A DNA stretch of 64,000 nt from a virus. The DNA is taken from positions 1 to 64,000 of IMG/VR virus record IMGVR_UViG_3300005329_000002; one strand, 5' to 3'. Below are positions 1 through 64,000 of this stretch, in pieces. Below the pieces are notes generated by a model, which was given only the letters and a program-made list of their open reading frames with translations, ran no database searches and was not told the DNA's origin. How positions within the stretch are numbered: position 1 is the first letter of the stretch; each line of letters begins with the position of its first letter. Both the position numbers and the translations under genes were made by a program.

Positions 1-1035
1 CTCGATCCATTTCCCACACGCATCCCAAAACCACGTCGGCTTAGGTGACGGGCCAGAGAGTCCTGTGAATTGTCCTGAAATCCATTCGCCGCACGCATCC
101 CAAAACCATGCGGGCTTAGGCACCGGGCCTGGAAGCCTCGTTACTTGTCCCGCATTGTACCGTTGTGTAATTTGCTTTCCAAGAACGTCCCACGGGAAAT
201 TCGGAGCTACGTCATGGTGATCGTTCCCGCATTCAAGCGCATCGTGGTCTGTGTAGCCCGCCTGCTGGACGTTACAGCCGACAGGATCGACACGCCTAGG
301 TGGAATGCCTCTAGCACGGAGGCGATCTACGATGATTCCCGCGAGAATTTGCTTTGAAAAAATCGGTTGCGACAACCACCACGATCTTGACTCGACGGTG
401 TTGCAACAAACAATTTCAACGCTATCACTCACGCTGTTGAAAGCTCCCTCAGTCCATGCCTTCTTTGCGAAGGGAACCCATAGCTGGCAACGTCCGCTTG
501 GCTCAAGCCCAAGGTGCGAACTCGCGCCGAAGCTCGGGCGATCAAACAGCCTGCGAATTGCATCTAGCGATCCCGGCCTTGAAACGGTGTAGTGCAAAAC
601 AAACAGGCTGACGTGCGTACCCGATGATCGTTCTGACCAATTCCTGACGAAGTTGTTCGGGCAACTGTAATTCTGTGCCCCGCCGACAGGAGTAGGTGCA
701 GTGAGATTTTTCGGGTCGCTGTTCTCGATCTTGTTCACGTCCGCCTGATCGACACCAGGAGGCGTCTCGTCTCGCAAGTCCTCGTGAATTGCAACTCCGG
801 CCTCAGTGACAGGCTGCTGCGCAAGGTCTTGATTTGACTCACCGTAGTTGTTGTCAAGGTCTGCTGTAATTGTTTCGCCGCCAGGAACCGCTTTGTTCGG
901 CAGCGTAATTTCAGCCTTGGGCACGACTTTCTCGGGCGTAGCAATAGCCATCCCGAAAAAGATTCCAAGGCCAAAGAGAGCAATTACACAAAGAACTGCT
1001 ACGACAACTGTGGCTAGATCACGTCTGCTGTTCAT
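1..1035 (-). CDS. Membrane-anchored N-acetylmuramoyl-L-alanine amidase (Amidase_2 fold), 3' end outside window
   Basis: Open to the window edge, 345 codons visible. The ATG follows GATGAGG and overlaps the upstream gene by 17 nt. Residues 7-32 form one hydrophobic segment (membrane anchor or signal-arrest), followed by an acidic/proline linker. Residues about 143-295 look like Amidase_2: VLHYT (H148), YTDHD (H264) and HHDVAPNFPW (H273/H274, D275) fit the zinc ligands and the terminal FPW signature. From residue 303 two 25-residue repeats carry WFWDACG.WI, probably a wall-binding repeat that continues outside. Likely role is endolysin or virion-associated lysin. Fold call good, exact role inferred. 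Confidence 0.75.
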   Translation of the reverse strand, partial: MNSRRDLATVVVAVLCVIALFGLGIFFGMAIATPEKVVPKAEITLPNKAVPGGETITADLDNNYGESNQDLAQQPVTEAGVAIHEDLRDETPPGVDQADVNKIENSDPKNLTAPTPVGGAQNYSCPNNFVRNWSERSSGTHVSLFVLHYTVSRPGSLDAIRRLFDRPSFGASSHLGLEPSGRCQLWVPFAKKAWTEGAFNSVSDSVEIVCCNTVESRSWWLSQPIFSKQILAGIIVDRLRARGIPPRRVDPVGCNVQQAGYTDHDALECGNDHHDVAPNFPWDVLGKQITQRYNAGQVTRLPGPVPKPAWFWDACGEWISGQFTGLSGPSPKPTWFWDACGKWIE

Positions 1036-1219
1036 CCTCATCCTCACCCGCCCTTTCGTCCGGCAGTATCGTTACCTTCGATTTCATTTCCTCAGAGAAT
1101 GCGTTTTCAAGCCGCGCGTTCGCTTTCTTCAGACTCTCGATTGTGTCTTGCTGCATTCGGTGGCTGAAATACAGTTCTCCAATTACAAGGTACATCTGCA
1201 TCTTCTGTTCTTCGTCCAT
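1019..1219 (-). CDS. Small coiled-coil protein
   Basis: 66 aa starting MDEEQKMQMY; the ATG is preceded by AAGGAAGGGCGGGC, which argues against an upstream TTG. The middle is a predicted helix/coiled coil (QQDTIESLKKANARLENAF) and the C-terminus is acidic. It sits between a fibre-like protein and the amidase and overlaps the latter. No family recognised. There is no membrane segment, so it is not an obvious holin. Confidence 0.6.
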   Translation of the reverse strand: MDEEQKMQMYLVIGELYFSHRMQQDTIESLKKANARLENAFSEEMKSKVTILPDERAGEDEDEQQT

Positions 1220-1235
1220 GCCCGCCCTTCCTTTC

Positions 1236-1670
1236 TTACGGCCAGGAAACAAAGCCGCTTGTGAGCTTCTGCCAGTTTGGGCTTAGCCCCGTTCCCATGT
1301 TAATTACAAAAACACTGTTCGTACTGTCCCACACGATCAACCCTGTTGGTCGCTCAGCCGTTGTCAACGCTGAAATTGCTGCCTGAGTGAGTGAGCCAAT
1401 ACCAACGCCCCTAGCAGAGAGTAGCTGACCGCCGCCACCGCCACCCCCTCCGGGGATCGCAAGCGCCAAAGTTCCGGCTACTTGAAGAACGTTAGTGCCG
1501 AACTTTGTAATTTGCAAGCTTGAGTCGCCGATCCTCAGCGTTGCAACATCGACAGTCTGAGTGAAATCAGACTTCTGCGCGACCCAATCCTGAATCCCGT
1601 TCAGATCGCCTGCGTAAATTCGACCGCTAGTTACAACTCCATCAGCGGTAAATGTTTTGTACCTTGCCAA
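1236..1670 (-). CDS. Putative short tail fibre / receptor-binding protein with poly-glycine hinge
   Basis: 144 aa. Starts at TTG inside GGGAGGTAAATTGGC, the Shine-Dalgarno site being the guide. The N-terminal half (ADGVVTSGRIYAGDLNGIQ, TLRIGDSSLQITKFG) resembles repetitive fibre beta-strands. Eight glycines in a row then form a hinge, followed by a module ending in WDSTNSVFVINMGTG. Last gene of the baseplate/fibre cluster before lysis functions. Function inferred from position and composition. Confidence 0.55.
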   Translation of the reverse strand: MARYKTFTADGVVTSGRIYAGDLNGIQDWVAQKSDFTQTVDVATLRIGDSSLQITKFGTNVLQVAGTLALAIPGGGGGGGGQLLSARGVGIGSLTQAAISALTTAERPTGLIVWDSTNSVFVINMGTGLSPNWQKLTSGFVSWP

Positions 1671-1682
1671 TTTACCTCCCTT

Positions 1683-2960
1683 CTACGCGATGTTCCGTCC
1701 GGTGTTATTGTGCGCAATTGCGCGAGCAGTAGAAAGGACGTGACTGTAATAGGCAAGCTCGTCCATATCGCCCGCATAGAAGTTTGTCCCGCCTGGGCCT
1801 CGCGCAAATTCCAGAGACGCAAGCGAAGCGTCGATGAGTACGCCGCCTGAAACTGGAATTACGTATTCGTACAAAGTGCCGTTGACAAAAAGCTGCAATC
1901 TCGTACCCGTGAATTGAGCAATTATGTGATAGATCGTTCCAGCCGTCAGCTTCGGCCCTGCAAGAATGTTCGTTGTGCTTCCGTTGACGGTAATTTCAAA
2001 GTTGAGAACTGCGTTGGTATCGATAAACACTCGCCAAGTCGTCCGATGCATGAGCGTTCGTGTAGCTCCGGTAACTGCGCTTGGCTTGAACCAACCTTCA
2101 ATTGCAAATCCACGAGTACGATTGATTAGCTCGTTGGTCAGTGAGTTTGAAAGGAACTGCGTTGTGCCGTTGAAATTAAGTGCATTCGCTGACTGAGTGT
2201 TCAGCGCGAGCGCGGCAACTGTAGTCGGCGTTCCCGTCGCTGTCAGAACGGGGTTGAATGACGTTGCGCTCGTCAGTGCTGGCAATTTCCAATAGGCGCT
2301 TGGCCCATCATGCAACACCGTTCGGTCGTAGTCGAGAATGTTTGCTCTGCTGCCGTCCATCGTGAAAGAAATTCCAGACGGCGTGAAGTGAGTAAGCTCA
2401 CGGCTCAACGCTGCTGATTTCACGGACGGGTAGATATCGCTTCTGATCCAGACTTCGTAACTGTAATTCTCCGGGTTGTCATAAACGCGGAAAAGCGTAT
2501 CCGCATCCGCAGGCTCGTTGAAAAGCGGCAAACCGCCTGTGCTGAGCGCGAGTCCATCCGGCGTAAGCTGAAGTGGCTCACCGCCTGCAATCGCTTTCAC
2601 AAATTCCCGAACAATCTCGTCACGCTTAGCGCGCGTGTAAACGCCCTTTTTCAATCGCGACTGAATGATCGCTCGACGCACGGACATATCGAACGCCGCC
2701 TGATTGACCGGAACGCCCATTTGCTCTTCCCACTCATCGATGAAATCGACTGTGGTATCTGCGAACCGCTCTTTATAAATTACGTCAAGCTGGTCGATTG
2801 CGTCTTGAACCACGTCCGAAAAGACTTTCCTCTTGAAGCCCCAATTGCTTTCATGGTTTTCAGGGAAGAGATTCGGTGGAGTCTCATCGAGGAAATTCTT
2901 TTCGGCGTCCGTGTAAACGTCGCCTGCGTCAATTGCTGGCTGAAATGGTGTTGTCGGCAT
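1683..2960 (-). CDS. Baseplate/tail-tip protein with C-terminal LamG (concanavalin A-like) domain
   Basis: 425 aa. Residues 1-200 fit the tail-end protein that follows the J protein (gpI/YmfQ position): a long helical region with EEQMGVPVN and a REFVKAIAGG segment. Residues about 215-420 form a jelly-roll with AYWKL, FNGTTQFLS, AIEGWFKPS, RLQLFVNG and YAGDMDELAYYS, the usual order of LamG motifs, suggesting glycan binding. The start overlaps the upstream J-like gene by one base. Two-domain architecture is clear, ligand unknown. Confidence 0.7.
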   Translation of the reverse strand: MPTTPFQPAIDAGDVYTDAEKNFLDETPPNLFPENHESNWGFKRKVFSDVVQDAIDQLDVIYKERFADTTVDFIDEWEEQMGVPVNQAAFDMSVRRAIIQSRLKKGVYTRAKRDEIVREFVKAIAGGEPLQLTPDGLALSTGGLPLFNEPADADTLFRVYDNPENYSYEVWIRSDIYPSVKSAALSRELTHFTPSGISFTMDGSRANILDYDRTVLHDGPSAYWKLPALTSATSFNPVLTATGTPTTVAALALNTQSANALNFNGTTQFLSNSLTNELINRTRGFAIEGWFKPSAVTGATRTLMHRTTWRVFIDTNAVLNFEITVNGSTTNILAGPKLTAGTIYHIIAQFTGTRLQLFVNGTLYEYVIPVSGGVLIDASLASLEFARGPGGTNFYAGDMDELAYYSHVLSTARAIAHNNTGRNIA

Positions 2961-4381
2961 TACGTCACCGTGATCGTGCCGGGAGTCCTCTTGGAAGTTG
3001 AGCCTGTGGTTTGGTTTCCAACCGGGCTTGTAATTGACACGTCCGCGATCCCTGGCAAACCGAACACTGCATCGACAAGTCCAGCAATCATCAGCGTCTC
3101 GCCAATTCCAAGCGCGTTAATGTAATCCTGAATTGCTTTCTGCACGTTCGGTGTAACATCGGTCAGCGTGTAGGTGCCGGACGTTGTTACGTCTGCCGTC
3201 ACGTTTGTTGAAACTGCCGTGAAGGTAGTAACATGAAATGAAATGTTTGCCACGTCGCGATCCGCAAGCGCCTGAGCTACAGCCGCCTGAGTTTCGGGTG
3301 TAGGAACGGTTCCTCCTGGGCCTGAAATTCTGACAGTCGTATGCCCGTTCTGCGGAGTTCCAAGGTTGTCATTCGGAAATACAGTTGCCTGATCGACTCC
3401 TACCACGTCCTCAGCCCACTCTTTGATATCGGCGGGCGAGCCTGATCCGGGGTTCTGAATGTGCGCTAGCAATTCCTGTCTGTAATCCTCAGTGTCTTGA
3501 GGATCGGCACCGCCTGTAAACGGCGCGGCGTTTGTCACTTCAGTCAGTGTGGACGGGCCGTTGGTGATGATTGTAATTGTTCCCGCCACTGCATTTCCCT
3601 CGACGCCTTCCTCTTCCGCCGCTGCCGTCACTGACAATTTGTTTGCCGTGTTGCTCGTCGGCGCAAGAGGATTTCCGTTCACCGTTGCATCCGTGATGTT
3701 GTCCGTATAGGTCGTAGTCGTGTTGTCTGCAATCGTCGTGACAAGCCTGAAATCCCCGGTGCCGTTCTTGCGTCGGTAAATCTTTCTCGACGTTGTTCCT
3801 GCACCGCCGAGCGGGATCGCTGTGAGGTTGGCCTGCTGGTTTACCGGACTGATGGAGTTTGAAATTACTGAAGGAAGAGTTTCACCGCCCGTGGTTACGA
3901 AAGTAACGACGTACTCGTACAGTCCGTTGAGGTTTCCTGCCGTCGCGTTAATTGCTGCGGTCGGTGCAGTTGGAGTTCCAGGGTTCGGGATCGTCCCGTC
4001 AATCGTCGTGAGAAAGTAAATTACGTCAAGTCCGCTGCCAGGGTCGTATCCAACTTCAGTGCCGATGGGAACGTAAGTGCCACCCGCTCCGGTAAACGTC
4101 ACTGTCCCTGAAGATTTCACACCAGGATCGATGGGCTTTCCAAATTCATCGCCGTAGCGAATCAGCGATTGGAGCGCCGCTGTCTGAATGAACAAGTCCT
4201 CAAGCAAAAGCTGGTTGCCGAGGAAGATATTTTCAAACTGACCCGCTTCAATGTCGAGCAGGATACGCAGGACTCCATCGACGCCTGTGTAAACGTCTGG
4301 AATCTCTGCCTGAAATGCAGCCAGCATATCGGCCAGAATTTCATCCCTTGACCGATGGAACGTTTCAGGTGTAATTGGCAT
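2960..4381 (-). CDS. Baseplate J-like wedge protein
   Basis: 473 aa. N-terminal RSRDEILADMLAAFQAEIPD and the central GTVTFTG...VPIGTEVGY followed by DYRQELLAHIQNPGSGSPADIKEWAEDVVGVDQATVFPND are hallmarks of Baseplate_J (P2 gpJ/Mu gp47 family). An Ig/FN3-like insert (about residues 140-240, YEYVVTFVTTGGETLPS) is typical of these proteins. Located between the W-like gene and the tip protein, as in other contractile tails. Confidence 0.8.
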   Translation of the reverse strand: MPITPETFHRSRDEILADMLAAFQAEIPDVYTGVDGVLRILLDIEAGQFENIFLGNQLLLEDLFIQTAALQSLIRYGDEFGKPIDPGVKSSGTVTFTGAGGTYVPIGTEVGYDPGSGLDVIYFLTTIDGTIPNPGTPTAPTAAINATAGNLNGLYEYVVTFVTTGGETLPSVISNSISPVNQQANLTAIPLGGAGTTSRKIYRRKNGTGDFRLVTTIADNTTTTYTDNITDATVNGNPLAPTSNTANKLSVTAAAEEEGVEGNAVAGTITIITNGPSTLTEVTNAAPFTGGADPQDTEDYRQELLAHIQNPGSGSPADIKEWAEDVVGVDQATVFPNDNLGTPQNGHTTVRISGPGGTVPTPETQAAVAQALADRDVANISFHVTTFTAVSTNVTADVTTSGTYTLTDVTPNVQKAIQDYINALGIGETLMIAGLVDAVFGLPGIADVSITSPVGNQTTGSTSKRTPGTITVT

Positions 4382-4392
4382 TCAACCCTCCC

Positions 4393-4797
4393 TTACAGCG
4401 GTAGTGACAAAATGAATTCTTCTTGGTCGGGTGACGCAGACGGTTCACCCGCGCCATCCGGAAGTGTATTAACGGAGTAACCGACAATTACACCCCAGCT
4501 TCGGCCATCACTCGATATGGTCAACTGAACCTCTCCGATTTCAATTTCGTCCATATCGTCCAGAGCTTCGCGGACGTACAGAGGAATCTCGATTTCAGCA
4601 CGAGCGGGGTCATGCTGTAGTACAGCATGAAGGCGGCTCCCTAGCCGCTTGTCAGGATCATAGACCCATGAGCCGCGAGGGATTTTCAGCCGGTTACGAA
4701 TGCATTGCTCGATCCGCGCCGTCCCTGAAATTCCAGAGAGGTCGCGATTAGCGGAGAAGATCAGATCACCATACTGGCTAATTGCAAGATCAAACAC
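4393..4797 (-). CDS. Baseplate wedge protein, gpW/gp25-like
   Basis: 134 aa. IEQCIRNRLKIPRGSWVYDPDKRLGSRL followed by REALDDMDEIEIGEVQLTIS matches the gp25/DUF2634 pattern (short beta domain with a Leu/Arg-rich helix). Lies 11 bp before the J-like gene and starts at the stop of the V-like gene, so translation is probably coupled. Length is normal for the family. Confidence 0.7.
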   Translation of the reverse strand: MFDLAISQYGDLIFSANRDLSGISGTARIEQCIRNRLKIPRGSWVYDPDKRLGSRLHAVLQHDPARAEIEIPLYVREALDDMDEIEIGEVQLTISSDGRSWGVIVGYSVNTLPDGAGEPSASPDQEEFILSLPL

Positions 4798-5588
4798 TAC
4801 GAACCTCCCACTCCAATGTGTGCGCCGCCACCACTGCTGCCGTCACTTCCCTGCGGCGGTAGAATTTCATTGACGTAATCAAGGCTGTTGATTACACCCA
4901 AGCATCGAGGGAGCCTTCTCGTTCCCCGCTCAAACGCGATCAGAATTACATCGCCCACGTCTGGAACTCCAATCGAGTTACTTGTGAGCTTGCGAGCAAG
5001 AGGAACAATTTGCGTAGCGCTTGAAGGCTCAAAACGAATGTCATCGAGAAATTGAAATGATCCAGCGTTAGTAGCTGCGCCTGTAACCCAACGAACATTT
5101 CCACTTGAATCAACGTCAACGCGACCATGAACGTTGGAAGTATTGTCGCCTGCTGCTGTGCCGAACCCTCTTTGGTTAGCTGGCCTGTAATTCGTCGGAA
5201 GTGTGAACATGATTTCGTTGACCGCTGGCGCTGCCACTGAAACCTTCTTAATCAGACCTTTCAATTCAATTTGTCCGAACGGGTCGAAACGAAATGCGGG
5301 AGCTTCAAACGGCGCTCCAAAGGATTGCCAACTGTTCTGAAATGCTGGCTCGCCTGCTGCGCCAACTGCATGCCACGAATCGAACGTTCCATTGGGAACG
5401 TAGTAATTTATATCGTCGATGAAATCGACAAGCGGAATGCACTGATCGCCAAGCTCGGCTACCCACACGAGCCTGCGCGTCGTATCCCTTTTCAGCACCT
5501 TGGCCGTCAAGAACGTCTGCCCAACGTCGGACAGCATCGAGCCGACCAATGTTCGAATGCTTGAAAAATCTTCGTCTGTCAGTGGCAT
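4797..5588 (-). CDS. Baseplate spike / gpV-like OB-fold protein
   Basis: 263 aa. Short N-terminal helical part (LVGSMLSDVGQTFLTAKVLKRD), then beta-rich segments and a late region (VGDVILIAFERGTRRLPRCLGVI) resembling the OB fold of gpV/gp5 (a statement of fluid exchange plus a GDxVLI strand). Ends in a Gly/Ser-rich tail. Its position between the hub gene and gp25-like gene supports a spike assignment. Homology is weak by eye. Confidence 0.6.
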   Translation of the reverse strand: MPLTDEDFSSIRTLVGSMLSDVGQTFLTAKVLKRDTTRRLVWVAELGDQCIPLVDFIDDINYYVPNGTFDSWHAVGAAGEPAFQNSWQSFGAPFEAPAFRFDPFGQIELKGLIKKVSVAAPAVNEIMFTLPTNYRPANQRGFGTAAGDNTSNVHGRVDVDSSGNVRWVTGAATNAGSFQFLDDIRFEPSSATQIVPLARKLTSNSIGVPDVGDVILIAFERGTRRLPRCLGVINSLDYVNEILPPQGSDGSSGGGAHIGVGGS

Positions 5589-7915
5589 TAGATGTAAGCC
5601 CTCATTGCGATTCGGTCGCTTCTGTAATTGATCGGCAAAATGAGCGGGCCAGGATCGCTGCCCATCGAAATCACCTTACCGTTACCCGCGTACACTGCCA
5701 CATGGCCCGGATAGCTCGGTGTTCCCCCATAGAAGATCAGATCGCCAGGGTTCAGTCCGTTGATCGAGTGAATTGCAGTTCCGTTTGCGACCTGAGTTCT
5801 AGTGTTGCCGATCGGATGGTAATTTTGGTTTGAGGGATCGTCAATTCCGCAACTCTTGTAGCACCATTCAGCGAACGAGCTACAGTCCAAATGCGCCGGA
5901 ACATTCGGCGGCGGTGAAAAATCAGCGGCTCTCTGCCCTTGGTCGTAATCAATTTCATCGCGCCGATAGTAGCCGTACATTGCGACGGCACGAACGGCTG
6001 CGCGTTGTTCATTTCTTGTCGGATTCGGCCCGAGCCCTCTGAAAATTCGCATGCATTCCTGCGCGGACTGTGGAAGCTCTCTAGGGACGGGAGAGTCGCC
6101 TTGGTTGCCTTCAGAGCCACTACCGTCTCGCTGCGCCTTAGCAGCCTCCTGAGCGGCTTTGAGAGCATCGTTGACTTGCTGTAGATAGGTGTTCTGAACC
6201 TTCGCCTTGACTTCCTTCGCATATCGCGTCGGAACGGTTGTCGGAGTTTCCCCGGCGTAGTGATGCCCGTAATAGGAAACGCCCGCCCAAATGTCAGCAT
6301 CGCGGCCAGAATCTCGTACCGCAAGTTGTAATTTATTTCTCAGCGCTCGTGCTGCCGCCCAAATATTCGAGGGAGGATGCCAGCGCCCACCGCTGTATTG
6401 GTTCTGATTTCCAGTCTTGAATTTATCATCGGCCCAATGCTTGTACCCGAGGCTGTAAAGCTGCATGATGCCGACAGCAAACGTTTCGCTCGTGTATTGC
6501 CCAGGCTCGTTAGCGAAAATTTCTTTCCACTGCTCATGCGTCCTACCGAATCGATCCTTCGGTGTACCGACAGGCGGATCGTCCGCGTATTTACGATCAC
6601 GGTTGACCGCTTTCCACTGATACCAGGGCACACGATCTTCACCCGGCCCGCCAAGCGCTCTGATGTTGTTGAAAGAAGTTTCCTGATCGCCAATTGCAAG
6701 TAGTGTTGCCAGGAAGAGAGGGAAATTCCAAGGGCCATGCCATTCGCGAGCGGCCTTAATGAAATCGTCAGCGTAAGGAACTTCTAGCTCGACGCCTAGC
6801 TGATTACCAACGTCCTTCTTTGGCTCAGCGGTTGTAAACGATGGGTCGGGAGGAATTCTCCGCGACAACGCCATCCCGCGCTCACGCAATCGAATTTCCT
6901 GCACGAAGCCGTCTGGCCCTGCCGACATTCGTGTTCCGACAACGAAGTAGTCACCGTACAAATTCATTTCTGGAATTCGCACTCGCGCTACTCGGTTCTG
7001 CCGGATTGGGAAACCAGGATCACCAACCGTCAAAGTAATTTCAACCGAACCGACTTTGCCCTCAAAGATTTCTTCCCATGCTTCCTTGAGCGCCTGCTTG
7101 CGGTTGTGAACTTCCTTGTCGAAAATGATCTTGCGCGGTTTCTTGATCCAGTTCTTGACTGTGGGATCGTCAGCGGTAACTAGAAATCCGCTGTCACCCT
7201 TCTGGCCGTAAACCCAAACCTCGCCAAGCCTTCCCTGCGTCGTCTTTTTCACTTGCACATTTTCAACTTGCTGGTACAAGTCCTTGATCCGCGAGGGATC
7301 GTTAGACTTCGGCTTGCCAAAGAAATAGGACGGAGCAGCCTCGTAATGCAATTTGCCCGCATTGAGTTGCCCCTGTGGCCCGAACCAAATCCACATTTTC
7401 TCTTTGCGATAGAGACGATTCCAGAATTCCCAATACGTCTCCGATCCATCAGTGTATTGAGACTTCTTGACTTGAATTCCTTTTGAGAGGTTCAGCCGTC
7501 CGCCAATTCCAAGTTCACGCGCCTGTTCCTGCACGAGTTTCCATGCGCGAACATGACGGTACTGCTTCGGCGGCAAAGTGGAATCAGTCGCGAGTGAGGA
7601 CAAGTCCCGTCCTGTAATCGTGACGACGCCCATTTCGTTGTATGTAATTTCATCAGCCACGCCCGTCACCATGTAGCTCGTTCCGCGCTGGCTGGAATCG
7701 ACACCGAAAATCTGAACGCGAACCTCGTTGTCTCTTTTCAGCGCTTTGATTAGATCGCCGTCAGGATCGCCGATGTTAATTGAAAATGGGTCAGAGTCGT
7801 TATCGAGCGACGTGTCGATGTAGTATTCCTCGATGGCGCGGATAGTCCTGGGCACATAGCCCTTTCCTCTCCACGGCATTGTAATTATCGCTCTAACGTT
7901 CTCGACCGATGGCAT
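5588..7915 (-). CDS. Tail hub (gpD/gp27-like) fused to transglycosylase-like and NlpC/P60 lysin domains
   Basis: 775 aa. Residues 1-360: late-control-D/hub fold (FSINIGDPDGDLIKALKRDNEVRVQIFG; VTGVADEITYNEMGVVTITGRDLSS). Residues about 385-590: helical region resembling a lytic transglycosylase (LLAIGDQETSFNNI, TFAVGIMQLYSLG, GVSYYGHHYAG). Residues about 645-775: NlpC/P60 cysteine peptidase with DCSSFAEWCY (catalytic Cys), GDLIFYGG and GHVAVYAGNG (His). A three-part hub-lysin probably opens the wall as the tail penetrates. Domains are seen; activities are inferred. Confidence 0.75.
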   Translation of the reverse strand: MPSVENVRAIITMPWRGKGYVPRTIRAIEEYYIDTSLDNDSDPFSINIGDPDGDLIKALKRDNEVRVQIFGVDSSQRGTSYMVTGVADEITYNEMGVVTITGRDLSSLATDSTLPPKQYRHVRAWKLVQEQARELGIGGRLNLSKGIQVKKSQYTDGSETYWEFWNRLYRKEKMWIWFGPQGQLNAGKLHYEAAPSYFFGKPKSNDPSRIKDLYQQVENVQVKKTTQGRLGEVWVYGQKGDSGFLVTADDPTVKNWIKKPRKIIFDKEVHNRKQALKEAWEEIFEGKVGSVEITLTVGDPGFPIRQNRVARVRIPEMNLYGDYFVVGTRMSAGPDGFVQEIRLRERGMALSRRIPPDPSFTTAEPKKDVGNQLGVELEVPYADDFIKAAREWHGPWNFPLFLATLLAIGDQETSFNNIRALGGPGEDRVPWYQWKAVNRDRKYADDPPVGTPKDRFGRTHEQWKEIFANEPGQYTSETFAVGIMQLYSLGYKHWADDKFKTGNQNQYSGGRWHPPSNIWAAARALRNKLQLAVRDSGRDADIWAGVSYYGHHYAGETPTTVPTRYAKEVKAKVQNTYLQQVNDALKAAQEAAKAQRDGSGSEGNQGDSPVPRELPQSAQECMRIFRGLGPNPTRNEQRAAVRAVAMYGYYRRDEIDYDQGQRAADFSPPPNVPAHLDCSSFAEWCYKSCGIDDPSNQNYHPIGNTRTQVANGTAIHSINGLNPGDLIFYGGTPSYPGHVAVYAGNGKVISMGSDPGPLILPINYRSDRIAMRAYI

Positions 7916-8105
7916 GCTTCTCGCCTAGCCTTTTCAACTCGTCTTGGAATACCGCTGAATCACAGAACGCATCGAAGGTTGAAATTCTTCTTTGTTTGTC
8001 GGCGTCGGGATGCTTGTCGAGCCATGACTGAAATCGCGCCGCGACTTCCCGATGGCGCATTCGTGCCGTAATTTTCTTTACGACTGGTTTCTTTTTCGCG
8101 GTCAT
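7893..8105 (-). CDS. Small basic protein in tail cluster
   Basis: 70 aa with a lysine-rich N-terminus (TAKKKPVVKK) and a helical, mixed-charge body. Overlaps the hub gene by 23 nt and the LysM-like gene by 4 nt, so it belongs to the tail operon. No family recognised. The basic M-x-KK start recurs in several other proteins of this phage. Confidence 0.55.
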   Translation of the reverse strand: MTAKKKPVVKKITARMRHREVAARFQSWLDKHPDADKQRRISTFDAFCDSAVFQDELKRLGEKHAIGRER

Positions 8106-8860
8106 ACTTCAAATTGTGTTCCAATCGGGAATCGATACTGCGGAAGCTGATGCCGTGGCACGTCCGCAATAAGCTTTGAAATTGGCTCTTCGTTCAATTC
8201 CAAAACTCGACCCCACAGTTTCGAATCGCCGTAGGCTTGGTGAGCAATCTGTCTGAGCGTCCTGCTCATATCCCGCACAATTACATACCGTCCTGCGTGT
8301 CGAGCGCGCTTTTTCTTTTTCACGCTCGGGTTTGGCTTGGGCGGCGTTCCGTGCGGGTCACGAATCCTACGACCGATCCCCGTCCTGAGAAACGAAAGCA
8401 CATATGAAATTGAATGCGTTCGATCCTCAGCGTCATGTACGAAATCGTAGTTCTCCACGTTGACGTACTGAATGCGTTCGAAAATTCCAGGCAGATAGAG
8501 AATCTTTCCGCGATCCGGGGTCGGTGATGCGAGAAGGTTCGTCAATTCCACCATGTTGTCCACCGCTGTAATTCCAGGGAACGTCCCACTAAGCTCGATC
8601 CGAGCTTCATCGAAATGAACCACTTGCACGTCAACATCGTTGTCACCGATGTAATAGTGGCGACCGAGAAGCGCTTGACCACTTCTCCGGAATCCCTCGA
8701 CTCCAATCGGGAAAATGAAAACAGCGTTGCCCGACTGAATGCTTGGACGCTTGTGAAATAAATTCGAATCGGGAATCAGATACCGAGCGGGGTCTTGTCC
8801 GGTATTCCCTTTCCAAATTTGTGTTTCGTTCGCTGTAGGTGGCCTGTGTCCGAGTGCCAT
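8102..8860 (-). CDS. LysM-containing tail/baseplate hub-associated protein (gp53-like position)
   Basis: 252 aa. N-terminal 150 residues are beta-rich (VFIFPIGVEGFRRSGQALLGRHYYIGDNDVDVQVVHFDEARIE). The C-terminus has a LysM-like unit: MSRTLRQIAHQAYGDSKLWGRVLELN, then PQYRFPIGTQFEV, giving the usual 'load-time-residues-limit' pattern seen next to tape measure genes. Probably connects tape measure/tube to the hub. Confidence 0.65.
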   Translation of the reverse strand: MALGHRPPTANETQIWKGNTGQDPARYLIPDSNLFHKRPSIQSGNAVFIFPIGVEGFRRSGQALLGRHYYIGDNDVDVQVVHFDEARIELSGTFPGITAVDNMVELTNLLASPTPDRGKILYLPGIFERIQYVNVENYDFVHDAEDRTHSISYVLSFLRTGIGRRIRDPHGTPPKPNPSVKKKKRARHAGRYVIVRDMSRTLRQIAHQAYGDSKLWGRVLELNEEPISKLIADVPRHQLPQYRFPIGTQFEV

Positions 8861-10977
8861 TAGTTCGGCCCTCCCCTATGTCCGGCACCGCGTCGTCCTC
8901 TGTGCGACGGAGTGCGACCGCCTGACCACATTTGAACCGGAACGTGAACCTTCTTGCGCGTCTTTGTTCCGTCCGGCTGAACTAGATCGACATTGATTGT
9001 CACGTCAGCGCTTCCATGAATTTCAGAAGTGTGAGAAAGCGAGCTATAGGCAAACGAGTCAGTTGGTCGAAGCCCGACGGATCGTGCCCAAGCGTTGACG
9101 GCTGATGCTGTTCGTGGGTTTGTCTGATCGCCCAAGCCAAACAAATCCTTGAAGGCTGAAATATCTCTCTTGCCCGCTCGTCCAACTGCGCCGGAAATAC
9201 CAAACGTTCCTTCGTTTAGCAATTCACCCCAACCATGCCTGCGCCCGGAAGAGTCACGCATCATCGCATTTTTGAAGCCACGATCATGAATGTCACTTCC
9301 GACCATTGCGCCAGCCATCAGCCATCCCCCAGCACCCACCATTGGAATTCCAAAGCGTCCCATTCTTCCTCGACCGCCGCCTGCTGCTGCCGCTGCGCCT
9401 GCGGTTGAAATTGCTCCCTTAGCGCCACCGCCGAACAATTGCCCGACAACCATGACGTAGAGAGGATGGGTTGGAGTCATTCCCTGTTGCGTTCCGCCTC
9501 TCAGTGCATCTTCGGCGGCTGTTACTCCAATTGCCCCGCGACTACCAAATTTCAGAAGTCCTCCAACGCCCATTCCACGAGCTAGCCCGAGCGCGGCTAG
9601 AACACCGCCTGCGCCCAATGCAACCTCTTGTGATCGACGCTGGTGCGTTGAAACGTAACCTCCGACGCCTGCAATTCCACGCGCTCCGAGATTGAGTGCT
9701 GGTTCAAAAGCGCTGATGATGCTGCGACGAATTACATCGACTGAAACGGCTGCGGCCTGTAGAGGCTGACGACGCGAGAAGTCCGCCCATCGGTTTGCGA
9801 AATCATCCTGCGCCTGTTGCGTGTTGGCCATAGCCATTGCAATTGTTTCTTGATCCTTTGACATTTGCCGCGTAGCTCTCTCCTGAGCCATGAGCGCGAC
9901 CAATGCACGGACTCCGTGAATTCTCCCGATTGCGCGACTGAGGAAATCGATTCCCTGTCCTGAAATTCCAAGGCCACGCTGAACGTCACCGGGATTGCCT
10001 GTATCCATTAGGTCAAGCTGATCGTCGGAGACAGTTGAAGCCTTGCGCAAATTTCCGGTCACTCCAAGAGCTTCAGCCCTCTTCATTAGCTGACGGATCG
10101 CCCAAAGCCCCCCGTGCTGCTGAACAGTGGTCGGTGTAATTCCAGCGGTTTTCAGAGCATCCCTGTGAACCTTGGAAGTCGGAGCGGCAATCGACTGAAG
10201 AAGGAATTGCAATCCACGTCCTGCCGTGGACGGCGTAGCGCCGATCCTCGTCTCAGTCAAATACAGCCCATACATTTCCTGTGGTGTAATTGCTGCGAAC
10301 CGCGAGACAGCGGCAAGTGGAGCAAGCTGCTGAATAAATTGCGGGCCGTAGGCTGCACCGCCAGGAGCCTGATAGACAAGCTCGGTAAATCCACGGATGC
10401 CCTGCTGAATGTTGCGGAGGTTTTGCTTCTGACCGAACGCCTGATTCAGACCTGTAATTGATCGCGTCAAGTCGTCCACGGGCACCGTTGCCAACTGTGC
10501 GCCCTGTGAAAGAGCCGTGGTCAATGCAATTGCCTGATCCGGCGAAACGTTCTGAACCGTCGAGTAGAGGTTGACGAGTGCGTCGTTGAAATCGTTGACG
10601 GGTGTAATTGCGTCGAGTGAAGCTCGCTGCGCGTTTTGATAGAGGCTTTGCAGAGCTTGATCGGCTGCTGTGGTTCCACGAATTTGCGAATCAAATACGC
10701 CGCCACCGATAGCACCGATGAGAGCGTATTGCCGCTGAGTGTCCCGAAGGACGCTGAGCATTCTCGTAGCCCCGAAAATTACAGAACCCGCGAATGCGTA
10801 CCTCAGCGTTGTGCCGAATGCCCGCCACTGTGCATTGAGCCTTTCGGACATTCGGCTCGTGTTGTACGTCGCGCGACCGATGTTGGTCATGCCGCCCGAC
10901 ACTTGATTCATCACTGCGAGCGCATTGCCCGCCGATGAGCTAAATGTCGTGACGATTCTGTTATTGATCTGGCTCAA
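8860..10977 (-). CDS. Tail tape measure protein
   Basis: 705 aa, the long gene directly downstream of the frameshifted chaperone pair. It has an N-terminal coiled coil, a TP901-type core (TAADQALQSLYQNAQRASLD; YAPQFIQQLAPLAAVSRFA; LYLTETRIGATPSTAGRGLQFLL), and Ala/Gly-rich hydrophobic stretches (GVLAALGLARGMGVGG; AGAAAAAGGGRG) before a basic C-terminus. Short for a tape measure, so the tail is probably short to medium length. Confidence 0.85.
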   Translation of the reverse strand: MSQINNRIVTTFSSSAGNALAVMNQVSGGMTNIGRATYNTSRMSERLNAQWRAFGTTLRYAFAGSVIFGATRMLSVLRDTQRQYALIGAIGGGVFDSQIRGTTAADQALQSLYQNAQRASLDAITPVNDFNDALVNLYSTVQNVSPDQAIALTTALSQGAQLATVPVDDLTRSITGLNQAFGQKQNLRNIQQGIRGFTELVYQAPGGAAYGPQFIQQLAPLAAVSRFAAITPQEMYGLYLTETRIGATPSTAGRGLQFLLQSIAAPTSKVHRDALKTAGITPTTVQQHGGLWAIRQLMKRAEALGVTGNLRKASTVSDDQLDLMDTGNPGDVQRGLGISGQGIDFLSRAIGRIHGVRALVALMAQERATRQMSKDQETIAMAMANTQQAQDDFANRWADFSRRQPLQAAAVSVDVIRRSIISAFEPALNLGARGIAGVGGYVSTHQRRSQEVALGAGGVLAALGLARGMGVGGLLKFGSRGAIGVTAAEDALRGGTQQGMTPTHPLYVMVVGQLFGGGAKGAISTAGAAAAAGGGRGRMGRFGIPMVGAGGWLMAGAMVGSDIHDRGFKNAMMRDSSGRRHGWGELLNEGTFGISGAVGRAGKRDISAFKDLFGLGDQTNPRTASAVNAWARSVGLRPTDSFAYSSLSHTSEIHGSADVTINVDLVQPDGTKTRKKVHVPVQMWSGGRTPSHRGRRGAGHRGGPN

Positions 10978-11739
10978 TTTCAGGTTCCTCTATTTCTTCT
11001 TCACCGAATGAGTCGTTCTGCTCAACGTGAACTTCTACGTCGTACTCTTCACCCTTGCTCGGTCGGTAGAGCTTTTCACGAATTTCAGGTGGTAGCTTGG
11101 TTTCATCGATAACCGCCTCCCCACACACTTCGCAAACATCGCGATGAAATTTCGGCAGACAATGTGTGTGAATTTTCCTTATTCGTTCGTCGTAGTCGAT
11201 GAGTTGGTTGAGATAGACCCACGACCATTGGCCAGGAGTAGCTCGGGAGGCAGTTTCCCAAGGAAACGTTTGGCTGCGTACCATGCACTGCCAGATAGTA
11301 CGTTCCAATCCATTTCCTGCAAGACTTTTTTTAGTCTGTCGAATTCCTCTTCTGGAATTCCATCCAATTTCGGATTCGACTGTTCAGTCATTTCGTTGTA
11401 TTCATCGATCAGTTGGTCGATATCAACGGATTCCAAGTCCTCCATCATTTCCTCGATGGTGTCATAGACCCGCTGAGTCAAATCGTCCTCTTCACGAATC
11501 GCACGAACGAGAATTTCCTGAGCCTGCCTTCGATCCCTCAATCCGAAGCCCGCGATGTTGTCCTGCGCCTCCATCATTGCGACAATTTCAAGGCACTGTT
11601 CGAACTCCGCTTCAGTGAGCGGAACAATCGCAATGCGGATTTCAGGATCGCTCACGAGAGGCACGAACGAGCAAGCAGCCTGCCCGAGCCTCATTCTTTC
11701 CAACCGACGCTGCTTGATTCGGGACTTAGTGTTGGCCAT
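10961..11739 (-). CDS. Tail assembly chaperone, -1 frameshift fusion product (lambda gpGT-like)
   Basis: The 186-codon frame starting at 11739 contains A AAA AAA (11332-11326) in the correct phase for a -1 slip (codons AAA AAA preceded by A, then G). The -1 frame is open from there to the stop at 10961, giving 138 + 121 = 259 aa. The extension has WSWVYLNQLIDYDERI and a C..C zinc-like CEVCGEA, and lacks its own convincing start with a ribosome site. Position right before the tape measure is the classic G/GT site. Frameshifting itself is inferred. Confidence 0.8.
11179..11739 (-). CDS. Tail assembly chaperone, unshifted product (lambda gpG-like)
   Basis: 186 aa, ATG start. Acidic helical middle (TQRVYDTIEEMMEDLESVDIDQ) and a C-terminal tail in the zero frame ending STNSSTTTNE, which looks like non-selected sequence as in many G proteins. 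Probably the abundant form, coating the tape measure during tail assembly. Starts 14 nt inside the preceding zinc-ribbon gene. Confidence 0.75.
   Translation of the reverse strand: MANTKSRIKQRRLERMRLGQAACSFVPLVSDPEIRIAIVPLTEAEFEQCLEIVAMMEAQDNIAGFGLRDRRQAQEILVRAIREEDDLTQRVYDTIEEMMEDLESVDIDQLIDEYNEMTEQSNPKLDGIPEEEFDRLKKVLQEMDWNVLSGSAWYAAKRFLGKLPPELLLANGRGSISTNSSTTTNE
11326..11332 (-). promoter_or_regulatory. Slippery heptamer A AAA AAA for programmed -1 frameshift
   Basis: Seven A on the minus strand read as CTA AAA AAA GTC in the gpG-like frame; after a -1 slip the next codons are AGT CTT GCA in the open GT frame. Canonical X XXY YYZ arrangement. I did not find a single strong downstream hairpin by eye. 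Confidence 0.75.
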
Positions 11740-12037
11740 TCTGAATTTCCGCCCTTTCCTTTAGTTCCTCTCTGACCGTTTGCATTTCCTGGTGCATGTG
11801 CCAAGTCACAGGCATTGCGTAGAACGCCTGATTGCAATTCTGGCATTGGCAGTAGAGGACGCATTCGCTGAGCGGCCCATCCGATCCCTCCGTGACAATC
11901 ACGATAGGGTTGAAATTCCCACAATGCGGACACATTGGGGGAGCCGCCTCAATTTCAAGAACCGGGTCTTGAGCGAGACGTTCAACGGCTTCAACGCCCC
12001 GCTCAAGAAGTTGCTCCTGCTTCTTTGTTAGTGCCAT
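11726..12037 (-). CDS. Zinc-ribbon protein between tube and chaperone genes
   Basis: 103 aa. CPHC (residues about 36-39) and CQCQNC (about 64-69) give a four-cysteine zinc ribbon in the middle; both ends are helical. Position between tail tube and chaperone suggests a tail assembly role, perhaps a small chaperone. No named family recognised. Confidence 0.6.
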   Translation of the reverse strand: MALTKKQEQLLERGVEAVERLAQDPVLEIEAAPPMCPHCGNFNPIVIVTEGSDGPLSECVLYCQCQNCNQAFYAMPVTWHMHQEMQTVREELKERAEIQNGQH

Positions 12038-12054
12038 GCCCGCCCTTCTTTCTT

Positions 12055-12447
12055 TTACGGAGCCGCGTAGCCCGGAATTGTAATGTCACAATCGAGCGTC
12101 ACTGTATCGAGAGTTGATCGAATTGAAATCCTCGACCAGTTGCACCCTCGGTAAGTGACTACTCGCGTACCACGAACGCACTGCACGTCGAAGTCACGCA
12201 TCTGACGCAAGAGGGATTCATCGTTCATGTTTGCCCCCGCGCCTTCAGCGAGCAGAACGGCGGTGAATGTCACCGTGCCTTCGTCAGCCGTTCGAACACG
12301 ACGAAGGACAGGGCCATCCGTACCGAATGCTCCCTGATAGGTAACTTCCTGCCGGAATTCCTCAGACATTTCATTGACAGCGGCAAAGTGCTTGCCGTTT
12401 TCAAAAGCAATGTTGAGGTCAACGGCGGTTAGTCCCTTGAGCCACAT
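12055..12447 (-). CDS. Tail tube protein
   Basis: 130 aa, beta-rich with the central helix typical of tube proteins. Immediately follows the sheath gene (18-nt gap) and precedes the chaperones. Motifs: LKGLTAVDLNI, EVTYQGAFGTDG, RRVRTADEGTVTFTAVLL. Would polymerise as hexamer rings inside the sheath. Assignment rests on order and length. Confidence 0.7.
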   Translation of the reverse strand: MWLKGLTAVDLNIAFENGKHFAAVNEMSEEFRQEVTYQGAFGTDGPVLRRVRTADEGTVTFTAVLLAEGAGANMNDESLLRQMRDFDVQCVRGTRVVTYRGCNWSRISIRSTLDTVTLDCDITIPGYAAP

Positions 12448-12465
12448 ATGAATTTACCTCCCTTC

Positions 12466-13644
12466 TTACGCCGGGATCGTGAGGTTCGCTGCGACCTGAA
12501 CAGTCGAAATTCCGCGAACAACCGTGCCCTGGTACGAAATTGTGATTTGCCTGTTGTCTGGCGAGGACGTGACAGCCACGTTGTAGCCGAGCGTTCCGTC
12601 GCCCTGAAGAATTGGAGTGATCCACGAACGACGCTCGTTGAGCAGTGCAGTAACACCACTTGCAATTCGCGTCCGAGTCTCCAATGTGTTTCCGGCCTGA
12701 AGGAATCCGCCGCCGACAACGTAATTTTTCACGTCGAGGAACACCTGATCGACAATGATCCTCGTCATGAGCGCGTCGAACGTCGTATCCGTGATGTAAA
12801 CGGTGCGCAAATGTGAAATTTGCACTCCGCTCTGAGCAGTTGGAGTTCCGAACGGCACCGAGGTTGGCATGAGCGGAGAAACGCCGCCCTGTAGCAAGTC
12901 CTCGAAATCGTTGACCGCCGCGCCTGTAACAACCTTGCGCCTGAAAAGCCCAAGACCGTCTGCGCCTTTTTCAATTCCGGTCAAATTCGGAACAACCCCA
13001 AGGTCAAGGTCAGTGGACGGATCGGAGTGCTTCGCCATTTCAGCCGCGACACACGCTGCCGCGTAGCTTCCCGAGCGAAGAGTTCCAGCCGAGTCGTACA
13101 CACCCGGAGCAATGAGCGCTGCCCGCTTAGGCCCGGTTCCCGTTGCCCCTGCAATTGCAGTTGCGGCTGTGAGTAGTGCGGCCTTCGTTGTACCGCTCGC
13201 CATGCCCATCAGTGCAAGCTGCTTGTTGTTGAGTAGATCAGCGTTGTTCATCGAAGTTGCGAGCGCGACAAGATCGCTCTGCACCGTGGAATCTGTCAGA
13301 CGAAGCCGGATAAATTCGTCGGACTCCATCAGTGCCCAAATGACCTGACGCTGAACTAGCGTAGGCGTTGTTCCCTTTGCGGAAGCTCCCGCAATTACAG
13401 GGCCAGCGCCAGCATCGAGAATTGCATGAATCTGTCGCGTAAGCTCGGACAGTGCTGCCGTACCGAACTGCGTAACAGCTTCGTCCCGCCGATTGATCTG
13501 ATACAGAATTCCAGTCGTAGCCGCTCCACCGGAGTCAGCCTGACCTTCAATTCCAATCGGCAGAAATACATTCTGCCCAAGTCGCTGACCGAGTACGCTT
13601 TGGTCAGTGACTTCGGGGTACAACTGCGTAGTTGGTGTTGGCAC
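12466..13644 (-). CDS. Contractile tail sheath protein
   Basis: 392 aa. N-terminal VFLPIGIEGQADSG; central Ala-rich region with KRAALIAPGVYDSAGTLRSGSYAAACVAAEMA (the 'subtilisin-like' domain pattern of sheath proteins); C-terminal RTVYITDTTFDALMTRIIVDQVFLDVKNYVVG and NERRSWITPIL match the conserved sheath C-terminus. Starts at GTG after AGGAGG. Defines the phage as a myovirus morphotype. Confidence 0.8.
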   Translation of the reverse strand: MPTPTTQLYPEVTDQSVLGQRLGQNVFLPIGIEGQADSGGAATTGILYQINRRDEAVTQFGTAALSELTRQIHAILDAGAGPVIAGASAKGTTPTLVQRQVIWALMESDEFIRLRLTDSTVQSDLVALATSMNNADLLNNKQLALMGMASGTTKAALLTAATAIAGATGTGPKRAALIAPGVYDSAGTLRSGSYAAACVAAEMAKHSDPSTDLDLGVVPNLTGIEKGADGLGLFRRKVVTGAAVNDFEDLLQGGVSPLMPTSVPFGTPTAQSGVQISHLRTVYITDTTFDALMTRIIVDQVFLDVKNYVVGGGFLQAGNTLETRTRIASGVTALLNERRSWITPILQGDGTLGYNVAVTSSPDNRQITISYQGTVVRGISTVQVAANLTIPA

Positions 13645-13660
13645 GTCTTTAACCTCCTAT

Positions 13661-14296
13661 CTATGGGCCAATGGTCAGACCCGGCTGCTGACCAATTTCA
13701 GTGATTGCTGGTTCCGGCACACCCATCGGAGTTCGACTGAACACTCTAATTTCAAGCTGCCCGTCAACTGATCGGTACATCGGAACATCGTCCACTCGTT
13801 CAGTCAAGAACCTACCTCCCGTGAATTGAAGAATTTCCAACCCGCCATCGCCTGAAGTGCTGTAGTTCCATAGCGCTGTGCGGGCACGAGAGCCATGAAA
13901 CAAATTTGTGAGAACTTGATACGCCCGCATTCGTTGAGTAGTTCCGCCCGCCCGGTCACTCGTCCAAATTCCAACATCGAAGTTGATCCGATGCTTGCGA
14001 GCTTCCTGCGGTTTGACACTTCCTGTTCCCGCGTCGTAGTTGTCTCTGAAAATGTTCGGGCCAAAGCCAAGTTCGTCGTCGTTTATGTCGTCAATTTCAA
14101 AGTGAACCAACGTCTTGTCGAACGGAGCCTTGAACGGTTCATTCTCGGTGCCTGGAAATTCCATGATTACCTCATAGGCTTCCAAGCCCACCGGATTCCC
14201 GAGGTTGTCTAGCACTGCACTGTCGAATCCGGCTTCGGCGTAAGATTTCAAAGTGCGCACCGTAGTAACGAGCCATTGTTCAGGATCGTAGGTCAC
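13661..14296 (-). CDS. Putative tail terminator protein
   Basis: 211 aa in the usual terminator position, just upstream of the sheath gene. Contains the alternating beta pattern and a helix (AYQVLTNLFHG) common in terminator folds, plus an insert (NIFRDNYDAGTGSVKPQEARKHRINFDVGIWTSDRAGG). Overlaps the preceding gene by 4 nt. Confidence 0.55.
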   Translation of the reverse strand: MTYDPEQWLVTTVRTLKSYAEAGFDSAVLDNLGNPVGLEAYEVIMEFPGTENEPFKAPFDKTLVHFEIDDINDDELGFGPNIFRDNYDAGTGSVKPQEARKHRINFDVGIWTSDRAGGTTQRMRAYQVLTNLFHGSRARTALWNYSTSGDGGLEILQFTGGRFLTERVDDVPMYRSVDGQLEIRVFSRTPMGVPEPAITEIGQQPGLTIGP

Positions 14297-14862
14297 GGCA
14301 AGAACCTCCCCATGATCGGCCCACTGAATCCGCCCTTACCCGGCGACTGAACGTACTGAATGAAATTTCTCGACTTTGGCTTCCCCTTTCGTGGGTTTGC
14401 GTAAATTTCACACCAGCATCGGTGGTATGCCTGAGTCCTCATCATGAATTCCATCGTTCTGCGCAACGATAGCTTCCGGATAGGACGGCGTACCCTTCGT
14501 CCGCTCTGATGAATTCCAAACTCAATGAAAAACGCTTCTCGCGAGTCGTTGTAAAGCTGCCACGTTCCCAATCCGATTCGCTTGACTTTCCAACCGAGGT
14601 AATACTTCTCTGAAATTCGCCTCACAGGGATTTTCCAAGCAAGCTGCGGCTGGTTCTGCGTGGGATCGTATGGCCCTGCCGACATTCGCTGAGCAATCCC
14701 CTGGTTGGTGTAGGCCATGAAGCGGATCAGAATGTCCATAGCCCTTGGGAAATTTGCTTTTGACGTTTCCGCCCACCGAATGTATTCCTCGATGGCATTG
14801 AAAGTCTCTGGCGAAATCTGAATCGCCCCTCGTCGTGCGGTATATGGTGAAATTTTAGCCAA
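14293..14862 (-). CDS. Putative neck/tail-completion protein (HK97 gp10-like position)
   Basis: 189 aa. Starts at TTG in CCCCAATTGGCTAAA. Arg-rich C-terminal half (RRVRRPIRKLSLRRTMEFM), aromatic patches (EKYYLGWKVKRIGLGTWQLYN). Gene order between head-tail connector and terminator suggests tail completion. Weak sequence evidence. Confidence 0.5.
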   Translation of the reverse strand: MAKISPYTARRGAIQISPETFNAIEEYIRWAETSKANFPRAMDILIRFMAYTNQGIAQRMSAGPYDPTQNQPQLAWKIPVRRISEKYYLGWKVKRIGLGTWQLYNDSREAFFIEFGIHQSGRRVRRPIRKLSLRRTMEFMMRTQAYHRCWCEIYANPRKGKPKSRNFIQYVQSPGKGGFSGPIMGRFLP

Positions 14863-15355
14863 TTGGGGTGTCCGAAATCAGCCTGAGTCCGAGTTCCCAA
14901 TGGTGATACGGGTTCCCGTCGTCAGGATCAGGGATGAGGTTTGAATTTACAACCGTGAAACGCTGCCCTGCGTACTCGATGAAGTCCTCACCACTTCTTC
15001 CCCAATCTCTGAAATTCAAAGTCGTACCGAGCCAGTCGCAAGGGAAAATTCCAAGGTGATCGTCCATCTGAATTTCACCAGCAGCGAAAAGCCCTCGCTC
15101 TTCAGCGAGTCTTGTAGCTCGCGTTGACTGAATCGGCTGAACGAATGCCTTCACTGTCATATCAACTGAATTTGCATCGGGAAGATAGCCCTGTTCGTTG
15201 CAAAGAGGCGCGAGCGGGTGTTGAAAATGCCACTCCATATCCCGAAATCCTTCAGGAGTGCGGCAAGGGCAAGGCACGAGTGAGTCTGACCGAACGTATC
15301 TCACGTCCGAAGCCCGGTTATACAGCAAATTCTTAAATTCAGCGATTGTGCTCAT
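14855..15355 (-). CDS. Putative head-tail adaptor
   Basis: 166 aa. N-terminal cysteine-containing segment (VPCPCRTPEGFRDMEWHFQHPLAPLC) and C-terminal beta region (EYAGQRFTVVNSNLIPD). Its overlap with both neighbours places it in the connector block (adaptor, stopper, completion, terminator). Assignment by position. Confidence 0.5.
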   Translation of the reverse strand: MSTIAEFKNLLYNRASDVRYVRSDSLVPCPCRTPEGFRDMEWHFQHPLAPLCNEQGYLPDANSVDMTVKAFVQPIQSTRATRLAEERGLFAAGEIQMDDHLGIFPCDWLGTTLNFRDWGRSGEDFIEYAGQRFTVVNSNLIPDPDDGNPYHHWELGLRLISDTPIG

Positions 15356-16035
15356 GGAATATCGATTAGGAGCCTCGACTGATCGACGCTGATGGGCGCT
15401 ACTGTACCGCCACCGATTTCAATATCCTCGATGAGCAGGATTACAGAAACGTTCAGTCCAAGAATCTTGTTTGCCTCGTCGATGATCGACTTGATATTTG
15501 CAATTCCCTTATCGTTGGAAGCTTGCTTAATTGAAACAAGGCCCGCAGTGAATTGATCGACTGTGCTGGACGAAAGTTGGTTGTAAAGAAGCACGCGCGC
15601 AAGCGTGAGAAGCGTCATTCCTGAAATTTGTCTAGCTGTTACTTGATCGATAGTGACTGAGAGCGGATCAGTTGTCCCCATCACCATTTCAATTACAGCT
15701 TCAGCTTCCTGCGCGACAACTGTTTCATTTGCTGATGCGTCTCGAATCATGACGTTATTTGTAATTCGTCCAAGCGCAGTTTCCACTCCACCCTGAATTG
15801 GCTGAGACAATCCGAACTTCGCGCCCTTGGAATCTTCCCACTCAATTGCAAACCAATGGTCTGCTGCGCCTGCAAGCTCAGTCGTGTAGTACGAAATGTA
15901 ATTTGGGTAGGTTCCAATCGCACTCACTTGCTCGATGGGCGCGAACGTTCCTGTCTTTGTTGGCGACTCGTAGATATGCAAATACTTCAAGTCAGGAATG
16001 TTTGGCGGAACGAAATCCAATCGAACGTCAGCCAT
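15352..16035 (-). CDS. Putative head-tail connector with N-terminal FN3-like domain
   Basis: 227 aa. ATG at the TGATG overlap with the preceding gene. Residues 1-80 read as a fibronectin-III-like sandwich (KYLHIYESPTKTGTFAPI, DHWFAIEWEDSKG); the rest is mostly helical (VVAQEAEAVIEMVMG; TARQISGMTLLTLARVLLYN) ending in beta strands. First protein of the connector block. Exact role uncertain. Confidence 0.5.
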   Translation of the reverse strand: MADVRLDFVPPNIPDLKYLHIYESPTKTGTFAPIEQVSAIGTYPNYISYYTTELAGAADHWFAIEWEDSKGAKFGLSQPIQGGVETALGRITNNVMIRDASANETVVAQEAEAVIEMVMGTTDPLSVTIDQVTARQISGMTLLTLARVLLYNQLSSSTVDQFTAGLVSIKQASNDKGIANIKSIIDEANKILGLNVSVILLIEDIEIGGGTVAPISVDQSRLLIDIP

Positions 16036-17495
16036 CACTCACTCCCTAGGATTGTGGTTTCTTCTCCGCTTGAAATTAGCTGACCCGTTTCGTCACCACT
16101 GCTGAAAATCTTCGTCTTGCTGCCGCTAGAAATGATCATCACTTGCGCGCCGGTTGGAATTGTCTGTGATGAGATTGTTCGAATTTTCGGCTTCGGAAAT
16201 CTCGCTGTTGCGACTGCCGCAGTTGCATTGAGCGTCCCAACAGGAACGTTCATTACTGCAATTGCTTCTCCTGCTGGCGAGCCTACAGCAATCTTTGGAA
16301 TTGGAACAAGAGCCGTAGCGGTTGAAATTGCTGGTGGTGAAGTTACGGTCTTACTCTTACTGATCGTCGGCGTTGAAATTGCCGCAGTTGCCTGAGCCGC
16401 CGTCATAATGACAGTGACCTTTACAACAGGTGTTGAAATTGATCCAGTAGAGTTCGGCGCTGTCGGAGTCAGCGTTGTAATCGGAACAGGAGGCACCCTG
16501 CTCGCGATTGCTGCCATCGCCGCCGGATTAATTACAGCATTGCCAGTTTTGATGATCGTAGGCCCGACTGCCCCAGCCGTTGCGCTTGAGGCGCTTGGGC
16601 CGACAAAAATCTTCGGTACAGGAGGCGCTGAGAGGCCCGTAGAAGCCGCCGCAGGGCTTACAGGCTGAACGGTAGGGGTTGCGGCTACAGGAGCGGCAGA
16701 AGCGATCCCAGCGCTTTGCGTAATTGTGATTTTTGGCAGAGGGGCTACGGAGGCTGCTGTAGCAACCGGAGCCGAAGGCGTAATCGTGATTGTTGGAATT
16801 CCAGCAACAGCCGAAGCGGTCGCAATTGCTGGTGGAACAGTTATTACATGCGCCCCAGCATTAATGACCGTCGGTGCAACTGCTGAAGCTGTGGCCGACG
16901 CTGCTGGTGAAATTACCGTGATCTTTGGAACTGGCGCAACACTTGAAGCTGTAGCAGCGCACGCGCCTGCTCCGATTGTGACGTTGGCCGTAAGAGTTGG
17001 CCGAGACGCTGTTGCCGCCATTGCTGAAGGCAACAATGTAATTTTCGGTGTCGCTGGTGAAGTGAACCCATCAGCGTCAACTTGAGCACCCTGGACGCGC
17101 ACTTCTGGAATCGGCGTTGAAATAGAAGCCGTCGCAGAAGCCGCTGGTGAAGTAATTACCTTTGGCTTAAGGATTGTCGGAGCAACAGCCGACGCAGTTG
17201 CGCCCATAGCCGAAGGCGGAATTACAACATTTGGAATTGGAGCAACGCTAGAAGCGGTTGCAGCGCAAGCCGCTGCTCCGATGGTTACATTGGCAGTGAG
17301 CGTTGAAGAGCTTGCTGCTGCTCCTGCCGCCGTAAATGTGTCGATTGCAATTTTTACAATCGGCTCAACAGCCGATGCTGTAGAAATAGCCGGTGGTGGT
17401 GAAATTGTGTCATCGACCTGAGTTACAGGCAGCGTGACAGTCCTTGGAGGTTCAATCCAGAACGGCCATGCAGGATTCAGGTTCAAACGAGGCAA
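16035..17495 (-). CDS. Repetitive Ala/Val/Pro/Thr surface protein
   Basis: 486 aa, almost entirely degenerate tandem units of about 20-27 residues with the pattern P.ITV.P.A..ATASAVAP (e.g. PKITVISPAASATASAVAP). Starts at TTG in AGGAGTGTAATTGCC at the stop of its upstream neighbour. C-terminal 60 residues switch to Ser/Thr/Gly-rich IISSGSKTKIFSSGDETGQ. Likely an extended virion surface or fibre component; no family recognised. Repeats keep the opposite strand open too, giving false antisense frames. Confidence 0.6.
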   Translation of the reverse strand: MPRLNLNPAWPFWIEPPRTVTLPVTQVDDTISPPPAISTASAVEPIVKIAIDTFTAAGAAASSSTLTANVTIGAAACAATASSVAPIPNVVIPPSAMGATASAVAPTILKPKVITSPAASATASISTPIPEVRVQGAQVDADGFTSPATPKITLLPSAMAATASRPTLTANVTIGAGACAATASSVAPVPKITVISPAASATASAVAPTVINAGAHVITVPPAIATASAVAGIPTITITPSAPVATAASVAPLPKITITQSAGIASAAPVAATPTVQPVSPAAASTGLSAPPVPKIFVGPSASSATAGAVGPTIIKTGNAVINPAAMAAIASRVPPVPITTLTPTAPNSTGSISTPVVKVTVIMTAAQATAAISTPTISKSKTVTSPPAISTATALVPIPKIAVGSPAGEAIAVMNVPVGTLNATAAVATARFPKPKIRTISSQTIPTGAQVMIISSGSKTKIFSSGDETGQLISSGEETTILGSE

Positions 17496-18215
17496 TTACA
17501 CTCCTAACGGCATTCGCTTTGCGAGATACGACTGCGGCTTCACAGGGCCAACCCATCCTGCCGCCCCAGCAACGTAGTCATCGAACCAAATTACCTGATT
17601 GACCGCTGCTGTGTAAACGACTCCAAAGTAAAATTGCCCACCACTTGCCAGAGTGTTCAATCCTGTCGCAGAAAGAGACTCATCCGGGCTAAACCCATCC
17701 CAATTGTCTCCGACGCACATGCGAGTTTCAACTACACCAACAGTCGTGCTGTGAATTACATGCCACTCAAGTCGATTCCACTGTCCAACAGAACATGCGA
17801 CTGAGCCAGTCGCTTTTGTAGCCAAAGTGCTGTCACGAATTACAAGATGGTTTGATGCATCGAACCCTAACTGCACTCCAACAGCCCCGGCTGCTGTATC
17901 AACCTCGATGATTTCTTCAAACGCCGCATCAGCGCCGAAGTTGCGAGACGGCATGAAATAAATTCTCCCGTAATGCTCGGTGAGACTTCCGACCGATGCC
18001 TGCCACCACGCAACCGTCAAATTCGGAACCGTAGCGTCAGTGTTCACACGGTAAGACATTTTTCCATGCGCTGATTTTTCAGCGTCGTACTTGATCGTGC
18101 ATCCAGTGGCGAATGAAATACTGTCGAAAGGATCGCCTGATGCACCGCCGCTATTTGCGGCGCTCATCGTCGTCTCGTCCGTCCCACCTTCGGCGCTGTT
18201 TGCCCTCATGGTCAT
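17496..18215 (-). CDS. Concanavalin A-like jelly-roll surface protein
   Basis: 239 aa. Ser/Gly-rich N-terminus, then a beta-sandwich pattern: HYGRIYFMPSRNF, VQLGFDASNHLVI, SVGQWNRLEWHV, ETRMCVGDNWD, GQFYFGVVYTAAVNQVIWFDDYVAG. This resembles polysaccharide-lyase/LamG-like folds used to decorate capsids or fibres. Sits between capsid and connector genes with two other surface-type proteins. Confidence 0.55.
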   Translation of the reverse strand: MTMRANSAEGGTDETTMSAANSGGASGDPFDSISFATGCTIKYDAEKSAHGKMSYRVNTDATVPNLTVAWWQASVGSLTEHYGRIYFMPSRNFGADAAFEEIIEVDTAAGAVGVQLGFDASNHLVIRDSTLATKATGSVACSVGQWNRLEWHVIHSTTVGVVETRMCVGDNWDGFSPDESLSATGLNTLASGGQFYFGVVYTAAVNQVIWFDDYVAGAAGWVGPVKPQSYLAKRMPLGV

Positions 18216-18220
18216 TTCAT

Positions 18221-18985
18221 CTAGTTCCAGTCCATGAAGTGCGGCTGCTCGACGTTATGTGTAATTGTCGTGACTGTGTGAACTGCGCCAAGCTGGAACG
18301 ACTGCGCAGTTTCCTGTGTATCGACTGTGACGCCTGTACCACCGAAAAGCAAATTGTGCCCCGTTCCAATTGCGGCCGGGCCTGCCAATCCGCCCGTAGT
18401 TCCCTGAGTGCTCTCGTAGCGAAACATTCCGACCACTGTGCTCGACGTTCCCGCCGTGCGAATTGTCAGATCGCCGATAATGTAGTAAAAGGCATTTGTA
18501 ATTGAAGCCGTCAGAGCAATGTTTGGGGTTGCGCCCAACGTGCTTCCGCCTGAAACTGCGGTGCCGCCAGTCGTCCATGTTCCTGTGTTGTTAATTAGCG
18601 GGTTGAAGCCAATGTTGGCTGGTGATGTTGAAGTTGTAATTTTGGCAGCAACCATGATCCTGTAAATCTGTGGAGCCATCACGCCGTTCAAAGGAATTGG
18701 TGTGTAAATCAAGTTCGGCCACAAATTTACAGTTCCGCTGAGCGATGTAGTCGTCTTTGTCTGCGCCGACGGATAAGCGAGTACACCCGCGTAAGTGCCC
18801 TCGGGCATCATGCACGGAAGGCCAGACTCCCTGATCCTCCGCTCTTTTTCCTCCCACGTCAGCCTGTGAAGCTGCGCGAGCGTGTCAATGTCGTCTTTGA
18901 TGCAGACAGGAGCAACCGGATCGAAATTTCCTTCCCTCTCCTGCTTTACAGCGAGCTTCGCAAGGCGTTCAAGTGCAATGCTCAT
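18221..18985 (-). CDS. Putative virion surface protein
   Basis: 254 aa. Helical N-terminal 55 residues (SIALERLAKLAVKQEREG...TWEEKERRIRESG) then a Gly/Thr-rich beta domain (YTPIPLNGVMAPQIYRIMVAAKI; IIGDLTIRTAGTSSTVVGMFRYES). The helix-plus-jelly-roll layout fits a head fibre or decoration protein. No named family. Confidence 0.5.
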   Translation of the reverse strand: MSIALERLAKLAVKQEREGNFDPVAPVCIKDDIDTLAQLHRLTWEEKERRIRESGLPCMMPEGTYAGVLAYPSAQTKTTTSLSGTVNLWPNLIYTPIPLNGVMAPQIYRIMVAAKITTSTSPANIGFNPLINNTGTWTTGGTAVSGGSTLGATPNIALTASITNAFYYIIGDLTIRTAGTSSTVVGMFRYESTQGTTGGLAGPAAIGTGHNLLFGGTGVTVDTQETAQSFQLGAVHTVTTITHNVEQPHFMDWN

Positions 18986-19416
18986 TCTGCACCTTCTTCT
19001 TCCAAACGATCAACGATTGTTCGTTGCCCGTCATTTTCATTTTCAGCAGGAAGCTCTTGCAGGCTTCCATCGCCGCGAAGCTGATCTTCTTTTCTGAAAT
19101 ACGGGATCGGCGGATAATCAATGTCGTCAGGGTGATTGAACTGCTCACCATGCTCACTTCGGTTTTCTGAAATCCACTTATCCACGAATTCATCGCCAGC
19201 AAGGTCGCGGGCATTTTGGTCAGCGTTCTTGCGAGCTTCATCGACTTGCGCTCGTGACGGGATTGTCCCTGAAATTTCATACGGCTCAGGATGCAAGTCA
19301 CCAGGCAAGCCAAGCGAAGCTGAACGCTCAACTAGCTCCCACTCAGAAAGCCGAAGCCACGCAACGGCGTTCTTTTCTTCGTCGGTCAATTCGTCCTGAA
19401 CTTCAATTTCACTCAT
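18982..19416 (-). CDS. Acidic hypothetical protein
   Basis: 144 aa, strongly acidic (many D/E, long helical stretches: VDEARKNADQNARDLAGDEFVDKW). Overlaps the next gene by 4 nt. Within the capsid-surface block; possibly a chaperone or virion component. Nothing diagnostic seen. Confidence 0.5.
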   Translation of the reverse strand: MSEIEVQDELTDEEKNAVAWLRLSEWELVERSASLGLPGDLHPEPYEISGTIPSRAQVDEARKNADQNARDLAGDEFVDKWISENRSEHGEQFNHPDDIDYPPIPYFRKEDQLRGDGSLQELPAENENDGQRTIVDRLEEEGAE

Positions 19417-20871
19417 TTACCCTCCGATTCTTACGTGCGCCGTGTTTGGAAGAATTGCCGGAACGTATTCAAGTGCGCCTGCGTCGTAGGCTGCTCGTAC
19501 AACGCCTTCCAAGTCAAAGGGAGGCGAATAGCTTGTATCTCTGAACGAGCGAGCGGGAGAGCCAGACTGCAAATGAAAATCGTCCCCAGCCACGTTGACG
19601 AACAGAGGATCAGAACCGCTCAAATTTGTTCCGAGCGTCCAACCAGCCGGAGAAGCTGATCTATCCCCGCCTGTGTTCGTGTAAAACAAATTGTGGTCGA
19701 TGTTGTTACTGGCACCCGGAGTTCCTGGCGGGTAAAACTCAATTCCGTAAGAGCTAGAACCTCGTCCAGTGTGATACGCGAAAATGTTGTTGTAAATTTT
19801 CACGTTACTGTCAGAGTCATCGATGATCATTCCAGAAGCGTTGGCTTCAACGAACGTGTTGTGAGCGACAATTGCGCCGTTCCCTGCGGCCCCACTGAAA
19901 AACTGTAAGTTGTAGCCGTTAGGAATGTTGTAGCTCAAATTTCCAACGAATTGCACATTCAACGCCTGAATGTACGAACCATGCTCCTGGTTATCCGTCG
20001 TCTGTCCTGCTGGCCCGAGCGGATCGCCAATGTCATGAATTTTGTTGTACTGAACAATGAACCCCGTCGCAGTATTTCCCTCATGCTGAATTGCCTGAGC
20101 CGAGGACTGAGTTACACCGTCTGCACCGACTCTGAACCCGTCAATTTCACCGAACACGAATTGAATGTCGTGGTTGTTGTTGCCCTCGCAGTAAAGGCCG
20201 ATTGAATTTCCGTTTCCTGGCGCGCCCTTCTGCGTGTTTTCACCATAGAGCCTTAGACCATCGAACATCATGAAATTGTTGCCGGTTGTGGTCTGTACTC
20301 TGATTGCACCCTTCGCGCCTGTACTGCCGTCGGGATTTTCAAGAATGAACTGCCGACGATTGGCAGCTTTCCAGATCAACCAGCGACTTGAATTTGGGCT
20401 ACGAGCACCGCTGACGAAACTCAGATCGAGCGAGTAGGCTGCTGAGCTTGCTGCTTTTGAAGTTCCATTCAGCAAGTTCACTTGAACGTCGCCGCTTCCT
20501 GGCCACGTAATTGTATTTTTCAACGTGTCCGCTGCTTTTTGCGGAGAAGCCCACGGATTTCCAATCGACCCGTCTCCGGTCGTGTCATTTCCCAAAACCG
20601 GATCAACGTAGTAATTCGCAACTACGTTCGGGACGTGCAGAGGTAGGAGATTTTCACCAGCCACGGGCGGAGGCGAAGGGGGAGGGGGCGGAGGCGGTGG
20701 AGCAGGCGGCGGTGGAGGCGCGGGTGGTGGTGGCGGGGGGTGTTGACAATGGAAATTCGCTGGCGGACATTTTTCGGCGGCATAGTGAACGTGGTTTGCC
20801 GCCGCTGAAGTGACGAATAGCAGCGTCATAGCTGCTACCGAAGCGGTAAGAACGGCTTTCCACAATTTCAT
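19417..20871 (-). CDS. Secreted right-handed beta-helix protein with polyproline spacer
   Basis: 484 aa. Residues 1-25 are a clear Sec signal peptide (MKLWKAVLTASVAAMTLLF, AAA cleavage region). Residues about 45-70 are nearly all Pro/Ala. Residues 85-470 show the pectate-lyase/DUF1565 pattern: YYVDPVLGNDTTGDGSIGNPWASPQKAADTL, then N-rich helix rungs (IQYNKIHDIGD, VAHNTFVEANAS, KIYNNIFAYHTG). A signal peptide is odd in the structural operon: it may be exported as a depolymerase or displayed on the cell wall. Confidence 0.7.
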   Translation of the reverse strand: MKLWKAVLTASVAAMTLLFVTSAAANHVHYAAEKCPPANFHCQHPPPPPPAPPPPPAPPPPPPPPSPPPVAGENLLPLHVPNVVANYYVDPVLGNDTTGDGSIGNPWASPQKAADTLKNTITWPGSGDVQVNLLNGTSKAASSAAYSLDLSFVSGARSPNSSRWLIWKAANRRQFILENPDGSTGAKGAIRVQTTTGNNFMMFDGLRLYGENTQKGAPGNGNSIGLYCEGNNNHDIQFVFGEIDGFRVGADGVTQSSAQAIQHEGNTATGFIVQYNKIHDIGDPLGPAGQTTDNQEHGSYIQALNVQFVGNLSYNIPNGYNLQFFSGAAGNGAIVAHNTFVEANASGMIIDDSDSNVKIYNNIFAYHTGRGSSSYGIEFYPPGTPGASNNIDHNLFYTNTGGDRSASPAGWTLGTNLSGSDPLFVNVAGDDFHLQSGSPARSFRDTSYSPPFDLEGVVRAAYDAGALEYVPAILPNTAHVRIGG

Positions 20872-20885
20872 ACACGATCAGTCCT

Positions 20886-21095
20886 CTAGTCCTCTTGGTC
20901 AATCGATTTAATGTGATACGGAGGCGTCTGCTTCATTTCACGCTCCGTCAGAATTTCACGAGCAGCTTCCTCGGACTCAGCCATCACGGTTATGTCTCTG
21001 AAAAGCTCGCGCTCGTTCCCATCGGGGTCAGTGAATTTCGTTGCATGACCGTCAGGAGGAACGAGAATTGCCCTGAATCTCTTTTCCTTTGTCAT
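20886..21095 (-). CDS. Small hypothetical protein
   Basis: 69 aa, ATG start. Pattern EKRFRAILVPPDGHATKFTDPDGNERELFRDITVMAESEEAAREIL looks like a small alpha/beta domain. Lies between a secreted protein and a capsid-cluster gene. Not recognised. Confidence 0.55.
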   Translation of the reverse strand: MTKEKRFRAILVPPDGHATKFTDPDGNERELFRDITVMAESEEAAREILTEREMKQTPPYHIKSIDQED

Positions 21096-21104
21096 TCTCT
21101 CTCC

Positions 21105-21551
21105 CTACGATGCTGTGATTTTCAGAACGCCTGTAGCGTCCCACTGAAGAGTGAAAGTTCCGGATGCGACAGTTTCATCGCCACCGAAATCCACGTAACC
21201 CATGAGCGGCGATGTAGTTGACGTACCCGTTGACTTGTAAACAGTTGAAATTCGAGCGGTGAAGGATGCCGTTGTCCATGATGAATCGTTTGCATCCAGT
21301 CGAGTTTCATTCGTTGCCGTGTCATACGTGAGCGTCTTACCGGCAAGTGTATTTCCGCCAGCGGTGTAGCCAGTGCCGGTAATTTCATTGGTCGCGTCAT
21401 TGAAAAAGTCATCCGTGTCCTGGTTAGGAACATACGTTGACGTGTGAAGCGCGTTCTTGATCGTGTCTGTAACCCAATCGATACGGTTGCCCGCAGTAGT
21501 GTCGTACTGCATTTTCAGGCTTAGGCCGTACCATTTACTTGTTACCGCCAA
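21105..21551 (-). CDS. Putative capsid-associated / decoration protein
   Basis: 148 aa. Starts at TTG in GGGAGGTAAAGTAAATTGGCG. Thr/Asn/Gly-rich, beta type (TAGGNTLAGKTLTYDTATNETRLDA; SPLMGYVDFGGDETVASGTFTLQWDATGVLKI). Proteins of this size and composition commonly follow capsid genes. Function inferred only from place. Confidence 0.5.
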   Translation of the reverse strand: MAVTSKWYGLSLKMQYDTTAGNRIDWVTDTIKNALHTSTYVPNQDTDDFFNDATNEITGTGYTAGGNTLAGKTLTYDTATNETRLDANDSSWTTASFTARISTVYKSTGTSTTSPLMGYVDFGGDETVASGTFTLQWDATGVLKITAS

Positions 21552-21557
21552 TTTACT

Positions 21558-21872
21558 TTACCTCCCCTCAACAACAAATAGGGCAGGAGCGCGATCAACG
21601 AGCTTGAGGATCAAATTCTGATCACCGTCCTGGCTGATTTCAATTTTGGTGCCCTTGACACGTTCCATCATTTCAAATGGAATTCGCACTTCGTCCTCGG
21701 GCGTTCCGTCTTGGTTGTGCAAAAGAACGAGAGCACACAGCGCCGTAGCGAAACTGTCTGTCACGTTCTTGAGGTTTTGATAGTCCTTGTTAAATTCCCT
21801 GACTTCCGCGTCTGTCATTAGAACGCTTCCGTTCGGAGTCATAGGTGGAGCTTCGATCAGAACGTCTTTCAT
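21558..21872 (-). CDS. Hypothetical protein of capsid cluster
   Basis: 104 aa; the ATG after AGGAGGAAGA sets the start (a longer frame has no ribosome site). Mixed alpha/beta: MTDAEVREFNKDYQNLKNVTDSFATALCALVLLHN then IEISQDGDQNLILKLVDR. Not recognised. Confidence 0.5.
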   Translation of the reverse strand: MKDVLIEAPPMTPNGSVLMTDAEVREFNKDYQNLKNVTDSFATALCALVLLHNQDGTPEDEVRIPFEMMERVKGTKIEISQDGDQNLILKLVDRAPALFVVEGR

Positions 21873-21931
21873 TCTTCCTCCTGAATTCCTAGGGGGCAGA
21901 CCCACGCCGTCCACCCCCTGAAATTTCCTGA

Positions 21932-23092
21932 TTACGGAAGCGTGAGCTTCTGCACCGAGTTGGCAGGATCGCCGTACACGCCGCGTCGAGTGCGCCCCAC
22001 TTGCTGCCCCTCGATAAGACGCGAAATGTCCGGTGCGCCAATATCAATTCGCAGATCGTGGTGAACGAGTTCCTTGAACCGCTGCTTCGGGAAAATGAAA
22101 TAAGCGGTTCCCTGAGTTACGCCCGGATAGACGTAGCTCTTGACCCCGTTCGTAACCGTCGCGCCGTTGTAGTAAATGATCGTGTCAACCGGGACACGAG
22201 CGAGCGGCCTACCGTTCGCATCGAGGACAGGCGAGAGCAGCGCATCCTCAATCTGAAATCGGTCAGCCTCGTTCGCCAGAATTACAGACGGCGTTCGCTG
22301 AGGCGTAGCCGACACAGCCGACTTGTACGCTGACTGGAACGTGAGCAGTGTCTTTTCCTGCGTCGTCGCGCCTGTTGCGTTTGCTGCCGTGAGGTTTCCA
22401 CCAGCATACGAAAACGCGATGATTGGGGAAAGGTGAATGTGATTCAAAAGGTAATTGTACGACCTTCCGAATGCACGGTTGTTCAGAGTGATATCCCACG
22501 TCCGGTCGAACTCGATCATGTCCTCCGTCCACTCAAAGCCAGCGGCGTAGGTGGTGATCGGTGCCGTTGCCGGGACACCCTTCTGAATCGTGCCGAAAAC
22601 AATTTCGCCACCCTCAAACTTCTCAAGGAAAATTACATTCCCCTGAAGGGTGTTCTCATTGATCTGCACGACTCCACCAGGAAACGGCCCAGGGATCGTT
22701 TCGTAAATTGGGTTGTAGAGAAGCGGAACGTCTGCAAGCCCAAAGTCCACGTCGATCCGAACCTTCTCAAGCAAGTCCATCGAACCCTGAGAAGTTGTAA
22801 TCATTTCCTGAACGGTCTGGCGAAGCTCAATTTCAAGACAGTCATCGAGGAACTTGTCGCGCTGCCCCTTCATGAGCATTTCACTGACCACGTTCGCGCT
22901 CGACATTTCACCCTGAAGCACGCGCTCCGACGACCAGCGCCGATGCGTTAGCTCAGTGTAATCCGAACCGAGCGGTGGTGATCCAGCCTTAAGCTCGCCG
23001 CCCCAAATTGCATCGTATGGAATTCGCATACGACCATCGCGGCTCCGCTTGGCCAGTTTTTCAAGTGTTGGAGCTTCGGTAATAAGACCCAT
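21932..23092 (-). CDS. Major capsid protein
   Basis: 386 aa. True start is MGLITEAPTLEKLAK, preceded by AAAGGAGGCAAATTTCA; 94 upstream codons of the open frame are not coding-like. Helical arm (RDKFLDDCLEIELRQTVQEM), a P-domain-like segment (VLPLLYNPIYETIPG, VFGTIQKGVPATAPITTYAAGFEWTEDMIEFDRTWDI) and a C-terminal domain (YFIFPKQRFKELVHHDLRIDIGAPDISRLIEGQQVGRTRRGVYGDP) fit an HK97-type fold. Followed in gene order by decoration and connector genes. Confidence 0.75.
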   Translation of the reverse strand: MGLITEAPTLEKLAKRSRDGRMRIPYDAIWGGELKAGSPPLGSDYTELTHRRWSSERVLQGEMSSANVVSEMLMKGQRDKFLDDCLEIELRQTVQEMITTSQGSMDLLEKVRIDVDFGLADVPLLYNPIYETIPGPFPGGVVQINENTLQGNVIFLEKFEGGEIVFGTIQKGVPATAPITTYAAGFEWTEDMIEFDRTWDITLNNRAFGRSYNYLLNHIHLSPIIAFSYAGGNLTAANATGATTQEKTLLTFQSAYKSAVSATPQRTPSVILANEADRFQIEDALLSPVLDANGRPLARVPVDTIIYYNGATVTNGVKSYVYPGVTQGTAYFIFPKQRFKELVHHDLRIDIGAPDISRLIEGQQVGRTRRGVYGDPANSVQKLTLP

Positions 23093-23112
23093 TGAAATTT
23101 GCCTCCTTTCTC

Positions 23113-23523
23113 TTACGGGCCAACGTTGAGTACGCGGACAGCCGCGTAGTTGTTTGCATCCTTCGCCTCTTCGACCTTGCATACAGGCGAGCCTGTAACC
23201 GTGGCCGTCAAGTCTGTGTCGCCTCTCTTCAGTCCGGCACCCGCCGTCCAGTAGAGGTAATCGCCCTGGGCTGCCGTGACGCCTGCTGGAACCTTGACGT
23301 ACCAAATTCGCTCTGAAGAAATTTCCATATCCGCAACACGAAGCGTATCCGCTGCGGCGATGTTCTTCATGCAAATTCCATTCCAGCCGTTCAGTCGGTA
23401 CAGATCACCGAACGTGAACGTTCCTGCGGGCCAAGTAAACCCGGAAGTAGTTGCGCGACCGTCGCCCTTAAGCTGGCCCATGAAAACGAGTCCAGCAAGT
23501 CGCTCTGAAATTCCACGAAGCAT
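23113..23523 (-). CDS. Capsid decoration/cement protein, DUF2190-like
   Basis: 136 aa, beta-rich. The segment IWYVKVPAGVTAAQGDYLYWTAGAGLKRGDTDLTATVTGSPVCKVEEAKDANNYAAVRVL matches the DUF2190 pattern (short strands and a final AAVRV), a family found beside major capsid genes. Starts after GGGAGGATAAACCAAT. Confidence 0.6.
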   Translation of the reverse strand: MLRGISERLAGLVFMGQLKGDGRATTSGFTWPAGTFTFGDLYRLNGWNGICMKNIAAADTLRVADMEISSERIWYVKVPAGVTAAQGDYLYWTAGAGLKRGDTDLTATVTGSPVCKVEEAKDANNYAAVRVLNVGP

Positions 23524-23543
23524 ATTGGTTTATCCTCCCTTCG

Positions 23544-24065
23544 TTACTCGTCGTTTGCGTCCGGCCCTGCGGATGCTCGGGCCTCGTCGTAGGCTTCGTG
23601 TGCCTCGACAAGCTCGCTCTTGCTCATGCTTGAGCGGCCTTCAATTTCACGATCCCCTGCAAGAGCAAGAAGCTCTTCCTTCGTCTGCTCTTCGTAGCTC
23701 GCGCTCGCGGAACCCTGCGAGTCAAGATCAACGTCGGCAGGCTCGTTCGGGTGATTCTCCCCTGGCGAAACAACAGCGCCCTTCAGATCAGCGCCATAGT
23801 CCTCTGAAATTTCAGCGGCGAGGGGATGGCTCTCAATGTCACGAAGGCGACCCATGTTCGTAGCCGGGTCTGGCGATGCGTAGGCACCCGGCCCAACAAT
23901 GATCGGCGTCATTTCCATGTTCTGATCCTCCGGTGCGAGATTGGGATTCGGCAAGTCAGAGGGGTTTCCGAAATTCTCGAAATTTCCGGCTCCCATGACT
24001 TCCTCTACCACGTCTGCCGCGCCAGCGTCGTTAACGCCGTGCGTCGGCTGCTTCTTCTTAGCCAA
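23544..24065 (-). CDS. Acidic capsid-cluster protein with C-terminal SAP/Rho-N-like motif
   Basis: 173 aa. TTG start (MAKKKQPTHG) is preferred because AGGAGG lies 8 nt before it, whereas the ATG two codons earlier almost touches the Shine-Dalgarno site. Long disordered acidic region (Asn/Pro/Asp/Glu) then TKEELLALAGDREIEGRSSMSKSELVEAHEAY, reminiscent of a small SAP-like helix-extended-helix. Possibly scaffold-related or DNA-contacting. Confidence 0.55.
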   Translation of the reverse strand: MAKKKQPTHGVNDAGAADVVEEVMGAGNFENFGNPSDLPNPNLAPEDQNMEMTPIIVGPGAYASPDPATNMGRLRDIESHPLAAEISEDYGADLKGAVVSPGENHPNEPADVDLDSQGSASASYEEQTKEELLALAGDREIEGRSSMSKSELVEAHEAYDEARASAGPDANDE

Positions 24066-24070
24066 TTTCA

Positions 24071-25264
24071 TTACCTCCTGGCGGCGCGAACGCGGATGGT
24101 CGAGCTTTCGTACCCATCCTTGATTTCACGAGGCTGACGGCGACCGTTATCGCTCTGCGTGGTGCGCCCCTCGTCCTTCTCTTCGTGCGTGTCCTTCATT
24201 TCGCCAACAAGCTCACGAATTTCATCATCGCTGTTGACCATTTCGTTCACGATCCCCTCAACGGCGTCGCGATCCTTCGTCTCGTCGCCTGCAAGCTCAA
24301 CGTTGTCCATTTCAGAAGCAAGCAGCCTCTTGATAAGAACGCGGTTGCTCTTGTTCTCGTCGCCCTTGAATTTCTTCTCAAGCACCGAGTCGAGGATTGC
24401 GTCCTTGGCAGTGCGACCAGCCTTCTTAAGCTCGTCCACAGTCTTGCCAAGAACTGCAAGAACGTCGCCATCGTCCTCGATGCTGAAAAGCTTTCGAATT
24501 TCAGCGATGAGGTTGACGTTCTCGTTTGCGGCCTCAAGCTCTTCCGTCTGCTTCTCAAGCTTCTCGGTCAAAGGCTTCGTGGCCGTTGTCTCAATTTCAG
24601 AAACGAGTTCAGGATTATGCGCCCTAAGCTCGTTCTGCTGAAGCGCCTTAATTTCTTCGGGCTTCACGTCGTTCCTCCCTTCGTCCATTTCTGAAGTAAG
24701 CCCACCAACCATTACTGCGTTCATACCAGCCTTCCGTGGGCGAGAAAGGTCGATACTTTCCAACTTGAAATCCGACATTGCAGAGCCGCCCTTGATCGGC
24801 TTCTTCAAAGCGCTACCGCGCCAAGAAACCGAACGGGTAAGACGACGCTTGAGATAGTCACGTCCTTTTGTGCCGGGAAGAACGTAAGCCTTCGCAAGCA
24901 ATTTCACCTTATCCTGGGAGACTTCCAACTTGGATTTCAACCACTGAAGCTGAATGTCGGGAAATGCGTAACCATCTAGTTCAGGCGGGATATGACCTAG
25001 ATAGCCGACAATCGGCTCAGAGGCTTCGTTGATTTGTTCCTGAACGGACTGAAATACGTCCTGCCCCCAATAGTTGCCCTGCTTCGACCAACCGGACTCA
25101 ATCAGGAACGTTGCGAATTTCGGATCGTCGTCACCTTCCGTGACTTCCTCGATCTGCTCTTTGGACAGCGGCAACAGAACACCAGCACCGCTCGCCATTT
25201 CAGAGACGACGGTGCATTCCAAATCGTCGTTGACGAATTCTCTGTCTGCTGCGTACTCGCTCAT
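24071..25264 (-). CDS. Prohead protease-like domain fused to scaffold
   Basis: 397 aa. Residues 1-165 resemble capsid maturation proteases: IVGYLGHIPPELDG (candidate catalytic His), LQWLKSKLEVSQDKVKLLAKAYVLPGTKGRDYLKRRLTRSVSWRGSA. Residues 200-370 form a long charged coiled coil (TEKLEKQTEELEAANENVNLIAEI) typical of internal scaffold, with a basic C-terminus. The protease-scaffold fusion precedes the capsid gene as usual. Catalytic residues are not certain. Confidence 0.6.
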   Translation of the reverse strand: MSEYAADREFVNDDLECTVVSEMASGAGVLLPLSKEQIEEVTEGDDDPKFATFLIESGWSKQGNYWGQDVFQSVQEQINEASEPIVGYLGHIPPELDGYAFPDIQLQWLKSKLEVSQDKVKLLAKAYVLPGTKGRDYLKRRLTRSVSWRGSALKKPIKGGSAMSDFKLESIDLSRPRKAGMNAVMVGGLTSEMDEGRNDVKPEEIKALQQNELRAHNPELVSEIETTATKPLTEKLEKQTEELEAANENVNLIAEIRKLFSIEDDGDVLAVLGKTVDELKKAGRTAKDAILDSVLEKKFKGDENKSNRVLIKRLLASEMDNVELAGDETKDRDAVEGIVNEMVNSDDEIRELVGEMKDTHEEKDEGRTTQSDNGRRQPREIKDGYESSTIRVRAARR

Positions 25265-25268
25265 TGAA

Positions 25269-25664
25269 TTACCTCTTCTTTGGTGCTGATTTTCTCGGAG
25301 TTTTCACAGTGCGCCGAACTCCACGCCCCTGAGCAAAGCTGCCCGGAGGAAGTGGCTGCGCAGTCAGAATTTCAGGAGACTGATCGCCCTGGACGTAATC
25401 GACCTTGGGATCGCTGTTGAAGTGGACGTGCTGAGCAGCCGATTCAATTTCACGCCCCACTGCCGGATCACGAACCATCAGGCGACGAACAGCCGCCTTA
25501 GCTGTCTGACTTGTAATTGACTTTCCAAACAGTTTGAAACCGGGACGACCAACTGCGGTCGAATCCTGGCTTGAAAGAACCTTGACGGACGAACGACCGC
25601 CACGAGTTGCAATTGGCTTTACCGCACGAGGCCGTCCGGCCTTAAATCCTCTTGCCCTTGCCAT
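25269..25664 (-). CDS. Basic protein with AT-hook-like core, capsid cluster
   Basis: 131 aa; GGGAGGTAAGG before ATG fixes the start (a GTG seven codons upstream is rejected). Residues 8-13 KAGRPRA form an AT-hook core; other Arg/Lys-Gly patches follow (RGGRSSVK; KTPRKSAPKKR at the end). Middle contains TAKAAVRRLMVRDPAVGREIESAAQHVHF, a helix pair. Possibly a DNA-binding virion or packaging factor. Inference from composition. Confidence 0.55.
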   Translation of the reverse strand: MARARGFKAGRPRAVKPIATRGGRSSVKVLSSQDSTAVGRPGFKLFGKSITSQTAKAAVRRLMVRDPAVGREIESAAQHVHFNSDPKVDYVQGDQSPEILTAQPLPPGSFAQGRGVRRTVKTPRKSAPKKR

Positions 25665-25666
25665 CC

Positions 25667-25810
25667 TTACCTCCCGTTGTTCCACATATTGAATTTCTGT
25701 CCCTTTGGCCGCGAACCCTTGCGCTTACCGTACAACGTCTGGCGCTCGCGAAACGATTTACGCAAGGTACTCGGCTGACGCAAAATTCCTTTGAACGGAT
25801 ATGCTGCCAC
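25667..25810 (-). CDS. Basic micro-protein (47 aa)
   Basis: GTG start overlapping the TAG of the preceding gene (TAGTGG), stop TAA inside the ribosome site of the next gene. Product VAAYPFKGILRQPSTL then an Arg/Lys run RKSFRERQTLYGKRKGSRPK. One of four consecutive basic proteins downstream of the portal. Too short for family assignment; tight packing argues that it is real. Confidence 0.55.
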   Translation of the reverse strand: MAAYPFKGILRQPSTLRKSFRERQTLYGKRKGSRPKGQKFNMWNNGR

Positions 25811-25962
25811 TATCTCTTCACCAGCCTTTTCCCAAGAATGTGAATTTCACGAATTGCAGAATGAAGCTGACGCCTGCTGACGACTCTCTGTGCTGGCCCT
25901 CTGTTTCCAGAGCCTCGATCCCCGCCATTACCACTGTTGCCGTTATTTCCACTGTCTGACAA
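25810..25962 (-). CDS. Micro-protein with Asn/Gly linker (50 aa)
   Basis: TTG start seven nt after AGGAGG (AGGAGGCGATAAATTG). First 20 residues are Asn/Gly/Ser (NNGNSGNGGD), the rest basic/helical (RVVSRRQLHSAIREIHILGKRLVKR). Coupled to its neighbours by stop/start overlaps. Confidence 0.5.
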   Translation of the reverse strand: MSDSGNNGNSGNGGDRGSGNRGPAQRVVSRRQLHSAIREIHILGKRLVKR

Positions 25963-25963
25963 T

Positions 25964-26104
25964 TTATCGCCTCCTAGTCCTTCTAGCACGCGCCCGCCCA
26001 ACTGCTGCTGCCATCTGTCGCGGATTTCTTCTGGCTCGCCCCCTTTTGATCGATTTCACTCGACGTAATTTCCTTGGTCGCCCTGGCTTGCTACGGACGG
26101 CCAC
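25964..26104 (-). CDS. Protamine-like Arg-rich AT-hook micro-protein (46 aa)
   Basis: GTG start overlapping the portal stop (GAATAGTGG); TAA stop 2 nt before the next TTG start. Residues 6-12 are KPGRPRK, a clear AT-hook core, and the remainder is RRVKSIKRGRARRNPRQ and RARARRTRRR. Over a third of residues are Arg or Lys. Position next to the portal suggests a packaged or packaging-associated DNA condenser. Function is inference. Confidence 0.6.
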   Translation of the reverse strand: MAVRSKPGRPRKLRRVKSIKRGRARRNPRQMAAAVGRARARRTRRR

Positions 26105-27657
26105 TATTCATTCTTCCCTTGCGGCCCTGCTGCAATCGGAATTTTATCTTGGCTGCCCTTGCCATTACTGCCCGCCGCTGGAATTGCCAATGCTGGTTGA
26201 GGTAGCGGCTTGTTCTTTTCGGCATCCTTAGCTTCGTCCTCGGGGTTTTTCATCATTGGGATGAACATGCGAATCATTTCCTTGTAAGTGCGGTCTGAAA
26301 TTTGACCACTCTGTAGCGCCACTTCAAGGCCCATGATTAGCTGCTGAAGAGCCTGCATGAGAACCATCTGATCGTCTGCTCTGACAGGCTCCCATGTAAT
26401 TCGTGCCCTAACAGGCTGAAAACCGTTGGCCACGAGATACATTTTCAAAACGTTCTGAACCGAACGCTGAAATTGCTTTCGCTTCCTCGCGATCTTCTTC
26501 ACGAACGGAACTGTCTGCGCGTTGCGGTCGCTGTTAGCGCTACCCGCGTCCACGCGCATGAATGCCCATTCAGGTGTAGAGGACGCAATGCAAATGAAGT
26601 CCACAAGAATTTCAACAAGGCTCTTGGTGTCTCCAAGCACGGAACGAGCTTCAAGGAACTCAGCATCCTCATCCGGCGCAAAGAAGAGCATTTCCTTCCC
26701 CTGCCATGAAATTGAAGCTCCTGGCTTAATGTTGCCACTCTCATCGAGTGCGCTTGGGAAGTTGTTCTTGATAAAGGGCTCGATTTCCTTGATTTTGAAT
26801 TTCACCTTCGGAACTGAGTGGTACTTGTGAGCCTGCAATCCCTGAGCCATCACGTCATGCAAAGCCCTCACGAACGGCACAACGCCTTCTAGGTCGCTCT
26901 GACCGCCGCTCAGCGTCGAGTCGTACTCGTTCCAGACTTCCTCAAACGGAACGAAGCCGAGAGTGTTCCTGTAATTCAGATCAGTTAGCTCTTTCTGATC
27001 CGTCCTGTCAAAGAACACAACCTCGTCCTTGGTCACAATTTCAACCACTTCATGCTCGCTCGTCTGCGGAAGGTTCCCTGACTTGGGATCGCCTTTTTCA
27101 TCGACCATGAACATGCGATGTTGAACTACAGCCCGGTCAATCACGTTCTTGTTGCGGAGTGATCGCTGAATTGTAATTCTCTCGGGGTCGATTGTCTCGA
27201 TTCGACCATGCTCATTTTCCTCGATGGTCATGAAAGGATCGTCAACCATCGGCTCCTGCCAGTAACGAATGACGGTTTTGGAATCGCGAATGGAATTTCG
27301 GAACATCTGCTGTAGCTCGTCCGTCCAATACAATTCCAAGCACTCGTTTAGGCGGTCGTTGAGTGCATCGTCGTCAGTCGAAGCGTGGGGAGTACCCATG
27401 AATGCGACTTGCAAGTCAACGATGGGCCTACAGAACGCTGCACCAAGCGCTGAATCTGAACCGTCATTGCGGTACAACTGTCTCGCGTAATCGAAATTAA
27501 TGATTGTGTTGTCATACGCAGGCTGTCTCCCCCAAAATGTATTTCCCACTGACCGGAAAACGGAGCGCAACCCGCTCCACGTCGATCCCCACAGTGAAAA
27601 GATACCCCGCGAGGCATCTTCGACCATTTCTGAAATTGCTGTTCTAACTCTCCCCAT
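26104..27657 (-). CDS. Portal protein
   Basis: About 517 aa, start uncertain (ATG at 27657 chosen, overlapping the upstream stop; another ATG at 27684). Stem/clip pattern of SPP1-type portals: YARQLYRNDGSDSALGAAFCRPIVDLQVAFMG, FRNSIRDSKTVIRYWQEP, AQGLQAHKYHSVPKVKFKIKEIEPFI, SANSDRNAQTVPFVKKIARKRKQFQRSVQNVLKMYL. Follows the terminase genes. The long C-terminal tail is Lys/Pro/Ala/Gly-rich. Confidence 0.8.
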   Translation of the reverse strand: MGRVRTAISEMVEDASRGIFSLWGSTWSGLRSVFRSVGNTFWGRQPAYDNTIINFDYARQLYRNDGSDSALGAAFCRPIVDLQVAFMGTPHASTDDDALNDRLNECLELYWTDELQQMFRNSIRDSKTVIRYWQEPMVDDPFMTIEENEHGRIETIDPERITIQRSLRNKNVIDRAVVQHRMFMVDEKGDPKSGNLPQTSEHEVVEIVTKDEVVFFDRTDQKELTDLNYRNTLGFVPFEEVWNEYDSTLSGGQSDLEGVVPFVRALHDVMAQGLQAHKYHSVPKVKFKIKEIEPFIKNNFPSALDESGNIKPGASISWQGKEMLFFAPDEDAEFLEARSVLGDTKSLVEILVDFICIASSTPEWAFMRVDAGSANSDRNAQTVPFVKKIARKRKQFQRSVQNVLKMYLVANGFQPVRARITWEPVRADDQMVLMQALQQLIMGLEVALQSGQISDRTYKEMIRMFIPMMKNPEDEAKDAEKNKPLPQPALAIPAAGSNGKGSQDKIPIAAGPQGKNE

Positions 27658-28252
27658 CGGGCTCCATTTCCTTGGCTGCTGCATCGGACAGGAATTGCTC
27701 AAATTTCTCCATCATCTGAGCCGCTTCCTCTTGCTTCTCGGGCGGAAGCTGCCGAATTGCATCTACGATGCCGTCATTCGTAAATGTGTGCCTCTCTTCG
27801 TTGACCTTGTGAACGCTCTGCTCTGTCCGTGAGGCTTTTGCGGCACCGCCACGGTCGAGCAAGTCTCCTGCCGCCTTCAAACGCATTTCATCGGCGGGAG
27901 TCGTTCGCATCACGTCAACAATCGTCTGAACGGCCTCGATCATGTAATTCTGAATGAGTTCCAGAGCCGCGCCTGGAATTCGTTCGCGCATGAAGTTGAT
28001 CTGCTCAGCCGATTGCGGGCTTTCCAAAAGCTCTTTGACTTGGTTCTTTGAAATTCCGATGATCTTCGCCATCTGCGTTCGGCTGTAGCCAGCGAGTTCA
28101 AGGATTATGACCATCCTGAAATTGAACTCTTCTTTCCCCAAAGTTACTTTTACTCTCTTTTTGGGGTTGACCTTGTAGCGCCGACGAACTTGCTTCTGCA
28201 ATTTCTTCACGTCAGCGCTGGTCTTTGGAATGCTTGTCTCTTTACGCGGCAT
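27644..28252 (-). CDS. Terminase small subunit
   Basis: 202 aa, start at MPRKETSIP after CAGGGAG. Residues about 45-80 form a helix-turn-helix (MVIILELAGYSRTQMAKIIGISKNQVKELLESP), followed by helices (ALELIQNYMIEAVQTIVDVMRTTPADEMRLKAAGDLLDRGG) that read like a small-terminase oligomerisation core. Stop/start overlaps with both terminase large subunit and portal. Confidence 0.7.
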   Translation of the reverse strand: MPRKETSIPKTSADVKKLQKQVRRRYKVNPKKRVKVTLGKEEFNFRMVIILELAGYSRTQMAKIIGISKNQVKELLESPQSAEQINFMRERIPGAALELIQNYMIEAVQTIVDVMRTTPADEMRLKAAGDLLDRGGAAKASRTEQSVHKVNEERHTFTNDGIVDAIRQLPPEKQEEAAQMMEKFEQFLSDAAAKEMEPDGES

Positions 28253-29930
28253 CGACAAGGCTCCCTGCTCTATCGAACGCCTCTGAAATTCCAGTCGGGA
28301 TAACCAGAGACGGCTGCTGGTACGCGGCAATGCGAGCGAACATTGCAGAGTGATGCCAGTGGTCAGGATTTCTATTCTTCTTCCACTTGGCCACGATCCT
28401 GCCCTGCAAGTCCTCTTCCTCTACACGCACCATCTGTGTCATATGCGCGTAGTAGCCGTTATAAGGGCGCTTCGGCATGTGTTCGCCCAATTCCCTCGCG
28501 TTTGGCGGCAGAATTACATTTCCATCGAGGAAATCCTTGATTACTTGATCGAAAGCCATCGTCCGATCAATTACAACCTTCCCAGCCTCACCGATTTTCT
28601 GCGGATGCCACACTGCAATTTCCTGAGTCTGCGGTCTGTCCATTTCGAACCCGAGCCAGAAACGGCCCTGGTACTTCAGTGACAGATCACGCGCTGCTCT
28701 TTTTTCAGGGTGAGCATCGCAAACGCACATGAAATTGGAAAGTCGGCTGAGGTAGTTATCGACTTCGTTCCATTCTCGCAGGATTTTCATATCCCACAGC
28801 TTGAACTGCTCGCGAAACTTCGTGTAAGCGGTCACATGAATCGTCGCGCCCACGTCGATCCCGATGTAAATTGCCGAATCCGGAATGCCACCCATCGTGT
28901 AGCCGGGAAGAATGCACTTGTCCAGAATTTCAGGCGTAAGCTGATCGCCGTGCGCGACATACGGGATTCCAAGCGAGTTGTTGTAGAACGAGCGGAGCTT
29001 CCTCGCGTTGGACTGTCCCAAAAAGTAACCCTCAACAATTTTTTCCAAAGGCTGCGTTGGAGAATTAAATTGTGAGACGTGATAGCCACGCTTCTTGCCG
29101 TCCGGATTCTGCGGCACCCACCGACCGTCCTTGTTCAGTCCGCGTCGTTCGCCGTCAACGAAATTGTGATGGCAGTGAGCGCACTCAAGAACGCAATCCT
29201 CAGCTTTGTCTCCGAGCTTCAAGTTGTCCTCGAAATTCAGAACTTGATAGCGGGAGCAACCGGGGCATGGAATTTCCCAACGATGCTGGTCGCTTGCCCA
29301 CCATGCATCCTCAGAATCGACTCCATGCCCCGGTACTGTGGGGGTAGAGAGGATTGTGAGCTTCTGAATTTCAGAGCCATCCATGCGGTGTCGAGCGTCC
29401 TCAAGGTTGTCCTCAACCATGCGGTCACGCTCATCCCACACTTCACAATCGACCGGAATTTCTTGTAGCTCGCGGTCGATGTTCGTGCCTCTGATGTAAA
29501 GATTGATCCCCTCAGCCTGTTTATGGAGGCGGTTATCGACGGTTTTGAATTTCCCGCGAAGATACGGGCTTGCGTCGATCATCGGATCAATCCGAGCTTG
29601 CACGAACGGGATGGCTCCGGTCTTAAGCGGCAGCAAATACAAATGGTTCCAGCGCCGCTCTGTAATCCACTGCAACGTTCGAACGAGGAACGTCACGGTA
29701 AAGGCCGTCTGAGCGGCCTTTGGAATTACAATTTCGTCTGAGGTATCTCGGATCACTTGCCTGATGTATTCCCGCCCCTCAAGGGTGAATGGACGGCCAT
29801 CCACTCTCAATTCCATGTTTAGTGCCCATTCATCGGGTCTAGCAAGTGCCCTGATGGGATTGAAATGTCCTCCCACCGGGGATTGCATTTTCTTGGAAAT
29901 TGAAAGTGATTTGGCCATTTCAGAAGGCAT
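28242..29930 (-). CDS. Terminase large subunit, GpA family
   Basis: 562 aa from the ATG at 29930 (MPSEMAKSL). N-terminal ATPase: variant Walker A PKAAQTAFT, equivalent to the lambda gpA type in which the lysine lies at the front of the loop; Walker B CEVWDERD. A zinc site CPGC...CAHC, as in GpA terminases, precedes the nuclease domain (YIGIDVGATIHVTAYTKF...VCDAHPEKRAARDLS). A long leader with a hairpin separates it from its promoter. Confidence 0.8.
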   Translation of the reverse strand: MPSEMAKSLSISKKMQSPVGGHFNPIRALARPDEWALNMELRVDGRPFTLEGREYIRQVIRDTSDEIVIPKAAQTAFTVTFLVRTLQWITERRWNHLYLLPLKTGAIPFVQARIDPMIDASPYLRGKFKTVDNRLHKQAEGINLYIRGTNIDRELQEIPVDCEVWDERDRMVEDNLEDARHRMDGSEIQKLTILSTPTVPGHGVDSEDAWWASDQHRWEIPCPGCSRYQVLNFEDNLKLGDKAEDCVLECAHCHHNFVDGERRGLNKDGRWVPQNPDGKKRGYHVSQFNSPTQPLEKIVEGYFLGQSNARKLRSFYNNSLGIPYVAHGDQLTPEILDKCILPGYTMGGIPDSAIYIGIDVGATIHVTAYTKFREQFKLWDMKILREWNEVDNYLSRLSNFMCVCDAHPEKRAARDLSLKYQGRFWLGFEMDRPQTQEIAVWHPQKIGEAGKVVIDRTMAFDQVIKDFLDGNVILPPNARELGEHMPKRPYNGYYAHMTQMVRVEEEDLQGRIVAKWKKNRNPDHWHHSAMFARIAAYQQPSLVIPTGISEAFDRAGSLVDAA

Positions 29931-30001
29931 GTGAATTCGGCGTCTCCGAGGACGCATTTCACATAGTAATAGAGGGGGCTGATAACACCCTTGAAATAGC
30001 C

Positions 30002-30027
30002 GAAGGGCCGAGTCGCCCCGGCCCTTC
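30002..30027 (-). other. Hairpin in terminase leader
   Basis: Perfect 8-bp stem GAAGGGCC / GGCCCTTC with a 10-nt loop, between the 30.08-kb promoter and the terminase start. No U-tract follows, so a plain intrinsic terminator is unlikely; it may stabilise the mRNA or act in attenuation. Confidence 0.5.
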
Positions 30028-30071
30028 AGTTGCCCGAATGCCAGCCGTCAGAGGAAGGCGAGCATCGAACC

Positions 30072-30099
30072 ATATTACCCCCTCTCGGGGGCCAGTCAA
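30072..30099 (-). promoter_or_regulatory. Sigma-70-type promoter for the packaging/structural operon, palindromic spacer
   Basis: On the minus strand TTGACT, 16 bp, TAATAT. The spacer is mostly an inverted repeat CCCCC GAGA GGGGG (30078-30091). This is the only good promoter I see between 31 kb and the capsid genes. The palindrome between the boxes could be an operator. Confidence 0.6.
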
Positions 30100-30332
30100 A
30101 CCCGCTTGGTTGAGCGCTTTCCTTTCTTCTTAATTTCAAACGCCGTTTCCTTGTTGAAACATTTGCATTTCACGTTGGGGTCTGTCGCTAAATGCCCATG
30201 TTCACACTCGAATTCGGCCAGTGGAAGCCGCTGATCGCGGTCAGTCAGTCCAGCCAGCGGACTGATATGAAAATGCGGTTCCAAGTTGACAACTATCTTG
30301 TGATGATGGTTGAAGAAGTCACTAGCTGCCAA
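30096..30332 (-). CDS. Small His/Cys-containing protein
   Basis: 78 aa, TTG start near GGGCGGGAAGG. Contains HHH (residues 9-11), HFH, then C-E-H-G-H and KCKC, so metal binding is possible. C-terminus is lysine-rich. Ends inside the promoter of the packaging operon. Function unknown. Confidence 0.5.
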   Translation of the reverse strand: MAASDFFNHHHKIVVNLEPHFHISPLAGLTDRDQRLPLAEFECEHGHLATDPNVKCKCFNKETAFEIKKKGKRSTKRV

Positions 30333-30516
30333 CCTTCCCGCCCTTCTTATAGATTGAATTTACCTTTTGACGCAATGTTCGACCCCTTCCTTGTTCCTCT
30401 GCTTTGGCAAGATAAATTCGGGTGCCCTCTTCCTTCCCGTATTCCTGCACAAATTCCTTGTACGCCTTCTGAGCGCCTTTGGTTTGTGCTGAAATTTTAA
30501 AAGGCAGCTTGGCCAT
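30322..30516 (-). CDS. Small conserved-type phage protein
   Basis: 64 aa, MAKLPFKISAQTKGAQKAYKEF. Starts at an ATG overlapping the upstream TAA (TAAATG), so translation is coupled. Helix-rich and basic, with GRGRTLRQKVNSIYKKGGK at the end. I recognise the general type from phage genomes but cannot name a function. Confidence 0.55.
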   Translation of the reverse strand: MAKLPFKISAQTKGAQKAYKEFVQEYGKEEGTRIYLAKAEEQGRGRTLRQKVNSIYKKGGKVGS

Positions 30517-30975
30517 TTAGGTGTAAACGGTTCCCCAATAGTGAATTGAAGTTCCCCACCCGTAAACGTGCGCCTTGAATTGCGAATAGGCACCGCCGTT
30601 GACTTGAGCCGAGTGAAGGTCGCCGCACTGCGTCCAGATAATTCCACCAGCCGGATCGAAATATGCGTCACCATAAGCGTGAGCGTTGGGAGCGCACGAG
30701 GGGCCAACAAATCCGGAAGTGGACACATAAGCCACTCGCCAATTGTTATATCCGCAAAGCGTCGTCGCGCCGCCTGTAGGCCCGGTGTACGGAACCCACA
30801 CGTCAAAATTACAATGCGTTCCGCCGCCCGGATCGCAAGTAACTCCGCAAGTCGTATCCGGAGCTACAGTTTTCGTTGTAGTTGAATTTGGAGTTGCTGC
30901 ATGCGCTTCCTGATGATGGCCGATAATTACAGCAAAGGCCAAAAGCGTCAAAACAAGTGCAAGAATTCTTTTCAT
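30517..30975 (-). CDS. Secreted cysteine-containing protein
   Basis: 152 aa. Residues 1-26 are a signal peptide (MKRILALVLTLLAFAVIIG, AHA cleavage region). The mature part is Gly/Thr-rich with about six cysteines (CGVTCDPGG, HCNF, LCGY, SCAP, TQCGD), consistent with disulfides outside the cell. Next to a second secreted protein. Possibly superinfection exclusion or host-surface modification; no family recognised. Confidence 0.6.
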   Translation of the reverse strand: MKRILALVLTLLAFAVIIGHHQEAHAATPNSTTTKTVAPDTTCGVTCDPGGGTHCNFDVWVPYTGPTGGATTLCGYNNWRVAYVSTSGFVGPSCAPNAHAYGDAYFDPAGGIIWTQCGDLHSAQVNGGAYSQFKAHVYGWGTSIHYWGTVYT

Positions 30976-30984
30976 GCCTTCCTC

Positions 30985-31191
30985 CTATGAAATTAGAGTC
31001 CAATGATCCGGCGTTCCGTGATCGCAACGCCAGAAGTGCTGCTGCACGTAGAGCGTGACGCCGTAGTAGCTCGGGCCGCACTGAGGAAGCTGAACATAGC
31101 CGCCTCCATCCCCGCCAATGTTGGAATCCGTACTTGCGTCCGCCGAACAAACGAACGCGAGCGCCACCAACAGAATTACAACTAGTTTCAT
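30985..31191 (-). CDS. Short secreted protein
   Basis: 68 aa. Signal peptide MKLVVILLVALAFVCSADA, then a 48-residue mature part with two cysteines (PQCGPSYYG, WRCDHGTPDHW). Its ATG overlaps the TGA of the upstream gene. Forms a pair with the following secreted protein. Function unknown. Confidence 0.55.
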   Translation of the reverse strand: MKLVVILLVALAFVCSADASTDSNIGGDGGGYVQLPQCGPSYYGVTLYVQQHFWRCDHGTPDHWTLIS

Positions 31192-31355
31192 TCAGCTACC
31201 TCCACTCGTCGTGGTCGCAGAGAGGCTTCCGGGTATTCCTTGCCAGTCTCCGCGTAATTTTTCAAGCGGAACCAAAGCATTTGATCCTCTCCGTCGAATG
31301 CATGCTCTTCAAACACGCGCTGCAATTTGTTTGCTTCCTCCCGTGTCAATTTCAT
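31188..31355 (-). CDS. Small hypothetical protein
   Basis: 55 aa. Start at MKLTREEANK after GTGGAGC. Helical N-terminus with DGEDQMLWFRLKNYAETG. Overlaps both neighbours by ATGA-type junctions. Not recognised. Confidence 0.5.
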   Translation of the reverse strand: MKLTREEANKLQRVFEEHAFDGEDQMLWFRLKNYAETGKEYPEASLRPRRVEVAE

Positions 31356-31558
31356 GCTCCACACTTCCCACAATAATCGTTGAATGGCTTACCGTGCTGG
31401 CAGAGACGAATTTTATTTCCGTCTGCGCCTTTTCCGAAATGATCCTCGATACTTCCTGCCGTATGCCTTGGCTTTCGCGCTGCCCTGACGCCGCTTAATA
31501 GAGAGAAACGCGGCGATGGCTTGTTTTCTGCTTTTCGGTCTTGGCATTTCAATTTCAC
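31352..31558 (-). CDS. Zinc-ribbon micro-protein
   Basis: 68 aa from a GTG that overlaps the upstream TGA (GTGA). C-terminal half looks genuine: SIEDHFGKGADGNKIRLCQHGKPFNDYCGKCG, a C.H...C..C zinc knuckle common in phage small proteins. The N-terminal half overlaps a second basic frame in another phase (31413-31547), so which frame is used there is uncertain. Confidence 0.5.
   Translation of the reverse strand: MKLKCQDRKAENKPSPRFSLLSGVRAARKPRHTAGSIEDHFGKGADGNKIRLCQHGKPFNDYCGKCGA
31413..31547 (-). CDS. Overlapping Arg/Lys-rich micro-protein
   Basis: 44 aa, MPRPKSRKQAIAAFL then KRRQGSAKAKAYGRKYRG and a terminal RKRRRRK. Lies in a different frame inside the zinc-ribbon gene. ATG is 14 nt after GGGAG, a poor distance. 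Composition resembles the basic micro-proteins near the portal. Could be real, or an alternative reading of the neighbour. Confidence 0.35.
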   Translation of the reverse strand: MPRPKSRKQAIAAFLSIKRRQGSAKAKAYGRKYRGSFRKRRRRK

Positions 31559-31893
31559 TTTCTCCCGCCCTTCTTGTCGGGGCTAACTTGAGCGTCAAGC
31601 GCCTGCTGTAGCCGCACCATCTCGGCCTCAACAGCATCGATATCAGCCATGCTTCCGCTGAGTTCCTGCTGCAAGAACGGGTTGTACCTCGGATCTTCTG
31701 CTAGGCGCTCCATGAGGTAACCGATAAAGCGGCGCACACGGAGCAGCGGAGTCTTGTCGGGGCTAGCCGGGATACCACCACCGACCGGGACGTGACGGAT
31801 ACCGCCGCCCGTTGAGCAGGTCGGGCAAGCCGAGCCGACGTAGGAACCGTGGATGCCGCAAGTGTTCGGCGGAAGCGGTGTCGTGCTGCTCAT
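31555..31893 (-). CDS. Small zinc-finger-containing protein
   Basis: 112 aa, ATG after GGAAGGAG. N-terminus MSSTTPLPPNTCGIHGSYVGSACPTC has a C.IH...C..C pattern. The body is helical (RVRRFIGYLMERLAEDPRYN). The tail VSPDKKGGRK and the internal SPDKTP come from a repeated DNA element described separately. Confidence 0.5.
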   Translation of the reverse strand: MSSTTPLPPNTCGIHGSYVGSACPTCSTGGGIRHVPVGGGIPASPDKTPLLRVRRFIGYLMERLAEDPRYNPFLQQELSGSMADIDAVEAEMVRLQQALDAQVSPDKKGGRK

Positions 31894-32080
31894 GCTGCTC
31901 CTTCCGGGGTCTTGTCGGGGCTAGCCAACCCGATCACCTACTCGTAGAGCCAATTTCCGAGCTTCGTCGTACCAGTAGAGCGCAGTTACTGCGAGGTCGC
32001 GGCGGTCTGGCTCGGTCAGGCCATGCTTCGCGTCCACTAGCTCGCGCTCGGTCAGCCTCGGGGTCTTGTCGGGGTTAGAT
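31570..32080. repeat. Fourfold dispersed repeat CTTGTCGGGGCTAG
   Basis: Four near-identical copies of about 14 nt at roughly 31572, 31754, 31910 and 32066, the last as GGGGTTAG. Three code for S/N-PDK-T/K in three different genes; the one at 31910 runs from the stop of one gene into the intergenic region. Spacing about 156-182 nt. Suggests duplication, a shared regulatory site or recombination seams. Confidence 0.55.
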
Positions 32081-32085
32081 TTCAT
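31921..32085 (-). CDS. Small hypothetical protein (54 aa)
   Basis: ATG preceded by CAGGAGA and overlapping the TGA of its upstream neighbour. MKSNPDKTPRLTERELVDAKHG then DRRDLAVTALYWYDEARKLALRVGD: compact, helical, charged. The NPDKTP segment is encoded by the local fourfold repeat. Confidence 0.55.
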   Translation of the reverse strand: MKSNPDKTPRLTERELVDAKHGLTEPDRRDLAVTALYWYDEARKLALRVGDRVG

Positions 32086-32279
32086 TCTCCTGAGTCCACC
32101 GGAAGAGTCCTGAGCCGTTCCTTGGAAAAGACTTCACTTGAAATCTTTCCGTTGCGAATGTGGCTCATGTGCCGACGATCCCCGGTCGGGATGATGATTC
32201 TCCCGTCCTTTGGAATTTCACTCTTGTTGTCGTTCAGTGCCGCGAGTTCGTCGGCTCGGTTACGCTTATTTCTTGCCAC
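32082..32279 (-). CDS. Small hypothetical protein
   Basis: 65 aa, GTG start. Charged, with RNKRNRADELAALNDNKSEIPKDGRIIIPTG. Overlaps the upstream gene by 46 nt in another frame and the downstream one by ATGA. Not recognised. Confidence 0.45.
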   Translation of the reverse strand: MARNKRNRADELAALNDNKSEIPKDGRIIIPTGDRRHMSHIRNGKISSEVFSKERLRTLPVDSGE

Positions 32280-32506
32280 TTCATCACCATCCTTCCGTTG
32301 AAATACCCTGTCGGCTCAGTCCGCAAGTGTTCAGGATCACCGAACTTCTTCTCCATTGAAATTACTTCGTCAGTGCATTCCCAATAGCCAGCGTCACCAT
32401 CCTTTCTCAGAGCTTTCATGATCGCACCGACCGCTTCCGACATTTCTTCGCCTAGCTCGTCCTTGTCTGTACCCCGCGCTTCGATCCTGAATCTAGTGAT
32501 GCCCAT
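32234..32506 (-). CDS. Small hypothetical protein
   Basis: 90 aa, MGITRFRIEARGTDKDELGEEMSEAVGAIMKAL: alternating beta-alpha pattern with an acidic helix. Its ATG lies inside the end of the NADAR gene, indicating coupled translation. Not recognised. Confidence 0.5.
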   Translation of the reverse strand: MGITRFRIEARGTDKDELGEEMSEAVGAIMKALRKDGDAGYWECTDEVISMEKKFGDPEHLRTEPTGYFNGRMVMKWQEISVTEPTNSRH

Positions 32507-32981
32507 AGAACGCCTGCCTTCGAATTTTCATTAGGAGTCGGCCCAAGTGGTTCTCACCACGATACAAGCCGTCAACAATTACTTTTCCCCAAAACGTGTC
32601 GCCCCAATTGTTCCCCTCGATCAATCGCTCGGGATAAGTGTCGAGAAGCATTTCCAAAAGCGTCTCGTTTTCCTCCGACTTTCCCAGGAACTTCTTTTTC
32701 AAAAGCGATTCCATTACGTCGATCCGCACGTTCTCCCAATCGTGGCGAAGCTCGACCTTTCGGCCCATCCGTTTTGCTGCGCCAGGAGTTTGAGCCATAG
32801 CAATTTCAGACTTCGCACCGAGGTTATGCGTCTTTGCGGCCTGAAAAGCATGTTCGACCGTCGGGAATGGAATGTTTTCTACCGTGATAGTTACCGGGTA
32901 GAAATTGGAGAGAAAGGCGTAATCGCCTGAAAAAGAGGTAATCGAGTTTTGGTAGCCAGGAACAGGAATTTCACTACCCAT
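32493..32981 (-). CDS. NADAR/YbiA-family protein (predicted N-glycosidase of ADP-ribose or riboflavin intermediates)
   Basis: 162 aa. Signature motifs in order: DYAFLSNFYP (residues about 20-29), FPTVEHAFQAAKT, KRMGRKVELRHDWENVRIDVMESLLKKKF, LIEGNNWGDTFWGK. These are diagnostic of YbiA/NADAR. Known members cleave riboflavin precursors or reverse ADP-ribosylation, including of DNA and in anti-phage contexts. Here it could protect phage DNA or NAD pools. The ATG is nested in the stop of a nuclease-like micro-ORF. Confidence 0.8.
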   Translation of the reverse strand: MGSEIPVPGYQNSITSFSGDYAFLSNFYPVTITVENIPFPTVEHAFQAAKTHNLGAKSEIAMAQTPGAAKRMGRKVELRHDWENVRIDVMESLLKKKFLGKSEENETLLEMLLDTYPERLIEGNNWGDTFWGKVIVDGLYRGENHLGRLLMKIRRQAFYGHH

Positions 32982-33075
32982 GAAACGGCACCGCCGAGTG
33001 GCATACAAAGGTGTCGCCGTCGATCACCCGATCAACTACTGCGTCAAGGTGAGTTGTCAGCAAGGCAAGTCTCAT
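32974..33075 (-). CDS. 33-aa ORF resembling the first strand of a thermonuclease (SNase) domain, possibly truncated
   Basis: ATG with a perfect AGGAGG seven nt upstream. MRLALLTTHLDAVVDRVIDGDTFVCHS contains V.RVIDGDTF, the start of staphylococcal-nuclease domains, but a stop follows at residue 34 and the NADAR ATG overlaps it. Either a decayed nuclease or a translated leader peptide that couples to NADAR. Confidence 0.45.
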   Translation of the reverse strand: MRLALLTTHLDAVVDRVIDGDTFVCHSAVPFHG

Positions 33076-33117
33076 CCGAAACCTCCTAGTCTATTTCCCC
33101 ATCCGGGGTTGAAATTA

Positions 33118-33150
33118 TTGGGGGCAGGCGTCTTGGAAACCTACCCCCAA
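33118..33150 (-). terminator. Terminator-like hairpin after the acidic micro-protein
   Basis: TTGGGGG.AGG pairs with CCT.CCCCCAA (11 bp with one mismatch, 11-nt loop), 20 nt beyond the stop of the upstream gene. Only a weak U-rich tail (AATAATTTC) follows on the minus strand. Confidence 0.45.
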
Positions 33151-33169
33151 CGATGAGCGAACTGTGAAA

Positions 33170-33304
33170 TTAGGACTCGGACTGATCGCCGCCCTGTGAA
33201 CCGCCGTCGGCTGGCGTATCGCCCTCGTCCGTGCCCTCATCGGTTCCGGGCTGCGGAGCGGTGTCCTCCTGCTCGCCCTCCGGTGGGGTCTGCTCAGTAT
33301 CCAT
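33170..33304 (-). CDS. Acidic Pro/Gly-rich micro-protein (44 aa)
   Basis: ATG after AAAGGGGGTGATTC. MDTEQTPPEGEQEDTAP then repeated GTDEG and ending GGDQSES: no lysine or arginine at all. It has its own promoter, a structured leader and a hairpin behind it, so it is probably expressed as a single unit. Such polyanionic peptides can mimic DNA; that role is only a suggestion. Confidence 0.6.
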   Translation of the reverse strand: MDTEQTPPEGEQEDTAPQPGTDEGTDEGDTPADGGSQGGDQSES

Positions 33305-33396
33305 GAATCACCCCCTTTGAAATTTTGGGGGTAGCCCTTGCTTGGAGTCGAGGAAGGGGAGTTCCTACGATTGACACGAGCTACCCCCTTGTGCCG
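33305..33396 (-). promoter_or_regulatory. Structured leader of the acidic micro-protein
   Basis: In the minus-strand transcript a 9-bp stem GGGGGTAGC / GCTACCCCC (33380-33388 with 33327-33335) encloses 44 nt just upstream of the ribosome site. Start point is inferred from the promoter at 33403-33431. Confidence 0.45.
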
Positions 33397-33959
33397 CCGT
33401 TAACAATACCACCGTTGTCAAGATTGGTCAACCGGGCACGAGCTTCTGCCGCCCATCGCTCCAAGATTTCAATTTGTAATCTGAGCGAGGCGTGAGTTTT
33501 GATCGGCGAGAAGCGAATCCGAAGAGCTTCTGACCTAGTTCGAAATTCGTATCCACGTTTGCGAAGAACGACGTGAAGAGAATTCTGCATGCTCTTGGAC
33601 GACGCATACCCGAGCGCGCCCCACAGCTTGTCTGAAATTTCCTTAAGGCTTAGCCCTGTCTCGTACAAATCGACTATGGCTTGCAGATCGGAATTCTCGA
33701 TCTTGGCTTTCATCGATTTCCGCGCTGGAATTCCGCGAGCCTCCCTATCCGCGTTTCCGACTTCAAACCGGACGAGTTCTTGAAATTCCTCAGAAACCCC
33801 CGGCGGCGGTGTTTTCAGCCACGGCTCAAAATCGCGGATCGCCCGCTCCGAAAGATTCTTTGATCCCTCGCGGCGGAGCTTTTCATATTCCCGAGTGTGG
33901 TACGCCTTTTCCATCGCGCCGTGCTTCGTCGGCGGGACGTACTTGTTTTTGGTTTTCAC
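33381..33959 (-). CDS. Putative DNA-binding protein with HTH-like region
   Basis: 192 aa, GTG start overlapping the upstream TGA. Residues about 95-130 (DLQAIVDLYETGLSLKEISDKLWG) look like a helix-turn-helix; both flanks are basic and helical (ILERWAAEARARLTNLD). A candidate regulator, close to the strand switch. No named family. Confidence 0.55.
   Translation of the reverse strand: MKTKNKYVPPTKHGAMEKAYHTREYEKLRREGSKNLSERAIRDFEPWLKTPPPGVSEEFQELVRFEVGNADREARGIPARKSMKAKIENSDLQAIVDLYETGLSLKEISDKLWGALGYASSKSMQNSLHVVLRKRGYEFRTRSEALRIRFSPIKTHASLRLQIEILERWAAEARARLTNLDNGGIVNGGTRG
33403..33431 (-). promoter_or_regulatory. Sigma-70-type promoter
   Basis: Minus strand TTGACC, 17 bp, TATTGT, at the 3' end of the HTH gene. 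It would drive the acidic micro-protein and possibly genes beyond it. Confidence 0.5.
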
Positions 33960-34204
33960 GTCACTGACTCCAAATACGAGATGCCTCGTGCTTCAAGTTC
34001 TTTCAAAATTTCTTGCAAGTCGATTTGATATCTGCCGAGCCAAGGAACAGCGACGAGAACAGGCTTGCTTGGTCGGACGCCGTGAAGGTGCCAACGATCC
34101 TTGATATGCCTACAGCGCCGCGCATCTAATTCTTCATTCTGCGCGACAAGTATAAATTGATCCCTGTACGCGGCTACGATAAAAGTTGGTTCGGTTTTTT
34201 CCAT
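33956..34204 (-). CDS. Small hypothetical protein
   Basis: 82 aa. ATG at MEKTEPTFIVAAYRD follows GGAGGCGGGG; the longer open frame upstream lacks a ribosome site. Beta-alpha composition (KPVLVAVPWLGRYQIDLQEILKELEARGISYLESV), perhaps a small ferredoxin-like or Toprim-like fold. First gene of the leftward block. Confidence 0.5.
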   Translation of the reverse strand: MEKTEPTFIVAAYRDQFILVAQNEELDARRCRHIKDRWHLHGVRPSKPVLVAVPWLGRYQIDLQEILKELEARGISYLESVT

Positions 34205-35757
34205 CCCCGCCTCCAAACCATCCGAGTTTTGTAATTGAGCATAAACGGGGAGAACACCATCCCCGCCAATAATGCTCTCCCGCTCAAACCGAAAGCATCT
34301 ACCTCTCGGTTCGTGAAAAAAGATTATCACCGCTGTCAAGGGTAGGACAAGGGTGGGCAAACAGGATAAAGGATAATTTCAAAAAGCTCCCATTTCGCGG
34401 GGTTCCCTCCGTTTCGTTGACCCCTCAGAAAGCCCCCGGCTACATGCGCGTGGGGCACGAGAAGCCTTCCTGTGCATTCCTAGACCCCATGATCTATCGG
34501 GTATGGAGTCCCTTGGCACGAGAGAGAAAGCCCCCGCCTTTTTTGACGAAAAATCCTGTGTATAAGCGCCCCCGCAGTGTGACGCTGAAAAAGCCCTGCA
34601 AATTACAACTTTCCGGTGATAGCAAGATTGAAATTTATTGGGATGGTTGAGCCAAAACTCATATGCTTTTGAAATTGTATATAGCATCGATATCAAGGTT
34701 TCCGAACGACCGTTAGGGTGAGCTTTTCAGAGGGTCGATTTCAGGGAATCTGCGAAGGGATTGAAATGAAATTCTGCGGGGAGTCCTAGGGTCGAATCCC
34801 TGTTCGATCAAGTTTGAAATTCCAGGGTAGCGCTAGGGGTAGTTCTCCCTCTTCGATCCCCTTAGGTTTTTTCTACTAGTGCAGTGTGTTTGATTGCCCC
34901 GAAACAGGAACGACAAGGGTAGGGATACAGTCTGAAATCTAGGCTGCTCTAGCGGGGTTATCTCCCTACTGTTCTAGGGGTATTCGGGTGATCCCTCGCG
35001 CCGCGAAATTGGGTCTACTTGAAATCCGGATTTTCCCTAGGCCGCATGCGGGATTATGGGTAGTTGTAATTGAGCCCTAGCGGGCATGTTTTCGGGGTAT
35101 CTGAGGGTAGGCCGTTTCTATCGACTCTTGAAATGAAATTAGAGCTTTTCTCCGCGCTATCGGAAGCGCTTGAAAACGCTCCACCCGAAAGAGGGATTAG
35201 GCGGATTTCCCTCGGTGCCGATGGGTCAAGCTCAATGGTTACTTGGCACGAGGATACGAGGATTCCCCTAGGACGCTCTGAGAGCGTTTCTAAGCCCGCG
35301 AAATGGTTCGGCCTAGCTCGACTCTTGCCTAGCCGGAATCGAAGGCTTACGCGCCGAATCAATCGCGATTCCCTCGCGCGCGCGGACGTGGCGCGGACGA
35401 TGCGCAACCCGAACTAACTCGCAACCCTCTTTGAAATTTGCTACTCTCTGATTTCCCCTTCGGGGGAACGCGCCAGACATAGCAGGAACCGGAGCAGGGA
35501 TCAACGGCGACCGATTGCTCACTAGGCCGCTAAATAGAGTCTCCGAGCGAATACCGGGAAATGCGCAAGTGAAGTGAAATTCCCTTCAGGCGGAACGAGG
35601 ATTCGACCGCGCTGGAAATTGGAATTTCCCCTAGTAGATTCGGGGTAGGCCGTTCAAGTTTGAAGCTTGCGGAACCGCGCACGGTCGAAGAGGGAGAAAC
35701 CGAAATCCGTACAGGCGTCTAAGAGCCGAATTCTGCTCGGGGGAGAAAAGTAACTGA
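34205..35757. other. Non-coding strand-switch region
   Basis: About 1.55 kb between the leftward block and the plus-strand island. Frames here lack ribosome sites and recognisable products (a plus frame from 35133, MKLELFSALSEALENAP, is the best of a poor set). It holds many CTAG sites (about 14 between 34.48 and 35.64 kb), numerous GAAATT motifs, a TTCCCC/GGGGAA hairpin near 35451-35467 and GGAAATT GG AATTTCC near 35614-35629. Candidate replication origin or regulatory hub. Confidence 0.5.
34323..34350 (-). promoter_or_regulatory. Possible promoter for the leftward block
   Basis: Minus strand TTGTCC, 16 bp, GATAAT, 120 nt upstream of the first leftward gene; a TTGACA also lies in the spacer. 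Weaker match than the early promoter family. Confidence 0.35.
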
Positions 35758-35803
35758 ACGATCATTCTCAGCGTTTCACTAGCCGCTGTTCTCTTCGGCT
35801 GGA

Positions 35804-36137
35804 CGCTGAGACTCAATAGAGCGATTGACCGAACCATTCCGACAGAAAGGTTCGATCATGACCCAGCGAGATTTTGAATTCATCGCTTCGATTTTGGCAG
35901 AAGCCGAAACCATGATTCACGAAGCTCACGGAGATATCGGCGCTGACCGAATCCGCAATTTCATTCGTCAGCGTTTCGAAGATGAACTAGCGAAGCGGCA
36001 TCCCCGTTTCGACCGTGGCCGATTCGACGTAGCCGCTTCACCTATCGCCAATGCCGAACTACGTCAGCGGATTATCGATTCGCTGAACAAGTAAGCCCAA
36101 TTCGAAATTCGGTCAATCGTTCTATTGAGTCTCAGCG
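35804..36137. repeat. Inverted repeat 1, flanking the first island gene
   Basis: Arms 35804-35833 and 36108-36137, 30 nt with one mismatch, left arm beginning CGCTGAGACTCAATAGA. The left arm is followed by the ribosome leader CCGACAGAAAGG; the right arm lies between this gene and the AAA gene. Confidence 0.9.
35858..36094 (+). CDS. Small hypothetical protein of the plus-strand island
   Basis: 78 aa. ATG after CCGACAGAAAGGTTCGATC, the leader shared with other early genes. Helical, mixed charge (EFIASILAEAETMIHEAHGDIGADRIRNFIRQRFEDELAKRHP). No family recognised. It is bracketed tightly by inverted repeat 1. Confidence 0.65.
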   Translation: MTQRDFEFIASILAEAETMIHEAHGDIGADRIRNFIRQRFEDELAKRHPRFDRGRFDVAASPIANAELRQRIIDSLNK

Positions 36138-36161
36138 TTTCATCCGACAGAAAGGGAACAA

Positions 36162-37337
36162 GTGTCTAAGGAATTCCGATACGGAACCAAGCGCTACATG
36201 ATCGCCGAACTAGTCGAAAACGGGCTCAATCGAATTTCCGTTTTCCAGAAGCTTCGGCCAATGGTAGAGCAGCAAATTCCGCCAATGGTTTTCAAGCGAA
36301 ACGTTAAGGGTCAGGGTCGCCAGCCTAAACCGCTTTCGGAGCAATTGATTGAACTCAAAAACGAGATCAATCGCGTGTTTGCTCTACTCGGTCATGCCGA
36401 CGACGGAAGCTTGACCGCTGACGATTCCGAACCAATCGCGGACGTTGAAATTCCGGAAGAGGAAGAGCTAGAGGAAACGCAAGAGGAAGAAGAAGAAGAG
36501 CGGAAGCCCGTAGCGTCAGGGAAGGTCAAGATCAAAAACGAGCTTGAGAAATTCCTTCGGCGCGTCAGAGAAATTCGGAAGTTCTGCGAAGATAGAGCCG
36601 AGCTTTCCGAACCAATCGACTCGATTTCAATTCGTCCCGCGATGGCTGCGGGTCAATTGATTCCAGCGGGCATTCCTGCCGACGCTCTCTTGGATTCAAT
36701 GACTATGCATTGGCCAAAAGACGTGCGCAGGGATGCGGGTATCTCAGACTTCGATTTCGTTTCGTTCTCGCTTGAAATTCTTGCGAAGCGCGGAATTACT
36801 GAAGTGATGGGAAAGCCTGTTCACAAGCTCTTCGGTTATGCCTTGATTCTTGCGGAGTGCCGACAACCAATCATGTTGATCGGCCCAGCCGGAACGGGGA
36901 AGAGTCACCTAGCTAGGCAACTAGCGGATTACCTTGAAATTCCCTACAAAGAAACACCGATGAGTCCTGGCGCGACGCGCGGAGACTTGCTCGGGCGCCA
37001 CACTGTAGGCGGATTCATTCCAGCCGCATTTCCTGAAATTTATGCGGGTGGCGGGATCTTCAATTTCGAGGAAATGGACGCTAGTGATTCCTCGCTTTTG
37101 ATCGTGCTCAATAACGCTCTTGCGGGAAACAAGCTCTACAATTCCGCGAACGGTGAAGAGTATGAGCGAAGCGAGGATTTCATCGCAGTATCGACCGCTA
37201 ACACCTTCGGCCTAGGCGCGAATCGCGACTACACTGCACGAGAGCGATTGGACGCCGCAACAATTGACCGATGGCGGATGGGTCGAATTTGGATTCCGCT
37301 GGACGAGAACGTCGAGGAATCCTTGCTCTACAACTAA
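36162..37337 (+). CDS. MoxR/CobS-like AAA+ ATPase
   Basis: 391 aa, GTG start after CCGACAGAAAGGGAACAA. Residues 1-140 are helical with a Glu-rich stretch (EEEELEETQEEEEEE). The AAA domain begins about residue 230: Walker A GPAGTGKS, Walker B GGIFNFEEMD, sensor 1 AVSTANTFG, arginine-rich end RERLDAATIDRWRMG. Closest in type to CobS/MoxR ATPases, which work with a VWA-domain partner; such a partner is the next gene. Substrate unknown. Confidence 0.8.
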   Translation: MSKEFRYGTKRYMIAELVENGLNRISVFQKLRPMVEQQIPPMVFKRNVKGQGRQPKPLSEQLIELKNEINRVFALLGHADDGSLTADDSEPIADVEIPEEEELEETQEEEEEERKPVASGKVKIKNELEKFLRRVREIRKFCEDRAELSEPIDSISIRPAMAAGQLIPAGIPADALLDSMTMHWPKDVRRDAGISDFDFVSFSLEILAKRGITEVMGKPVHKLFGYALILAECRQPIMLIGPAGTGKSHLARQLADYLEIPYKETPMSPGATRGDLLGRHTVGGFIPAAFPEIYAGGGIFNFEEMDASDSSLLIVLNNALAGNKLYNSANGEEYERSEDFIAVSTANTFGLGANRDYTARERLDAATIDRWRMGRIWIPLDENVEESLLYN

Positions 37338-37384
37338 CCAATTAGCCGCTTGAGAACAGCGGCTAGTGAAGCGCTGAGAATGGA

Positions 37385-38499
37385 CGATTAGTTGAGCTTC
37401 ACTGAGGGCTAACCTTCGGTCGAATGAAATCCGACAGAGAGGAAATTCTCGTGAAGCGAATCGTCAACACCTTCCCTGCTAAGTGTCGCGATTGCGGCGG
37501 AATCCTTCCAAAAGGATCGACCGTAAAATGGGCTAAAGGTTTCGGGGTTACTCACCTAACGTGTCGCAACCCTGAAATCGTCAATAAGCCAACCAATCCG
37601 CCACCTAGCGCTCAGTCAATTTCTAAGCCTGCCAAACAGTATGATCCGAATTGGGTTATCGATTGGCCAGACTTGAAAGAGACTCTTCGGAACTTCGCTT
37701 TTAAGAGTGAATTTCCGAAAGGCATGAATCAGTCACTCAAAAATTACTTTCATGGGAATTTCTCCTTTGGTAAGGAATGGACGGGTGGCGATATCGAAAA
37801 CCTCAAGCGCTACATTACTGAGGGTTATCGAACTACTGCAATTCAAGGGTTGGCTGGACTTGTTCCGCCAATTCGCGAAAAGCGTAGGCTCAAATACGGG
37901 GAAGAGGGAGATGAATTCAACTACGATATTGCAATGTCCGGAGACGAAAATTACATGTCTTTTTGGACGAAAAGAGAGCAGATTCCCGGCGTTAAGCTTT
38001 CACTAGAGCTTGACGGTTCAGCGGGATCAACTGACGCTCTAATGAAATATCAACGTTGGATGGCACAATCGATTTACGCGCTGGAAGCTGCGGGTGTCGA
38101 TTGCGAGGTTGAAATCTTCACTCTTTCGCGCAATTTGTTTAGGCCGCAAGCGGCTATTGCGAGAACAGCGGTTCGAGTGAAAAACAGCGGTGAAATTGCA
38201 GACTTCGCGGGAATCTCCGCGATGTTCTCCCCGCTTGCTTTTCGCGGAATCATGTTCGGCTGTTTCTCGCTTCAAGCTCACGAAATGGGCCTAAGTCAAG
38301 TCGGCCACGGTTCAGGCGTCACTAACCGCTGGCGCTGCTATTACAATCCGGAAATTCACGCGATTGTTTCGGATTGTGATTGGCACGCAACTACGTTCCC
38401 CGAAGAGCAACATACGGAGCAATTCAAGCAAGCAATCCGCGATATGAAATCGCAAGTAGGAGACTGAGGGCTTAGCCCTCAGTAAAGCTCAACTAATCG
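37385..38499. repeat. Inverted repeat 3, flanking the VWA-like gene
   Basis: Arms 37385-37412 and 38472-38499, 28 nt with one mismatch, left arm beginning CGATTAGTTGAGC. The right arm also forms the 3' half of a local hairpin CTGAGGGC/GCCCTCAG (38464-38482) directly after the stop codon. Confidence 0.9.
37451..38467 (+). CDS. VWA-like protein (CobT-type partner) with N-terminal zinc finger
   Basis: 338 aa. GTG start chosen because the shared leader CCGACAGAGAGG sits 8 nt before it; an in-frame ATG at 37424 lies within the leader. CRDCGG (residues about 13-18) with a later Cys forms a probable zinc finger. Around residue 185 LELDGSAGSTDALMKYQRWM resembles a D.S.S MIDAS loop, followed by a beta strand (DCEVEIFTLSRN). 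With the upstream ATPase it forms a CobS/CobT-like pair. Confidence 0.65.
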   Translation: MKRIVNTFPAKCRDCGGILPKGSTVKWAKGFGVTHLTCRNPEIVNKPTNPPPSAQSISKPAKQYDPNWVIDWPDLKETLRNFAFKSEFPKGMNQSLKNYFHGNFSFGKEWTGGDIENLKRYITEGYRTTAIQGLAGLVPPIREKRRLKYGEEGDEFNYDIAMSGDENYMSFWTKREQIPGVKLSLELDGSAGSTDALMKYQRWMAQSIYALEAAGVDCEVEIFTLSRNLFRPQAAIARTAVRVKNSGEIADFAGISAMFSPLAFRGIMFGCFSLQAHEMGLSQVGHGSGVTNRWRCYYNPEIHAIVSDCDWHATTFPEEQHTEQFKQAIRDMKSQVGD

Positions 38500-38549
38500 A
38501 GTGAATTTCATTGAGCGCTTCCCTAACTCTGACAGAAGGGAAACGCAAA

Positions 38550-38729
38550 ATGACACGTTCCGAATTCCAGAATCGTTGTGACGAAATCGCGACTGAGGAA
38601 GCGAATGAAAATTGGGATTCCGCTTCCGTACTTCGCAGGATCGCAGGCGAGATTGGAACGGTAGCGCTCGACTTCGACGCTGACGTTTCAATGCATGCCG
38701 ATTTCGGAGAGGTTATCGAGAATGCTTAG
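38550..38729 (+). CDS. Small hypothetical protein
   Basis: 59 aa, ATG after CTGACAGAAGGGAAACGCAAA. Helical acidic protein (TRSEFQNRCDEIATEEANENWDSASVLRRIAGEI). Its end overlaps the next gene by 8 nt. Not recognised. Confidence 0.6.
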   Translation: MTRSEFQNRCDEIATEEANENWDSASVLRRIAGEIGTVALDFDADVSMHADFGEVIENA

Positions 38730-38958
38730 GGAACTCGATAGCCGCGAAAACGATCGAATTACGGTTCGGCTTTTGTGGAACGATTCCGCAAAAATCGATC
38801 CGACAGTGAGCGAATTTCAAGTGAAGGTGATCGATGCGAAAGAGGGAGAGCGTTTCTCAATTTCACTCGATACCTTCAACGCTGCTAGGGAGGCTTATTT
38901 TCATCCCTACGGTGTCCGCGATTCGCTACTGAAAAGCGGGAAAGTAGCAGCAAACTAG
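38722..38958 (+). CDS. Small hypothetical protein
   Basis: 78 aa, ATG nine nt after GGAGAGG within the previous gene. Beta-rich start (DRITVRLLWNDSAKIDPTVSEFQVKVIDAKEGERFSISL) then a helix. Paired with its neighbour inside inverted repeat 4. Not recognised. Confidence 0.6.
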   Translation: MLRELDSRENDRITVRLLWNDSAKIDPTVSEFQVKVIDAKEGERFSISLDTFNAAREAYFHPYGVRDSLLKSGKVAAN

Positions 38959-39256
38959 AGCGCTCCAATTCCAGGGAAGCGCTCAATGAAATTCATTCGG
39001 CAGAAAGGGAATTCCTAACCGGGCTAGGGTAGCTACCGGAGGGTCGCCCCTGCGCGCGTATCGGGGAATTCCATTTCAAATTTCAGAAGTATTTACCTAG
39101 GATTTCGCTGGTATTTCGCGCCAGTTTAACGTCAGAATTTCAGGATCGGAATGAACGCCGAATTGAATGCGGCGCGGTGCAAACCAACCATGCATTCGGC
39201 CAACTGAAATTCCGGAAGGTGCTGAAGCTCTGAACATGGGCCACTTGCTTTAATTT

Positions 39257-39354
39257 GAGCCGCAATTGCGTTCCGGTCTGATCCGCCTGGAAGGGGAAGC
39301 TTCCTGCGCTCTGCGGCGGGAGCGCGTGAGGCGATCTAGGCGCAATTGCGGCTC
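39257..39354 (+). ncRNA. Candidate structured RNA (or DNA structural element)
   Basis: Nested pairing over 98 nt: P1 GAGCCGCAATTGCG (39257-39270) with CGCAATTGCGGCTC (39341-39354), 14 bp perfect; P2 GATC(C)GCCT (39280-39288) with AGGCGATC (39329-39336); inside, hairpins GGAAG/CTTCC (39289-39304) and GCGCTC/GAGCGC (39306-39325). A three-way junction results. No family recognised; strand undetermined because the fold is symmetric. Confidence 0.5.
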
Positions 39355-39598
39355 GGGTGAGCTATACCCCCTCGCGACGGCCTTCAAACCCCTCAGACGG
39401 GCTTAGGTGGCCTTGTGCATGCCATCCCTGCCTGCGCATTTCAACGTACAGGCACATAGGAGCCTTTCTGACGCCCTCCTAGCTCGGCTGCGGGTCAGGA
39501 GTCGCACGACTGATCGCGGAGCCTTAGAAGGGCTTACAGGCGCTCGGCGCGGCGCTCGGTTTTTCGGCGCTCGACGCATACCCCACCCAACGCAAAGA

Positions 39599-39620
39599 GC
39601 CGGGTTTCCCCGGCCCCTCG
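39599..39620 (-). terminator. Intrinsic-terminator-like hairpin ending the rightmost leftward operon
   Basis: Minus strand GGGGCCGGGGAAACCCGGCTCTTT: GCCGGG/CCCGGC stem with a short loop, followed by CTCTTT. It lies just beyond the stop of the 32-aa gene, where the leftward early block should end. Confidence 0.5.
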
Positions 39621-39654
39621 CGTTTCTCCGACAGAAACTTTGAAATTTAGTCGG

Positions 39655-39753
39655 CTAGCACTCCCAATTGCCTACATTGAACGCGAGCCAGTCCTGAAAT
39701 GTGCGCATGTGCTGGAACGTGAACCACAGGCATTCCCACGAGTAGCGGATCAT
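39655..39753 (-). CDS. 32-aa micro-protein rich in tryptophan
   Basis: ATG overlaps the upstream TGA (ATGA) and follows CGAGG. MIRYSWECLWFTFQHMR then FQDWLAFNVGNWEC: four Trp and two Cys in 32 residues. Last gene of the leftward early block. Real on the strength of coupling only. Confidence 0.4.
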   Translation of the reverse strand: MIRYSWECLWFTFQHMRTFQDWLAFNVGNWEC

Positions 39754-40079
39754 GATTGAACCTCGGGGAACTCGGGCAGAATGTAGCTCGCGTCCATTGT
39801 GTTCTTGGCCACGATTGTCAGCCCGAATTCCTCATCGAGAATTTCAAGAATCTTCACTAGCTCGGGAGCGTGAAGGTAGCTCGTCCATGCGTGTCGGCGC
39901 TCGTCCCATCGAAAGCTCTCGCCTTTCAGAAATTCCACGACTCCCGGCTCTCTGAGTCCGCCGCCGCGAATCATCGCGAGCGGTGCGCCACTTGGAAAGC
40001 CGCGAGCGTAGATGATCTTGGTGCTGCGCTTGCCTTTGAAATTCTTTGGTGTGTTGATCTTCGTCATGGTGGCGAGCAT
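39750..40079 (-). CDS. Hypothetical protein
   Basis: 109 aa starting MLATMTKINT at a TGATG junction. Contains KRSTKIIYARGFPSGAPLAMIRGGGL and WDERRHAWTSYLHAPELVKILEIL: a small alpha/beta protein with an Arg/Gly-rich strand. Not recognised. Confidence 0.55.
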   Translation of the reverse strand: MLATMTKINTPKNFKGKRSTKIIYARGFPSGAPLAMIRGGGLREPGVVEFLKGESFRWDERRHAWTSYLHAPELVKILEILDEEFGLTIVAKNTMDASYILPEFPEVQS

Positions 40080-40258
40080 CAGTTGAGGCTGAAAAAGAAC
40101 TTGACGCCGAACTCGCGCCAGCACTCGACGTGATCGGTGCATGCGTTCGTCGGCATAAGGATTCGCATGTATTCGACATACTCGTCCGTGAGCCTGCACT
40201 GAGCGGCAATTCCCATTTCCTGCCCCTCCACTTCGACTGTCTCAAGAATCTCGATCAT
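40079..40258 (-). CDS. Small hypothetical protein (59 aa)
   Basis: ATG directly behind the early leader CCGACAGAAAGGGGAACA and the 40.3-kb promoter, so it is the first gene of a small operon. MIEILETVEVEGQEMGIAAQ then CRLTDEYVEYMRILMPTNAC. Missed by longer antisense frames. Not recognised. Confidence 0.6.
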   Translation of the reverse strand: MIEILETVEVEGQEMGIAAQCRLTDEYVEYMRILMPTNACTDHVECWREFGVKFFFSLN

Positions 40259-40285
40259 TGTGTTCCCCTTTCTGTCGGTAGCGAC

Positions 40286-40314
40286 AGCCTATCAAATTTC
40301 TATTCGGCTGTCAA
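40286..40314 (-). promoter_or_regulatory. Early promoter (TTGACA-17-TAGGCT)
   Basis: Minus strand; the -35 box lies inside the last codons of the upstream gene. The spacer contains AATTT. Followed by the leader CCGACAGAAAGGGG. Confidence 0.7.
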
Positions 40315-40485
40315 GGGGGAATTTGAAATCAGCCATTGAAGCGTTTCCCTGAGATAACCAAGGCGAACGATCCGCTCTGGAAGCTGGTTCATCCGATCCT
40401 TTTCAACGGCCTCTTTCATCTTGCGGATTTCACGGCGCATCGAGCTAACGAGCAGCCGTGCCTGATGAAATTCTAGCTCGCTCAC
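40300..40485 (-). CDS. Small helical protein
   Basis: 61 aa, GTG overlapping the upstream TGA (GTGA). LEFHQARLLVSSMRREIRKMKEAVEKDRMNQLPERIVRLGYLRETLQWL: amphipathic coiled coil. Last gene of a four- to five-gene micro-operon with two membrane proteins. Possibly lysis-related (spanin- or antiholin-like place), unproven. Confidence 0.5.
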   Translation of the reverse strand: MSELEFHQARLLVSSMRREIRKMKEAVEKDRMNQLPERIVRLGYLRETLQWLISNSPLTAE

Positions 40486-40565
40486 GATCCCAACCAAAGT
40501 ATCACGAGGTAAGCGACCACAAGCCAGAACAGGCAGAGCCAGAGAAGAACTGTCCGCAATTCCAT
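40482..40565 (-). CDS. 27-aa single-pass membrane micro-protein
   Basis: TAATG start/stop overlap upstream, GTGA overlap downstream. MELRTVLLWLCLFWLVVAYL then VILWLGS is one membrane helix from end to end. Retained because the four junctions of this operon are all perfect overlaps. Confidence 0.5.
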   Translation of the reverse strand: MELRTVLLWLCLFWLVVAYLVILWLGS

Positions 40566-40762
40566 TAGCCCTCGTCCTTCCGGCACTCGTTCCAATACTG
40601 CCAGAGCCAGAGCGCACAAGCGAGAATTGCAATTACACGAACCGTGGTGTTGCTGAAATGCGGCCCGATTACGTTGTGCTGCCACCAAGTGTAATTCGGG
40701 TGAATGACTTCCACGAGGTTGAAAGCGAACAGGAATGCTGCGAGCCATTTTCCCCACTTCAT
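40565..40762 (-). CDS. Small membrane protein
   Basis: 65 aa starting MKWGKWLAAFLFAFNLVEVI (ATGA overlap). Two hydrophobic segments (residues 4-18 and 38-55) around HPNYTWWQHNVIGPHF, charged C-terminus NECRKDEG. Could be a holin; size and topology fit but nothing is diagnostic. Confidence 0.55.
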   Translation of the reverse strand: MKWGKWLAAFLFAFNLVEVIHPNYTWWQHNVIGPHFSNTTVRVIAILACALWLWQYWNECRKDEG

Positions 40763-41013
40763 GACTTGGCCTTTGCCTTCTTCGACTTCTTGACCTTTTT
40801 CACGGGCTTGTTCCACGAGCGCGGATTCTCAATGAATCCATCGCCAGCAAGCTCGGTGTATTCGCTCTGATCGCGCAAGCGCTGAAGCTCTGAAATCGCG
40901 TTGCGGCAAGCGTAGCGAATGATCTTGTCCTTGTTGCGAAGCTTCCACCAGCGCTTTACCTGCCCGCGAAAGTGCTTTTGCAATTTCGTTTTCCGTGCGC
41001 CCTTGACCTTCAT
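40759..41013 (-). CDS. Small basic protein
   Basis: 84 aa. Starts after AAGGATCGAGTC. Lysine/arginine-rich at both ends (MKVKGARKTKLQKHFRGQVK; KKVKKSKKAKAKS). Middle helix IIRYACRNAISELQRLRDQS. Not recognised; possibly nucleic-acid binding. Confidence 0.5.
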   Translation of the reverse strand: MKVKGARKTKLQKHFRGQVKRWWKLRNKDKIIRYACRNAISELQRLRDQSEYTELAGDGFIENPRSWNKPVKKVKKSKKAKAKS

Positions 41014-41117
41014 GACTCGATCCTTCGAAGCGCTGCGATCAACGTCCTGATTTCACTCGCTCGACGCTCGCGGTGTGGCCAGAGCGCTGCGATCCTTTCC
41101 CTGAAGCTCGTTCCCAT
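41010..41117 (-). CDS. 35-aa basic micro-protein
   Basis: First gene after the 41.15-kb promoter with the leader CCGACAGAAAGGATCATC before ATG. MGTSFRERIAALWPHRERRA then SEIRTLIAALRRIES. Stop overlaps the next start (ATGA). Not recognised. Confidence 0.5.
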   Translation of the reverse strand: MGTSFRERIAALWPHRERRASEIRTLIAALRRIES

Positions 41118-41144
41118 GATGATCCTTTCTGTCGGTGTTCCACC

Positions 41145-41173
41145 ACTCTAGCAAATAGAAATTCGTTTGTCAA
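41145..41173 (-). promoter_or_regulatory. Early promoter (TTGACA-17-TAGAGT)
   Basis: Minus strand. The TGA stop of the upstream 46-aa gene is the TGA of TTGACA. The spacer starts AACGAATTTC, nearly the same as in two sister promoters. Confidence 0.75.
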
Positions 41174-41310
41174 GTCTTTCCTTTGTTCCTCAGAACCCAT
41201 CTGCCATTCGTGAATTTGTAAACGCGCCCACACGAACAGCGCTTGACTAGGGGATGATCCGTGTTGAGAACGTACCTCGTGACAACGAATTTATGCTTGT
41301 GATTCTTCAT
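41170..41310 (-). CDS. 46-aa basic zinc-knuckle-like protein, probably from a leaderless mRNA
   Basis: MKNHKHKFVVTRYVLNTDHP then CSCGRVYKFTNGRWVLRNKG. The ATG lies only 6 nt after the -10 box of its promoter, so the transcript should begin at or next to the start codon. HKH and C.C could bind metal. Not recognised. Confidence 0.55.
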   Translation of the reverse strand: MKNHKHKFVVTRYVLNTDHPLVKRCSCGRVYKFTNGRWVLRNKGKT

Positions 41311-41316
41311 GCCGTG

Positions 41317-41345
41317 ATCCTAGCATAATGAAATTCGGTTGTCAA
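41317..41345 (-). promoter_or_regulatory. Early promoter (TTGACA-17-TAGGAT)
   Basis: Minus strand, spacer ACCGAATTTCATTATGC. The downstream ATG is at 41310, predicting a leaderless transcript. Confidence 0.7.
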
Positions 41346-41357
41346 GTACCAAAATGA

Positions 41358-41425
41358 AATGACCCTCCCGCCGTAGTGAGAGGGCCATTTCTCTGAGCCG
41401 CCAGAAAGGTGTAAAGAACGGCTCA
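41358..41425 (-). terminator. Terminator-type hairpins downstream of the secreted protein operon
   Basis: Two hairpins: TGAGCCG/CGGCTCA (41394-41400 with 41419-41425) and a bulged stem at 41358-41388 (CCCTC/GAGGG plus AATG/CATT). On the minus strand the latter is followed by TTTCATTTTGG. From 41426 to 41546 I see no gene except a possible 15-codon frame. Confidence 0.5.
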
Positions 41426-41546
41426 GTCTTTCCAATCCACAATTTCATATCATCAATGTTGGTCTTACGCTACCGGGAACGACCCGGATTTTTCACGTCA
41501 GTCCGCGTAGCTGCCATGATCCTAATTTACGCTTCTAAATTCAACT

Positions 41547-41867
41547 CTAACCTCCTGGTGCGCATGCCGTAGGCGTCACCGTGACCGAGACGTGCGGATT
41601 CCATGCCCCGACATAGATCGCCGTGACGTGCGTGTAGTCCGGCGAATCCGCTCGGGTTACATGGTGCCCGTCAACGACAATCTCCATAATTTCACAAGAG
41701 TAGTCTGCCGTGAAATTCGTTGCATTGTCGTTGAACGTGAAGCTGTGAACAGTCTCAGTCGGTGCCGACGAAAGAGCGGGCTTGCTCTGCGCGTCATGAA
41801 TCGCGCTGAAATACAGAGCCACGAAACAGAACGCTGCGAGAATGAGTCCGATCTTCTTCAATTTCAT
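41547..41867 (-). CDS. Secreted protein with two to three cysteines
   Basis: 106 aa, ATG after GAAAGGGGGTGT. Residues 1-31 form a signal peptide (MKLKKIGLILAAFCFVALYF, then AQSKPALSS). Mature part is beta-rich (TVHSFTFNDNATNFTADYSCEIMEIVVDGHHV; NPHVSVTVTPTACAPGG). Third secreted protein of the window. Function unknown; possibly host envelope alteration. Confidence 0.6.
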   Translation of the reverse strand: MKLKKIGLILAAFCFVALYFSAIHDAQSKPALSSAPTETVHSFTFNDNATNFTADYSCEIMEIVVDGHHVTRADSPDYTHVTAIYVGAWNPHVSVTVTPTACAPGG

Positions 41868-42034
41868 ACACCCCCTTTCGGCTTGTTGTAGTGCGATCCG
41901 CCCCAAGCATACCCACGCCCTCGGCGGCACAAGTGCAATCCTCCGTGGCCATACTCGCGTGTGCAAATATAACCCTCGGGTGAGCGAGCTAGACAACGCC
42001 CACCAAGCAGCATTTCAAGGACGCGACCGAGCAT
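41864..42034 (-). CDS. 56-aa Cys/Gly/Arg micro-protein
   Basis: TGATG start overlap and GTATGA end overlap with the secreted gene. MLGRVLEMLLGGRCLARSPE then GYICTREYGHGGLHLCRRGRGYAWGG. Pattern C...C...C with His suggests a zinc finger. Not recognised. Confidence 0.5.
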   Translation of the reverse strand: MLGRVLEMLLGGRCLARSPEGYICTREYGHGGLHLCRRGRGYAWGGSHYNKPKGGV

Positions 42035-42333
42035 CAGTTGTCCCTCGCAATTTCACTGCGCCTCGCGTCGAGAAGAGCCTCCACGAGCATTTCAGCGTGC
42101 ATGGTGTCGCCTGCAATCGAGCCGAGAATCAAGCTGATTGGAATTGGCTGCTGGCCCAACGATCCCATCACAACGGCGGATAGAACAATGATGGCCTTCA
42201 GTCGCATCGCCACGTCGCCAACCGTGAATTCCTCTTCTCGCTCGGCGGCAAGCTCGTCAACGACCTTCTTGATTTCGTTGACCGCCTCACCCAAGTTCTT
42301 GCCATCCATATCAGGCATTTGAAATTCTGACAT
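42034..42333 (-). CDS. Small protein with hydrophobic centre
   Basis: 99 aa, ATG behind CAGACAGAAAGGGGATCGAA and the 42.38-kb promoter. Acidic N-terminal helix (GEAVNEIKKVVDELAAEREEEF) then LKAIIVLSAVVMGSLGQQPIPISLILGSIAG, one or two membrane passes or a buried core. Not recognised. Confidence 0.55.
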   Translation of the reverse strand: MSEFQMPDMDGKNLGEAVNEIKKVVDELAAEREEEFTVGDVAMRLKAIIVLSAVVMGSLGQQPIPISLILGSIAGDTMHAEMLVEALLDARRSEIARDN

Positions 42334-42364
42334 TTCGATCCCCTTTCTGTCTGATCGGTAATTC

Positions 42365-42393
42365 ACTCTAGCATCCCTAGGAGGGATTGTCAA
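42365..42393 (-). promoter_or_regulatory. Early promoter (TTGACA-17-TAGAGT) with CCTAGG operator-like spacer
   Basis: Minus-strand spacer ATCCCTCCTAGGGATGC includes ATCC..CCTAGGGAT. The upstream gene's TAG stop is part of CCTAGG. Confidence 0.75.
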
Positions 42394-42637
42394 GCACGAA
42401 AGTTCCGCCTAGCTCAACCACTTCCTCAGCCGTGAGCGGGTGGTGATTACAGTCGCCGCAATTGTCCGGCTGCTTGCAGACAGGACAAAGCTCAGTGCCC
42501 TCGGGCCACTGAATTTCGGAATTCATCTGAGCCTGCTGGCGCTCGGCTGCGCTCCTGTAATCCATTTCAAGCTGAACATCGTGCTTCTGCTCGTGTTCCT
42601 GCTGCGCTCGCCGTGCCCTCTCGATTTCCTCACGCAT
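42377..42637 (-). CDS. Small zinc-finger protein
   Basis: 86 aa starting MREEIERARRAQQEHEQ inside the end of the MazG-like gene. Helical N-terminus, then ELCPVCKQPDNCGDCNHHPL (C..C...C..C/HH). DNA- or protein-binding ribbon of unknown role. Confidence 0.55.
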   Translation of the reverse strand: MREEIERARRAQQEHEQKHDVQLEMDYRSAAERQQAQMNSEIQWPEGTELCPVCKQPDNCGDCNHHPLTAEEVVELGGTFVLDNPS

Positions 42638-42857
42638 TGCGCACCCCCAACTGAAGATCGCACTCAAGCTTGAACTGAAATTCGCCTGCGATGAAGCGAA
42701 GGTGTTCAAGCTCTTCGATGGCATGCTTCAACTCGTCGCGTGTCGGCTCGTGATCCGGCTCGGAGAAGATTTCAGCGACCTCCCCGAATTCCTCCGCGAC
42801 CTTTGCGAGCCAGACGGACGGCGGGTAATCCTTGGCTGTCCACTTCTTGCGGTTCAT
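42630..42857 (-). CDS. MazG-like nucleotide pyrophosphohydrolase (short)
   Basis: 75 aa, start MNRKKW behind CCGACAGAAAGGGGGCAGC. SVWLAKVAEEFGEVAEIFSE then RDELKHAIEELEHLRFIAGEF: EE.GE.AE and a late E...H are the metal-binding pattern of MazG/all-alpha NTP pyrophosphatases, though shorter than usual. Could hydrolyse non-canonical nucleotides or alarmones. Confidence 0.55.
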   Translation of the reverse strand: MNRKKWTAKDYPPSVWLAKVAEEFGEVAEIFSEPDHEPTRDELKHAIEELEHLRFIAGEFQFKLECDLQLGVRNA

Positions 42858-42885
42858 GCTGCCCCCTTTCTGTCGGTGTCGCCAC

Positions 42886-42914
42886 ACTCTAGCAGAATGA
42901 AATTCGCTTGTCAA
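42886..42914 (-). promoter_or_regulatory. Early promoter (TTGACA-17-TAGAGT)
   Basis: Minus strand, spacer AGCGAATTTCATTCTGC, almost the same as the 41.3-kb promoter. Leader CACCGACAGAAAGGGGGC follows. Confidence 0.75.
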
Positions 42915-42917
42915 GTC

Positions 42918-43181
42918 TTACCAACCTCGACTGCGAAAGGAATCATCCCGAACGCTGCTCCAACCCTGATTTGTAATTGGCTCGATCTGCCCTTCGTCAA
43001 GAAGCTCGCTGCCCGCGAACACTGCGTACTTGCCGTCCTTGTGCGCGAGAACGTGAATATGGTGGAATTTCAGTTTCATCACTTCGCCGTCCTCTAGCTC
43101 TTCTAGCTCGCACTCAAGCTCGTCAACGTAACCGCGTGTCCGCTCGACAAGCGCTCTCAGTTGTCCTCTAGTGATCTTCAT
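42918..43181 (-). CDS. Small hypothetical protein
   Basis: 87 aa. Acidic helix ERTRGYVDELECELEELEDGE then a beta-rich part (KLKFHHIHVLAHKDGKYAVFAGSELL). Overlaps upstream gene by 4 nt. Not recognised. Confidence 0.5.
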   Translation of the reverse strand: MKITRGQLRALVERTRGYVDELECELEELEDGEVMKLKFHHIHVLAHKDGKYAVFAGSELLDEGQIEPITNQGWSSVRDDSFRSRGW

Positions 43182-43459
43182 TTCCGCCTCCCTATTCGCT
43201 TTTCAATTTCAATCACTGCGGGGTAAACCTCCGGTGCTGTGGGATCGCCGTGCTGGTGTTGCTCTGTGACGTTGAGATTGTAATTGTGCTGATCCCTGTG
43301 GAATGCGTTTGCGATATCCCGCGCTGCTCCGATCATCGCATCCACGAGGAACATCAGAATTCCAATCCCCATGATCCCGTAAAACGTTTCATGCCAACTC
43401 GCTCCGAACCCTTGAAAAAGAACTACCAACACGAGCGTCGTCAATAGAAATTGTCTCAT
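43178..43459 (-). CDS. Small membrane protein
   Basis: 93 aa, ATG after AGGAGGTTTGCGA. Two hydrophobic segments (FLLTTLVLVVLFQGFG; FYGIMGIGILMFLVDAMIG) and a hydrophilic, His-rich C-terminus (NVTEQHQHGD). Holin-like topology possible. Follows a strong terminator. Confidence 0.55.
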   Translation of the reverse strand: MRQFLLTTLVLVVLFQGFGASWHETFYGIMGIGILMFLVDAMIGAARDIANAFHRDQHNYNLNVTEQHQHGDPTAPEVYPAVIEIEKRIGRRK

Positions 43460-43487
43460 TCGCAAACCTCCTAGGGATAGTTCTCTG

Positions 43488-43523
43488 AAAAAAACAGAGG
43501 GGAGGGAATTTCACCCTCCCCTC
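43488..43523 (-). terminator. Strong intrinsic terminator after the AT-hook/H1-like gene
   Basis: 10-bp perfect stem GAGGGGAGGG/CCCTCCCCTC (43497-43506 with 43514-43523), loop containing AATT, then TGTTTTTTTC on the minus strand. The best terminator in the window. Confidence 0.85.
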
Positions 43524-43537
43524 GACGGAACCCTCAC

Positions 43538-44299
43538 CTAGCGCTTGCGAGCGGCCTTGCGTCCTGCCTTCTTAGCCGCTGCGCGGCCTCCTGAGCGCTT
43601 CGTGGCCTTAGCCTTGGTCGTGCTGCCCTTTGGCCGTCCGCGCCCGCGAGAAGCCTTCTGAGTGCCCTTGCTGGCCGACTTCCGCGAGCCTGCCCGCTTG
43701 AACTTCCCTTCGCCCGTTCCGCCAGTGCCGTACTCGACGCGATTCTTGGACTCGGTGTGCTGTCCAGTCGCCATCGCGAACGCCCAAGCGTTTCTTGAAA
43801 TTAGGTAGCGAAGGTAATCCTGCCGCTCGGACTTGTTGCGAGTGCGGCCCTGCCGCGTCCGCTTCGGCACGAGCTTGTCGATCTTCGGAAGCAGCGCCTT
43901 GTAAGCCTGCTCACGATTTCCCTTCGCCTTGCGAAGAGCCTTGACGATCACGTCCGGCACGGAACCCTCGCGGGGATTCCAACCGTCCGTCTTGCTGAAT
44001 TTCACGTTGCCGAGCGTGTTGCGTCCGCCCTTGTTGCCGTTGGACGTGGACGCGCTCGCCTTGCGGGTAGTCGCCTTGCGCGTGGTCGCCTTCTTTGCTG
44101 GCCGTCCGCGCTTCGCAACTGCCTTGCTCGCCTTCGTCGCCTTTTTCACGACGCGCTTGCCGCGAGCCTTCGTGCCGCTGCCGTTCGATGCCTGAGCGAT
44201 CAGCTTCTTAAGCTCAGCGCTCGACTCTGCGGCGCGAATTTCCTTTACCGGGACTCCGGCCTGCTTCGCCTTGTCCCTCAGAGCCTTCATGCCTGCCAT
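43538..44299 (-). CDS. Histone H1-like AT-hook protein (predicted phage nucleoid protein)
   Basis: 253 aa. ATG after GGGAGGCCAGCA. Basic throughout: Ala/Lys-rich arms (KKATKASKAVAKRGRPAKKA; GRAAAKKAGRKAARKR) like histone H1 or Hc1, AT-hook cores KRGRPAKK (63-70) and RGRGRPKG (218-225), and a compact centre (98-180, VPDVIVKALRKAKGNREQAYKALLPKIDKL...YLRYLISRNAWAFA). It has its own consensus promoter and strong terminator, so it is probably made alone and in quantity. DNA binding at AT-rich minor grooves is expected from the family; the role here is inferred. Confidence 0.75.
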   Translation of the reverse strand: MAGMKALRDKAKQAGVPVKEIRAAESSAELKKLIAQASNGSGTKARGKRVVKKATKASKAVAKRGRPAKKATTRKATTRKASASTSNGNKGGRNTLGNVKFSKTDGWNPREGSVPDVIVKALRKAKGNREQAYKALLPKIDKLVPKRTRQGRTRNKSERQDYLRYLISRNAWAFAMATGQHTESKNRVEYGTGGTGEGKFKRAGSRKSASKGTQKASRGRGRPKGSTTKAKATKRSGGRAAAKKAGRKAARKR

Positions 44300-44350
44300 T
44301 GCTGGCCTCCCTTCGTTGACTTCGGGCTTGCTTGCTCAATCACGCTGGAC

Positions 44351-44379
44351 AATTTATCAGCCCTCGCAGAATTTGTCAA
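44351..44379 (-). promoter_or_regulatory. Consensus promoter of the H1/AT-hook gene
   Basis: Minus strand TTGACA, 17 bp, TAAATT, ending 51 nt upstream of the ATG. Unlike sister promoters it lacks the CCGACAGAAAGG leader and uses GGGAGG instead. Confidence 0.7.
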
Positions 44380-44388
44380 GGGGTAAAT

Positions 44389-44781
44389 TTATGGCCCAAC
44401 CATAAGGGTTTGCTTGTCGCCTGCTACCTCGACTGTCATCTCAGCGATGCCGTCCTCAGTATCAATTGACGTGACCCACACATCGCCAAACTGCAATTCG
44501 CCTCGATCTATCGGGCCTGCCCAAACCGCTGCAACCTTCGACCGCAAGTAACCCATGTGCATGCCCGCGTAAGGGTTATCGAAGTGCTTCGCGACGATCA
44601 CCTTAATTGCATTCTCGTCGTGGAGGTTTTCTGGCTCACGCTCCAATTTCACTTTGAACGGAACGTGATGCCTCATCATCCTTCGGGTTGGCTTCGTCAC
44701 CCGATACTGAATGCCGACAACCGATAGCTCAAGCTTCTTGAATTTCACTTTGCCTTTTTTCTTGGGCTTCTTAGCTGCCAT
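44389..44781 (-). CDS. HIRAN-domain protein
   Basis: 130 aa from MAAKKPKKKGKVKFKK (basic tail). LSVVGIQYRVTKP, LEREPENLHDENAIKVIVAKH, AGMHMGYLRSKVAAVWAGPIDRG match the HIRAN pattern of helicase-associated 3'-end-binding domains. A stand-alone HIRAN next to a helicase gene suggests recognition of stalled or broken DNA ends. Confidence 0.7.
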   Translation of the reverse strand: MAAKKPKKKGKVKFKKLELSVVGIQYRVTKPTRRMMRHHVPFKVKLEREPENLHDENAIKVIVAKHFDNPYAGMHMGYLRSKVAAVWAGPIDRGELQFGDVWVTSIDTEDGIAEMTVEVAGDKQTLMVGP

Positions 44782-45019
44782 CGCTGCTCGGCCTTCCTGG
44801 TCGCAAGTCCGCGATGATCGCAAGAATTTCACGCGCCTGATCTGGACTCCAAAGCCTGACCTGATTCTGGCCGCGCTTCACTCGTGCCGCTTTTGGAATT
44901 CGACCTTGCCGCTCAAGCTGCCTGATCCTAGACGGATCACGCTTCACGAATCGAGCTAGCTCAGCGATGGTGTAATAGTCCCTGAACTTCTTCGGCTTTA
45001 GAAATTCTAAGTCCCTCAT
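44771..45019 (-). CDS. MerR/excisionase-type HTH protein
   Basis: 82 aa. YYTIAELARFVKRDPSRIRQLERQGRIPKAARVKRGQNQVRLWSPDQAREIL is a winged helix-turn-helix of the MerR/Xis type. Candidate regulator of the early promoters. Ends inside the start of the HIRAN gene. Confidence 0.65.
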   Translation of the reverse strand: MRDLEFLKPKKFRDYYTIAELARFVKRDPSRIRQLERQGRIPKAARVKRGQNQVRLWSPDQAREILAIIADLRPGRPSSDGS

Positions 45020-45528
45020 TCGTTGCTCCCGTAAATGCGAAGGAACGGAGCTTTTTCATCCTCGACAAACGCTGCTGCGATTTCTTTTTCAGTTAGCAGC
45101 CCTTCGTCAATGCACTCCTGAATACCTTCGGGGTCTGGCACACGCTTTGTGACCCGTTTCCAGACTTGAACAAACTTGGGCTTGCTAGGGAATTTCTTTT
45201 TGAGGATCGACCGCAAGCTCTTCGTGCCCTTCGGCATGCTTCTTTCAATTTCATTATCGTTCAAGAGCCAACGCCGATTGTGTCCTGCTCTGACTAGCAC
45301 TGCATACTGATCCCCTTCCAGTTGAATTTTCTCAATGCCGTTCTCAACCGCGTAACGTGTTGCTGCCCGCTTAAGCTCGGTTGCGTCCTGCCGCATTTCA
45401 TCGATCCCTTGCTCTTTCTCAATCGTTGAAATGTCCTCAGCTAGCTCCTGCATCAGCGCCAGCGCTGATTTTAGCTGCTTCTGCGATTTCAAAACGTACT
45501 CGCCGTTATCCCGCCTTGTCAGCGCCAT
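45016..45528 (-). CDS. Hypothetical coiled-coil protein between helicase and HTH genes
   Basis: 170 aa. Coiled-coil first half (KQLKSALALMQELAEDISTIEKEQGIDEMRQDATELKRAATRYAVENG), basic second half (KGTKSLRSILKKKFPSKPKFVQVWKRVTKRV). Layout faintly recalls Gam-type end-binding proteins, but no motif confirms it. Confidence 0.5.
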   Translation of the reverse strand: MALTRRDNGEYVLKSQKQLKSALALMQELAEDISTIEKEQGIDEMRQDATELKRAATRYAVENGIEKIQLEGDQYAVLVRAGHNRRWLLNDNEIERSMPKGTKSLRSILKKKFPSKPKFVQVWKRVTKRVPDPEGIQECIDEGLLTEKEIAAAFVEDEKAPFLRIYGSNE

Positions 45529-46895
45529 GCCTTCCTCCTAGATCGCTTGATTGAAATTCCATTCTTCTTGTAAGTCCGCCTGCGCTCGCTCCATTGTCGG
45601 CGTAGAACTCGGATGCGCCAGTCAACGAAATCGTAAATTACTGCGTTCCGCTTTTCAGGGTGCTTTCTGATTGCTCGTCCGATCTGCTGAATGATGCGCC
45701 CCTCATGCTTGCCAGGATGAACGAGAAGAACCCGATTAAGTCGCTGAACGTCGAGCGCTTCATCGGCAAGCTGTGTTGAAAAGACAATTCGTAGGGTGCC
45801 GTCCCGTAGCTCGGAAATGATTCGGCGTCTATCTTGACGTGTCCGTTTGCCGGTGAGAATCTCTCCTGAGCTTCCGTCAACCAATTCTGCAATTCTTTGA
45901 AGGTGTTCGATCCTTCGGGAGAGAACGAGAACTGAATTTCCACCGTTAACCTCGGCATTGATTACCTCCGCAATCTGTCGGTTTCGCTTTTCATCTGACA
46001 CAAGCGCATTCAAAAGCCGTGACCAATCGAAGCGGCCTCGATACGGGAAATAGAATTTCGTCTTGACCCTGACAACCTTCAAGTCAACCGGGCTTGAAAA
46101 AGCCTGACGGTGGATGATCGGGCCAATGATGAATTTCATTGTCGGATGCATGCCGTCTGCACGAGACTCCGACGCTGTAAATCCGAATCGGTATCGAGCA
46201 GGGCATGTATTCAGTACCGCCTCAAAGCTTGCCGCGCTCGCATGGTGAGCTTCATCGAGAATTACACAACCGAACTGCGCCCACCAACTCTTAGGCTTTT
46301 CAGAAATGAATTTCCTAAGCGTCTGCACTGACGCAATCGTTATGTCTCCGACGCGCTCTTTCGTTCCTTGAATGATCCCCACGCGAGCGTCCGGCACTGC
46401 GGCCCTCGTGTAATCGACCCACTGATCTAGAATGTCTTTCGTGTGCGTAATTACAAGCACCTTCGTTTCTACGTCCGCCGCAAATTTAAGCGCGATCTGA
46501 GTCTTGCCCGTGCCCGGTGGACGGATGATTAGCCCCTGCTCGTTTTCAAACATCGCCTCGACCGCTGCGCTCTGCCCCCGGAAGCGCTGATCCTTCTCTA
46601 CATCATCCAATTTCAAAACGAACTGTAAGCGATCCCTATGCGGAAACGCTCGGCGGTCGTAATACTCCACTGAGGACGGTAGAAGGCTCCACGCGCCACG
46701 AGGGAGCTTCGTATAGCCCCTTGTGAGGACGCGCCTGAAGCACTCGACAAGCTCGCCCTTGTCATTCACGAACGTCAGTTGCTTTTCAAGCTTCTGCCAC
46801 TGACGCGCAGTTAGCTCGTCGTTGTCGAGCTTAATGAAATTACTGACGATCAATGAAGTGTCGCCCGTTGAAACCGAGCTTCTTGTTGAATTCAT
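45519..46895 (-). CDS. SF2 DNA helicase (UvsW/RadD type)
   Basis: 458 aa from an ATG (start uncertain; overlaps upstream gene). Walker A RPPGTGKT, motif Ia VLVITHTKDILDQW, DEAH box VILDEAHH, motif III GFTASESRADG, motif V VFSTQLADEALDV, motif VI QQIGRAIRKHPEKRNAVIYDFVD. Likely branch migration or recombination helicase in phage replication. All core motifs are intact. Confidence 0.85.
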   Translation of the reverse strand: MNSTRSSVSTGDTSLIVSNFIKLDNDELTARQWQKLEKQLTFVNDKGELVECFRRVLTRGYTKLPRGAWSLLPSSVEYYDRRAFPHRDRLQFVLKLDDVEKDQRFRGQSAAVEAMFENEQGLIIRPPGTGKTQIALKFAADVETKVLVITHTKDILDQWVDYTRAAVPDARVGIIQGTKERVGDITIASVQTLRKFISEKPKSWWAQFGCVILDEAHHASAASFEAVLNTCPARYRFGFTASESRADGMHPTMKFIIGPIIHRQAFSSPVDLKVVRVKTKFYFPYRGRFDWSRLLNALVSDEKRNRQIAEVINAEVNGGNSVLVLSRRIEHLQRIAELVDGSSGEILTGKRTRQDRRRIISELRDGTLRIVFSTQLADEALDVQRLNRVLLVHPGKHEGRIIQQIGRAIRKHPEKRNAVIYDFVDWRIRVLRRQWSERRRTYKKNGISIKRSRRKAWR

Positions 46896-47067
46896 CCTGA
46901 CCGTCTGCCTCGTCAATTCGAAGCGTGTAGATCGGAATGCGCTCGGACTCATCCTTGGTCATTGAAATTCCATGAACTTGAATCGGCACTTGTTCCTTGC
47001 GGCCTGACTTGAGCAAAGCATCGAGATTCTTCTTCCCGATGCGGAGCGTAATTTCAACTAGTTCCAT
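46840..47067 (-). CDS. Small hypothetical protein
   Basis: 75 aa, ATG behind the leader CGACGAAAGGGGAAGCA and the 47.1-kb promoter. Beta-alpha (MELVEITLRIGKKNLDALLKSG, VQVHGI, IYTLRIDEADG). Not recognised. Confidence 0.55.
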   Translation of the reverse strand: MELVEITLRIGKKNLDALLKSGRKEQVPIQVHGISMTKDESERIPIYTLRIDEADGQDEFNKKLGFNGRHFIDRQ

Positions 47068-47096
47068 TGCTTCCCCTTTCGTCGCGTGTATTTGAG

Positions 47097-47124
47097 ATTA
47101 TATCCTCCTAGGGATATTTGTCAA
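47097..47124 (-). promoter_or_regulatory. Early promoter (TTGACA-16-TATAAT) with CCTAGG operator-like spacer
   Basis: Perfect consensus boxes. Spacer AATATCCCTAGGAGGA contains ATCCCTAGGAGGAT across the -10 box. The upstream TGA stop is within TTGACA. Confidence 0.8.
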
Positions 47125-47885
47125 ACCTCACCCTCGGACTCGACAGGCTGGCCACGGTTTCTCTCCTGAACCATCCACTCCATGATCGCGAGCGCGTCGT
47201 AGCGGTCGTCCGGCTGCACTGCTTTAGCTTTCGATCCCTCGGGCCTTGGCATCATTGCGCCGCCTCGTGAAATCAAGTCTGGCCACTCTGGAATTTCATT
47301 CGGGTAAGTGTGCTGCCATCCGTAGCCTTGGCACGAGAGCGCCCATTCCTTTGAGCGCATTTTTCCCTCGACGCCCTTGCCGTATTTGGAATGGTGAATT
47401 GTAATTCCCAAATCCTCGGCCACGATCTGCTTCCACTGCCACGCGCCGATCTGGAAAATGTTTTTGAAGCCACTCTTGAGAAGGCCGCTCAGGAATGCTC
47501 CTGAAATTTCCGCCTGCTGCTTGAGCGACTGGCTCCCACCACGAACAATGTTCCTGCCCGGTGGCCACGGCTCTTCTTGCGCGATGAAAACGTGCTCAGG
47601 CTCAACTGTAATTCCAAGCGCCGCTTGAAGTTCCCAGATGAAATTCTGCCCCTGACCGACTTCTGTAATTCGATCGAAATAGTGGTCATCCTTGTTCCAC
47701 CTAACCATTAGAAATTCCGGGCCTTTCCAAGCCCGGAGCGTTTTGTGGTACGCAATGCTGGCTGCTGCCACGCTTGATAAGGAAATGTCAAACCCGACGA
47801 TTTGAACCGATGCTAGGTCTGAAATTTTCTTGCGCTTTTTTCTGACACCCGGCTTGCGTCTCAATTTTGGGATCGGTTTACTCAT
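47121..47885 (-). CDS. RuvC-like resolvase/nuclease (RNase H fold)
   Basis: 254 aa, start MSKPIPKLRRKPGVRKKRKK (basic tail). VGFDISLSSVAAASI (first Asp), HVFIAQEEPWPPG (Glu), AVQPDDRYDALAIMEW (last Asp) are spaced as in RuvC-type nucleases. Likely resolves branched DNA before packaging. Catalytic set seen, substrate inferred. Confidence 0.7.
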   Translation of the reverse strand: MSKPIPKLRRKPGVRKKRKKISDLASVQIVGFDISLSSVAAASIAYHKTLRAWKGPEFLMVRWNKDDHYFDRITEVGQGQNFIWELQAALGITVEPEHVFIAQEEPWPPGRNIVRGGSQSLKQQAEISGAFLSGLLKSGFKNIFQIGAWQWKQIVAEDLGITIHHSKYGKGVEGKMRSKEWALSCQGYGWQHTYPNEIPEWPDLISRGGAMMPRPEGSKAKAVQPDDRYDALAIMEWMVQERNRGQPVESEGEV

Positions 47886-48249
47886 CGTCGTCGTGCCTCC
47901 CACAGTCCGGCACCTGAAATTCGTGATCCCTGATCCTGACGTGTGGAGTGTGGGCGCGTAGCTCGATCAACAGCGTCTTGGCTTTGTCCTGCGCATTTGT
48001 TCTGTCGATCCGCGTACCGAACTCGTTGTATATGTCTTGAATTTCAACGGCCCACACGTTGATGATTTCCTTGGTCGGTACTTCGTCGGCCCGCATCGTG
48101 CTTCCGCCGTCGCCCTTACGCACTACCGATTGCTTCTTTTCAAACTCCACGAGCGCGTCGGCGTCCTCTTCGATCCGCGTCTGCCTGACCTTGCCCTTGG
48201 CAATTACAGCGCCCTTCTTTTTCTTCTTGACTGGAATCTTCTTAGACAC
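47878..48249 (-). CDS. Protein with shared N-terminal MSKKIPVKKK tag
   Basis: 123 aa. N-terminus MSKKIPVKKKKKGAVIAKGK nearly repeats that of the gene at 48424-48822. Remainder is mixed alpha/beta (EIINVWAVEIQDIYNEFGTRIDR; ERTHTPHVRI-like end with HDDDE). Not recognised. The tag is discussed as a finding. Confidence 0.5.
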   Translation of the reverse strand: MSKKIPVKKKKKGAVIAKGKVRQTRIEEDADALVEFEKKQSVVRKGDGGSTMRADEVPTKEIINVWAVEIQDIYNEFGTRIDRTNAQDKAKTLLIELRAHTPHVRIRDHEFQVPDCGRHDDDE

Positions 48250-48424
48250 GCTCGATTTCCTTCGGCGTCACAAGAATTTCTTTTCCAGCCTTGGTCATGA
48301 TGATGTAAGACTGAGGATCGTCAAGCACAGTTGTAATTGTCCCAATGGCATCAGCGCGGAAACGATCCTTCTTGCCACCTTCGAACCAGCGCACTTTGTC
48401 ACCGAGCTTGAAATGGTCGGCCAT
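48242..48424 (-). CDS. Small Tudor/KOW-like protein
   Basis: 60 aa, MADHFKLGDKVRWFEGGKKD then GTITTVLDDPQSYIIMTKAGKEILVTPKEI. A five-strand barrel pattern (GDKV.W, a turn, I.T.G.EI.V) similar to small SH3/KOW-type domains. TAATG coupling to the upstream gene. Confidence 0.5.
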   Translation of the reverse strand: MADHFKLGDKVRWFEGGKKDRFRADAIGTITTVLDDPQSYIIMTKAGKEILVTPKEIERV

Positions 48425-48822
48425 TAGCTCACCTTCCTTCCGCACAGAGGAACGCCGCATCGGTTAGGGAATTTCCACTTAGCCACTTGAATGTCCAAGT
48501 TCGCCGCTGCGATCAACAAGCGAACGGCGATGTAAATGAAATTGCGCTCCTGAATCATTTCCTCAATGTTGACAGTCACCCTGCCGTCCGGTGTCTGCAC
48601 AGTGGCGGACGGACGCCCTGCCATCGCCTTCATCTGAGTCACAAGACGATCTACAGCCTCCCTCGTGCCCTCGTCCTGCTTCTTCAGAAATTTCATTGCC
48701 CAAGCGTAGCGAGCGTCCGTCTCTTCGTCGTATTCGGCCAGCACCTTTTTCAAGTAGCGCTCGTGTTGAGCGCTGCTGAGCTTCTTCTTGGCCTTCTTCT
48801 TGACTGGAATCTTCTTAGCCAT
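48424..48822 (-). CDS. Protein with shared N-terminal MAKKIPVKKK tag
   Basis: 132 aa. MAKKIPVKKKAKKKLSSAQH followed by helices (KVLAEYDEETDARYAWAMKFL; EAVDRLVTQMKAMAG), a short beta hairpin (TVQTPDGRVTVNIEEMI) and a C-terminal CGVPLCG. Not recognised. Confidence 0.5.
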   Translation of the reverse strand: MAKKIPVKKKAKKKLSSAQHERYLKKVLAEYDEETDARYAWAMKFLKKQDEGTREAVDRLVTQMKAMAGRPSATVQTPDGRVTVNIEEMIQERNFIYIAVRLLIAAANLDIQVAKWKFPNRCGVPLCGRKVS

Positions 48823-48997
48823 CTGTCAGTGGCTTCGCTTTCATTTCGTAAATTTCAAGCATCGCATGGTCAACACAAGCTTCAATCGGCACTGCGTTGA
48901 CAACGAAAAGCTCGTTCACTACGGATTCCAAGATCATGCGATACTCGTCAACGTCCACAACTGTAAATTGCGCCCCTTTCAAGTCTGAAAGTTTCAT
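48815..48997 (-). CDS. Small hypothetical protein
   Basis: 60 aa. MKLSDLKGAQFTVVDVDEYR then NAVPIEACVDHAMLEIYEMKAK. Starts in the ATGA-type overlap with the upstream gene. Not recognised. Confidence 0.5.
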   Translation of the reverse strand: MKLSDLKGAQFTVVDVDEYRMILESVVNELFVVNAVPIEACVDHAMLEIYEMKAKPLTDG

Positions 48998-49287
48998 CCG
49001 AAGATACCCCCTCCCTGCGGCTTTCCGTCCTCCCAAATCGCGTATCGAATTTCACGGTAGTCGTCCATATCGTCACCGTACTGACTACGCCTCACCAATC
49101 GGTCGTAAATCACAAATACAACTTCCATCGTCCGATTGAGAATCGAATCTGAAATTGTGTACCGCTGGACGGTATGAATACGCACAGGGCCGGTGCCAAT
49201 GACAATACGCTCTAGGTGATCCTTGATCTTGGCTTGCGTGAGCTTGCTTCGCCGCCTTGGAGAACGAATTACATTTACGCTTTTCAT
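48994..49287 (-). CDS. Small hypothetical protein
   Basis: 97 aa. Basic start (VIRSPRRRSKLTQAKIKDHL) and beta-rich body (RYTISDSILNRTMEVVFVIYDRLVRRS), Gly-rich end. ATGA overlap with the AT-hook gene upstream. Not recognised. Confidence 0.5.
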   Translation of the reverse strand: MKSVNVIRSPRRRSKLTQAKIKDHLERIVIGTGPVRIHTVQRYTISDSILNRTMEVVFVIYDRLVRRSQYGDDMDDYREIRYAIWEDGKPQGGGIFG

Positions 49288-49613
49288 GGTATGCGGCTTT
49301 CAATCCTGCGAACCCACCAGCAGCCCGTACATTTCGCGATGGTGTACGCGGTGTCAGACTGACCGCCTGTAGCAAGCGCCTTCTGCGGCCACAAAGCATG
49401 ATCGCACTCACTCTGATACTGCTCGATCAATTTCAGCCACGGAGCATTGCCATTGTTCTCGTTTAGAAATTCCTCAATGTCTGAGGTTTCTCGCACAGTC
49501 CGCTTCAGCGTTTTCACGAGCGACTTGCTGCCCTTCGGACGGCCTGCTCGTCTGCGCTTCGTTGGCTGCGCCTTCTGAAATGTGGTCTTGACTGATCGCT
49601 GACCCCTAGGCAT
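49284..49613 (-). CDS. AT-hook protein with C-terminal cysteine pair
   Basis: 109 aa from MPRGQRSVKT. Residues 18-30 TKRRRAGRPKGSK are a typical AT-hook with GRPKG core; acidic helix SDIEEFLNENNG; C-terminal CDHALW...AKCTGCWWVRRIESR, a possible zinc site. Small sequence-indifferent or AT-tract-binding protein. Confidence 0.6.
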   Translation of the reverse strand: MPRGQRSVKTTFQKAQPTKRRRAGRPKGSKSLVKTLKRTVRETSDIEEFLNENNGNAPWLKLIEQYQSECDHALWPQKALATGGQSDTAYTIAKCTGCWWVRRIESRIP

Positions 49614-49770
49614 CTGCGTCCACCACGTTCCTCCGGATTTCAATGTGCAGGAATCCGTCAACATCATTCGCCTGCCTCAAAAGCGGACGAATTACCTCAA
49701 GCAAGTCCTGAACATCTTCAAGCTCGCTCGGATCGTGGTCAACCATCTTGAGAATTTCCAGAGTAGCCAT
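49606..49770 (-). CDS. Small hypothetical protein (54 aa)
   Basis: ATG in a TAATG junction. MATLEILKMVDHDPSELEDV then a leucine-rich helix (QDLLEVIRPLLRQANDVDGFL). Not recognised. Confidence 0.5.
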   Translation of the reverse strand: MATLEILKMVDHDPSELEDVQDLLEVIRPLLRQANDVDGFLHIEIRRNVVDADA

Positions 49771-49949
49771 TAACCCCTCCCTCCTGAGAATGCATCGACA
49801 AGCACGAGGTAGGTAAGCGTCGTGATAACCACCACGGCGCACCAAATCAGGAAGAGTGAAATTACAACGTAAAGCGTCGATCTGAAAATCGACCCAAACG
49901 TTCGGTAGGAGTATGCCTCGATATCGGCCTCGTAGTCGTAGGGTGCCAT
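49770..49949 (-). CDS. Small single-pass membrane protein (59 aa)
   Basis: TAATG junctions on both sides. MAPYDYEADIEAYSYRTFGS then a long hydrophobic run (LYVVISLFLIWCAVVVITTL, TYLVLV). Inner-membrane topology with a short tail; function unknown. Confidence 0.55.
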   Translation of the reverse strand: MAPYDYEADIEAYSYRTFGSIFRSTLYVVISLFLIWCAVVVITTLTYLVLVDAFSGGRG

Positions 49950-50128
49950 TACGCGGCCTCGATAGTGACTACGATTTCACTCGGGTTGCCGAGCTTCTTG
50001 ATCGCATCCTTGCTGACGTACACGTTTGAAATTGCTGCATCGTCCGCGTCTGCATCGAATCGGACAACGTGCTTCTTCTCCTGCGGCTCACTCAGCGTTA
50101 CCTTCACGCTCTTGCTCTTGCTGGCCAT
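49949..50128 (-). CDS. Small protein behind the structured leader (59 aa)
   Basis: ATG after GAAGGGAGGCCAC. MASKSKSVKVTLSEPQEKKH then VVRFDADADDAAISNVYVSKDAIKKLG and VVTIEA: a small beta fold. First gene of the operon driven by the 50.26-kb promoter. Not recognised. Confidence 0.55.
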   Translation of the reverse strand: MASKSKSVKVTLSEPQEKKHVVRFDADADDAAISNVYVSKDAIKKLGNPSEIVVTIEAA

Positions 50129-50248
50129 GTGGCCTCCCTTCAGTCGGATTGAAATTAACAGGCGATGCGGGACTCTATCTCAGCAACCCCCGCTGTTCCT
50201 AATTCCAGAAAAGCTACCCCGACTAAGCCGGGACTCTTCATCGCCTGC
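50129..50248 (-). promoter_or_regulatory. Structured 5' leader, riboswitch-like
   Basis: Predicted transcript starts near 50248. A 9-bp stem CAGGCGATG/CATCGCCTG (50239-50247 with 50159-50167) closes a region holding a CCCGGCTTAGTCGGG hairpin and a CAGC/GCTG hairpin with a G-rich loop. The ribosome site follows 20-odd nt after the closing stem. No known riboswitch class recognised. Confidence 0.5.
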
Positions 50249-50254
50249 CCAACC

Positions 50255-50282
50255 ATTGTATCATCCCTAGGATGGTTGTCAA
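50255..50282 (-). promoter_or_regulatory. Early promoter (TTGACA-16-TACAAT) with CCTAGG operator-like spacer
   Basis: Minus-strand spacer ACCATCCTAGGGATGA has the palindromic core CATCCTAGGGATG. Sits just after the stop of the upstream gene. Confidence 0.75.
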
Positions 50283-50285
50283 GGA

Positions 50286-50870
50286 TCAATCCTTGGGAGC
50301 TTGCTCAGAGGATCGGCGGAACATTTCACGCGAGGCTGCGTTACGCAAGTCCTCAAAGCTCTGAGCGAGCGCCTGAAAAACTTCAACCTTCGCCTCTAGC
50401 TGAAGAATTTCATCTTCACGCTCGCGGTAGCGCTTGTTGGTTAGGAGCGCGTTGTCAAGCTCGTACTTGCGCTTGTAATCGTCCTGATGCTTGAAACGAA
50501 ATTTCGCTCCCTCTACCCTCTGACTCGCTCGTAGGGTAGCCAACCGAAAAGCGTACCGTGCAGTGACGTAAATTGCGTATGAATGACGCACAGCGAAACG
50601 TGAGTGAACTGCCCCCAATTCACTTGAACTGAGCCGAGTGTAGTCGAGCGGTACAGCATCCTCAGTGCTGCTTATTTCGTCGGGCGCGATCAGACCTTCT
50701 TCTTTTAGAAATTGCAATGCGGTGTTTTTTGGTGTCGCGATTGTTAGCCGCTCTCCGCTTTTCAATTTCTTTGACTTCTTCTTTACAGAACCCTCGGAAC
50801 GGGCAGCCTTGGAACTTGAGGCTTTTCGTGCTGATGCACTCTGGCGGCGGGATGGAATTTTCTTGCTCAT
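50286..50870 (-). CDS. Helical protein with MSKKIP tag, overprinted on the nuclease gene
   Basis: 194 aa. MSKKIPSRRQSASARKASSS begins a 40-residue Lys/Ser/Arg tail; GGAGG lies 12 nt upstream. Later TPKNTALQFLKEEGLIAPDEI and a long coiled coil (YKRKYELDNALLTNKRYREREDEILQLEAKVEVFQALAQSF). Its first 69 codons overlap the end of the Cas4-like gene in another frame. Not recognised. Confidence 0.55.
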   Translation of the reverse strand: MSKKIPSRRQSASARKASSSKAARSEGSVKKKSKKLKSGERLTIATPKNTALQFLKEEGLIAPDEISSTEDAVPLDYTRLSSSELGAVHSRFAVRHSYAIYVTARYAFRLATLRASQRVEGAKFRFKHQDDYKRKYELDNALLTNKRYREREDEILQLEAKVEVFQALAQSFEDLRNAASREMFRRSSEQAPKD

Positions 50871-51534
50871 GCTTTCTCAGTACCTCCAATCGCGTTCGAA
50901 CATCGGGCAAGTTAGTTGAGACTGGAATTTCAGTCTCCGCGAGCGCGATTGGAAAGTCCTCTGTCGGCCCGCCCTTGTTTTCAATTACAAGCAAGGTGCG
51001 CTTGATCTTCCGCGTCTTGCGATCCTTGCTCGCGTTGTAAAGCATTCCGTAGTCCGCGCACTGAATCCGGTACTTGTGTGGTAGCTCGCCGCGAACGATC
51101 CTGTTGAAGTCGTTCACGTTGATCCCTTTGAAATCCACGATCAGCGGCTCACGGTCAACCTCGATCAGAACATCGACCGTGCCGCCGTGGTCGCCGCGCT
51201 TGGAGACAATCGGATGCTCGACGGCCACGAGTTTGAAATCGTCGTCGTCCATTGCTTGATCCATCTTGTAAAGCGCAAACTGCCACTTGACGTGAAGGAA
51301 GTTACCATTCAAGAAATAGAAATTCGGCTGCGGCCTAGACGAGAACAGCTTCTTTATCTCAAGCTCTTTGAAATTCTTGCTAAGATAAACCAGCCTAAGA
51401 CAGTCGGCCAGCGCTGACGGTGAGAACAGCTTTGCGTCCTCGCGTCTGCGCTCTTCGCGCTCGACCATCTTTTCCAGAAGATCGTTAATGAATTTAACAT
51501 CTTCCGGCGTCTCGATGTTGACAGGCTTCCTCAT
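50662..51534 (-). CDS. Cas4-like PD-(D/E)XK nuclease with Fe-S-type cysteines
   Basis: 290 aa from MRKPVNIETPEDV. SPSALADCLRLVYLS (first Cys), H in NFLHVKWQFALYK, VAVEHPIV, GGTVDVLIEVDREPLIVDFKGI (D...D.K core), YRIQCADYGMLYN (Q motif), ISTKSLKFQGCPFRGFCKEE (last Cys cluster). This is the RecB/Cas4-type exonuclease arrangement. Likely a 5'-3' exonuclease for recombination with the nearby RecA-type protein. Confidence 0.75.
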   Translation of the reverse strand: MRKPVNIETPEDVKFINDLLEKMVEREERRREDAKLFSPSALADCLRLVYLSKNFKELEIKKLFSSRPQPNFYFLNGNFLHVKWQFALYKMDQAMDDDDFKLVAVEHPIVSKRGDHGGTVDVLIEVDREPLIVDFKGINVNDFNRIVRGELPHKYRIQCADYGMLYNASKDRKTRKIKRTLLVIENKGGPTEDFPIALAETEIPVSTNLPDVRTRLEVLRKHEQENSIPPPECISTKSLKFQGCPFRGFCKEEVKEIEKRRAANNRDTKKHRIAISKRRRSDRARRNKQH

Positions 51535-51565
51535 GAAATCCTCGATAAGAGGAACGAGGATGCCG

Positions 51566-51748
51566 CTACGTTTGCGACTGTGCCTTATCGACTTCTCTAC
51601 GGGTAGCCTCGTCAACTTCTCCCCTCACTCTGAAAACTTCAGTGCAATTCGGGCATTCGACTTGCAGTGTATCACGATCCTCAGACAGCACATACGGATT
51701 CACTTGCATCTTGCAACCGGGGCAATCAGTCGTCTGATTCCAGCGCAC
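51566..51748 (-). CDS. Small zinc-ribbon protein
   Basis: 60 aa, GTG start after AAAAGAGGCTAGAGA. TDCPGCKMQVNPYVLSEDRD then QVECPNCTEVFRV: two C..C pairs, a classic zinc ribbon. Next to the Cas4-like nuclease. Function unknown. Confidence 0.6.
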   Translation of the reverse strand: MRWNQTTDCPGCKMQVNPYVLSEDRDTLQVECPNCTEVFRVRGEVDEATRREVDKAQSQT

Positions 51749-52097
51749 TCTCTAGCCTCTTTTCAAGCTCCGCAATTTTCAACTCCCGCTGTTGGTGATC
51801 GATCAGTCGTGTCACCACTAGCTGAAGATCGCGAATGTCAATCTGCATGCCGGGTAGATAGCCCGGTGCCTCCTGCATCGCTTCGCGTTCAAGCTTTTTG
51901 AAATCCGCGTAGTCGATTGTGTACGAGCCTTTGTCGGTCGTGCGAGCTTCGATAAGGAAGTCATGCAATTTCGCATCACGCTTCCAGCGCCAGAGCCGTC
52001 CGCTGTTGACTTGCTTCGAACCGCCCTCCATTTTTCCAATGCGCTCTTCTTGTAATTGTGACTTCGTTTTCTTAGCTCGCTCCCACGGAGCCTCCAT
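51726..52097 (-). CDS. Hypothetical helical protein
   Basis: 123 aa from MEAPWERAKKTKSQ after GGGAAGAGGATTGAAA. Basic N-terminus, TIDYADFKKLEREAMQEAPGYLPGMQIDIRDLQLVVTRLID, and a final coiled coil (ELKIAELEKRLESAL). Ends inside the zinc-ribbon start. Similar small proteins with 'PGYLPGMQ' segments are often nuclease-operon partners; not certain. Confidence 0.5.
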   Translation of the reverse strand: MEAPWERAKKTKSQLQEERIGKMEGGSKQVNSGRLWRWKRDAKLHDFLIEARTTDKGSYTIDYADFKKLEREAMQEAPGYLPGMQIDIRDLQLVVTRLIDHQQRELKIAELEKRLESALESDD

Positions 52098-52099
52098 TT

Positions 52100-52363
52100 T
52101 CAATCCTCTTCCCTGTCGCGGTCAAGAGCCTTCTGCACCGACGCGAGCATTCCGACCTTGTGCGTCCAAATGTGCTCACTCGATCTGTAGTGCGTAGTTG
52201 TAAATCCGTACTCCGCTACTTCGCCCGTTTCAATGTCACGCGAAGAATCCACCAGCGCAATTACCATTACCTCAATTACTTCTGCGTCGTCGTCATGCTG
52301 ATAAGACTCTTCAAGAGTCTCCATAAATTCCGCTGTAGTCTTTCCGATCAGAGTGGAATCCAT
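52100..52363 (-). CDS. Small hypothetical protein
   Basis: 87 aa, ATG in a TAATG junction. MDSTLIGKTTAEFMETLEES then acidic and beta segments (IEVMVIALVDSSRDIETGEVAEYGFTTT, HIWTHKVGML). Not recognised. Confidence 0.5.
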   Translation of the reverse strand: MDSTLIGKTTAEFMETLEESYQHDDDAEVIEVMVIALVDSSRDIETGEVAEYGFTTTHYRSSEHIWTHKVGMLASVQKALDRDREED

Positions 52364-52596
52364 TACCACCACCACGCAACAAGGTGGCCCATGAGGTAAA
52401 TGAAAAGCGTCGTGAGAATTACACCTGCGACTGTCCTGCCTCCCGTCCTACCCATCGCCATTTCAAGCTGCTTGATATAGGTCGAGAGAGTGAAGCGTTG
52501 ATCCTGCCGCCGAGCCAGCGCATAGCCTTCACGCGCCAGAAAGTATCCGACAGTTGCAATTACAAAAGTTAGCCAATCCGCTGCGTCAGGAGTCAT
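52363..52596 (-). CDS. Small membrane protein (two segments)
   Basis: 77 aa from MTPDAADWLTFVIATVGYFL after AAGGAAGGCAGAACA. Second hydrophobic segment GVILTTLFIYLMGHLVAWWW. Basic stretch between. Topology resembles class II holins but also many phage inner-membrane proteins. Confidence 0.55.
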   Translation of the reverse strand: MTPDAADWLTFVIATVGYFLAREGYALARRQDQRFTLSTYIKQLEMAMGRTGGRTVAGVILTTLFIYLMGHLVAWWW

Positions 52597-52804
52597 GTTG
52601 TTCTGCCTTCCTTTTACGCTTGCTGAAATTGAAGAGATTGAGAATCCGATCCCCGCAACAGTCACCAACGTCAGCACTGTGAGTGTAATTCGAATGCGCG
52701 AATCGGTTTGTGCCTTTGCCTTTGGGAATGTAGGTGAGCTTGGCCACGAAGGTTTCACATGGCCGCTTGCAAATGTCGCAACGTTTAGTCGTCTCCCTCG
52801 CCAT
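52586..52804 (-). CDS. Small zinc-finger protein
   Basis: 72 aa, ATG next to GGGGAGGATG. KRCDICKRPCETFVAKLTYI (C..C...C), later GDCCGD and HS/TH residues, basic end. Embedded start inside the end of the RecA-type gene. Not recognised. Confidence 0.55.
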   Translation of the reverse strand: MARETTKRCDICKRPCETFVAKLTYIPKGKGTNRFAHSNYTHSADVGDCCGDRILNLFNFSKRKRKAEQHDS

Positions 52805-53879
52805 CATCCTCCCCAAGCTCTTGTGTAATTGTGTTGTCCTTGATTGCGCTGACTAGCTCTGCTCGCATTAGGTGTTCATCGCCGCCGTCGTCAGGGCCAT
52901 TGAGCCACTTCTGAAATTGCTTGTAGGTTCCCTTCCACTCATGATCCTCAACGTCAACGTAGCTGTAGCCCCGAGCCGTCTGCTCGATCAACCCGTCCTC
53001 TAGCCCAAGCTGAATAATTTCAGAAGCTAGATCGATCGAATTCGTCTCCGCACTGAAAATGAAAGAGCCTTCACGGTAAGGCCGCGTGGACTTATCCTTT
53101 TCAGCGCGAACTTGAATCCACCTACCCGTTTGAATTTCGGATTCCACAAGCTTAGCACCACGAGCGACCTTACGCTTAGCTCGAACTTTAGTGCCCTTGC
53201 GCATTTCAATTCGGCCTGTTGCATAGTAGCGAAGCGCTTTTCCACCGCTCGTAGTTTTCGGATTGCCGAATTTAATTCCGATATCTGTGCGCTCTTGGTT
53301 TGTCCAGAGAAAGAGAGTCTTTCTATTAACCGTTGTAATTCGTCGTAGGGCACGGCTCATCATCCTCGCTTGTCCGGCAACCCTTGGCTCTTCCCTTGGG
53401 TCTTTTGAAGTTTCCTCTAGCGGCACGAGACTCGTCACCGAGTCCATTCCAATTACTTCTATCGAGTGTTCCTCTGCCGCTTTCGCTAGCAGCATCATGA
53501 CGGCCACTGCATCATCCCCGTTTTCAGGATGAAGCGTCATGAGAATTTCAGGATCACCGCCAAGCTTTGCGAACCACTTCGGATCAAAGGAATGTTCAGG
53601 ATCAACGAGGGCACATAAATTCCCCCGAGCCTGAGACTCCGCAAGAGTGCGATAGAGAATGTATGACTTGCCCGCCGATTCGTCACCGTAAAGCTCGTAG
53701 TGACGCCCAAGTGCCCAACCCCCTCCTGTTACTCGATCTAGGACAAGTGACCCCGTTGGTATCCGTACAATTTCAAAGTACGGATCAGAGCCGAGCTTCA
53801 CCCCTGCGTTCAGCGTTGAGTTAATTTCATGAACGAGGGATGCGGCTGCACTCAGTTTGGCCTTCTTCTTTTTCACCAA
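52785..53879 (-). CDS. RecA-type recombinase
   Basis: 364 aa. Walker A GDESAGKS (65-72), LCALVDPEHSFDPKWFAKLG, Walker B EVIGMDSVTSL, the L1/L2 region (MMSRALRRITTVNRKTLFLWTNQERTDIG...TSGGKALRYYATGRIEM). RecA/UvsX architecture with an acidic tail (GEDDGEGDD). Works with the Cas4-like exonuclease and RuvC-like resolvase in recombination-dependent replication. Confidence 0.85.
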   Translation of the reverse strand: MVKKKKAKLSAAASLVHEINSTLNAGVKLGSDPYFEIVRIPTGSLVLDRVTGGGWALGRHYELYGDESAGKSYILYRTLAESQARGNLCALVDPEHSFDPKWFAKLGGDPEILMTLHPENGDDAVAVMMLLAKAAEEHSIEVIGMDSVTSLVPLEETSKDPREEPRVAGQARMMSRALRRITTVNRKTLFLWTNQERTDIGIKFGNPKTTSGGKALRYYATGRIEMRKGTKVRAKRKVARGAKLVESEIQTGRWIQVRAEKDKSTRPYREGSFIFSAETNSIDLASEIIQLGLEDGLIEQTARGYSYVDVEDHEWKGTYKQFQKWLNGPDDGGDEHLMRAELVSAIKDNTITQELGEDDGEGDD

Positions 53880-54115
53880 TTAACCCTCCGAGCTAGGTGC
53901 GCTCTTTTGTTTGCCGCTCGATTGCGTCTCTTCTTTTTCCACGTTGGCTCTTTTGTAATTCCTGCTCGCGCCTTGGAATATCTCATCCTGCGTCGGGACG
54001 GAGCTACCGGGGCATCCTCGGGTTTCTGCCTCGGTGCGATCAGCCCACTCTGACGCTTTTCAAAGACAAGGCTCAGGAGACGATCTAAGCCCGTCTCACG
54101 GCCTCCGTCACTCAT
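53873..54115 (-). CDS. Small basic protein
   Basis: 80 aa. Starts MSDGGRETGLDRLLSLVFEK, C-terminal half very basic (APSRRRMRYSKARAGITKEP; WKKKRRNRAANKRAHLARRV). Overlaps RecA start by 7 nt. No GRP core. Possible nucleic-acid binder. Confidence 0.5.
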   Translation of the reverse strand: MSDGGRETGLDRLLSLVFEKRQSGLIAPRQKPEDAPVAPSRRRMRYSKARAGITKEPTWKKKRRNRAANKRAHLARRVNW

Positions 54116-54506
54116 CCTGGCCTCCTGTGGCTTCGTCGTCCTCCGTGCCCTCAGAAGCGCTCTCAGCGCCTTCGTCCGGCTGTAGCTCTTCAGGCATCTG
54201 CGGGTAGTAAATGTCGCCGTTCTCGTAGCCTGGTTCTGAAATTCCGTACTTGGTCGGATTCATCAGGACTTCTTCCTCGCCTGTGATCGTCGGGCCTGAA
54301 TATCCGAACCTCAGTCTCGTATCCGCTTCGCTGAAAATTGCGCTCAGGAGAATCTTGCCGCCGAGTTCACTCGACGGAGCTACAGCCTCGTCGTCATGCG
54401 GGTGAAAAATTTTCACGTCGCCACTGAGAGTGATGATCCAGTGATCCTCGTTTGTCTCGACTCCCGTTACCTCGCGCCCGTAGTAATGTGAAATATCAGG
54501 TGGCAT
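54108..54506 (-). CDS. Hypothetical acidic protein
   Basis: 132 aa from MPPDISHYYGREVTGVETNE. Beta-rich (HWIITLSGDVKIFHPHDDE; GKILLSAIFSEADTRLRFGY) with a C-terminal Glu/Asp-rich tail (GAESASEGTEDDEATGGQDE). Not recognised. Confidence 0.5.
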   Translation of the reverse strand: MPPDISHYYGREVTGVETNEDHWIITLSGDVKIFHPHDDEAVAPSSELGGKILLSAIFSEADTRLRFGYSGPTITGEEEVLMNPTKYGISEPGYENGDIYYPQMPEELQPDEGAESASEGTEDDEATGGQDE

Positions 54507-54699
54507 TCTTGTCTCCCTTCTTTGCTCGCTTGCCCTCATGAGGATCGTCCTCAGCCTCGACCAACTCAATTGAAATATCGTCGCCGCCCAAGTCCATGAT
54601 CGCCTTACTGATCTTTTCGTAGTGCGTATTTGAAACGCCTGTCGGATCGTCCTGGTCAGTTGGCTCGACTGTAAATTGCACTCTTACTCTCTGCACCAT
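54496..54699 (-). CDS. Small hypothetical protein
   Basis: 67 aa. MVQRVRVQFTVEPTDQDDPT then HYEKISKAIMDLGGDDISIELVEAEDD: ferredoxin-like beta-alpha-beta pattern. Ends with a Lys-rich tail. Not recognised. Confidence 0.5.
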   Translation of the reverse strand: MVQRVRVQFTVEPTDQDDPTGVSNTHYEKISKAIMDLGGDDISIELVEAEDDPHEGKRAKKGDKNAT

Positions 54700-54707
54700 C
54701 CACCCCT

Positions 54708-54950
54708 TCAGTCTGGAATTTTCAGCTTGCCGAGATTCTCATGCTGCCATCTTGCTATCGAACTAATATGTTCCTCAAGAGAATTTATAAATTTCTCATC
54801 GCACCCAACCATTTGCGCATAAGTGAAATACGCATCGAGCGCCCCCATCGTGATCTTGTCTTGCCCACGAAGAATGAAAATTGGCTCATCCTCTGGAATC
54901 CCGAGCCGTTCCTTAATCAGCGGATACTGCGCTACGTCATGTACCCCCAT
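54708..54950 (-). CDS. Small hypothetical protein downstream of DNA polymerase
   Basis: 80 aa; ATG after GGGGAGGCTG overlaps the polymerase TGA. MGVHDVAQYPLIKERLGIPE, then FILRGQDKITMGALDAYFTYAQMVGCDEKFINSLEEHISSI. Helical; pattern resembles small polymerase-neighbour proteins but no named family. Confidence 0.5.
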   Translation of the reverse strand: MGVHDVAQYPLIKERLGIPEDEPIFILRGQDKITMGALDAYFTYAQMVGCDEKFINSLEEHISSIARWQHENLGKLKIPD

Positions 54951-57900
54951 CAGCCTCCCCTCTTTCTCATTTTGAAAATTTCGGTACAAATGATCTTGAA
55001 CTTCTCTGGCTTTGGCAAGTGCCATCCCTGCGGATCGCCGTTGAATGATCCTGTAATTCCCCAAAAGCGGAAACCCTGCGGCCCGTCAGTCAAGAAAGGA
55101 TCGCGGATCGAGCCATCAGCGCATATGACCGCGCCCTGGCACTGCCGTTGCAGGTATTTCAAGAGCTTCACGTCCCACTTCTTGTCCTCGTTCACCATTA
55201 AGTGAAATGGCAAACCGTTCTCGTCCACCACTGTCAGCAACCACGTCTTGACTTGCGCCCACGGAGACGCCTTCAATTCCAATTTCGCATCCGGTGGAAT
55301 CCAGAAGAGTTTGCTGCACGACTGGCGACTCTCTAGCCGTTCGACGTTCTTGGTCAGCCCAATATGATTCCAACCGGAGTCTGAAATTCGTGGGTTGGCA
55401 TGCTTCGGCTTACAGCCCTTGAAAACGGCGGGTCGCTTCAGCGTCATGCCAAGTAGCTCAAACTCATCTTCGTCCGTGTGCTTGCTCCCCAACCCTAGGA
55501 TTTCGAATGCTCCGATCCTGGCGAGAGATTCCACACGTCCAACATGACCGGCAGCAGTACCTTTCGTCCTCGCTTTGAAATCTTCAAAGTCAGAGTAAGG
55601 CTGTCGGTCGATGATCGCCTTAGCTGCGGCAGGGCCAATGCCATGAATTCGCTGAAGGCCCACCCTAATTCCTCCGCTGCTCTTATCGTAAGAGAATCCA
55701 AACCCGCTTCGATTAACGCATGGAGGAAGGAATTGAAATCCATTGGCCCTTGCTGAAGCGATGTATTTCTTTTTCTCAGGGTACACGTCCAGTAGGGCCG
55801 AAAAGAACTCGGCGGGATAATGCGTCCTGAGATATTGCATTTGGACAGCGAGAACGCCGTAAGACGTTGCGTGCCCTTTGTTGAATCCGTAGCCTTCGAA
55901 TCGCTCGACAAGCTCCCACAACCCCTCTCTCTCGTAGTCCGTCATTTTCAACTTGTCTGCGTAGCGCATGAACATGGGCCTGATCTTTTGAAATGCTTCC
56001 TTCGCTCCGCGCCCCATGCCCTTCGCTAGTTTGATCGCTCCAAGAAACTCTTCCACCTCACGGTGATCCATCCCCATCGCATAACCAATTTCAAGAACCT
56101 GCTCCTGAAATACACCGACACCGTATGTCGGGCCAAGGACTTGCTCAGCAATCGGGTGTGGGTAATCTGGAATTTCTTCGCCACGTTTCCTCGCATAGTA
56201 GAGTTTGTCGTAGCCCGTTCGGGTCAGTGCTGGCCTTGCTACTGCGACGGCTGTAATTACATCATGCACCGACGCTGCTTCTGCCGCCATTGCCGCCTTG
56301 CGGTTTTCCTTGCCCTGCAACGTGTGAACGCCTTCGGTGTGGCCCGCTCGTATCTCTTCGAACGTCTTGGGATCGTCAAGAGGAATTTCAGTCAGCTTGA
56401 GCGTGTCCTTGCCGACCATCCTCAGCGTCCGCTTCACGACTGAGAGAGATTTCAGTCGAAGGAAATCACCCTTGACCCAACCAAGGTCGCCAAGCATTTC
56501 CATATCGTACTGAGTCACCAGCGCTCCACTCGACGCGATGAGGTACATGGGAACCCATTCTGAAATTGGACGATCCCCCGTGCCGATCAACCAACCGCAT
56601 GCATGCTGGCCGATTGATTTCAGCGAGTCGAAGATTCCAGACGTAAGCGCGTATAACTCGGGGTACTCTTCCTTGAGCGCCACGAATGCGTCCGCCTCTT
56701 CATCGACAACACCGCTGTCAATCATCTGAGGAAGCAGCTTTGAAATCTCATCTTGCCGTTCCTTATCGATCCCCAACGCGCTCGCGGCCATGCGGAAGCT
56801 AGAGCGGTTTGCCAGTGTGCCGTAATTACAAATTTGCGCTACTTGCCCTTCGCCCTCTAGCTCGGCCATCCTCGCTTTGACAAACTCCATGAAATCCTGG
56901 TAGCGGTCTGCCTCGATATCGATATCAATGTCCGGCAATTTCTTTCTGCTCGGATTGTAGAACCGTTCGAACGCTAGACCGTAGGCGATGGAATCGTTGT
57001 CATGAATTTTCAGGCAGTAGCAGAGTAGGGAGTTGGCAGCGGAGCCTCGCGTGTTGGTGAGAATTCCTTGCCGCCGTGCTTCAATGATGAAATCCGATAT
57101 GAGAAGTAGGTAGTGGGCAAAGCTCCCCATATTTTCAAGCTCATACTCGAAACGCTCTCGGGCGGATTTTCCGTGCTTAGCGACGAGCGCCGCAAGTCTC
57201 GCTTTGCAACGACGCCGAATTGCATCCACGGGGTCTTTGTACCCGGAGAAGGGAATCGAATAGCTGAAATTGTCAAATGGTGGGAGTCGAATGTCCGCCT
57301 CTTCGACAATTTCACTGATACTTTCAAGGGCTTGACGTGGAACTCCATCGGCCACTACCTCCATATCTCGCATGTAATTTCCGAAGTAGAAGTAATCCGG
57401 AAGGTACTCTGCGATCCGCGATTCCTCTGACTTGCCGTAATGAGCATCGTCCCTGTTGCGCCACGAGGACGCCTTCATCGCTACATGCGCCTTCCTCTGC
57501 TTAGGCGTTTGAAAATGCGAGTCATTAGTGACGATGAGCGGTACACCCGTCTGCTCTGAAAGAGCGATGAGCTTGGCACGGACGGCTCGCTCTTTTTCCA
57601 CCGTCTCTTCGTAGGCTGTATATCCCTTCCCCATGAACTTCGCAATTTCATGATTCTGTACCTCGATGTAGAAATTCGGGAACACGGATTTCATTGCCTC
57701 GACGTAGAGCCAACCTAGGTTCGATCCATTCGCCTCCGCGAGATTGCGGCATAGCTCGCTGCCAAGACACCCGCTGAGAATGACGTTGTGCGAGAGCGGG
57801 TGAGGCGCAATCTCAACCATTTCTGAAATTGAGATTCGCGGCTTGCGGTAGAAATTCTCTCTCTGATGAGAAAAAGTTGACCATGCGACAAGATTCGCAT

Positions 57901-58192
57901 AGCCCTCCGCTGAAAGTGCCAGCACAGTAAGGTGAAAAGATTGGTCAGCAAATTCCTTCGTCCTTTCTGCGTGATCCGGAGTGATATAAAATTCAATCCC
58001 AAGGATCGGCTTAATGCCTTGCTCGCGAGCGGCCTTGTAAAAGGCAGGAGCGCTGCCCATCCAACCATGCTCGGTCAGACTAGCAGCGCTCCACCCTAGA
58101 CTCTTCGCCCGCTCGACTACATTTTCAGGAGTACCGAAACCATCCTGAAATGAAAACGTAGAGTGGCAGTGAAGGTCAACGAAATTCGTCAC
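54950..58192 (-). CDS. DNA polymerase III alpha subunit (DnaE-type)
   Basis: 1080 aa, GTG start overlapping the HU-like TAG. N-terminal PHP domain (DLHCHSTFSFQDGFGTPENV, LTEHG, VTNDSHF), palm with NTRGSAANSLLCY and KLPDIDIDIEADRYQDFM (catalytic Asps), FGVGVFQEQVLEIG-type fingers (GVGVFQEQVL), GFNKGHATSYGVLA, then an HhH (RIHGIGPAAAKAI). Slightly short of cellular DnaE; no OB/tau-binding tail evident. The phage's replicative polymerase. Confidence 0.9.
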   Translation of the reverse strand: MTNFVDLHCHSTFSFQDGFGTPENVVERAKSLGWSAASLTEHGWMGSAPAFYKAAREQGIKPILGIEFYITPDHAERTKEFADQSFHLTVLALSAEGYANLVAWSTFSHQRENFYRKPRISISEMVEIAPHPLSHNVILSGCLGSELCRNLAEANGSNLGWLYVEAMKSVFPNFYIEVQNHEIAKFMGKGYTAYEETVEKERAVRAKLIALSEQTGVPLIVTNDSHFQTPKQRKAHVAMKASSWRNRDDAHYGKSEESRIAEYLPDYFYFGNYMRDMEVVADGVPRQALESISEIVEEADIRLPPFDNFSYSIPFSGYKDPVDAIRRRCKARLAALVAKHGKSARERFEYELENMGSFAHYLLLISDFIIEARRQGILTNTRGSAANSLLCYCLKIHDNDSIAYGLAFERFYNPSRKKLPDIDIDIEADRYQDFMEFVKARMAELEGEGQVAQICNYGTLANRSSFRMAASALGIDKERQDEISKLLPQMIDSGVVDEEADAFVALKEEYPELYALTSGIFDSLKSIGQHACGWLIGTGDRPISEWVPMYLIASSGALVTQYDMEMLGDLGWVKGDFLRLKSLSVVKRTLRMVGKDTLKLTEIPLDDPKTFEEIRAGHTEGVHTLQGKENRKAAMAAEAASVHDVITAVAVARPALTRTGYDKLYYARKRGEEIPDYPHPIAEQVLGPTYGVGVFQEQVLEIGYAMGMDHREVEEFLGAIKLAKGMGRGAKEAFQKIRPMFMRYADKLKMTDYEREGLWELVERFEGYGFNKGHATSYGVLAVQMQYLRTHYPAEFFSALLDVYPEKKKYIASARANGFQFLPPCVNRSGFGFSYDKSSGGIRVGLQRIHGIGPAAAKAIIDRQPYSDFEDFKARTKGTAAGHVGRVESLARIGAFEILGLGSKHTDEDEFELLGMTLKRPAVFKGCKPKHANPRISDSGWNHIGLTKNVERLESRQSCSKLFWIPPDAKLELKASPWAQVKTWLLTVVDENGLPFHLMVNEDKKWDVKLLKYLQRQCQGAVICADGSIRDPFLTDGPQGFRFWGITGSFNGDPQGWHLPKPEKFKIICTEIFKMRKRGG

Positions 58193-58524
58193 TACAGATT
58201 GTTCTGAAGCTTCTTGACTGACGGTGCCGATTCCTTTGCACCCTTGAGAACGCGAGCCGCTACACGCACCGATGCGGGCTTGGCTGAAATCTTCACGTCC
58301 TCACCCGTCTTGGGGTTGCGGCCCATGCGAGCCTTCTGCTTCTTCCGCAATTTCGGCTCGATCTGAACGAGGTTGCCGATCTTCACGCGCTCGCAATTTG
58401 CAATGTGATCGCCAACAACCTCACCCAACGTTTCAAAGAAGTGCCGAACGTCAGACTTGGTATAGCCAGACGCCTCTGCAATTTCAGCAACAAGCTCAGT
58501 CTGCTTCACGAGTGGTAGTGCCAT
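58192..58524 (-). CDS. HU/IHF-family DNA-bending protein
   Basis: 110 aa. KQTELVAEIAEASGYTKSDVRHFFETLGEVVGDHI (dimer helices), RVKIGNLVQIEP, arm region RMGRNPKTGEDVKISAKPASVRVAA with the conserved RNPKTG.....I. Followed by a basic tail. The phage thus makes its own nucleoid protein, next to the polymerase and single-strand-binding genes. Confidence 0.9.
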   Translation of the reverse strand: MALPLVKQTELVAEIAEASGYTKSDVRHFFETLGEVVGDHIANCERVKIGNLVQIEPKLRKKQKARMGRNPKTGEDVKISAKPASVRVAARVLKGAKESAPSVKKLQNNL

Positions 58525-58556
58525 GCTTACCTCCTAGCATTCGGGATTGAAAATTT

Positions 58557-58606
58557 CTGAGGGGGAGCCACCATGACCGGAACCGTCGGGCTAAACTCCC
58601 CCTCAG
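58557..58606 (-). terminator. Long-stem hairpin between SSB-type and HU-like genes
   Basis: 11-bp perfect stem CTGAGGGGGAG/CTCCCCCTCAG (58557-58567 with 58596-58606), 28-nt loop, followed on the minus strand by AAATTTTC. Partial terminator or processing site separating expression of the two proteins. Confidence 0.55.
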
Positions 58607-58615
58607 ACTTTGAAA

Positions 58616-59785
58616 TTACTTCTTGCCCTTGCCGCCCTTCTTGCCGCCCTTCGATCCGGAACCCTTCGGGCGACCGCGCTGCTTCTTGACGGCGACCTTT
58701 GTAATTACCCAATCGCCTTCATCGTCAGTAAGAGCCGAGAGCGTGACGTTGACACCCTTCTTAATTTCATCCAAGTCAGGATCAACGCCGTCACCGAGCC
58801 ACATCTTTTCCTTCTTACCGTCATTGAAATCGTCTGCCTTGACGGTGATCGTCTCTTCCTTCTCGTTGGTGGAGACAACTTCAAAGACAGCGTTTTTCAA
58901 TTCCTGCTGCTCTTCCTCGTCGTCGTCCTCTTCCTCATCCTCATCGTCGTCCTCGTCGTCGTCCGACTCTTCATCCTCATCATCGTCGTCGGACTCGTCC
59001 TCGTCGTCGTCCTCTTCATCGTCGTCCTCGTCGTCCGACTCTTCATCATCGTCGGAATCGTCGTCGTCCTCGTCGTCCTCTTCCTCTTCCTCATCATCGT
59101 CCTCGTCGTCGTCCTCATCGTCGTCTGAAATTGCCTTGCCCTTGCGAGCCTGCGGCTCGTCGTCCTCATCATCGTCGTCGTCGTAGTCCTCATCATCCAG
59201 AGCGTCCATTGCCTTCAGCCGCTCCATCTGAATTTTCAACTGACGCTCGACAACGCCCTCCAACCCGTTCGGGAAAAGCTCTTCCGCTTCCTTGAGAAGC
59301 GCTGTAATTTCCTTCTTGGTCAGAGCCTTATCATCGAGGATGCGAACCTTGTAGCTCCCGCGATCATCCATGCGCTTGATTCGCACGACGCGGCCCGTCA
59401 TTCCGTTTTCATCCTCGGCCTCGTCGGACGCATCGTTGATCGTGCCGTAGTTCATGGTGAACAATTTCAGCTTTTCCTTCGCGTCATTCTGAGGGAAATA
59501 CCAAAGCGTCAGAGCGCGTGTCGAAGGATTGTCATTCGCTGAACAAAACGGGCACTTGTCGCCCGTGCAAGGGACATAGGTATTCGCCTTGCGGTCGTAG
59601 TGGTCGTAATACTCGTAGTACCAAACGTTCCCGTCAATTTCAGGATCAGGCTCAAACAGCGCGACGGCCTTGAAAGCCTCGCCTTCCTTGAGCCGCGTAA
59701 AAGTTGACGGACGCGAGCGCTCTTCCTTAGAGCGAACTCGGCGGATCATAGACGTACTCTTCTTTTCCTTCTGCTTCTTCGCCAA
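58616..59785 (-). CDS. Single-strand DNA-binding-type protein with giant acidic tail and AT-hook end
   Basis: 389 aa; TTG start in GGGAGGTAGCATAAATTGGCG. Residues 1-185 recall gp32-like SSBs: FKAVALFEPDPEIDGNVWYYEYYDH, zinc site CTGDKCPFC, LTLWYFPQNDAKEKLKLFTMNYGTINDA. About 115 residues of Asp/Glu/Ser follow (roughly 195-310), then a small beta domain, then VAVKKQRGRPKGSG with Lys/Gly end (AT-hook core 370-375). SSB assignment rests on motif layout and replisome position. Confidence 0.65.
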   Translation of the reverse strand: MAKKQKEKKSTSMIRRVRSKEERSRPSTFTRLKEGEAFKAVALFEPDPEIDGNVWYYEYYDHYDRKANTYVPCTGDKCPFCSANDNPSTRALTLWYFPQNDAKEKLKLFTMNYGTINDASDEAEDENGMTGRVVRIKRMDDRGSYKVRILDDKALTKKEITALLKEAEELFPNGLEGVVERQLKIQMERLKAMDALDDEDYDDDDDEDDEPQARKGKAISDDDEDDDEDDDEEEEEDDEDDDDSDDDEESDDEDDDEEDDDEDESDDDDEDEESDDDEDDDEDEEEDDDEEEQQELKNAVFEVVSTNEKEETITVKADDFNDGKKEKMWLGDGVDPDLDEIKKGVNVTLSALTDDEGDWVITKVAVKKQRGRPKGSGSKGGKKGGKGKK

Positions 59786-59786
59786 T

Positions 59787-60833
59787 TTATGCTACCTCCC
59801 TCTGTGGTCTGACATTCGGGTAACGTGCAAAGAACTTTGAAATTGGCATTGCTCTTTCAAGCGCCCGGTGAACCTCCCTTCTCGTCAAGTCTGTCGGCTG
59901 CTCTTTCCCCTTCGGATATCGAACAACGAAGAGGGGATACTTGCGAAGCCTTCTAGCAGCAATTGAAATGTTCTTGATACCTGCCGAGTCCTTGTCAAAC
60001 ATGAGGTAAATTCTCGGCGGCCGTAGTCTCGCGACGATACGAGATTGATCCACCGATATTCCGGTGCCCAAAATGGCCCCCGCTGTTGAAATTCCTTGCT
60101 GCCTGAGCCAGATGACACTGAAACTCCCTTCGACTAGGACTAGACCGTGTGATCTTACCATCCCTGGGTCTATTTGGCAAGCCCCAAATAGCAGGGAAGT
60201 CTTGGGAAAACCCTCGGTATAGAGATACTTCGGCCAGTCCTGCTCGCGCACTGCCCTTTTGATTAGAAAGCGAACGTGGCCATTCTGATCCTCGGCTGGA
60301 ATTACAATGCGTCGTTCCTCTACGTCCCATCCCATTTTCCAGAACGAGATAGATTCCGATGTAATTCCTCGACCCTCTAGGTATTCGAGTCCGAGTTGCG
60401 GAACGAACGTAGCATATGCCAAGTCTGGAACAGTTGTAATTGGTTCGGATTGGGTATCTCGACGTGCGGGTGAGCTACCAAGAGCACCGCTCGACGCCGC
60501 ACGGAGGATAATCTTGCGAGCATCCTTTCGCGCTCGCTGTAATCGTCTCTTGCGTTCGCGTTCATCTGTTGCATCCTCCACCTTGTATTTCTCATACAGA
60601 CCGTGAACCACACAAAGAGCATGCTCAAAGTTGCCTGAAATTCCACAGTAAGCAAAGCAGTGAACTAGCCCTCGTGCGATGTTGATTTGAAAATGCCGCT
60701 TGGTGGTGTCATGGTTCGGGTTGGGACACTGCACCTTCGGCAAGAAATGTCCATCGATCTGTAGGTTCGCCGGGAAGTCAACGTAATTCTCCCACAGACG
60801 AACAGGGTCTATTTCCCGCCCTCTGTATTTCAT
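59787..60833 (-). CDS. DnaG-type primase (zinc finger plus Toprim)
   Basis: 348 aa from MKYRGREIDPVRLWENYV after GGAGAAAGA. CHC2-type zinc region: VQCPNPNHDTTKRHFQINIARGLVHCFAYCG. Toprim core: GLVLVEGSFSVIWLRQQG and PRIYLMFDKDSAG (E..., DxD-like). Central region RIVIPAEDQNGHVRFLIKRAV as in primase catalytic cores. Shorter than cellular DnaG; no helicase-binding domain obvious. Confidence 0.8.
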   Translation of the reverse strand: MKYRGREIDPVRLWENYVDFPANLQIDGHFLPKVQCPNPNHDTTKRHFQINIARGLVHCFAYCGISGNFEHALCVVHGLYEKYKVEDATDERERKRRLQRARKDARKIILRAASSGALGSSPARRDTQSEPITTVPDLAYATFVPQLGLEYLEGRGITSESISFWKMGWDVEERRIVIPAEDQNGHVRFLIKRAVREQDWPKYLYTEGFPKTSLLFGACQIDPGMVRSHGLVLVEGSFSVIWLRQQGISTAGAILGTGISVDQSRIVARLRPPRIYLMFDKDSAGIKNISIAARRLRKYPLFVVRYPKGKEQPTDLTRREVHRALERAMPISKFFARYPNVRPQREVA

Positions 60834-61102
60834 TCTTTCTCCAACTGCTCGATCTTGCGTCCGATATACCAATGAGCCTTTTTCAAGTCCTCTAGTCTGT
60901 CCGTTCCCTTGAGGTCGTTCTGGAAGCGCACCATGTATTTGATCGCGTTCCCCAAGTGAAATCCGAAATTCCATGCCTCAATGAACTTGATCGGCTCGTG
61001 TGGCACGTCGCCGCCGTAGTGCGCCGGATGGTTAACATTTTCAACTTTGCCATCTAGCTCTTGTTCAAACAGCCGAGCCTCGTTCTCGTCAACTACGGGC
61101 AT
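60830..61102 (-). CDS. DUF3310-family protein
   Basis: 90 aa. VNHPAHYGGDVPHEPIKFIEAWNFGFHLGNAIKYMVRFQNDLKGTDRLEDLKKAHWYIGRKI contains the DUF3310 signature (HP.HY..., G...KY..R, ED..KA.WY). Family is widespread in phages beside nucleotide or replication genes; biochemical role is not settled. Overlaps primase start. Confidence 0.8.
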   Translation of the reverse strand: MPVVDENEARLFEQELDGKVENVNHPAHYGGDVPHEPIKFIEAWNFGFHLGNAIKYMVRFQNDLKGTDRLEDLKKAHWYIGRKIEQLEKE

Positions 61103-61199
61103 TTTCAATCCGCCTTCGGCAACCGCTCTTGTCCTTGCAATGCATTTTGAAATCCAAGTCCTTCTCCGAAGCTGTCTTGAACCCGCATTTCTTACACAT
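61089..61199 (-). CDS. 36-aa C2H2-like zinc-finger micro-protein
   Basis: ATG after GAGGGAAGCACCTTCA. MCKKCGFKTASEKDLDFKMH then CKDKSGCRRRI: C..C....(12)..H and C patterns of a single zinc finger with a basic tail. Overlaps both neighbours by a few nt. Confidence 0.55.
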   Translation of the reverse strand: MCKKCGFKTASEKDLDFKMHCKDKSGCRRRIENARS

Positions 61200-61521
61200 T
61201 GAAGGTGCTTCCCTCTACCCGATTTCCGTTCCTGCGCGTAATTGACTCTATCGAGTTCAGCACTGAATCCAGCGCTGCATGAAAAGAGCAACCCTCTTGC
61301 GCCGCAAGCAGCCGCGCAGAAGCAATTGCACCTTCAGGGATCGGCTTGGTTCTCTGATCTGGAATTTCAGAAGGCTTGGGCTCAGCGTTCATCCATTCCT
61401 CGCCAGTCAGCCCACCGTAAGGTCGGATCGTCTGGCCCTTTGAGCCTTTCATTTCACGCGGCAAGAACTCGGGCCGTCCGCGTCCTGTAATTGGAGGATA
61501 CGCGGCGTCACCCTCGCTCAT
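61192..61521 (-). CDS. Hypothetical protein with GRGRP motif
   Basis: 109 aa from MSEGDAAYPPITGRGRPEFL. GRGRP is AT-hook-like but followed by Glu, so not counted as a hook. C-terminal helix PEGAIASARLLAAQEGCSFHAALDSVLNSI. Not recognised. Confidence 0.5.
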   Translation of the reverse strand: MSEGDAAYPPITGRGRPEFLPREMKGSKGQTIRPYGGLTGEEWMNAEPKPSEIPDQRTKPIPEGAIASARLLAAQEGCSFHAALDSVLNSIESITRRNGNRVEGSTFNV

Positions 61522-61687
61522 CGGTCTGCCCTTCATCGTCCGGCATGAAATAGACCGAGTGATGCCCTTGCGCGTTGTACGGCGTCGAAACAAACCGCAA
61601 TTCCCCTTGGCGATCATTTCCCTCGTCGTCCGTAAGTACCAATTTCAGTTTCAGGGGAACCTCGATTGATTGCGGCTTAGCCTTCAT
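61508..61687 (-). CDS. Small hypothetical protein (59 aa)
   Basis: MKAKPQSIEVPLKLKLVLTD then GNDRQGELRFVSTPYNAQGHHSVYFM: beta sheet with acidic end. Not recognised. Confidence 0.45.
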   Translation of the reverse strand: MKAKPQSIEVPLKLKLVLTDDEGNDRQGELRFVSTPYNAQGHHSVYFMPDDEGQTDERG

Positions 61688-61865
61688 GGTCGTCCTCTTT
61701 GATATGAACGCTCTTGATCTGCGTCTCGCCCTTGACCCCATGCTCGCTGAGAATCGTCGGGCCTTTCTCGGGCCTAGGTGCGCCCTTGATTTCAACTCCC
61801 TTTGGTCGCCCTGGCTTTCCGGTCAACTGCTTGACTACTCTCGATTTGTCGCTTTGGTTAGTCAA
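61677..61865 (-). CDS. Small AT-hook protein (62 aa)
   Basis: TTG start 8 nt after GGAGG (GGAGGAAATGTCCTTG); the longer frame upstream shadows another gene. Residues 15-23 TGKPGRPKG form an AT-hook; the rest is KGAPRPEKGPTIL and QIKSVHIKEDD. Sits among small genes between helicase and primase. Confidence 0.6.
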   Translation of the reverse strand: MTNQSDKSRVVKQLTGKPGRPKGVEIKGAPRPEKGPTILSEHGVKGETQIKSVHIKEDDHEG

Positions 61866-62058
61866 AGGACATTTCCTCCTTAATTTCAACCTCCGCGCCT
61901 GGGAAGCTGTGATAAGCATGGTCAACGAGGTATTGGGCGCTACTCCACCCCTCTTTGCTGGAATCGACAATGCGACCTTGAGAGTACGCTCGCCATTGAA
62001 ATCTTCCAGCGTGATCCTCAAAAATCAGAACACGATCTACAATTTCAGTCGTCGCCAT
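61858..62058 (-). CDS. DUF1508/YegP-like small domain protein
   Basis: 66 aa from MATTEIVDRVLIFEDHAGRF. QWRAYSQGRIVDSSKEGWSSAQYLVDHAYHSFPGAEVEI matches the W...A.NG.I...S.GY.S pattern of the DUF1508 fold. ATG is inside the end of the helicase gene. Function unknown for the family. Confidence 0.6.
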   Translation of the reverse strand: MATTEIVDRVLIFEDHAGRFQWRAYSQGRIVDSSKEGWSSAQYLVDHAYHSFPGAEVEIKEEMSFD

Positions 62059-63388
62059 CAGCATCAGCCTCCCTCAAAGCTGCTCGTAGTTCCTTTGCCT
62101 TTTCAGGATCGTAGCCATTGAGGTAGTCGCCCTTAACAGGCGTAATGTCCTCCATCTTTCCGACATTAGGCCAGAAGCTAATTTCAAATTTGAACGTTTC
62201 CCCGCTACGGTTCTTGTCGCAGTTGAGCCGCATGAGTCGTTCATCCTTGAAATGCTTGACCCCAATTACACAATCCCCCTCCTGCACGGGGCTGTCACTG
62301 CCGAAGCTCGACTCTTTCGACGGTGCCATTCCTCGCGATCCCACCATTGCCCGGTTCGCTTGGTTGCTCATTACGAGCGGAATGTTGAAGCCCATTGCAA
62401 TTTCCTGAAGGCTGTCAACGATATCCCCAAGCTCTTCGTGCCGTAGCTGTCTGCGCCTCGGTGAGCGCAACTTGTAGATCGGGTCGATAATTACAAGATC
62501 GAGTCCCAAGTCCTCGACCCTCGACTCGATGTAGCTCGGTGACATTTTCTGCCGCCGATACTTCTGAGTGAACAGAGCAATTTCACCCTCAAGCTCGCGG
62601 TCGCAGTATTCCAAGAACCGCTTGTATTTCTTTATGTTGTATCCGTAGCCGTCTTTCAGCGCTCGGTTGCGGAATGCTCCCGTCAATCCGCAGGCTTCCT
62701 GAATTTCTTTATGCGATGAGAGCAACGTCGCAAACCGACAGCGGTGCATGCGCTCGGTCATTTCAGGACTGAAAAAGCCGACACGCGCACCTTGAAGCAT
62801 TGCCTCGACCGCGAACTTCGCATTGAGGAATGACTTGGCATCGCCCGGTCGCCCGAGGACAACGTAGGTTGTCGCTGGTTGTAGTCCGCCCCAATGGTGA
62901 TCGAGATTCTTCAGCCCGGTTGAAATTCCAACTGTCTCACCACTGGCACGACGCTCAGCGATTTCCTTCTGCTCTGCTAAATGGGAACTGAAATCGGCCT
63001 TGATAAGAACGTCACTGACAGGCGAGTAGCTACGCACAGCAGCCCCCAACTGCTCGCGCAACTGAATCGCTTTTGGAATCGCGTTCTCAGTGGAAAGATC
63101 GGCAAGCACTTCATCGATCCCTCCTGAAATTGCGAGGAACGCTCTTTCGGCCTTTAGCTCTTCGATCAGATCATCGATCTTCTCGGCGGGCATGATGTAT
63201 TCGAACTCTGGAAAATGCTTCTTGAAAAGTCTCGGTGTGATCGGCTTCCGATTCTCTGCTCGACGCACGATCCACTTGAACTCATCATCGTGCATTTCGA
63301 AGTCCTCTTCTGAAATTCCTTGTTGGAACGCCTTCTTAGGACTTCCCTCGTCAACGAGCGCGGCGATCAGAAAAGCTTCAACGCTCAT
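62045..63388 (-). CDS. DnaB-type replicative helicase
   Basis: 447 aa. N-terminal helical domain (VEAFLIAALVDEGSPKKAFQ), RecA core with Walker A-like VLGRPGDAKSFLNAKFAVEAM (Ala where Gly is usual before Lys-Ser), Walker B LDLVIIDPIYKL, H-loop IPLVMSNQANR, MRLNCDKNRSGETFKFEISFWP at the end. The Walker A change is the only unusual point. Overlaps the upstream gene by 4 nt. Confidence 0.85.
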   Translation of the reverse strand: MSVEAFLIAALVDEGSPKKAFQQGISEEDFEMHDDEFKWIVRRAENRKPITPRLFKKHFPEFEYIMPAEKIDDLIEELKAERAFLAISGGIDEVLADLSTENAIPKAIQLREQLGAAVRSYSPVSDVLIKADFSSHLAEQKEIAERRASGETVGISTGLKNLDHHWGGLQPATTYVVLGRPGDAKSFLNAKFAVEAMLQGARVGFFSPEMTERMHRCRFATLLSSHKEIQEACGLTGAFRNRALKDGYGYNIKKYKRFLEYCDRELEGEIALFTQKYRRQKMSPSYIESRVEDLGLDLVIIDPIYKLRSPRRRQLRHEELGDIVDSLQEIAMGFNIPLVMSNQANRAMVGSRGMAPSKESSFGSDSPVQEGDCVIGVKHFKDERLMRLNCDKNRSGETFKFEISFWPNVGKMEDITPVKGDYLNGYDPEKAKELRAALREADADGDD

Positions 63389-63570
63389 GGCGCAATCCCC
63401 GGTTGAAATTCGTAGTCGTCCGTGGGAATACTCAGAGCAAAAGCAATCTGTTCAAGATACCATTGCTTGTGGTGAGCGCCATCAGTCGTTAGCGCGTCCT
63501 CGATCAGCTTGTCCAGCTTCTCAACTTCTTGCGAGTTCAATGAAATTCCTGAGTCAACGGACACGGCCAT
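63385..63570 (-). CDS. Small hypothetical protein (61 aa)
   Basis: ATG after CGGAGGC. MAVSVDSGISLNSQEVEKLD then KLIEDALTTDGAHHKQWYLEQIAFAL. Helical. A longer frame upstream overlaps a basic micro-protein and is not used. Confidence 0.5.
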   Translation of the reverse strand: MAVSVDSGISLNSQEVEKLDKLIEDALTTDGAHHKQWYLEQIAFALSIPTDDYEFQPGIAP

Positions 63571-63691
63571 GCCTCCGTCGCACTTTGTTACCTCTGCGCA
63601 CCGCCGCTTTTGCCTCTCGTTTTGAAATCCCTCGGGCCGCTCTTTCTTGTCGCCATTTTGACCGAAGGACTTTCTCAATGTCTGACTTCAT
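63554..63691 (-). CDS. Basic micro-protein, first gene of replication operon (45 aa)
   Basis: ATG after GAAAGGGGGTAATTT. MKSDIEKVLRSKWRQERAAR then GISKREAKAAVRRGNKVRRR. Arg/Lys-rich helix. Starts the long leftward replication transcript. Confidence 0.5.
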   Translation of the reverse strand: MKSDIEKVLRSKWRQERAARGISKREAKAAVRRGNKVRRRHGRVR

Positions 63692-63856
63692 AAATTACCC
63701 CCTTTCTCTCGGACTCTCATACCCCGGTAGCGCTAGCCCTACCCCTAAAGGGGTAGTAGGGCGTTAGACCGCTTACCCCAAAAATCAACTGCAAAACTTT
63801 TTCTGGCACAGCGTTCCTCCCAATTTTTGAGTGAAATTCCTTTTCTGTCTTTTCAG
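63692..63856. other. Divergent intergenic region
   Basis: Between the leftward replication operon and the plus-strand leader at the edge. Holds CTACCCC/GGGGTAG (a hairpin near 63739-63757) and several A/T-rich stretches; I see no consensus promoter pair with confidence. Confidence 0.45.
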
Positions 63857-63940
63857 GCTTTATCTCAGTGCCCTCTCTGATTAGTGTGGAGGGAATTTCA
63901 ATTATTACTCTGCTGAGACAAAGCTTGAAATTCCCTCCAC
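63857..63940. repeat. Interleaved inverted repeats (pseudoknot-like) before an island-type leader
   Basis: Pair A: GCTTTATCTCAG (63857-63868) with CTGAGACAAAGC (63913-63924), one mismatch. Pair B: GTGGAGGGAATTTCAA (63886-63901) with TTGAAATTCCCTCCAC (63925-63940), perfect. The arms alternate A-B-A'-B'. Directly followed by CTCCGACAGAAAGGG, the leader used in the plus-strand island. Confidence 0.75.
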
Positions 63941-64000
63941 TCCGACAGAAAGGGATTCCCTGAACCGGGAACGCCTGACTTCGCAGGATAGTAGCGTCTC
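63941..64000 (+). promoter_or_regulatory. Plus-strand leader without visible gene, cut by the window edge
   Basis: CCGACAGAAAGGGATTCCCTGAACCGGG strongly resembles the orphan leader at 38997-39023 (GGCAGAAAGGGAATTCCTAACCGGG). A plus-strand gene probably begins beyond base 64000. Confidence 0.4.

Follow-up and report, generated by a model that had tools for sequence, protein, structure and literature searches.

Duplexes of 20-37 bp are classic RNase III substrates, and in phage T7 the polycistronic early RNA is cut by RNase III into separate mRNAs at local hairpins between the genes. Described substrates of this enzyme include bacterial rRNA (PMC10250234) and the icaR mRNA of Staphylococcus aureus, in which the 3′ UTR pairs over 7 nt with its own 5′ UTR, covers the Shine-Dalgarno site, and represses (PMC3868564). 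Bacterial rRNA operons consist of tandem RNA units, each with a private long helix, about 27-44 bp in E. coli, whose sequence is variable between relatives (PMC10250234, PMC4807359); in E. coli, NusB/NusE are recruited by boxA, which has been proposed to keep hold of the leader strand while the trailer has yet to emerge, a helix longer than 17 bp between leader and trailer being critical (PMC10250234; for boxA function in rRNA see also PMC4807359). In Cluster K mycobacteriophages, the SAS/ESAS elements consist of a short motif conserved at the starts of numerous genes and, ahead of some of these, inverted repeats, the ESAS repeats being local (17 bp, spacer mostly 4-13 bp) and built on a common consensus (PMC3203893). 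We found no described system with the layout reported below in the open-licence literature, which is a partial sample of the field.

The DNA analysed here (the window, 64,000 nucleotides) covers most of a 66.7 kb virus record. Outside the locus of interest its main genes lie on the minus strand (tail genes, terminase, portal, DnaE-type polymerase, RecA, DnaB, and primase), and the locus itself is a counter-oriented island of plus-strand genes. The best cultured-phage matches of the terminase are about 24% identical, and the VWA-like protein encoded in the island has no matching phage in INPHARED. Four inverted-repeat pairs, I1 to I4, are arranged around the genes of the island as follows.

35429-35447, plus strand: CTTTGAAATTTGCTACTCT, a possible promoter by sequence resemblance, with the -10 element TACTCT at 35442-35447
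35763-35793, plus strand: I1 left arm, the outer arm of the nested unit of gene 1 and the ATPase gene, complementary to 37352-37382
35803-35833, plus strand: I2 left arm (gene 1), with the start codon 24 nt on
35839-35850, plus strand: start-associated leader CCGACAGAAAGG of gene 1
35858-36094, plus strand: gene 1, 78 aa, no family match
36108-36138, plus strand: I2 right arm, with the gene 1 stop codon 13 nt before it
36144-36155, 37431-37442, and 38529-38540, plus strand: further copies of the CCGACAGAAAGG leader
36162-37337, plus strand: gene 2, AAA_5 (MoxR-type) ATPase, 391 aa, GTG start (Pfam AAA_5, E 4.5e-12; PHROG 249)
37352-37382, plus strand: I1 right arm, with the ATPase stop codon 14 nt before it; the pair encloses genes 1 and 2
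37385-37412, plus strand: I3 left arm (VWA-like gene), 2 nt past the I1 right arm
37451-38467, plus strand: gene 3, VWA-like protein (DUF7192; Pfam DUF7192, E 4.2e-10), GTG start after a leader motif
38472-38499, plus strand: I3 right arm, with the VWA stop codon 4 nt before it
38498-38524, plus strand: I4 left arm (genes 4 and 5), overlapping the I3 right arm by 2 nt
38550-38729, plus strand: gene 4, 59 aa, no family match
38722-38958, plus strand: gene 5, 78 aa, with relatives in the L097 and L196 islands and, weakly, in the L195 island
38973-38999, plus strand: I4 right arm, with the gene 5 stop codon 14 nt before it
39510-39564, plus strand: terminator-like hairpin with a T run, 561 nt past the last right arm

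An earlier, sequence-only reading of this DNA had reported four long inverted repeats around the island genes, and all four are there: scored at +1 per match and -2 per mismatch, I1, I2, I3, and I4 reach 28, 28, 25, and 24, as compared with 16 for the next-best inverted-repeat pair in the whole window and 17 for the best pair in 20 first-order Markov shuffles of the whole window. The four pairs are far above chance. The lengths reported earlier (30, 31, 28, and 23 nt, each with at most one mismatch) need adjustment, since by our recount the pairs measure 31, 31, 28, and 27 nt with one mismatch apiece (U.G, G.U, C.A, and G.U in plus-strand RNA), 23 nt being the perfect core of I4. Similarly, the reported order of right arm, next left arm, and leader is true of the two junctions that follow the ATPase and VWA-like genes, where consecutive units abut with a gap and an overlap of 2 nt, respectively; the junction of genes 1 and 2 is an exception, the I2 right arm being directly followed by a leader because I2 is nested inside I1. 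The CCGACAGAAAGG leader or a close form of it precedes genes 1 to 4, a sequence of the same type also precedes minus-strand genes at 40-43 kb, and a leader-like sequence at 38997-39008 follows the last right arm with no gene behind it. Upstream, CTTTGAAATTTGCTACTCT resembles TTTGCTAYTNT sequences found before several relatives' islands, and a promoter scan of the window did not pick it up; downstream, the role of the hairpin at 39510-39564 is uncertain because of its distance from the last right arm. An Rfam search gave no match. The arms are private to each pair, as the sequence-only reading had said in denying that they are copies of one IS end, and IS ends are ruled out.

Single-sequence queries of viral contigs with the ATPase and VWA-like proteins, the tail sheath, and the whole polymerase returned no relatives. 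A conserved polymerase fragment led to four close relatives (G001-G004; 75-77% in that fragment), which have no ATPase or VWA matches and among which only G004 has such an arm pair, a single one. A four-member terminase alignment gave 72 IMG/VR loci, of which about 60 showed 46-78% identity, and these were scanned for inverted repeats with gene-sized gaps; like arrays were found in L054, L058, L070, L072, L078, L096, and L097, and L196, together with longer stretches for the other relatives, came from an alignment of the island ATPase, L069/L197 being likewise arm-bearing. Homologs of both the gene 2 ATPase and the gene 3 VWA-like protein are present in relatives. Across 11 phages, including that of the window, 30 pairs score at least 17, as compared with three weak pairs (score 18) in a control of 994 kb of contigs from mostly unrelated phages collected with a helicase alignment; for three relatives (genomes of 68-74 kb), pieces spanning most of the remaining sequence were scanned too and yielded no other pair scoring at least 17. 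Bacterial genomes gave no hits to the ATPase alignment, and the MoxR-type ATPase loci of two cultured phages are without such arms.

The median spacing of consecutive units is 2 nt, and nesting of the I1/I2 kind recurs in L198 and L054. The sequence-only reading had offered invertible cassettes as one meaning, and DNA cassettes of this kind, whether invertible or mobile, would be flanked by inverted repeats. The repeats are long and have a superficial likeness to invertible segments, but in the mapped islands the enclosed genes all point in one direction, homologous units are constant in order and orientation while their arms change freely between relatives, each pair has its own private sequence, and a non-exhaustive search identified no nearby recombinase gene; we regard such cassettes as extremely improbable. 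Nor are the arms intrinsic terminators, a reading that we rule out: they lie a gene length apart, and a separate terminator-like hairpin with a T run follows the last right arm in most islands, the single terminator candidate between units lying within coding sequence in L097.

The ATPase unit and the VWA unit could each be compared in seven phages with arms at the homologous place, every left arm being scored against the right arms of all phages. Specifically, i) a phage's own left and right arms score 14-30 together, whereas foreign pairs score at most 12 (mean 6.2-6.5); ii) the true left-right assignment is the best of 5040 for the ATPase and VWA units alike; and iii) left arms are 0.32-0.65 identical between phages, about what is seen for shuffled arms (mean about 0.46), the ATPases of the relatives being 42-65% identical to that of the window. 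Since arm identity is near random and each arm nonetheless pairs with its own partner, arm sequence has turned over while complementarity was kept, which is the covariation that the sequence-only reading had suggested looking for in relatives. Arms diverging with no compensating change were named there as evidence against the idea, and the outcome instead favors a function in pairing. The pairing of the arms, and not their sequence, appears to be what matters.

The same comparison weighs on another earlier suggestion, that gene insertion split former hairpins into the present repeats, the genes having landed in the hairpin loops. Local hairpins with different inner stem sequences do occur in G002 and G003 at junctions of counter-oriented island genes, where they may represent either an alternative solution or the ancestral state, and small genes come and go within nested arms (I2 in the window, L198, and L054); insertion into hairpins may thus describe how the arms originated. 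Remnants of split hairpins should decay, however, yet the arms of homologous units have been wholly replaced with complementarity kept, and no empty site was found. The suggestion is therefore useful as a possible origin but leaves the kept complementarity unexplained, and as an account of the present arms we consider it very unlikely.

The mRNA panhandles that were also suggested earlier fare better, being favored by this compensatory divergence and by three further observations: i) G.U mismatches outnumber A.C mismatches on the sense strand by 25:13 under a strict extension rule (one-sided p = 0.036), and by 33:14 (p = 0.004) and 41:15 (p = 0.0003) under looser rules, an excess that is marginal under the strict rule and that we count as support for action at the RNA level, not as proof, because strand-biased mutation could also produce it; ii) left arms end mostly 20-40 nt ahead of the start codon, upstream of the leader motif, and right arms start 4-53 nt past the stop codon, positions that are near, yet outside, the usual ribosome contacts; and iii) all four helices form in the predicted minimum-energy fold of the 3.6 kb RNA, with 31/31, 28/31, 27/28, and 24/27 pairs. 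We conclude that the arms most plausibly act in RNA as leader-trailer helices closing each cistron.

Alternatively, the arms could be kept alike in DNA by gene conversion or template switching during replication, and have no function in RNA. Such processes homogenize inverted copies, and might account for the perfect 30-nt pairs in L195 and L097 as well as for the overlap of neighboring arms in these islands (14 nt and 10 nt, respectively). Copying in DNA predicts equal numbers of G.U and A.C mismatches, however, instead of the G.U excess seen, and explains neither why the arms are placed exactly outside start and stop sites, nor why they are restricted to one island, nor why a boxA-like motif accompanies them (see below); we give it only a slim chance. 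As for helices in RNA, the overlapping arms of L195 and L097 cannot all pair fully simultaneously, and because of this overlap neighboring helices may compete or shorten.

In a genome scan, at least 117 genomic stretches, with Firmicutes, Acidobacteria, and Nitrospira among their sources, had the CTTTGAAAAC core 71-131 nt upstream of the 16S start region, AGAGTTTGATC; as it stands before 16S genes in many bacteria, CTTTGAAAAC is an rRNA boxA core. In 8 of 12 islands, the 60 nt ahead of the first coding left arm contain a motif of the CTTTGAAAAC or TTTGACAAC type, as compared with 1.2% of background windows, and the binomial p of about 3e-13 is descriptive because the motif list was made after viewing the leaders and because L060, where no arm was found, was scored from the start of the leader. 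Internal left arms have such a motif in 1 case of 19. In several islands a further boxA-like copy lies earlier in the leader region, and the intervening RNA folds as a domain with its own closing inverted repeat (L058, L060, L097, L196, and L197). A good boxA beside the first arm is missing in the window, L054, and L198, and the boxA-like motif of L196 is 131 nt away from the first arm. The clearest boxA-like match in the window is CTTTGAAA at 35429, which may belong to a promoter; the missing boxA at the first arm is the main gap in fitting an rRNA-operon model to the window.

These islands with no boxA near the first arm (the window, L054, and L198) speak for a scheme in which the same RNA panhandles form, but are neither cut by RNase III nor tethered through boxA, and the closed loops would influence translation or stability: for instance, they might insulate each cistron, recycle ribosomes, or keep off exonucleases or antisense RNA. 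All of the RNA-level evidence fits this scheme equally well. Nevertheless, duplexes of 20-37 bp are RNase III substrates, and the boxA-like enrichment would be left needing another explanation, so that we think panhandles of this uncut kind unlikely, though far from negligible.

We consider it probable instead, from the sequences compared here, that the arms form RNA panhandles on one polycistronic transcript with the layout of an rRNA operon, boxA-linked folding, and probable RNase III processing. The island would be transcribed as a single unit, in the direction opposite to the rest of the genome, and in its transcript the stretches just before and after each gene or gene pair, complementary over 20-37 nt, would form a leader-trailer helix (panhandle) that closes the cistron into a loop, neighboring helices abutting and being able to stack. 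For the family as a whole, the proposed layout is promoter, boxA-like site, leader RNA domain, and second boxA-like site, followed by repeated units of left arm, cistron, and right arm and, in most islands, by a terminator. A boxA-bound Nus complex would keep the first left arm near RNA polymerase until the right arm emerges, up to 2.5 kb later; RNase III would cut the duplexes, which match rRNA processing stems in length; and the products would be individual mRNAs with paired, shielded ends and with start and stop sites accessible to ribosomes. RNase III processing and a boxA-linked folding aid are likely, and we infer an effect of the helices on stability or translation. The most specific version, in which a boxA-tethered polymerase pairs the cistron ends, RNase III releases closed-loop monocistronic mRNAs, and the arms are free to change while matching, is a serious possibility that we put somewhat below an even chance.

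If this reading is true, protein-coding messages can each be enclosed by a leader-trailer helix of their own, as is known for ribosomal RNA; the islands would provide many natural cases for the effect of end-pairing on bacterial mRNA stability and translation, and for the question whether boxA complexes serve as long-range RNA folding aids outside rRNA; and such operons could be found elsewhere by a search rule that is independent of sequence, namely tandem gene-length inverted repeats on one strand.

Among the known systems, phage T7 resembles the islands in that a polycistronic phage RNA is cut into separate mRNAs, as we propose here, but the T7 hairpins are local between genes, whereas the island arms pair across a gene. 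The islands share with the SAS/ESAS elements a short conserved motif at many gene starts and inverted repeats upstream, but are not ESAS (PMC3203893) because their repeats are neither local nor common in sequence, the arms being private and flanking genes. Like the icaR mRNA (PMC3868564), they would pair a 3′ region with the corresponding 5′ region to form an RNase III substrate; they would do so, however, over 20-37 nt outside the leader and serially along the operon, and are not a case of icaR-type repression because the Shine-Dalgarno site is free. The rRNA operons (PMC10250234, PMC4807359) resemble the islands in tandem RNA units, in a private long helix for each unit (20-37 nt in the islands as against about 27-44 bp), in helix sequences that vary between relatives, and, for 8 of 12 islands though not for the window, in a boxA-like core upstream of the first helix. 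They differ in that rRNA helices are processed, whereas those of the islands are known from sequence; in that boxA is missing beside the first arm in some islands; and in that the island units are phage protein-coding cistrons. In operation the island would resemble an rRNA operon, but the mRNAs that it contains set it apart.

At one junction each in the window's island and in two related phage loci, the right arm of one unit overlaps the left arm of the next, so that bases are common to neighbouring helices:

L195 7179-7192: 14 nt, right arm with next unit's left arm
L097 3460-3469: 10 nt, the same kind of overlap
window 38498-38499: 2 nt, the same kind of overlap

Between positions 3460 and 6065, L097 carries a different ATPase and VWA pair inside one arm pair; a tblastn comparison of these proteins with those of the window gave no match, and the ATPase/VWA pair thus recurs at this place in non-matching versions.

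On the - strand of the window (40200-42950), each of several small genes is preceded by a TTGACA-N17-TAGAGT-type promoter and then by the CCGACAGAAAGG ribosome leader; the leader motif is therefore common to both strands, and the bracketing arms are not. Another CCGACAGAAAGG leader, on the + strand, comes directly after a perfect hairpin of 16 nt close to the window end (63886-63953). A leader motif also lies 3′ of the last right arm of the island (38997-39008), with no convincing gene after it, and likewise in the related locus L196; both look like places from which a unit has disappeared.

Long stretches without a convincing gene flank the island (34700-35760 and 39010-39750); they are rich in GAAATT/AATTTC, words that appear frequent across the window's genome. 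Nearby lies a gene with a relative in G004, one of the relatives found from a polymerase fragment:

window 32496-33008, - strand: NADAR-domain protein (Pfam E 3e-24)

In two further such relatives, G002 (L033 2340-2700) and G003 (same region), local hairpins stand between counter-oriented genes, ahead of a ribosome site; two of the junctions have the outer stem in common and differ in the sequence of the inner stem. Upstream of the first unit in L058, L060, L196, and L197, a noncoding stretch of 100-250 nt separates two boxA-like copies, as in:

L058 about 920-1210: leader stretch
L060 about 750-990: leader stretch

This stretch, which may be a small RNA in its own right, had no match in Rfam. 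An inverted repeat of its own closes the domain that it forms on folding, between copies of a motif resembling the boxA core of rRNA operons.
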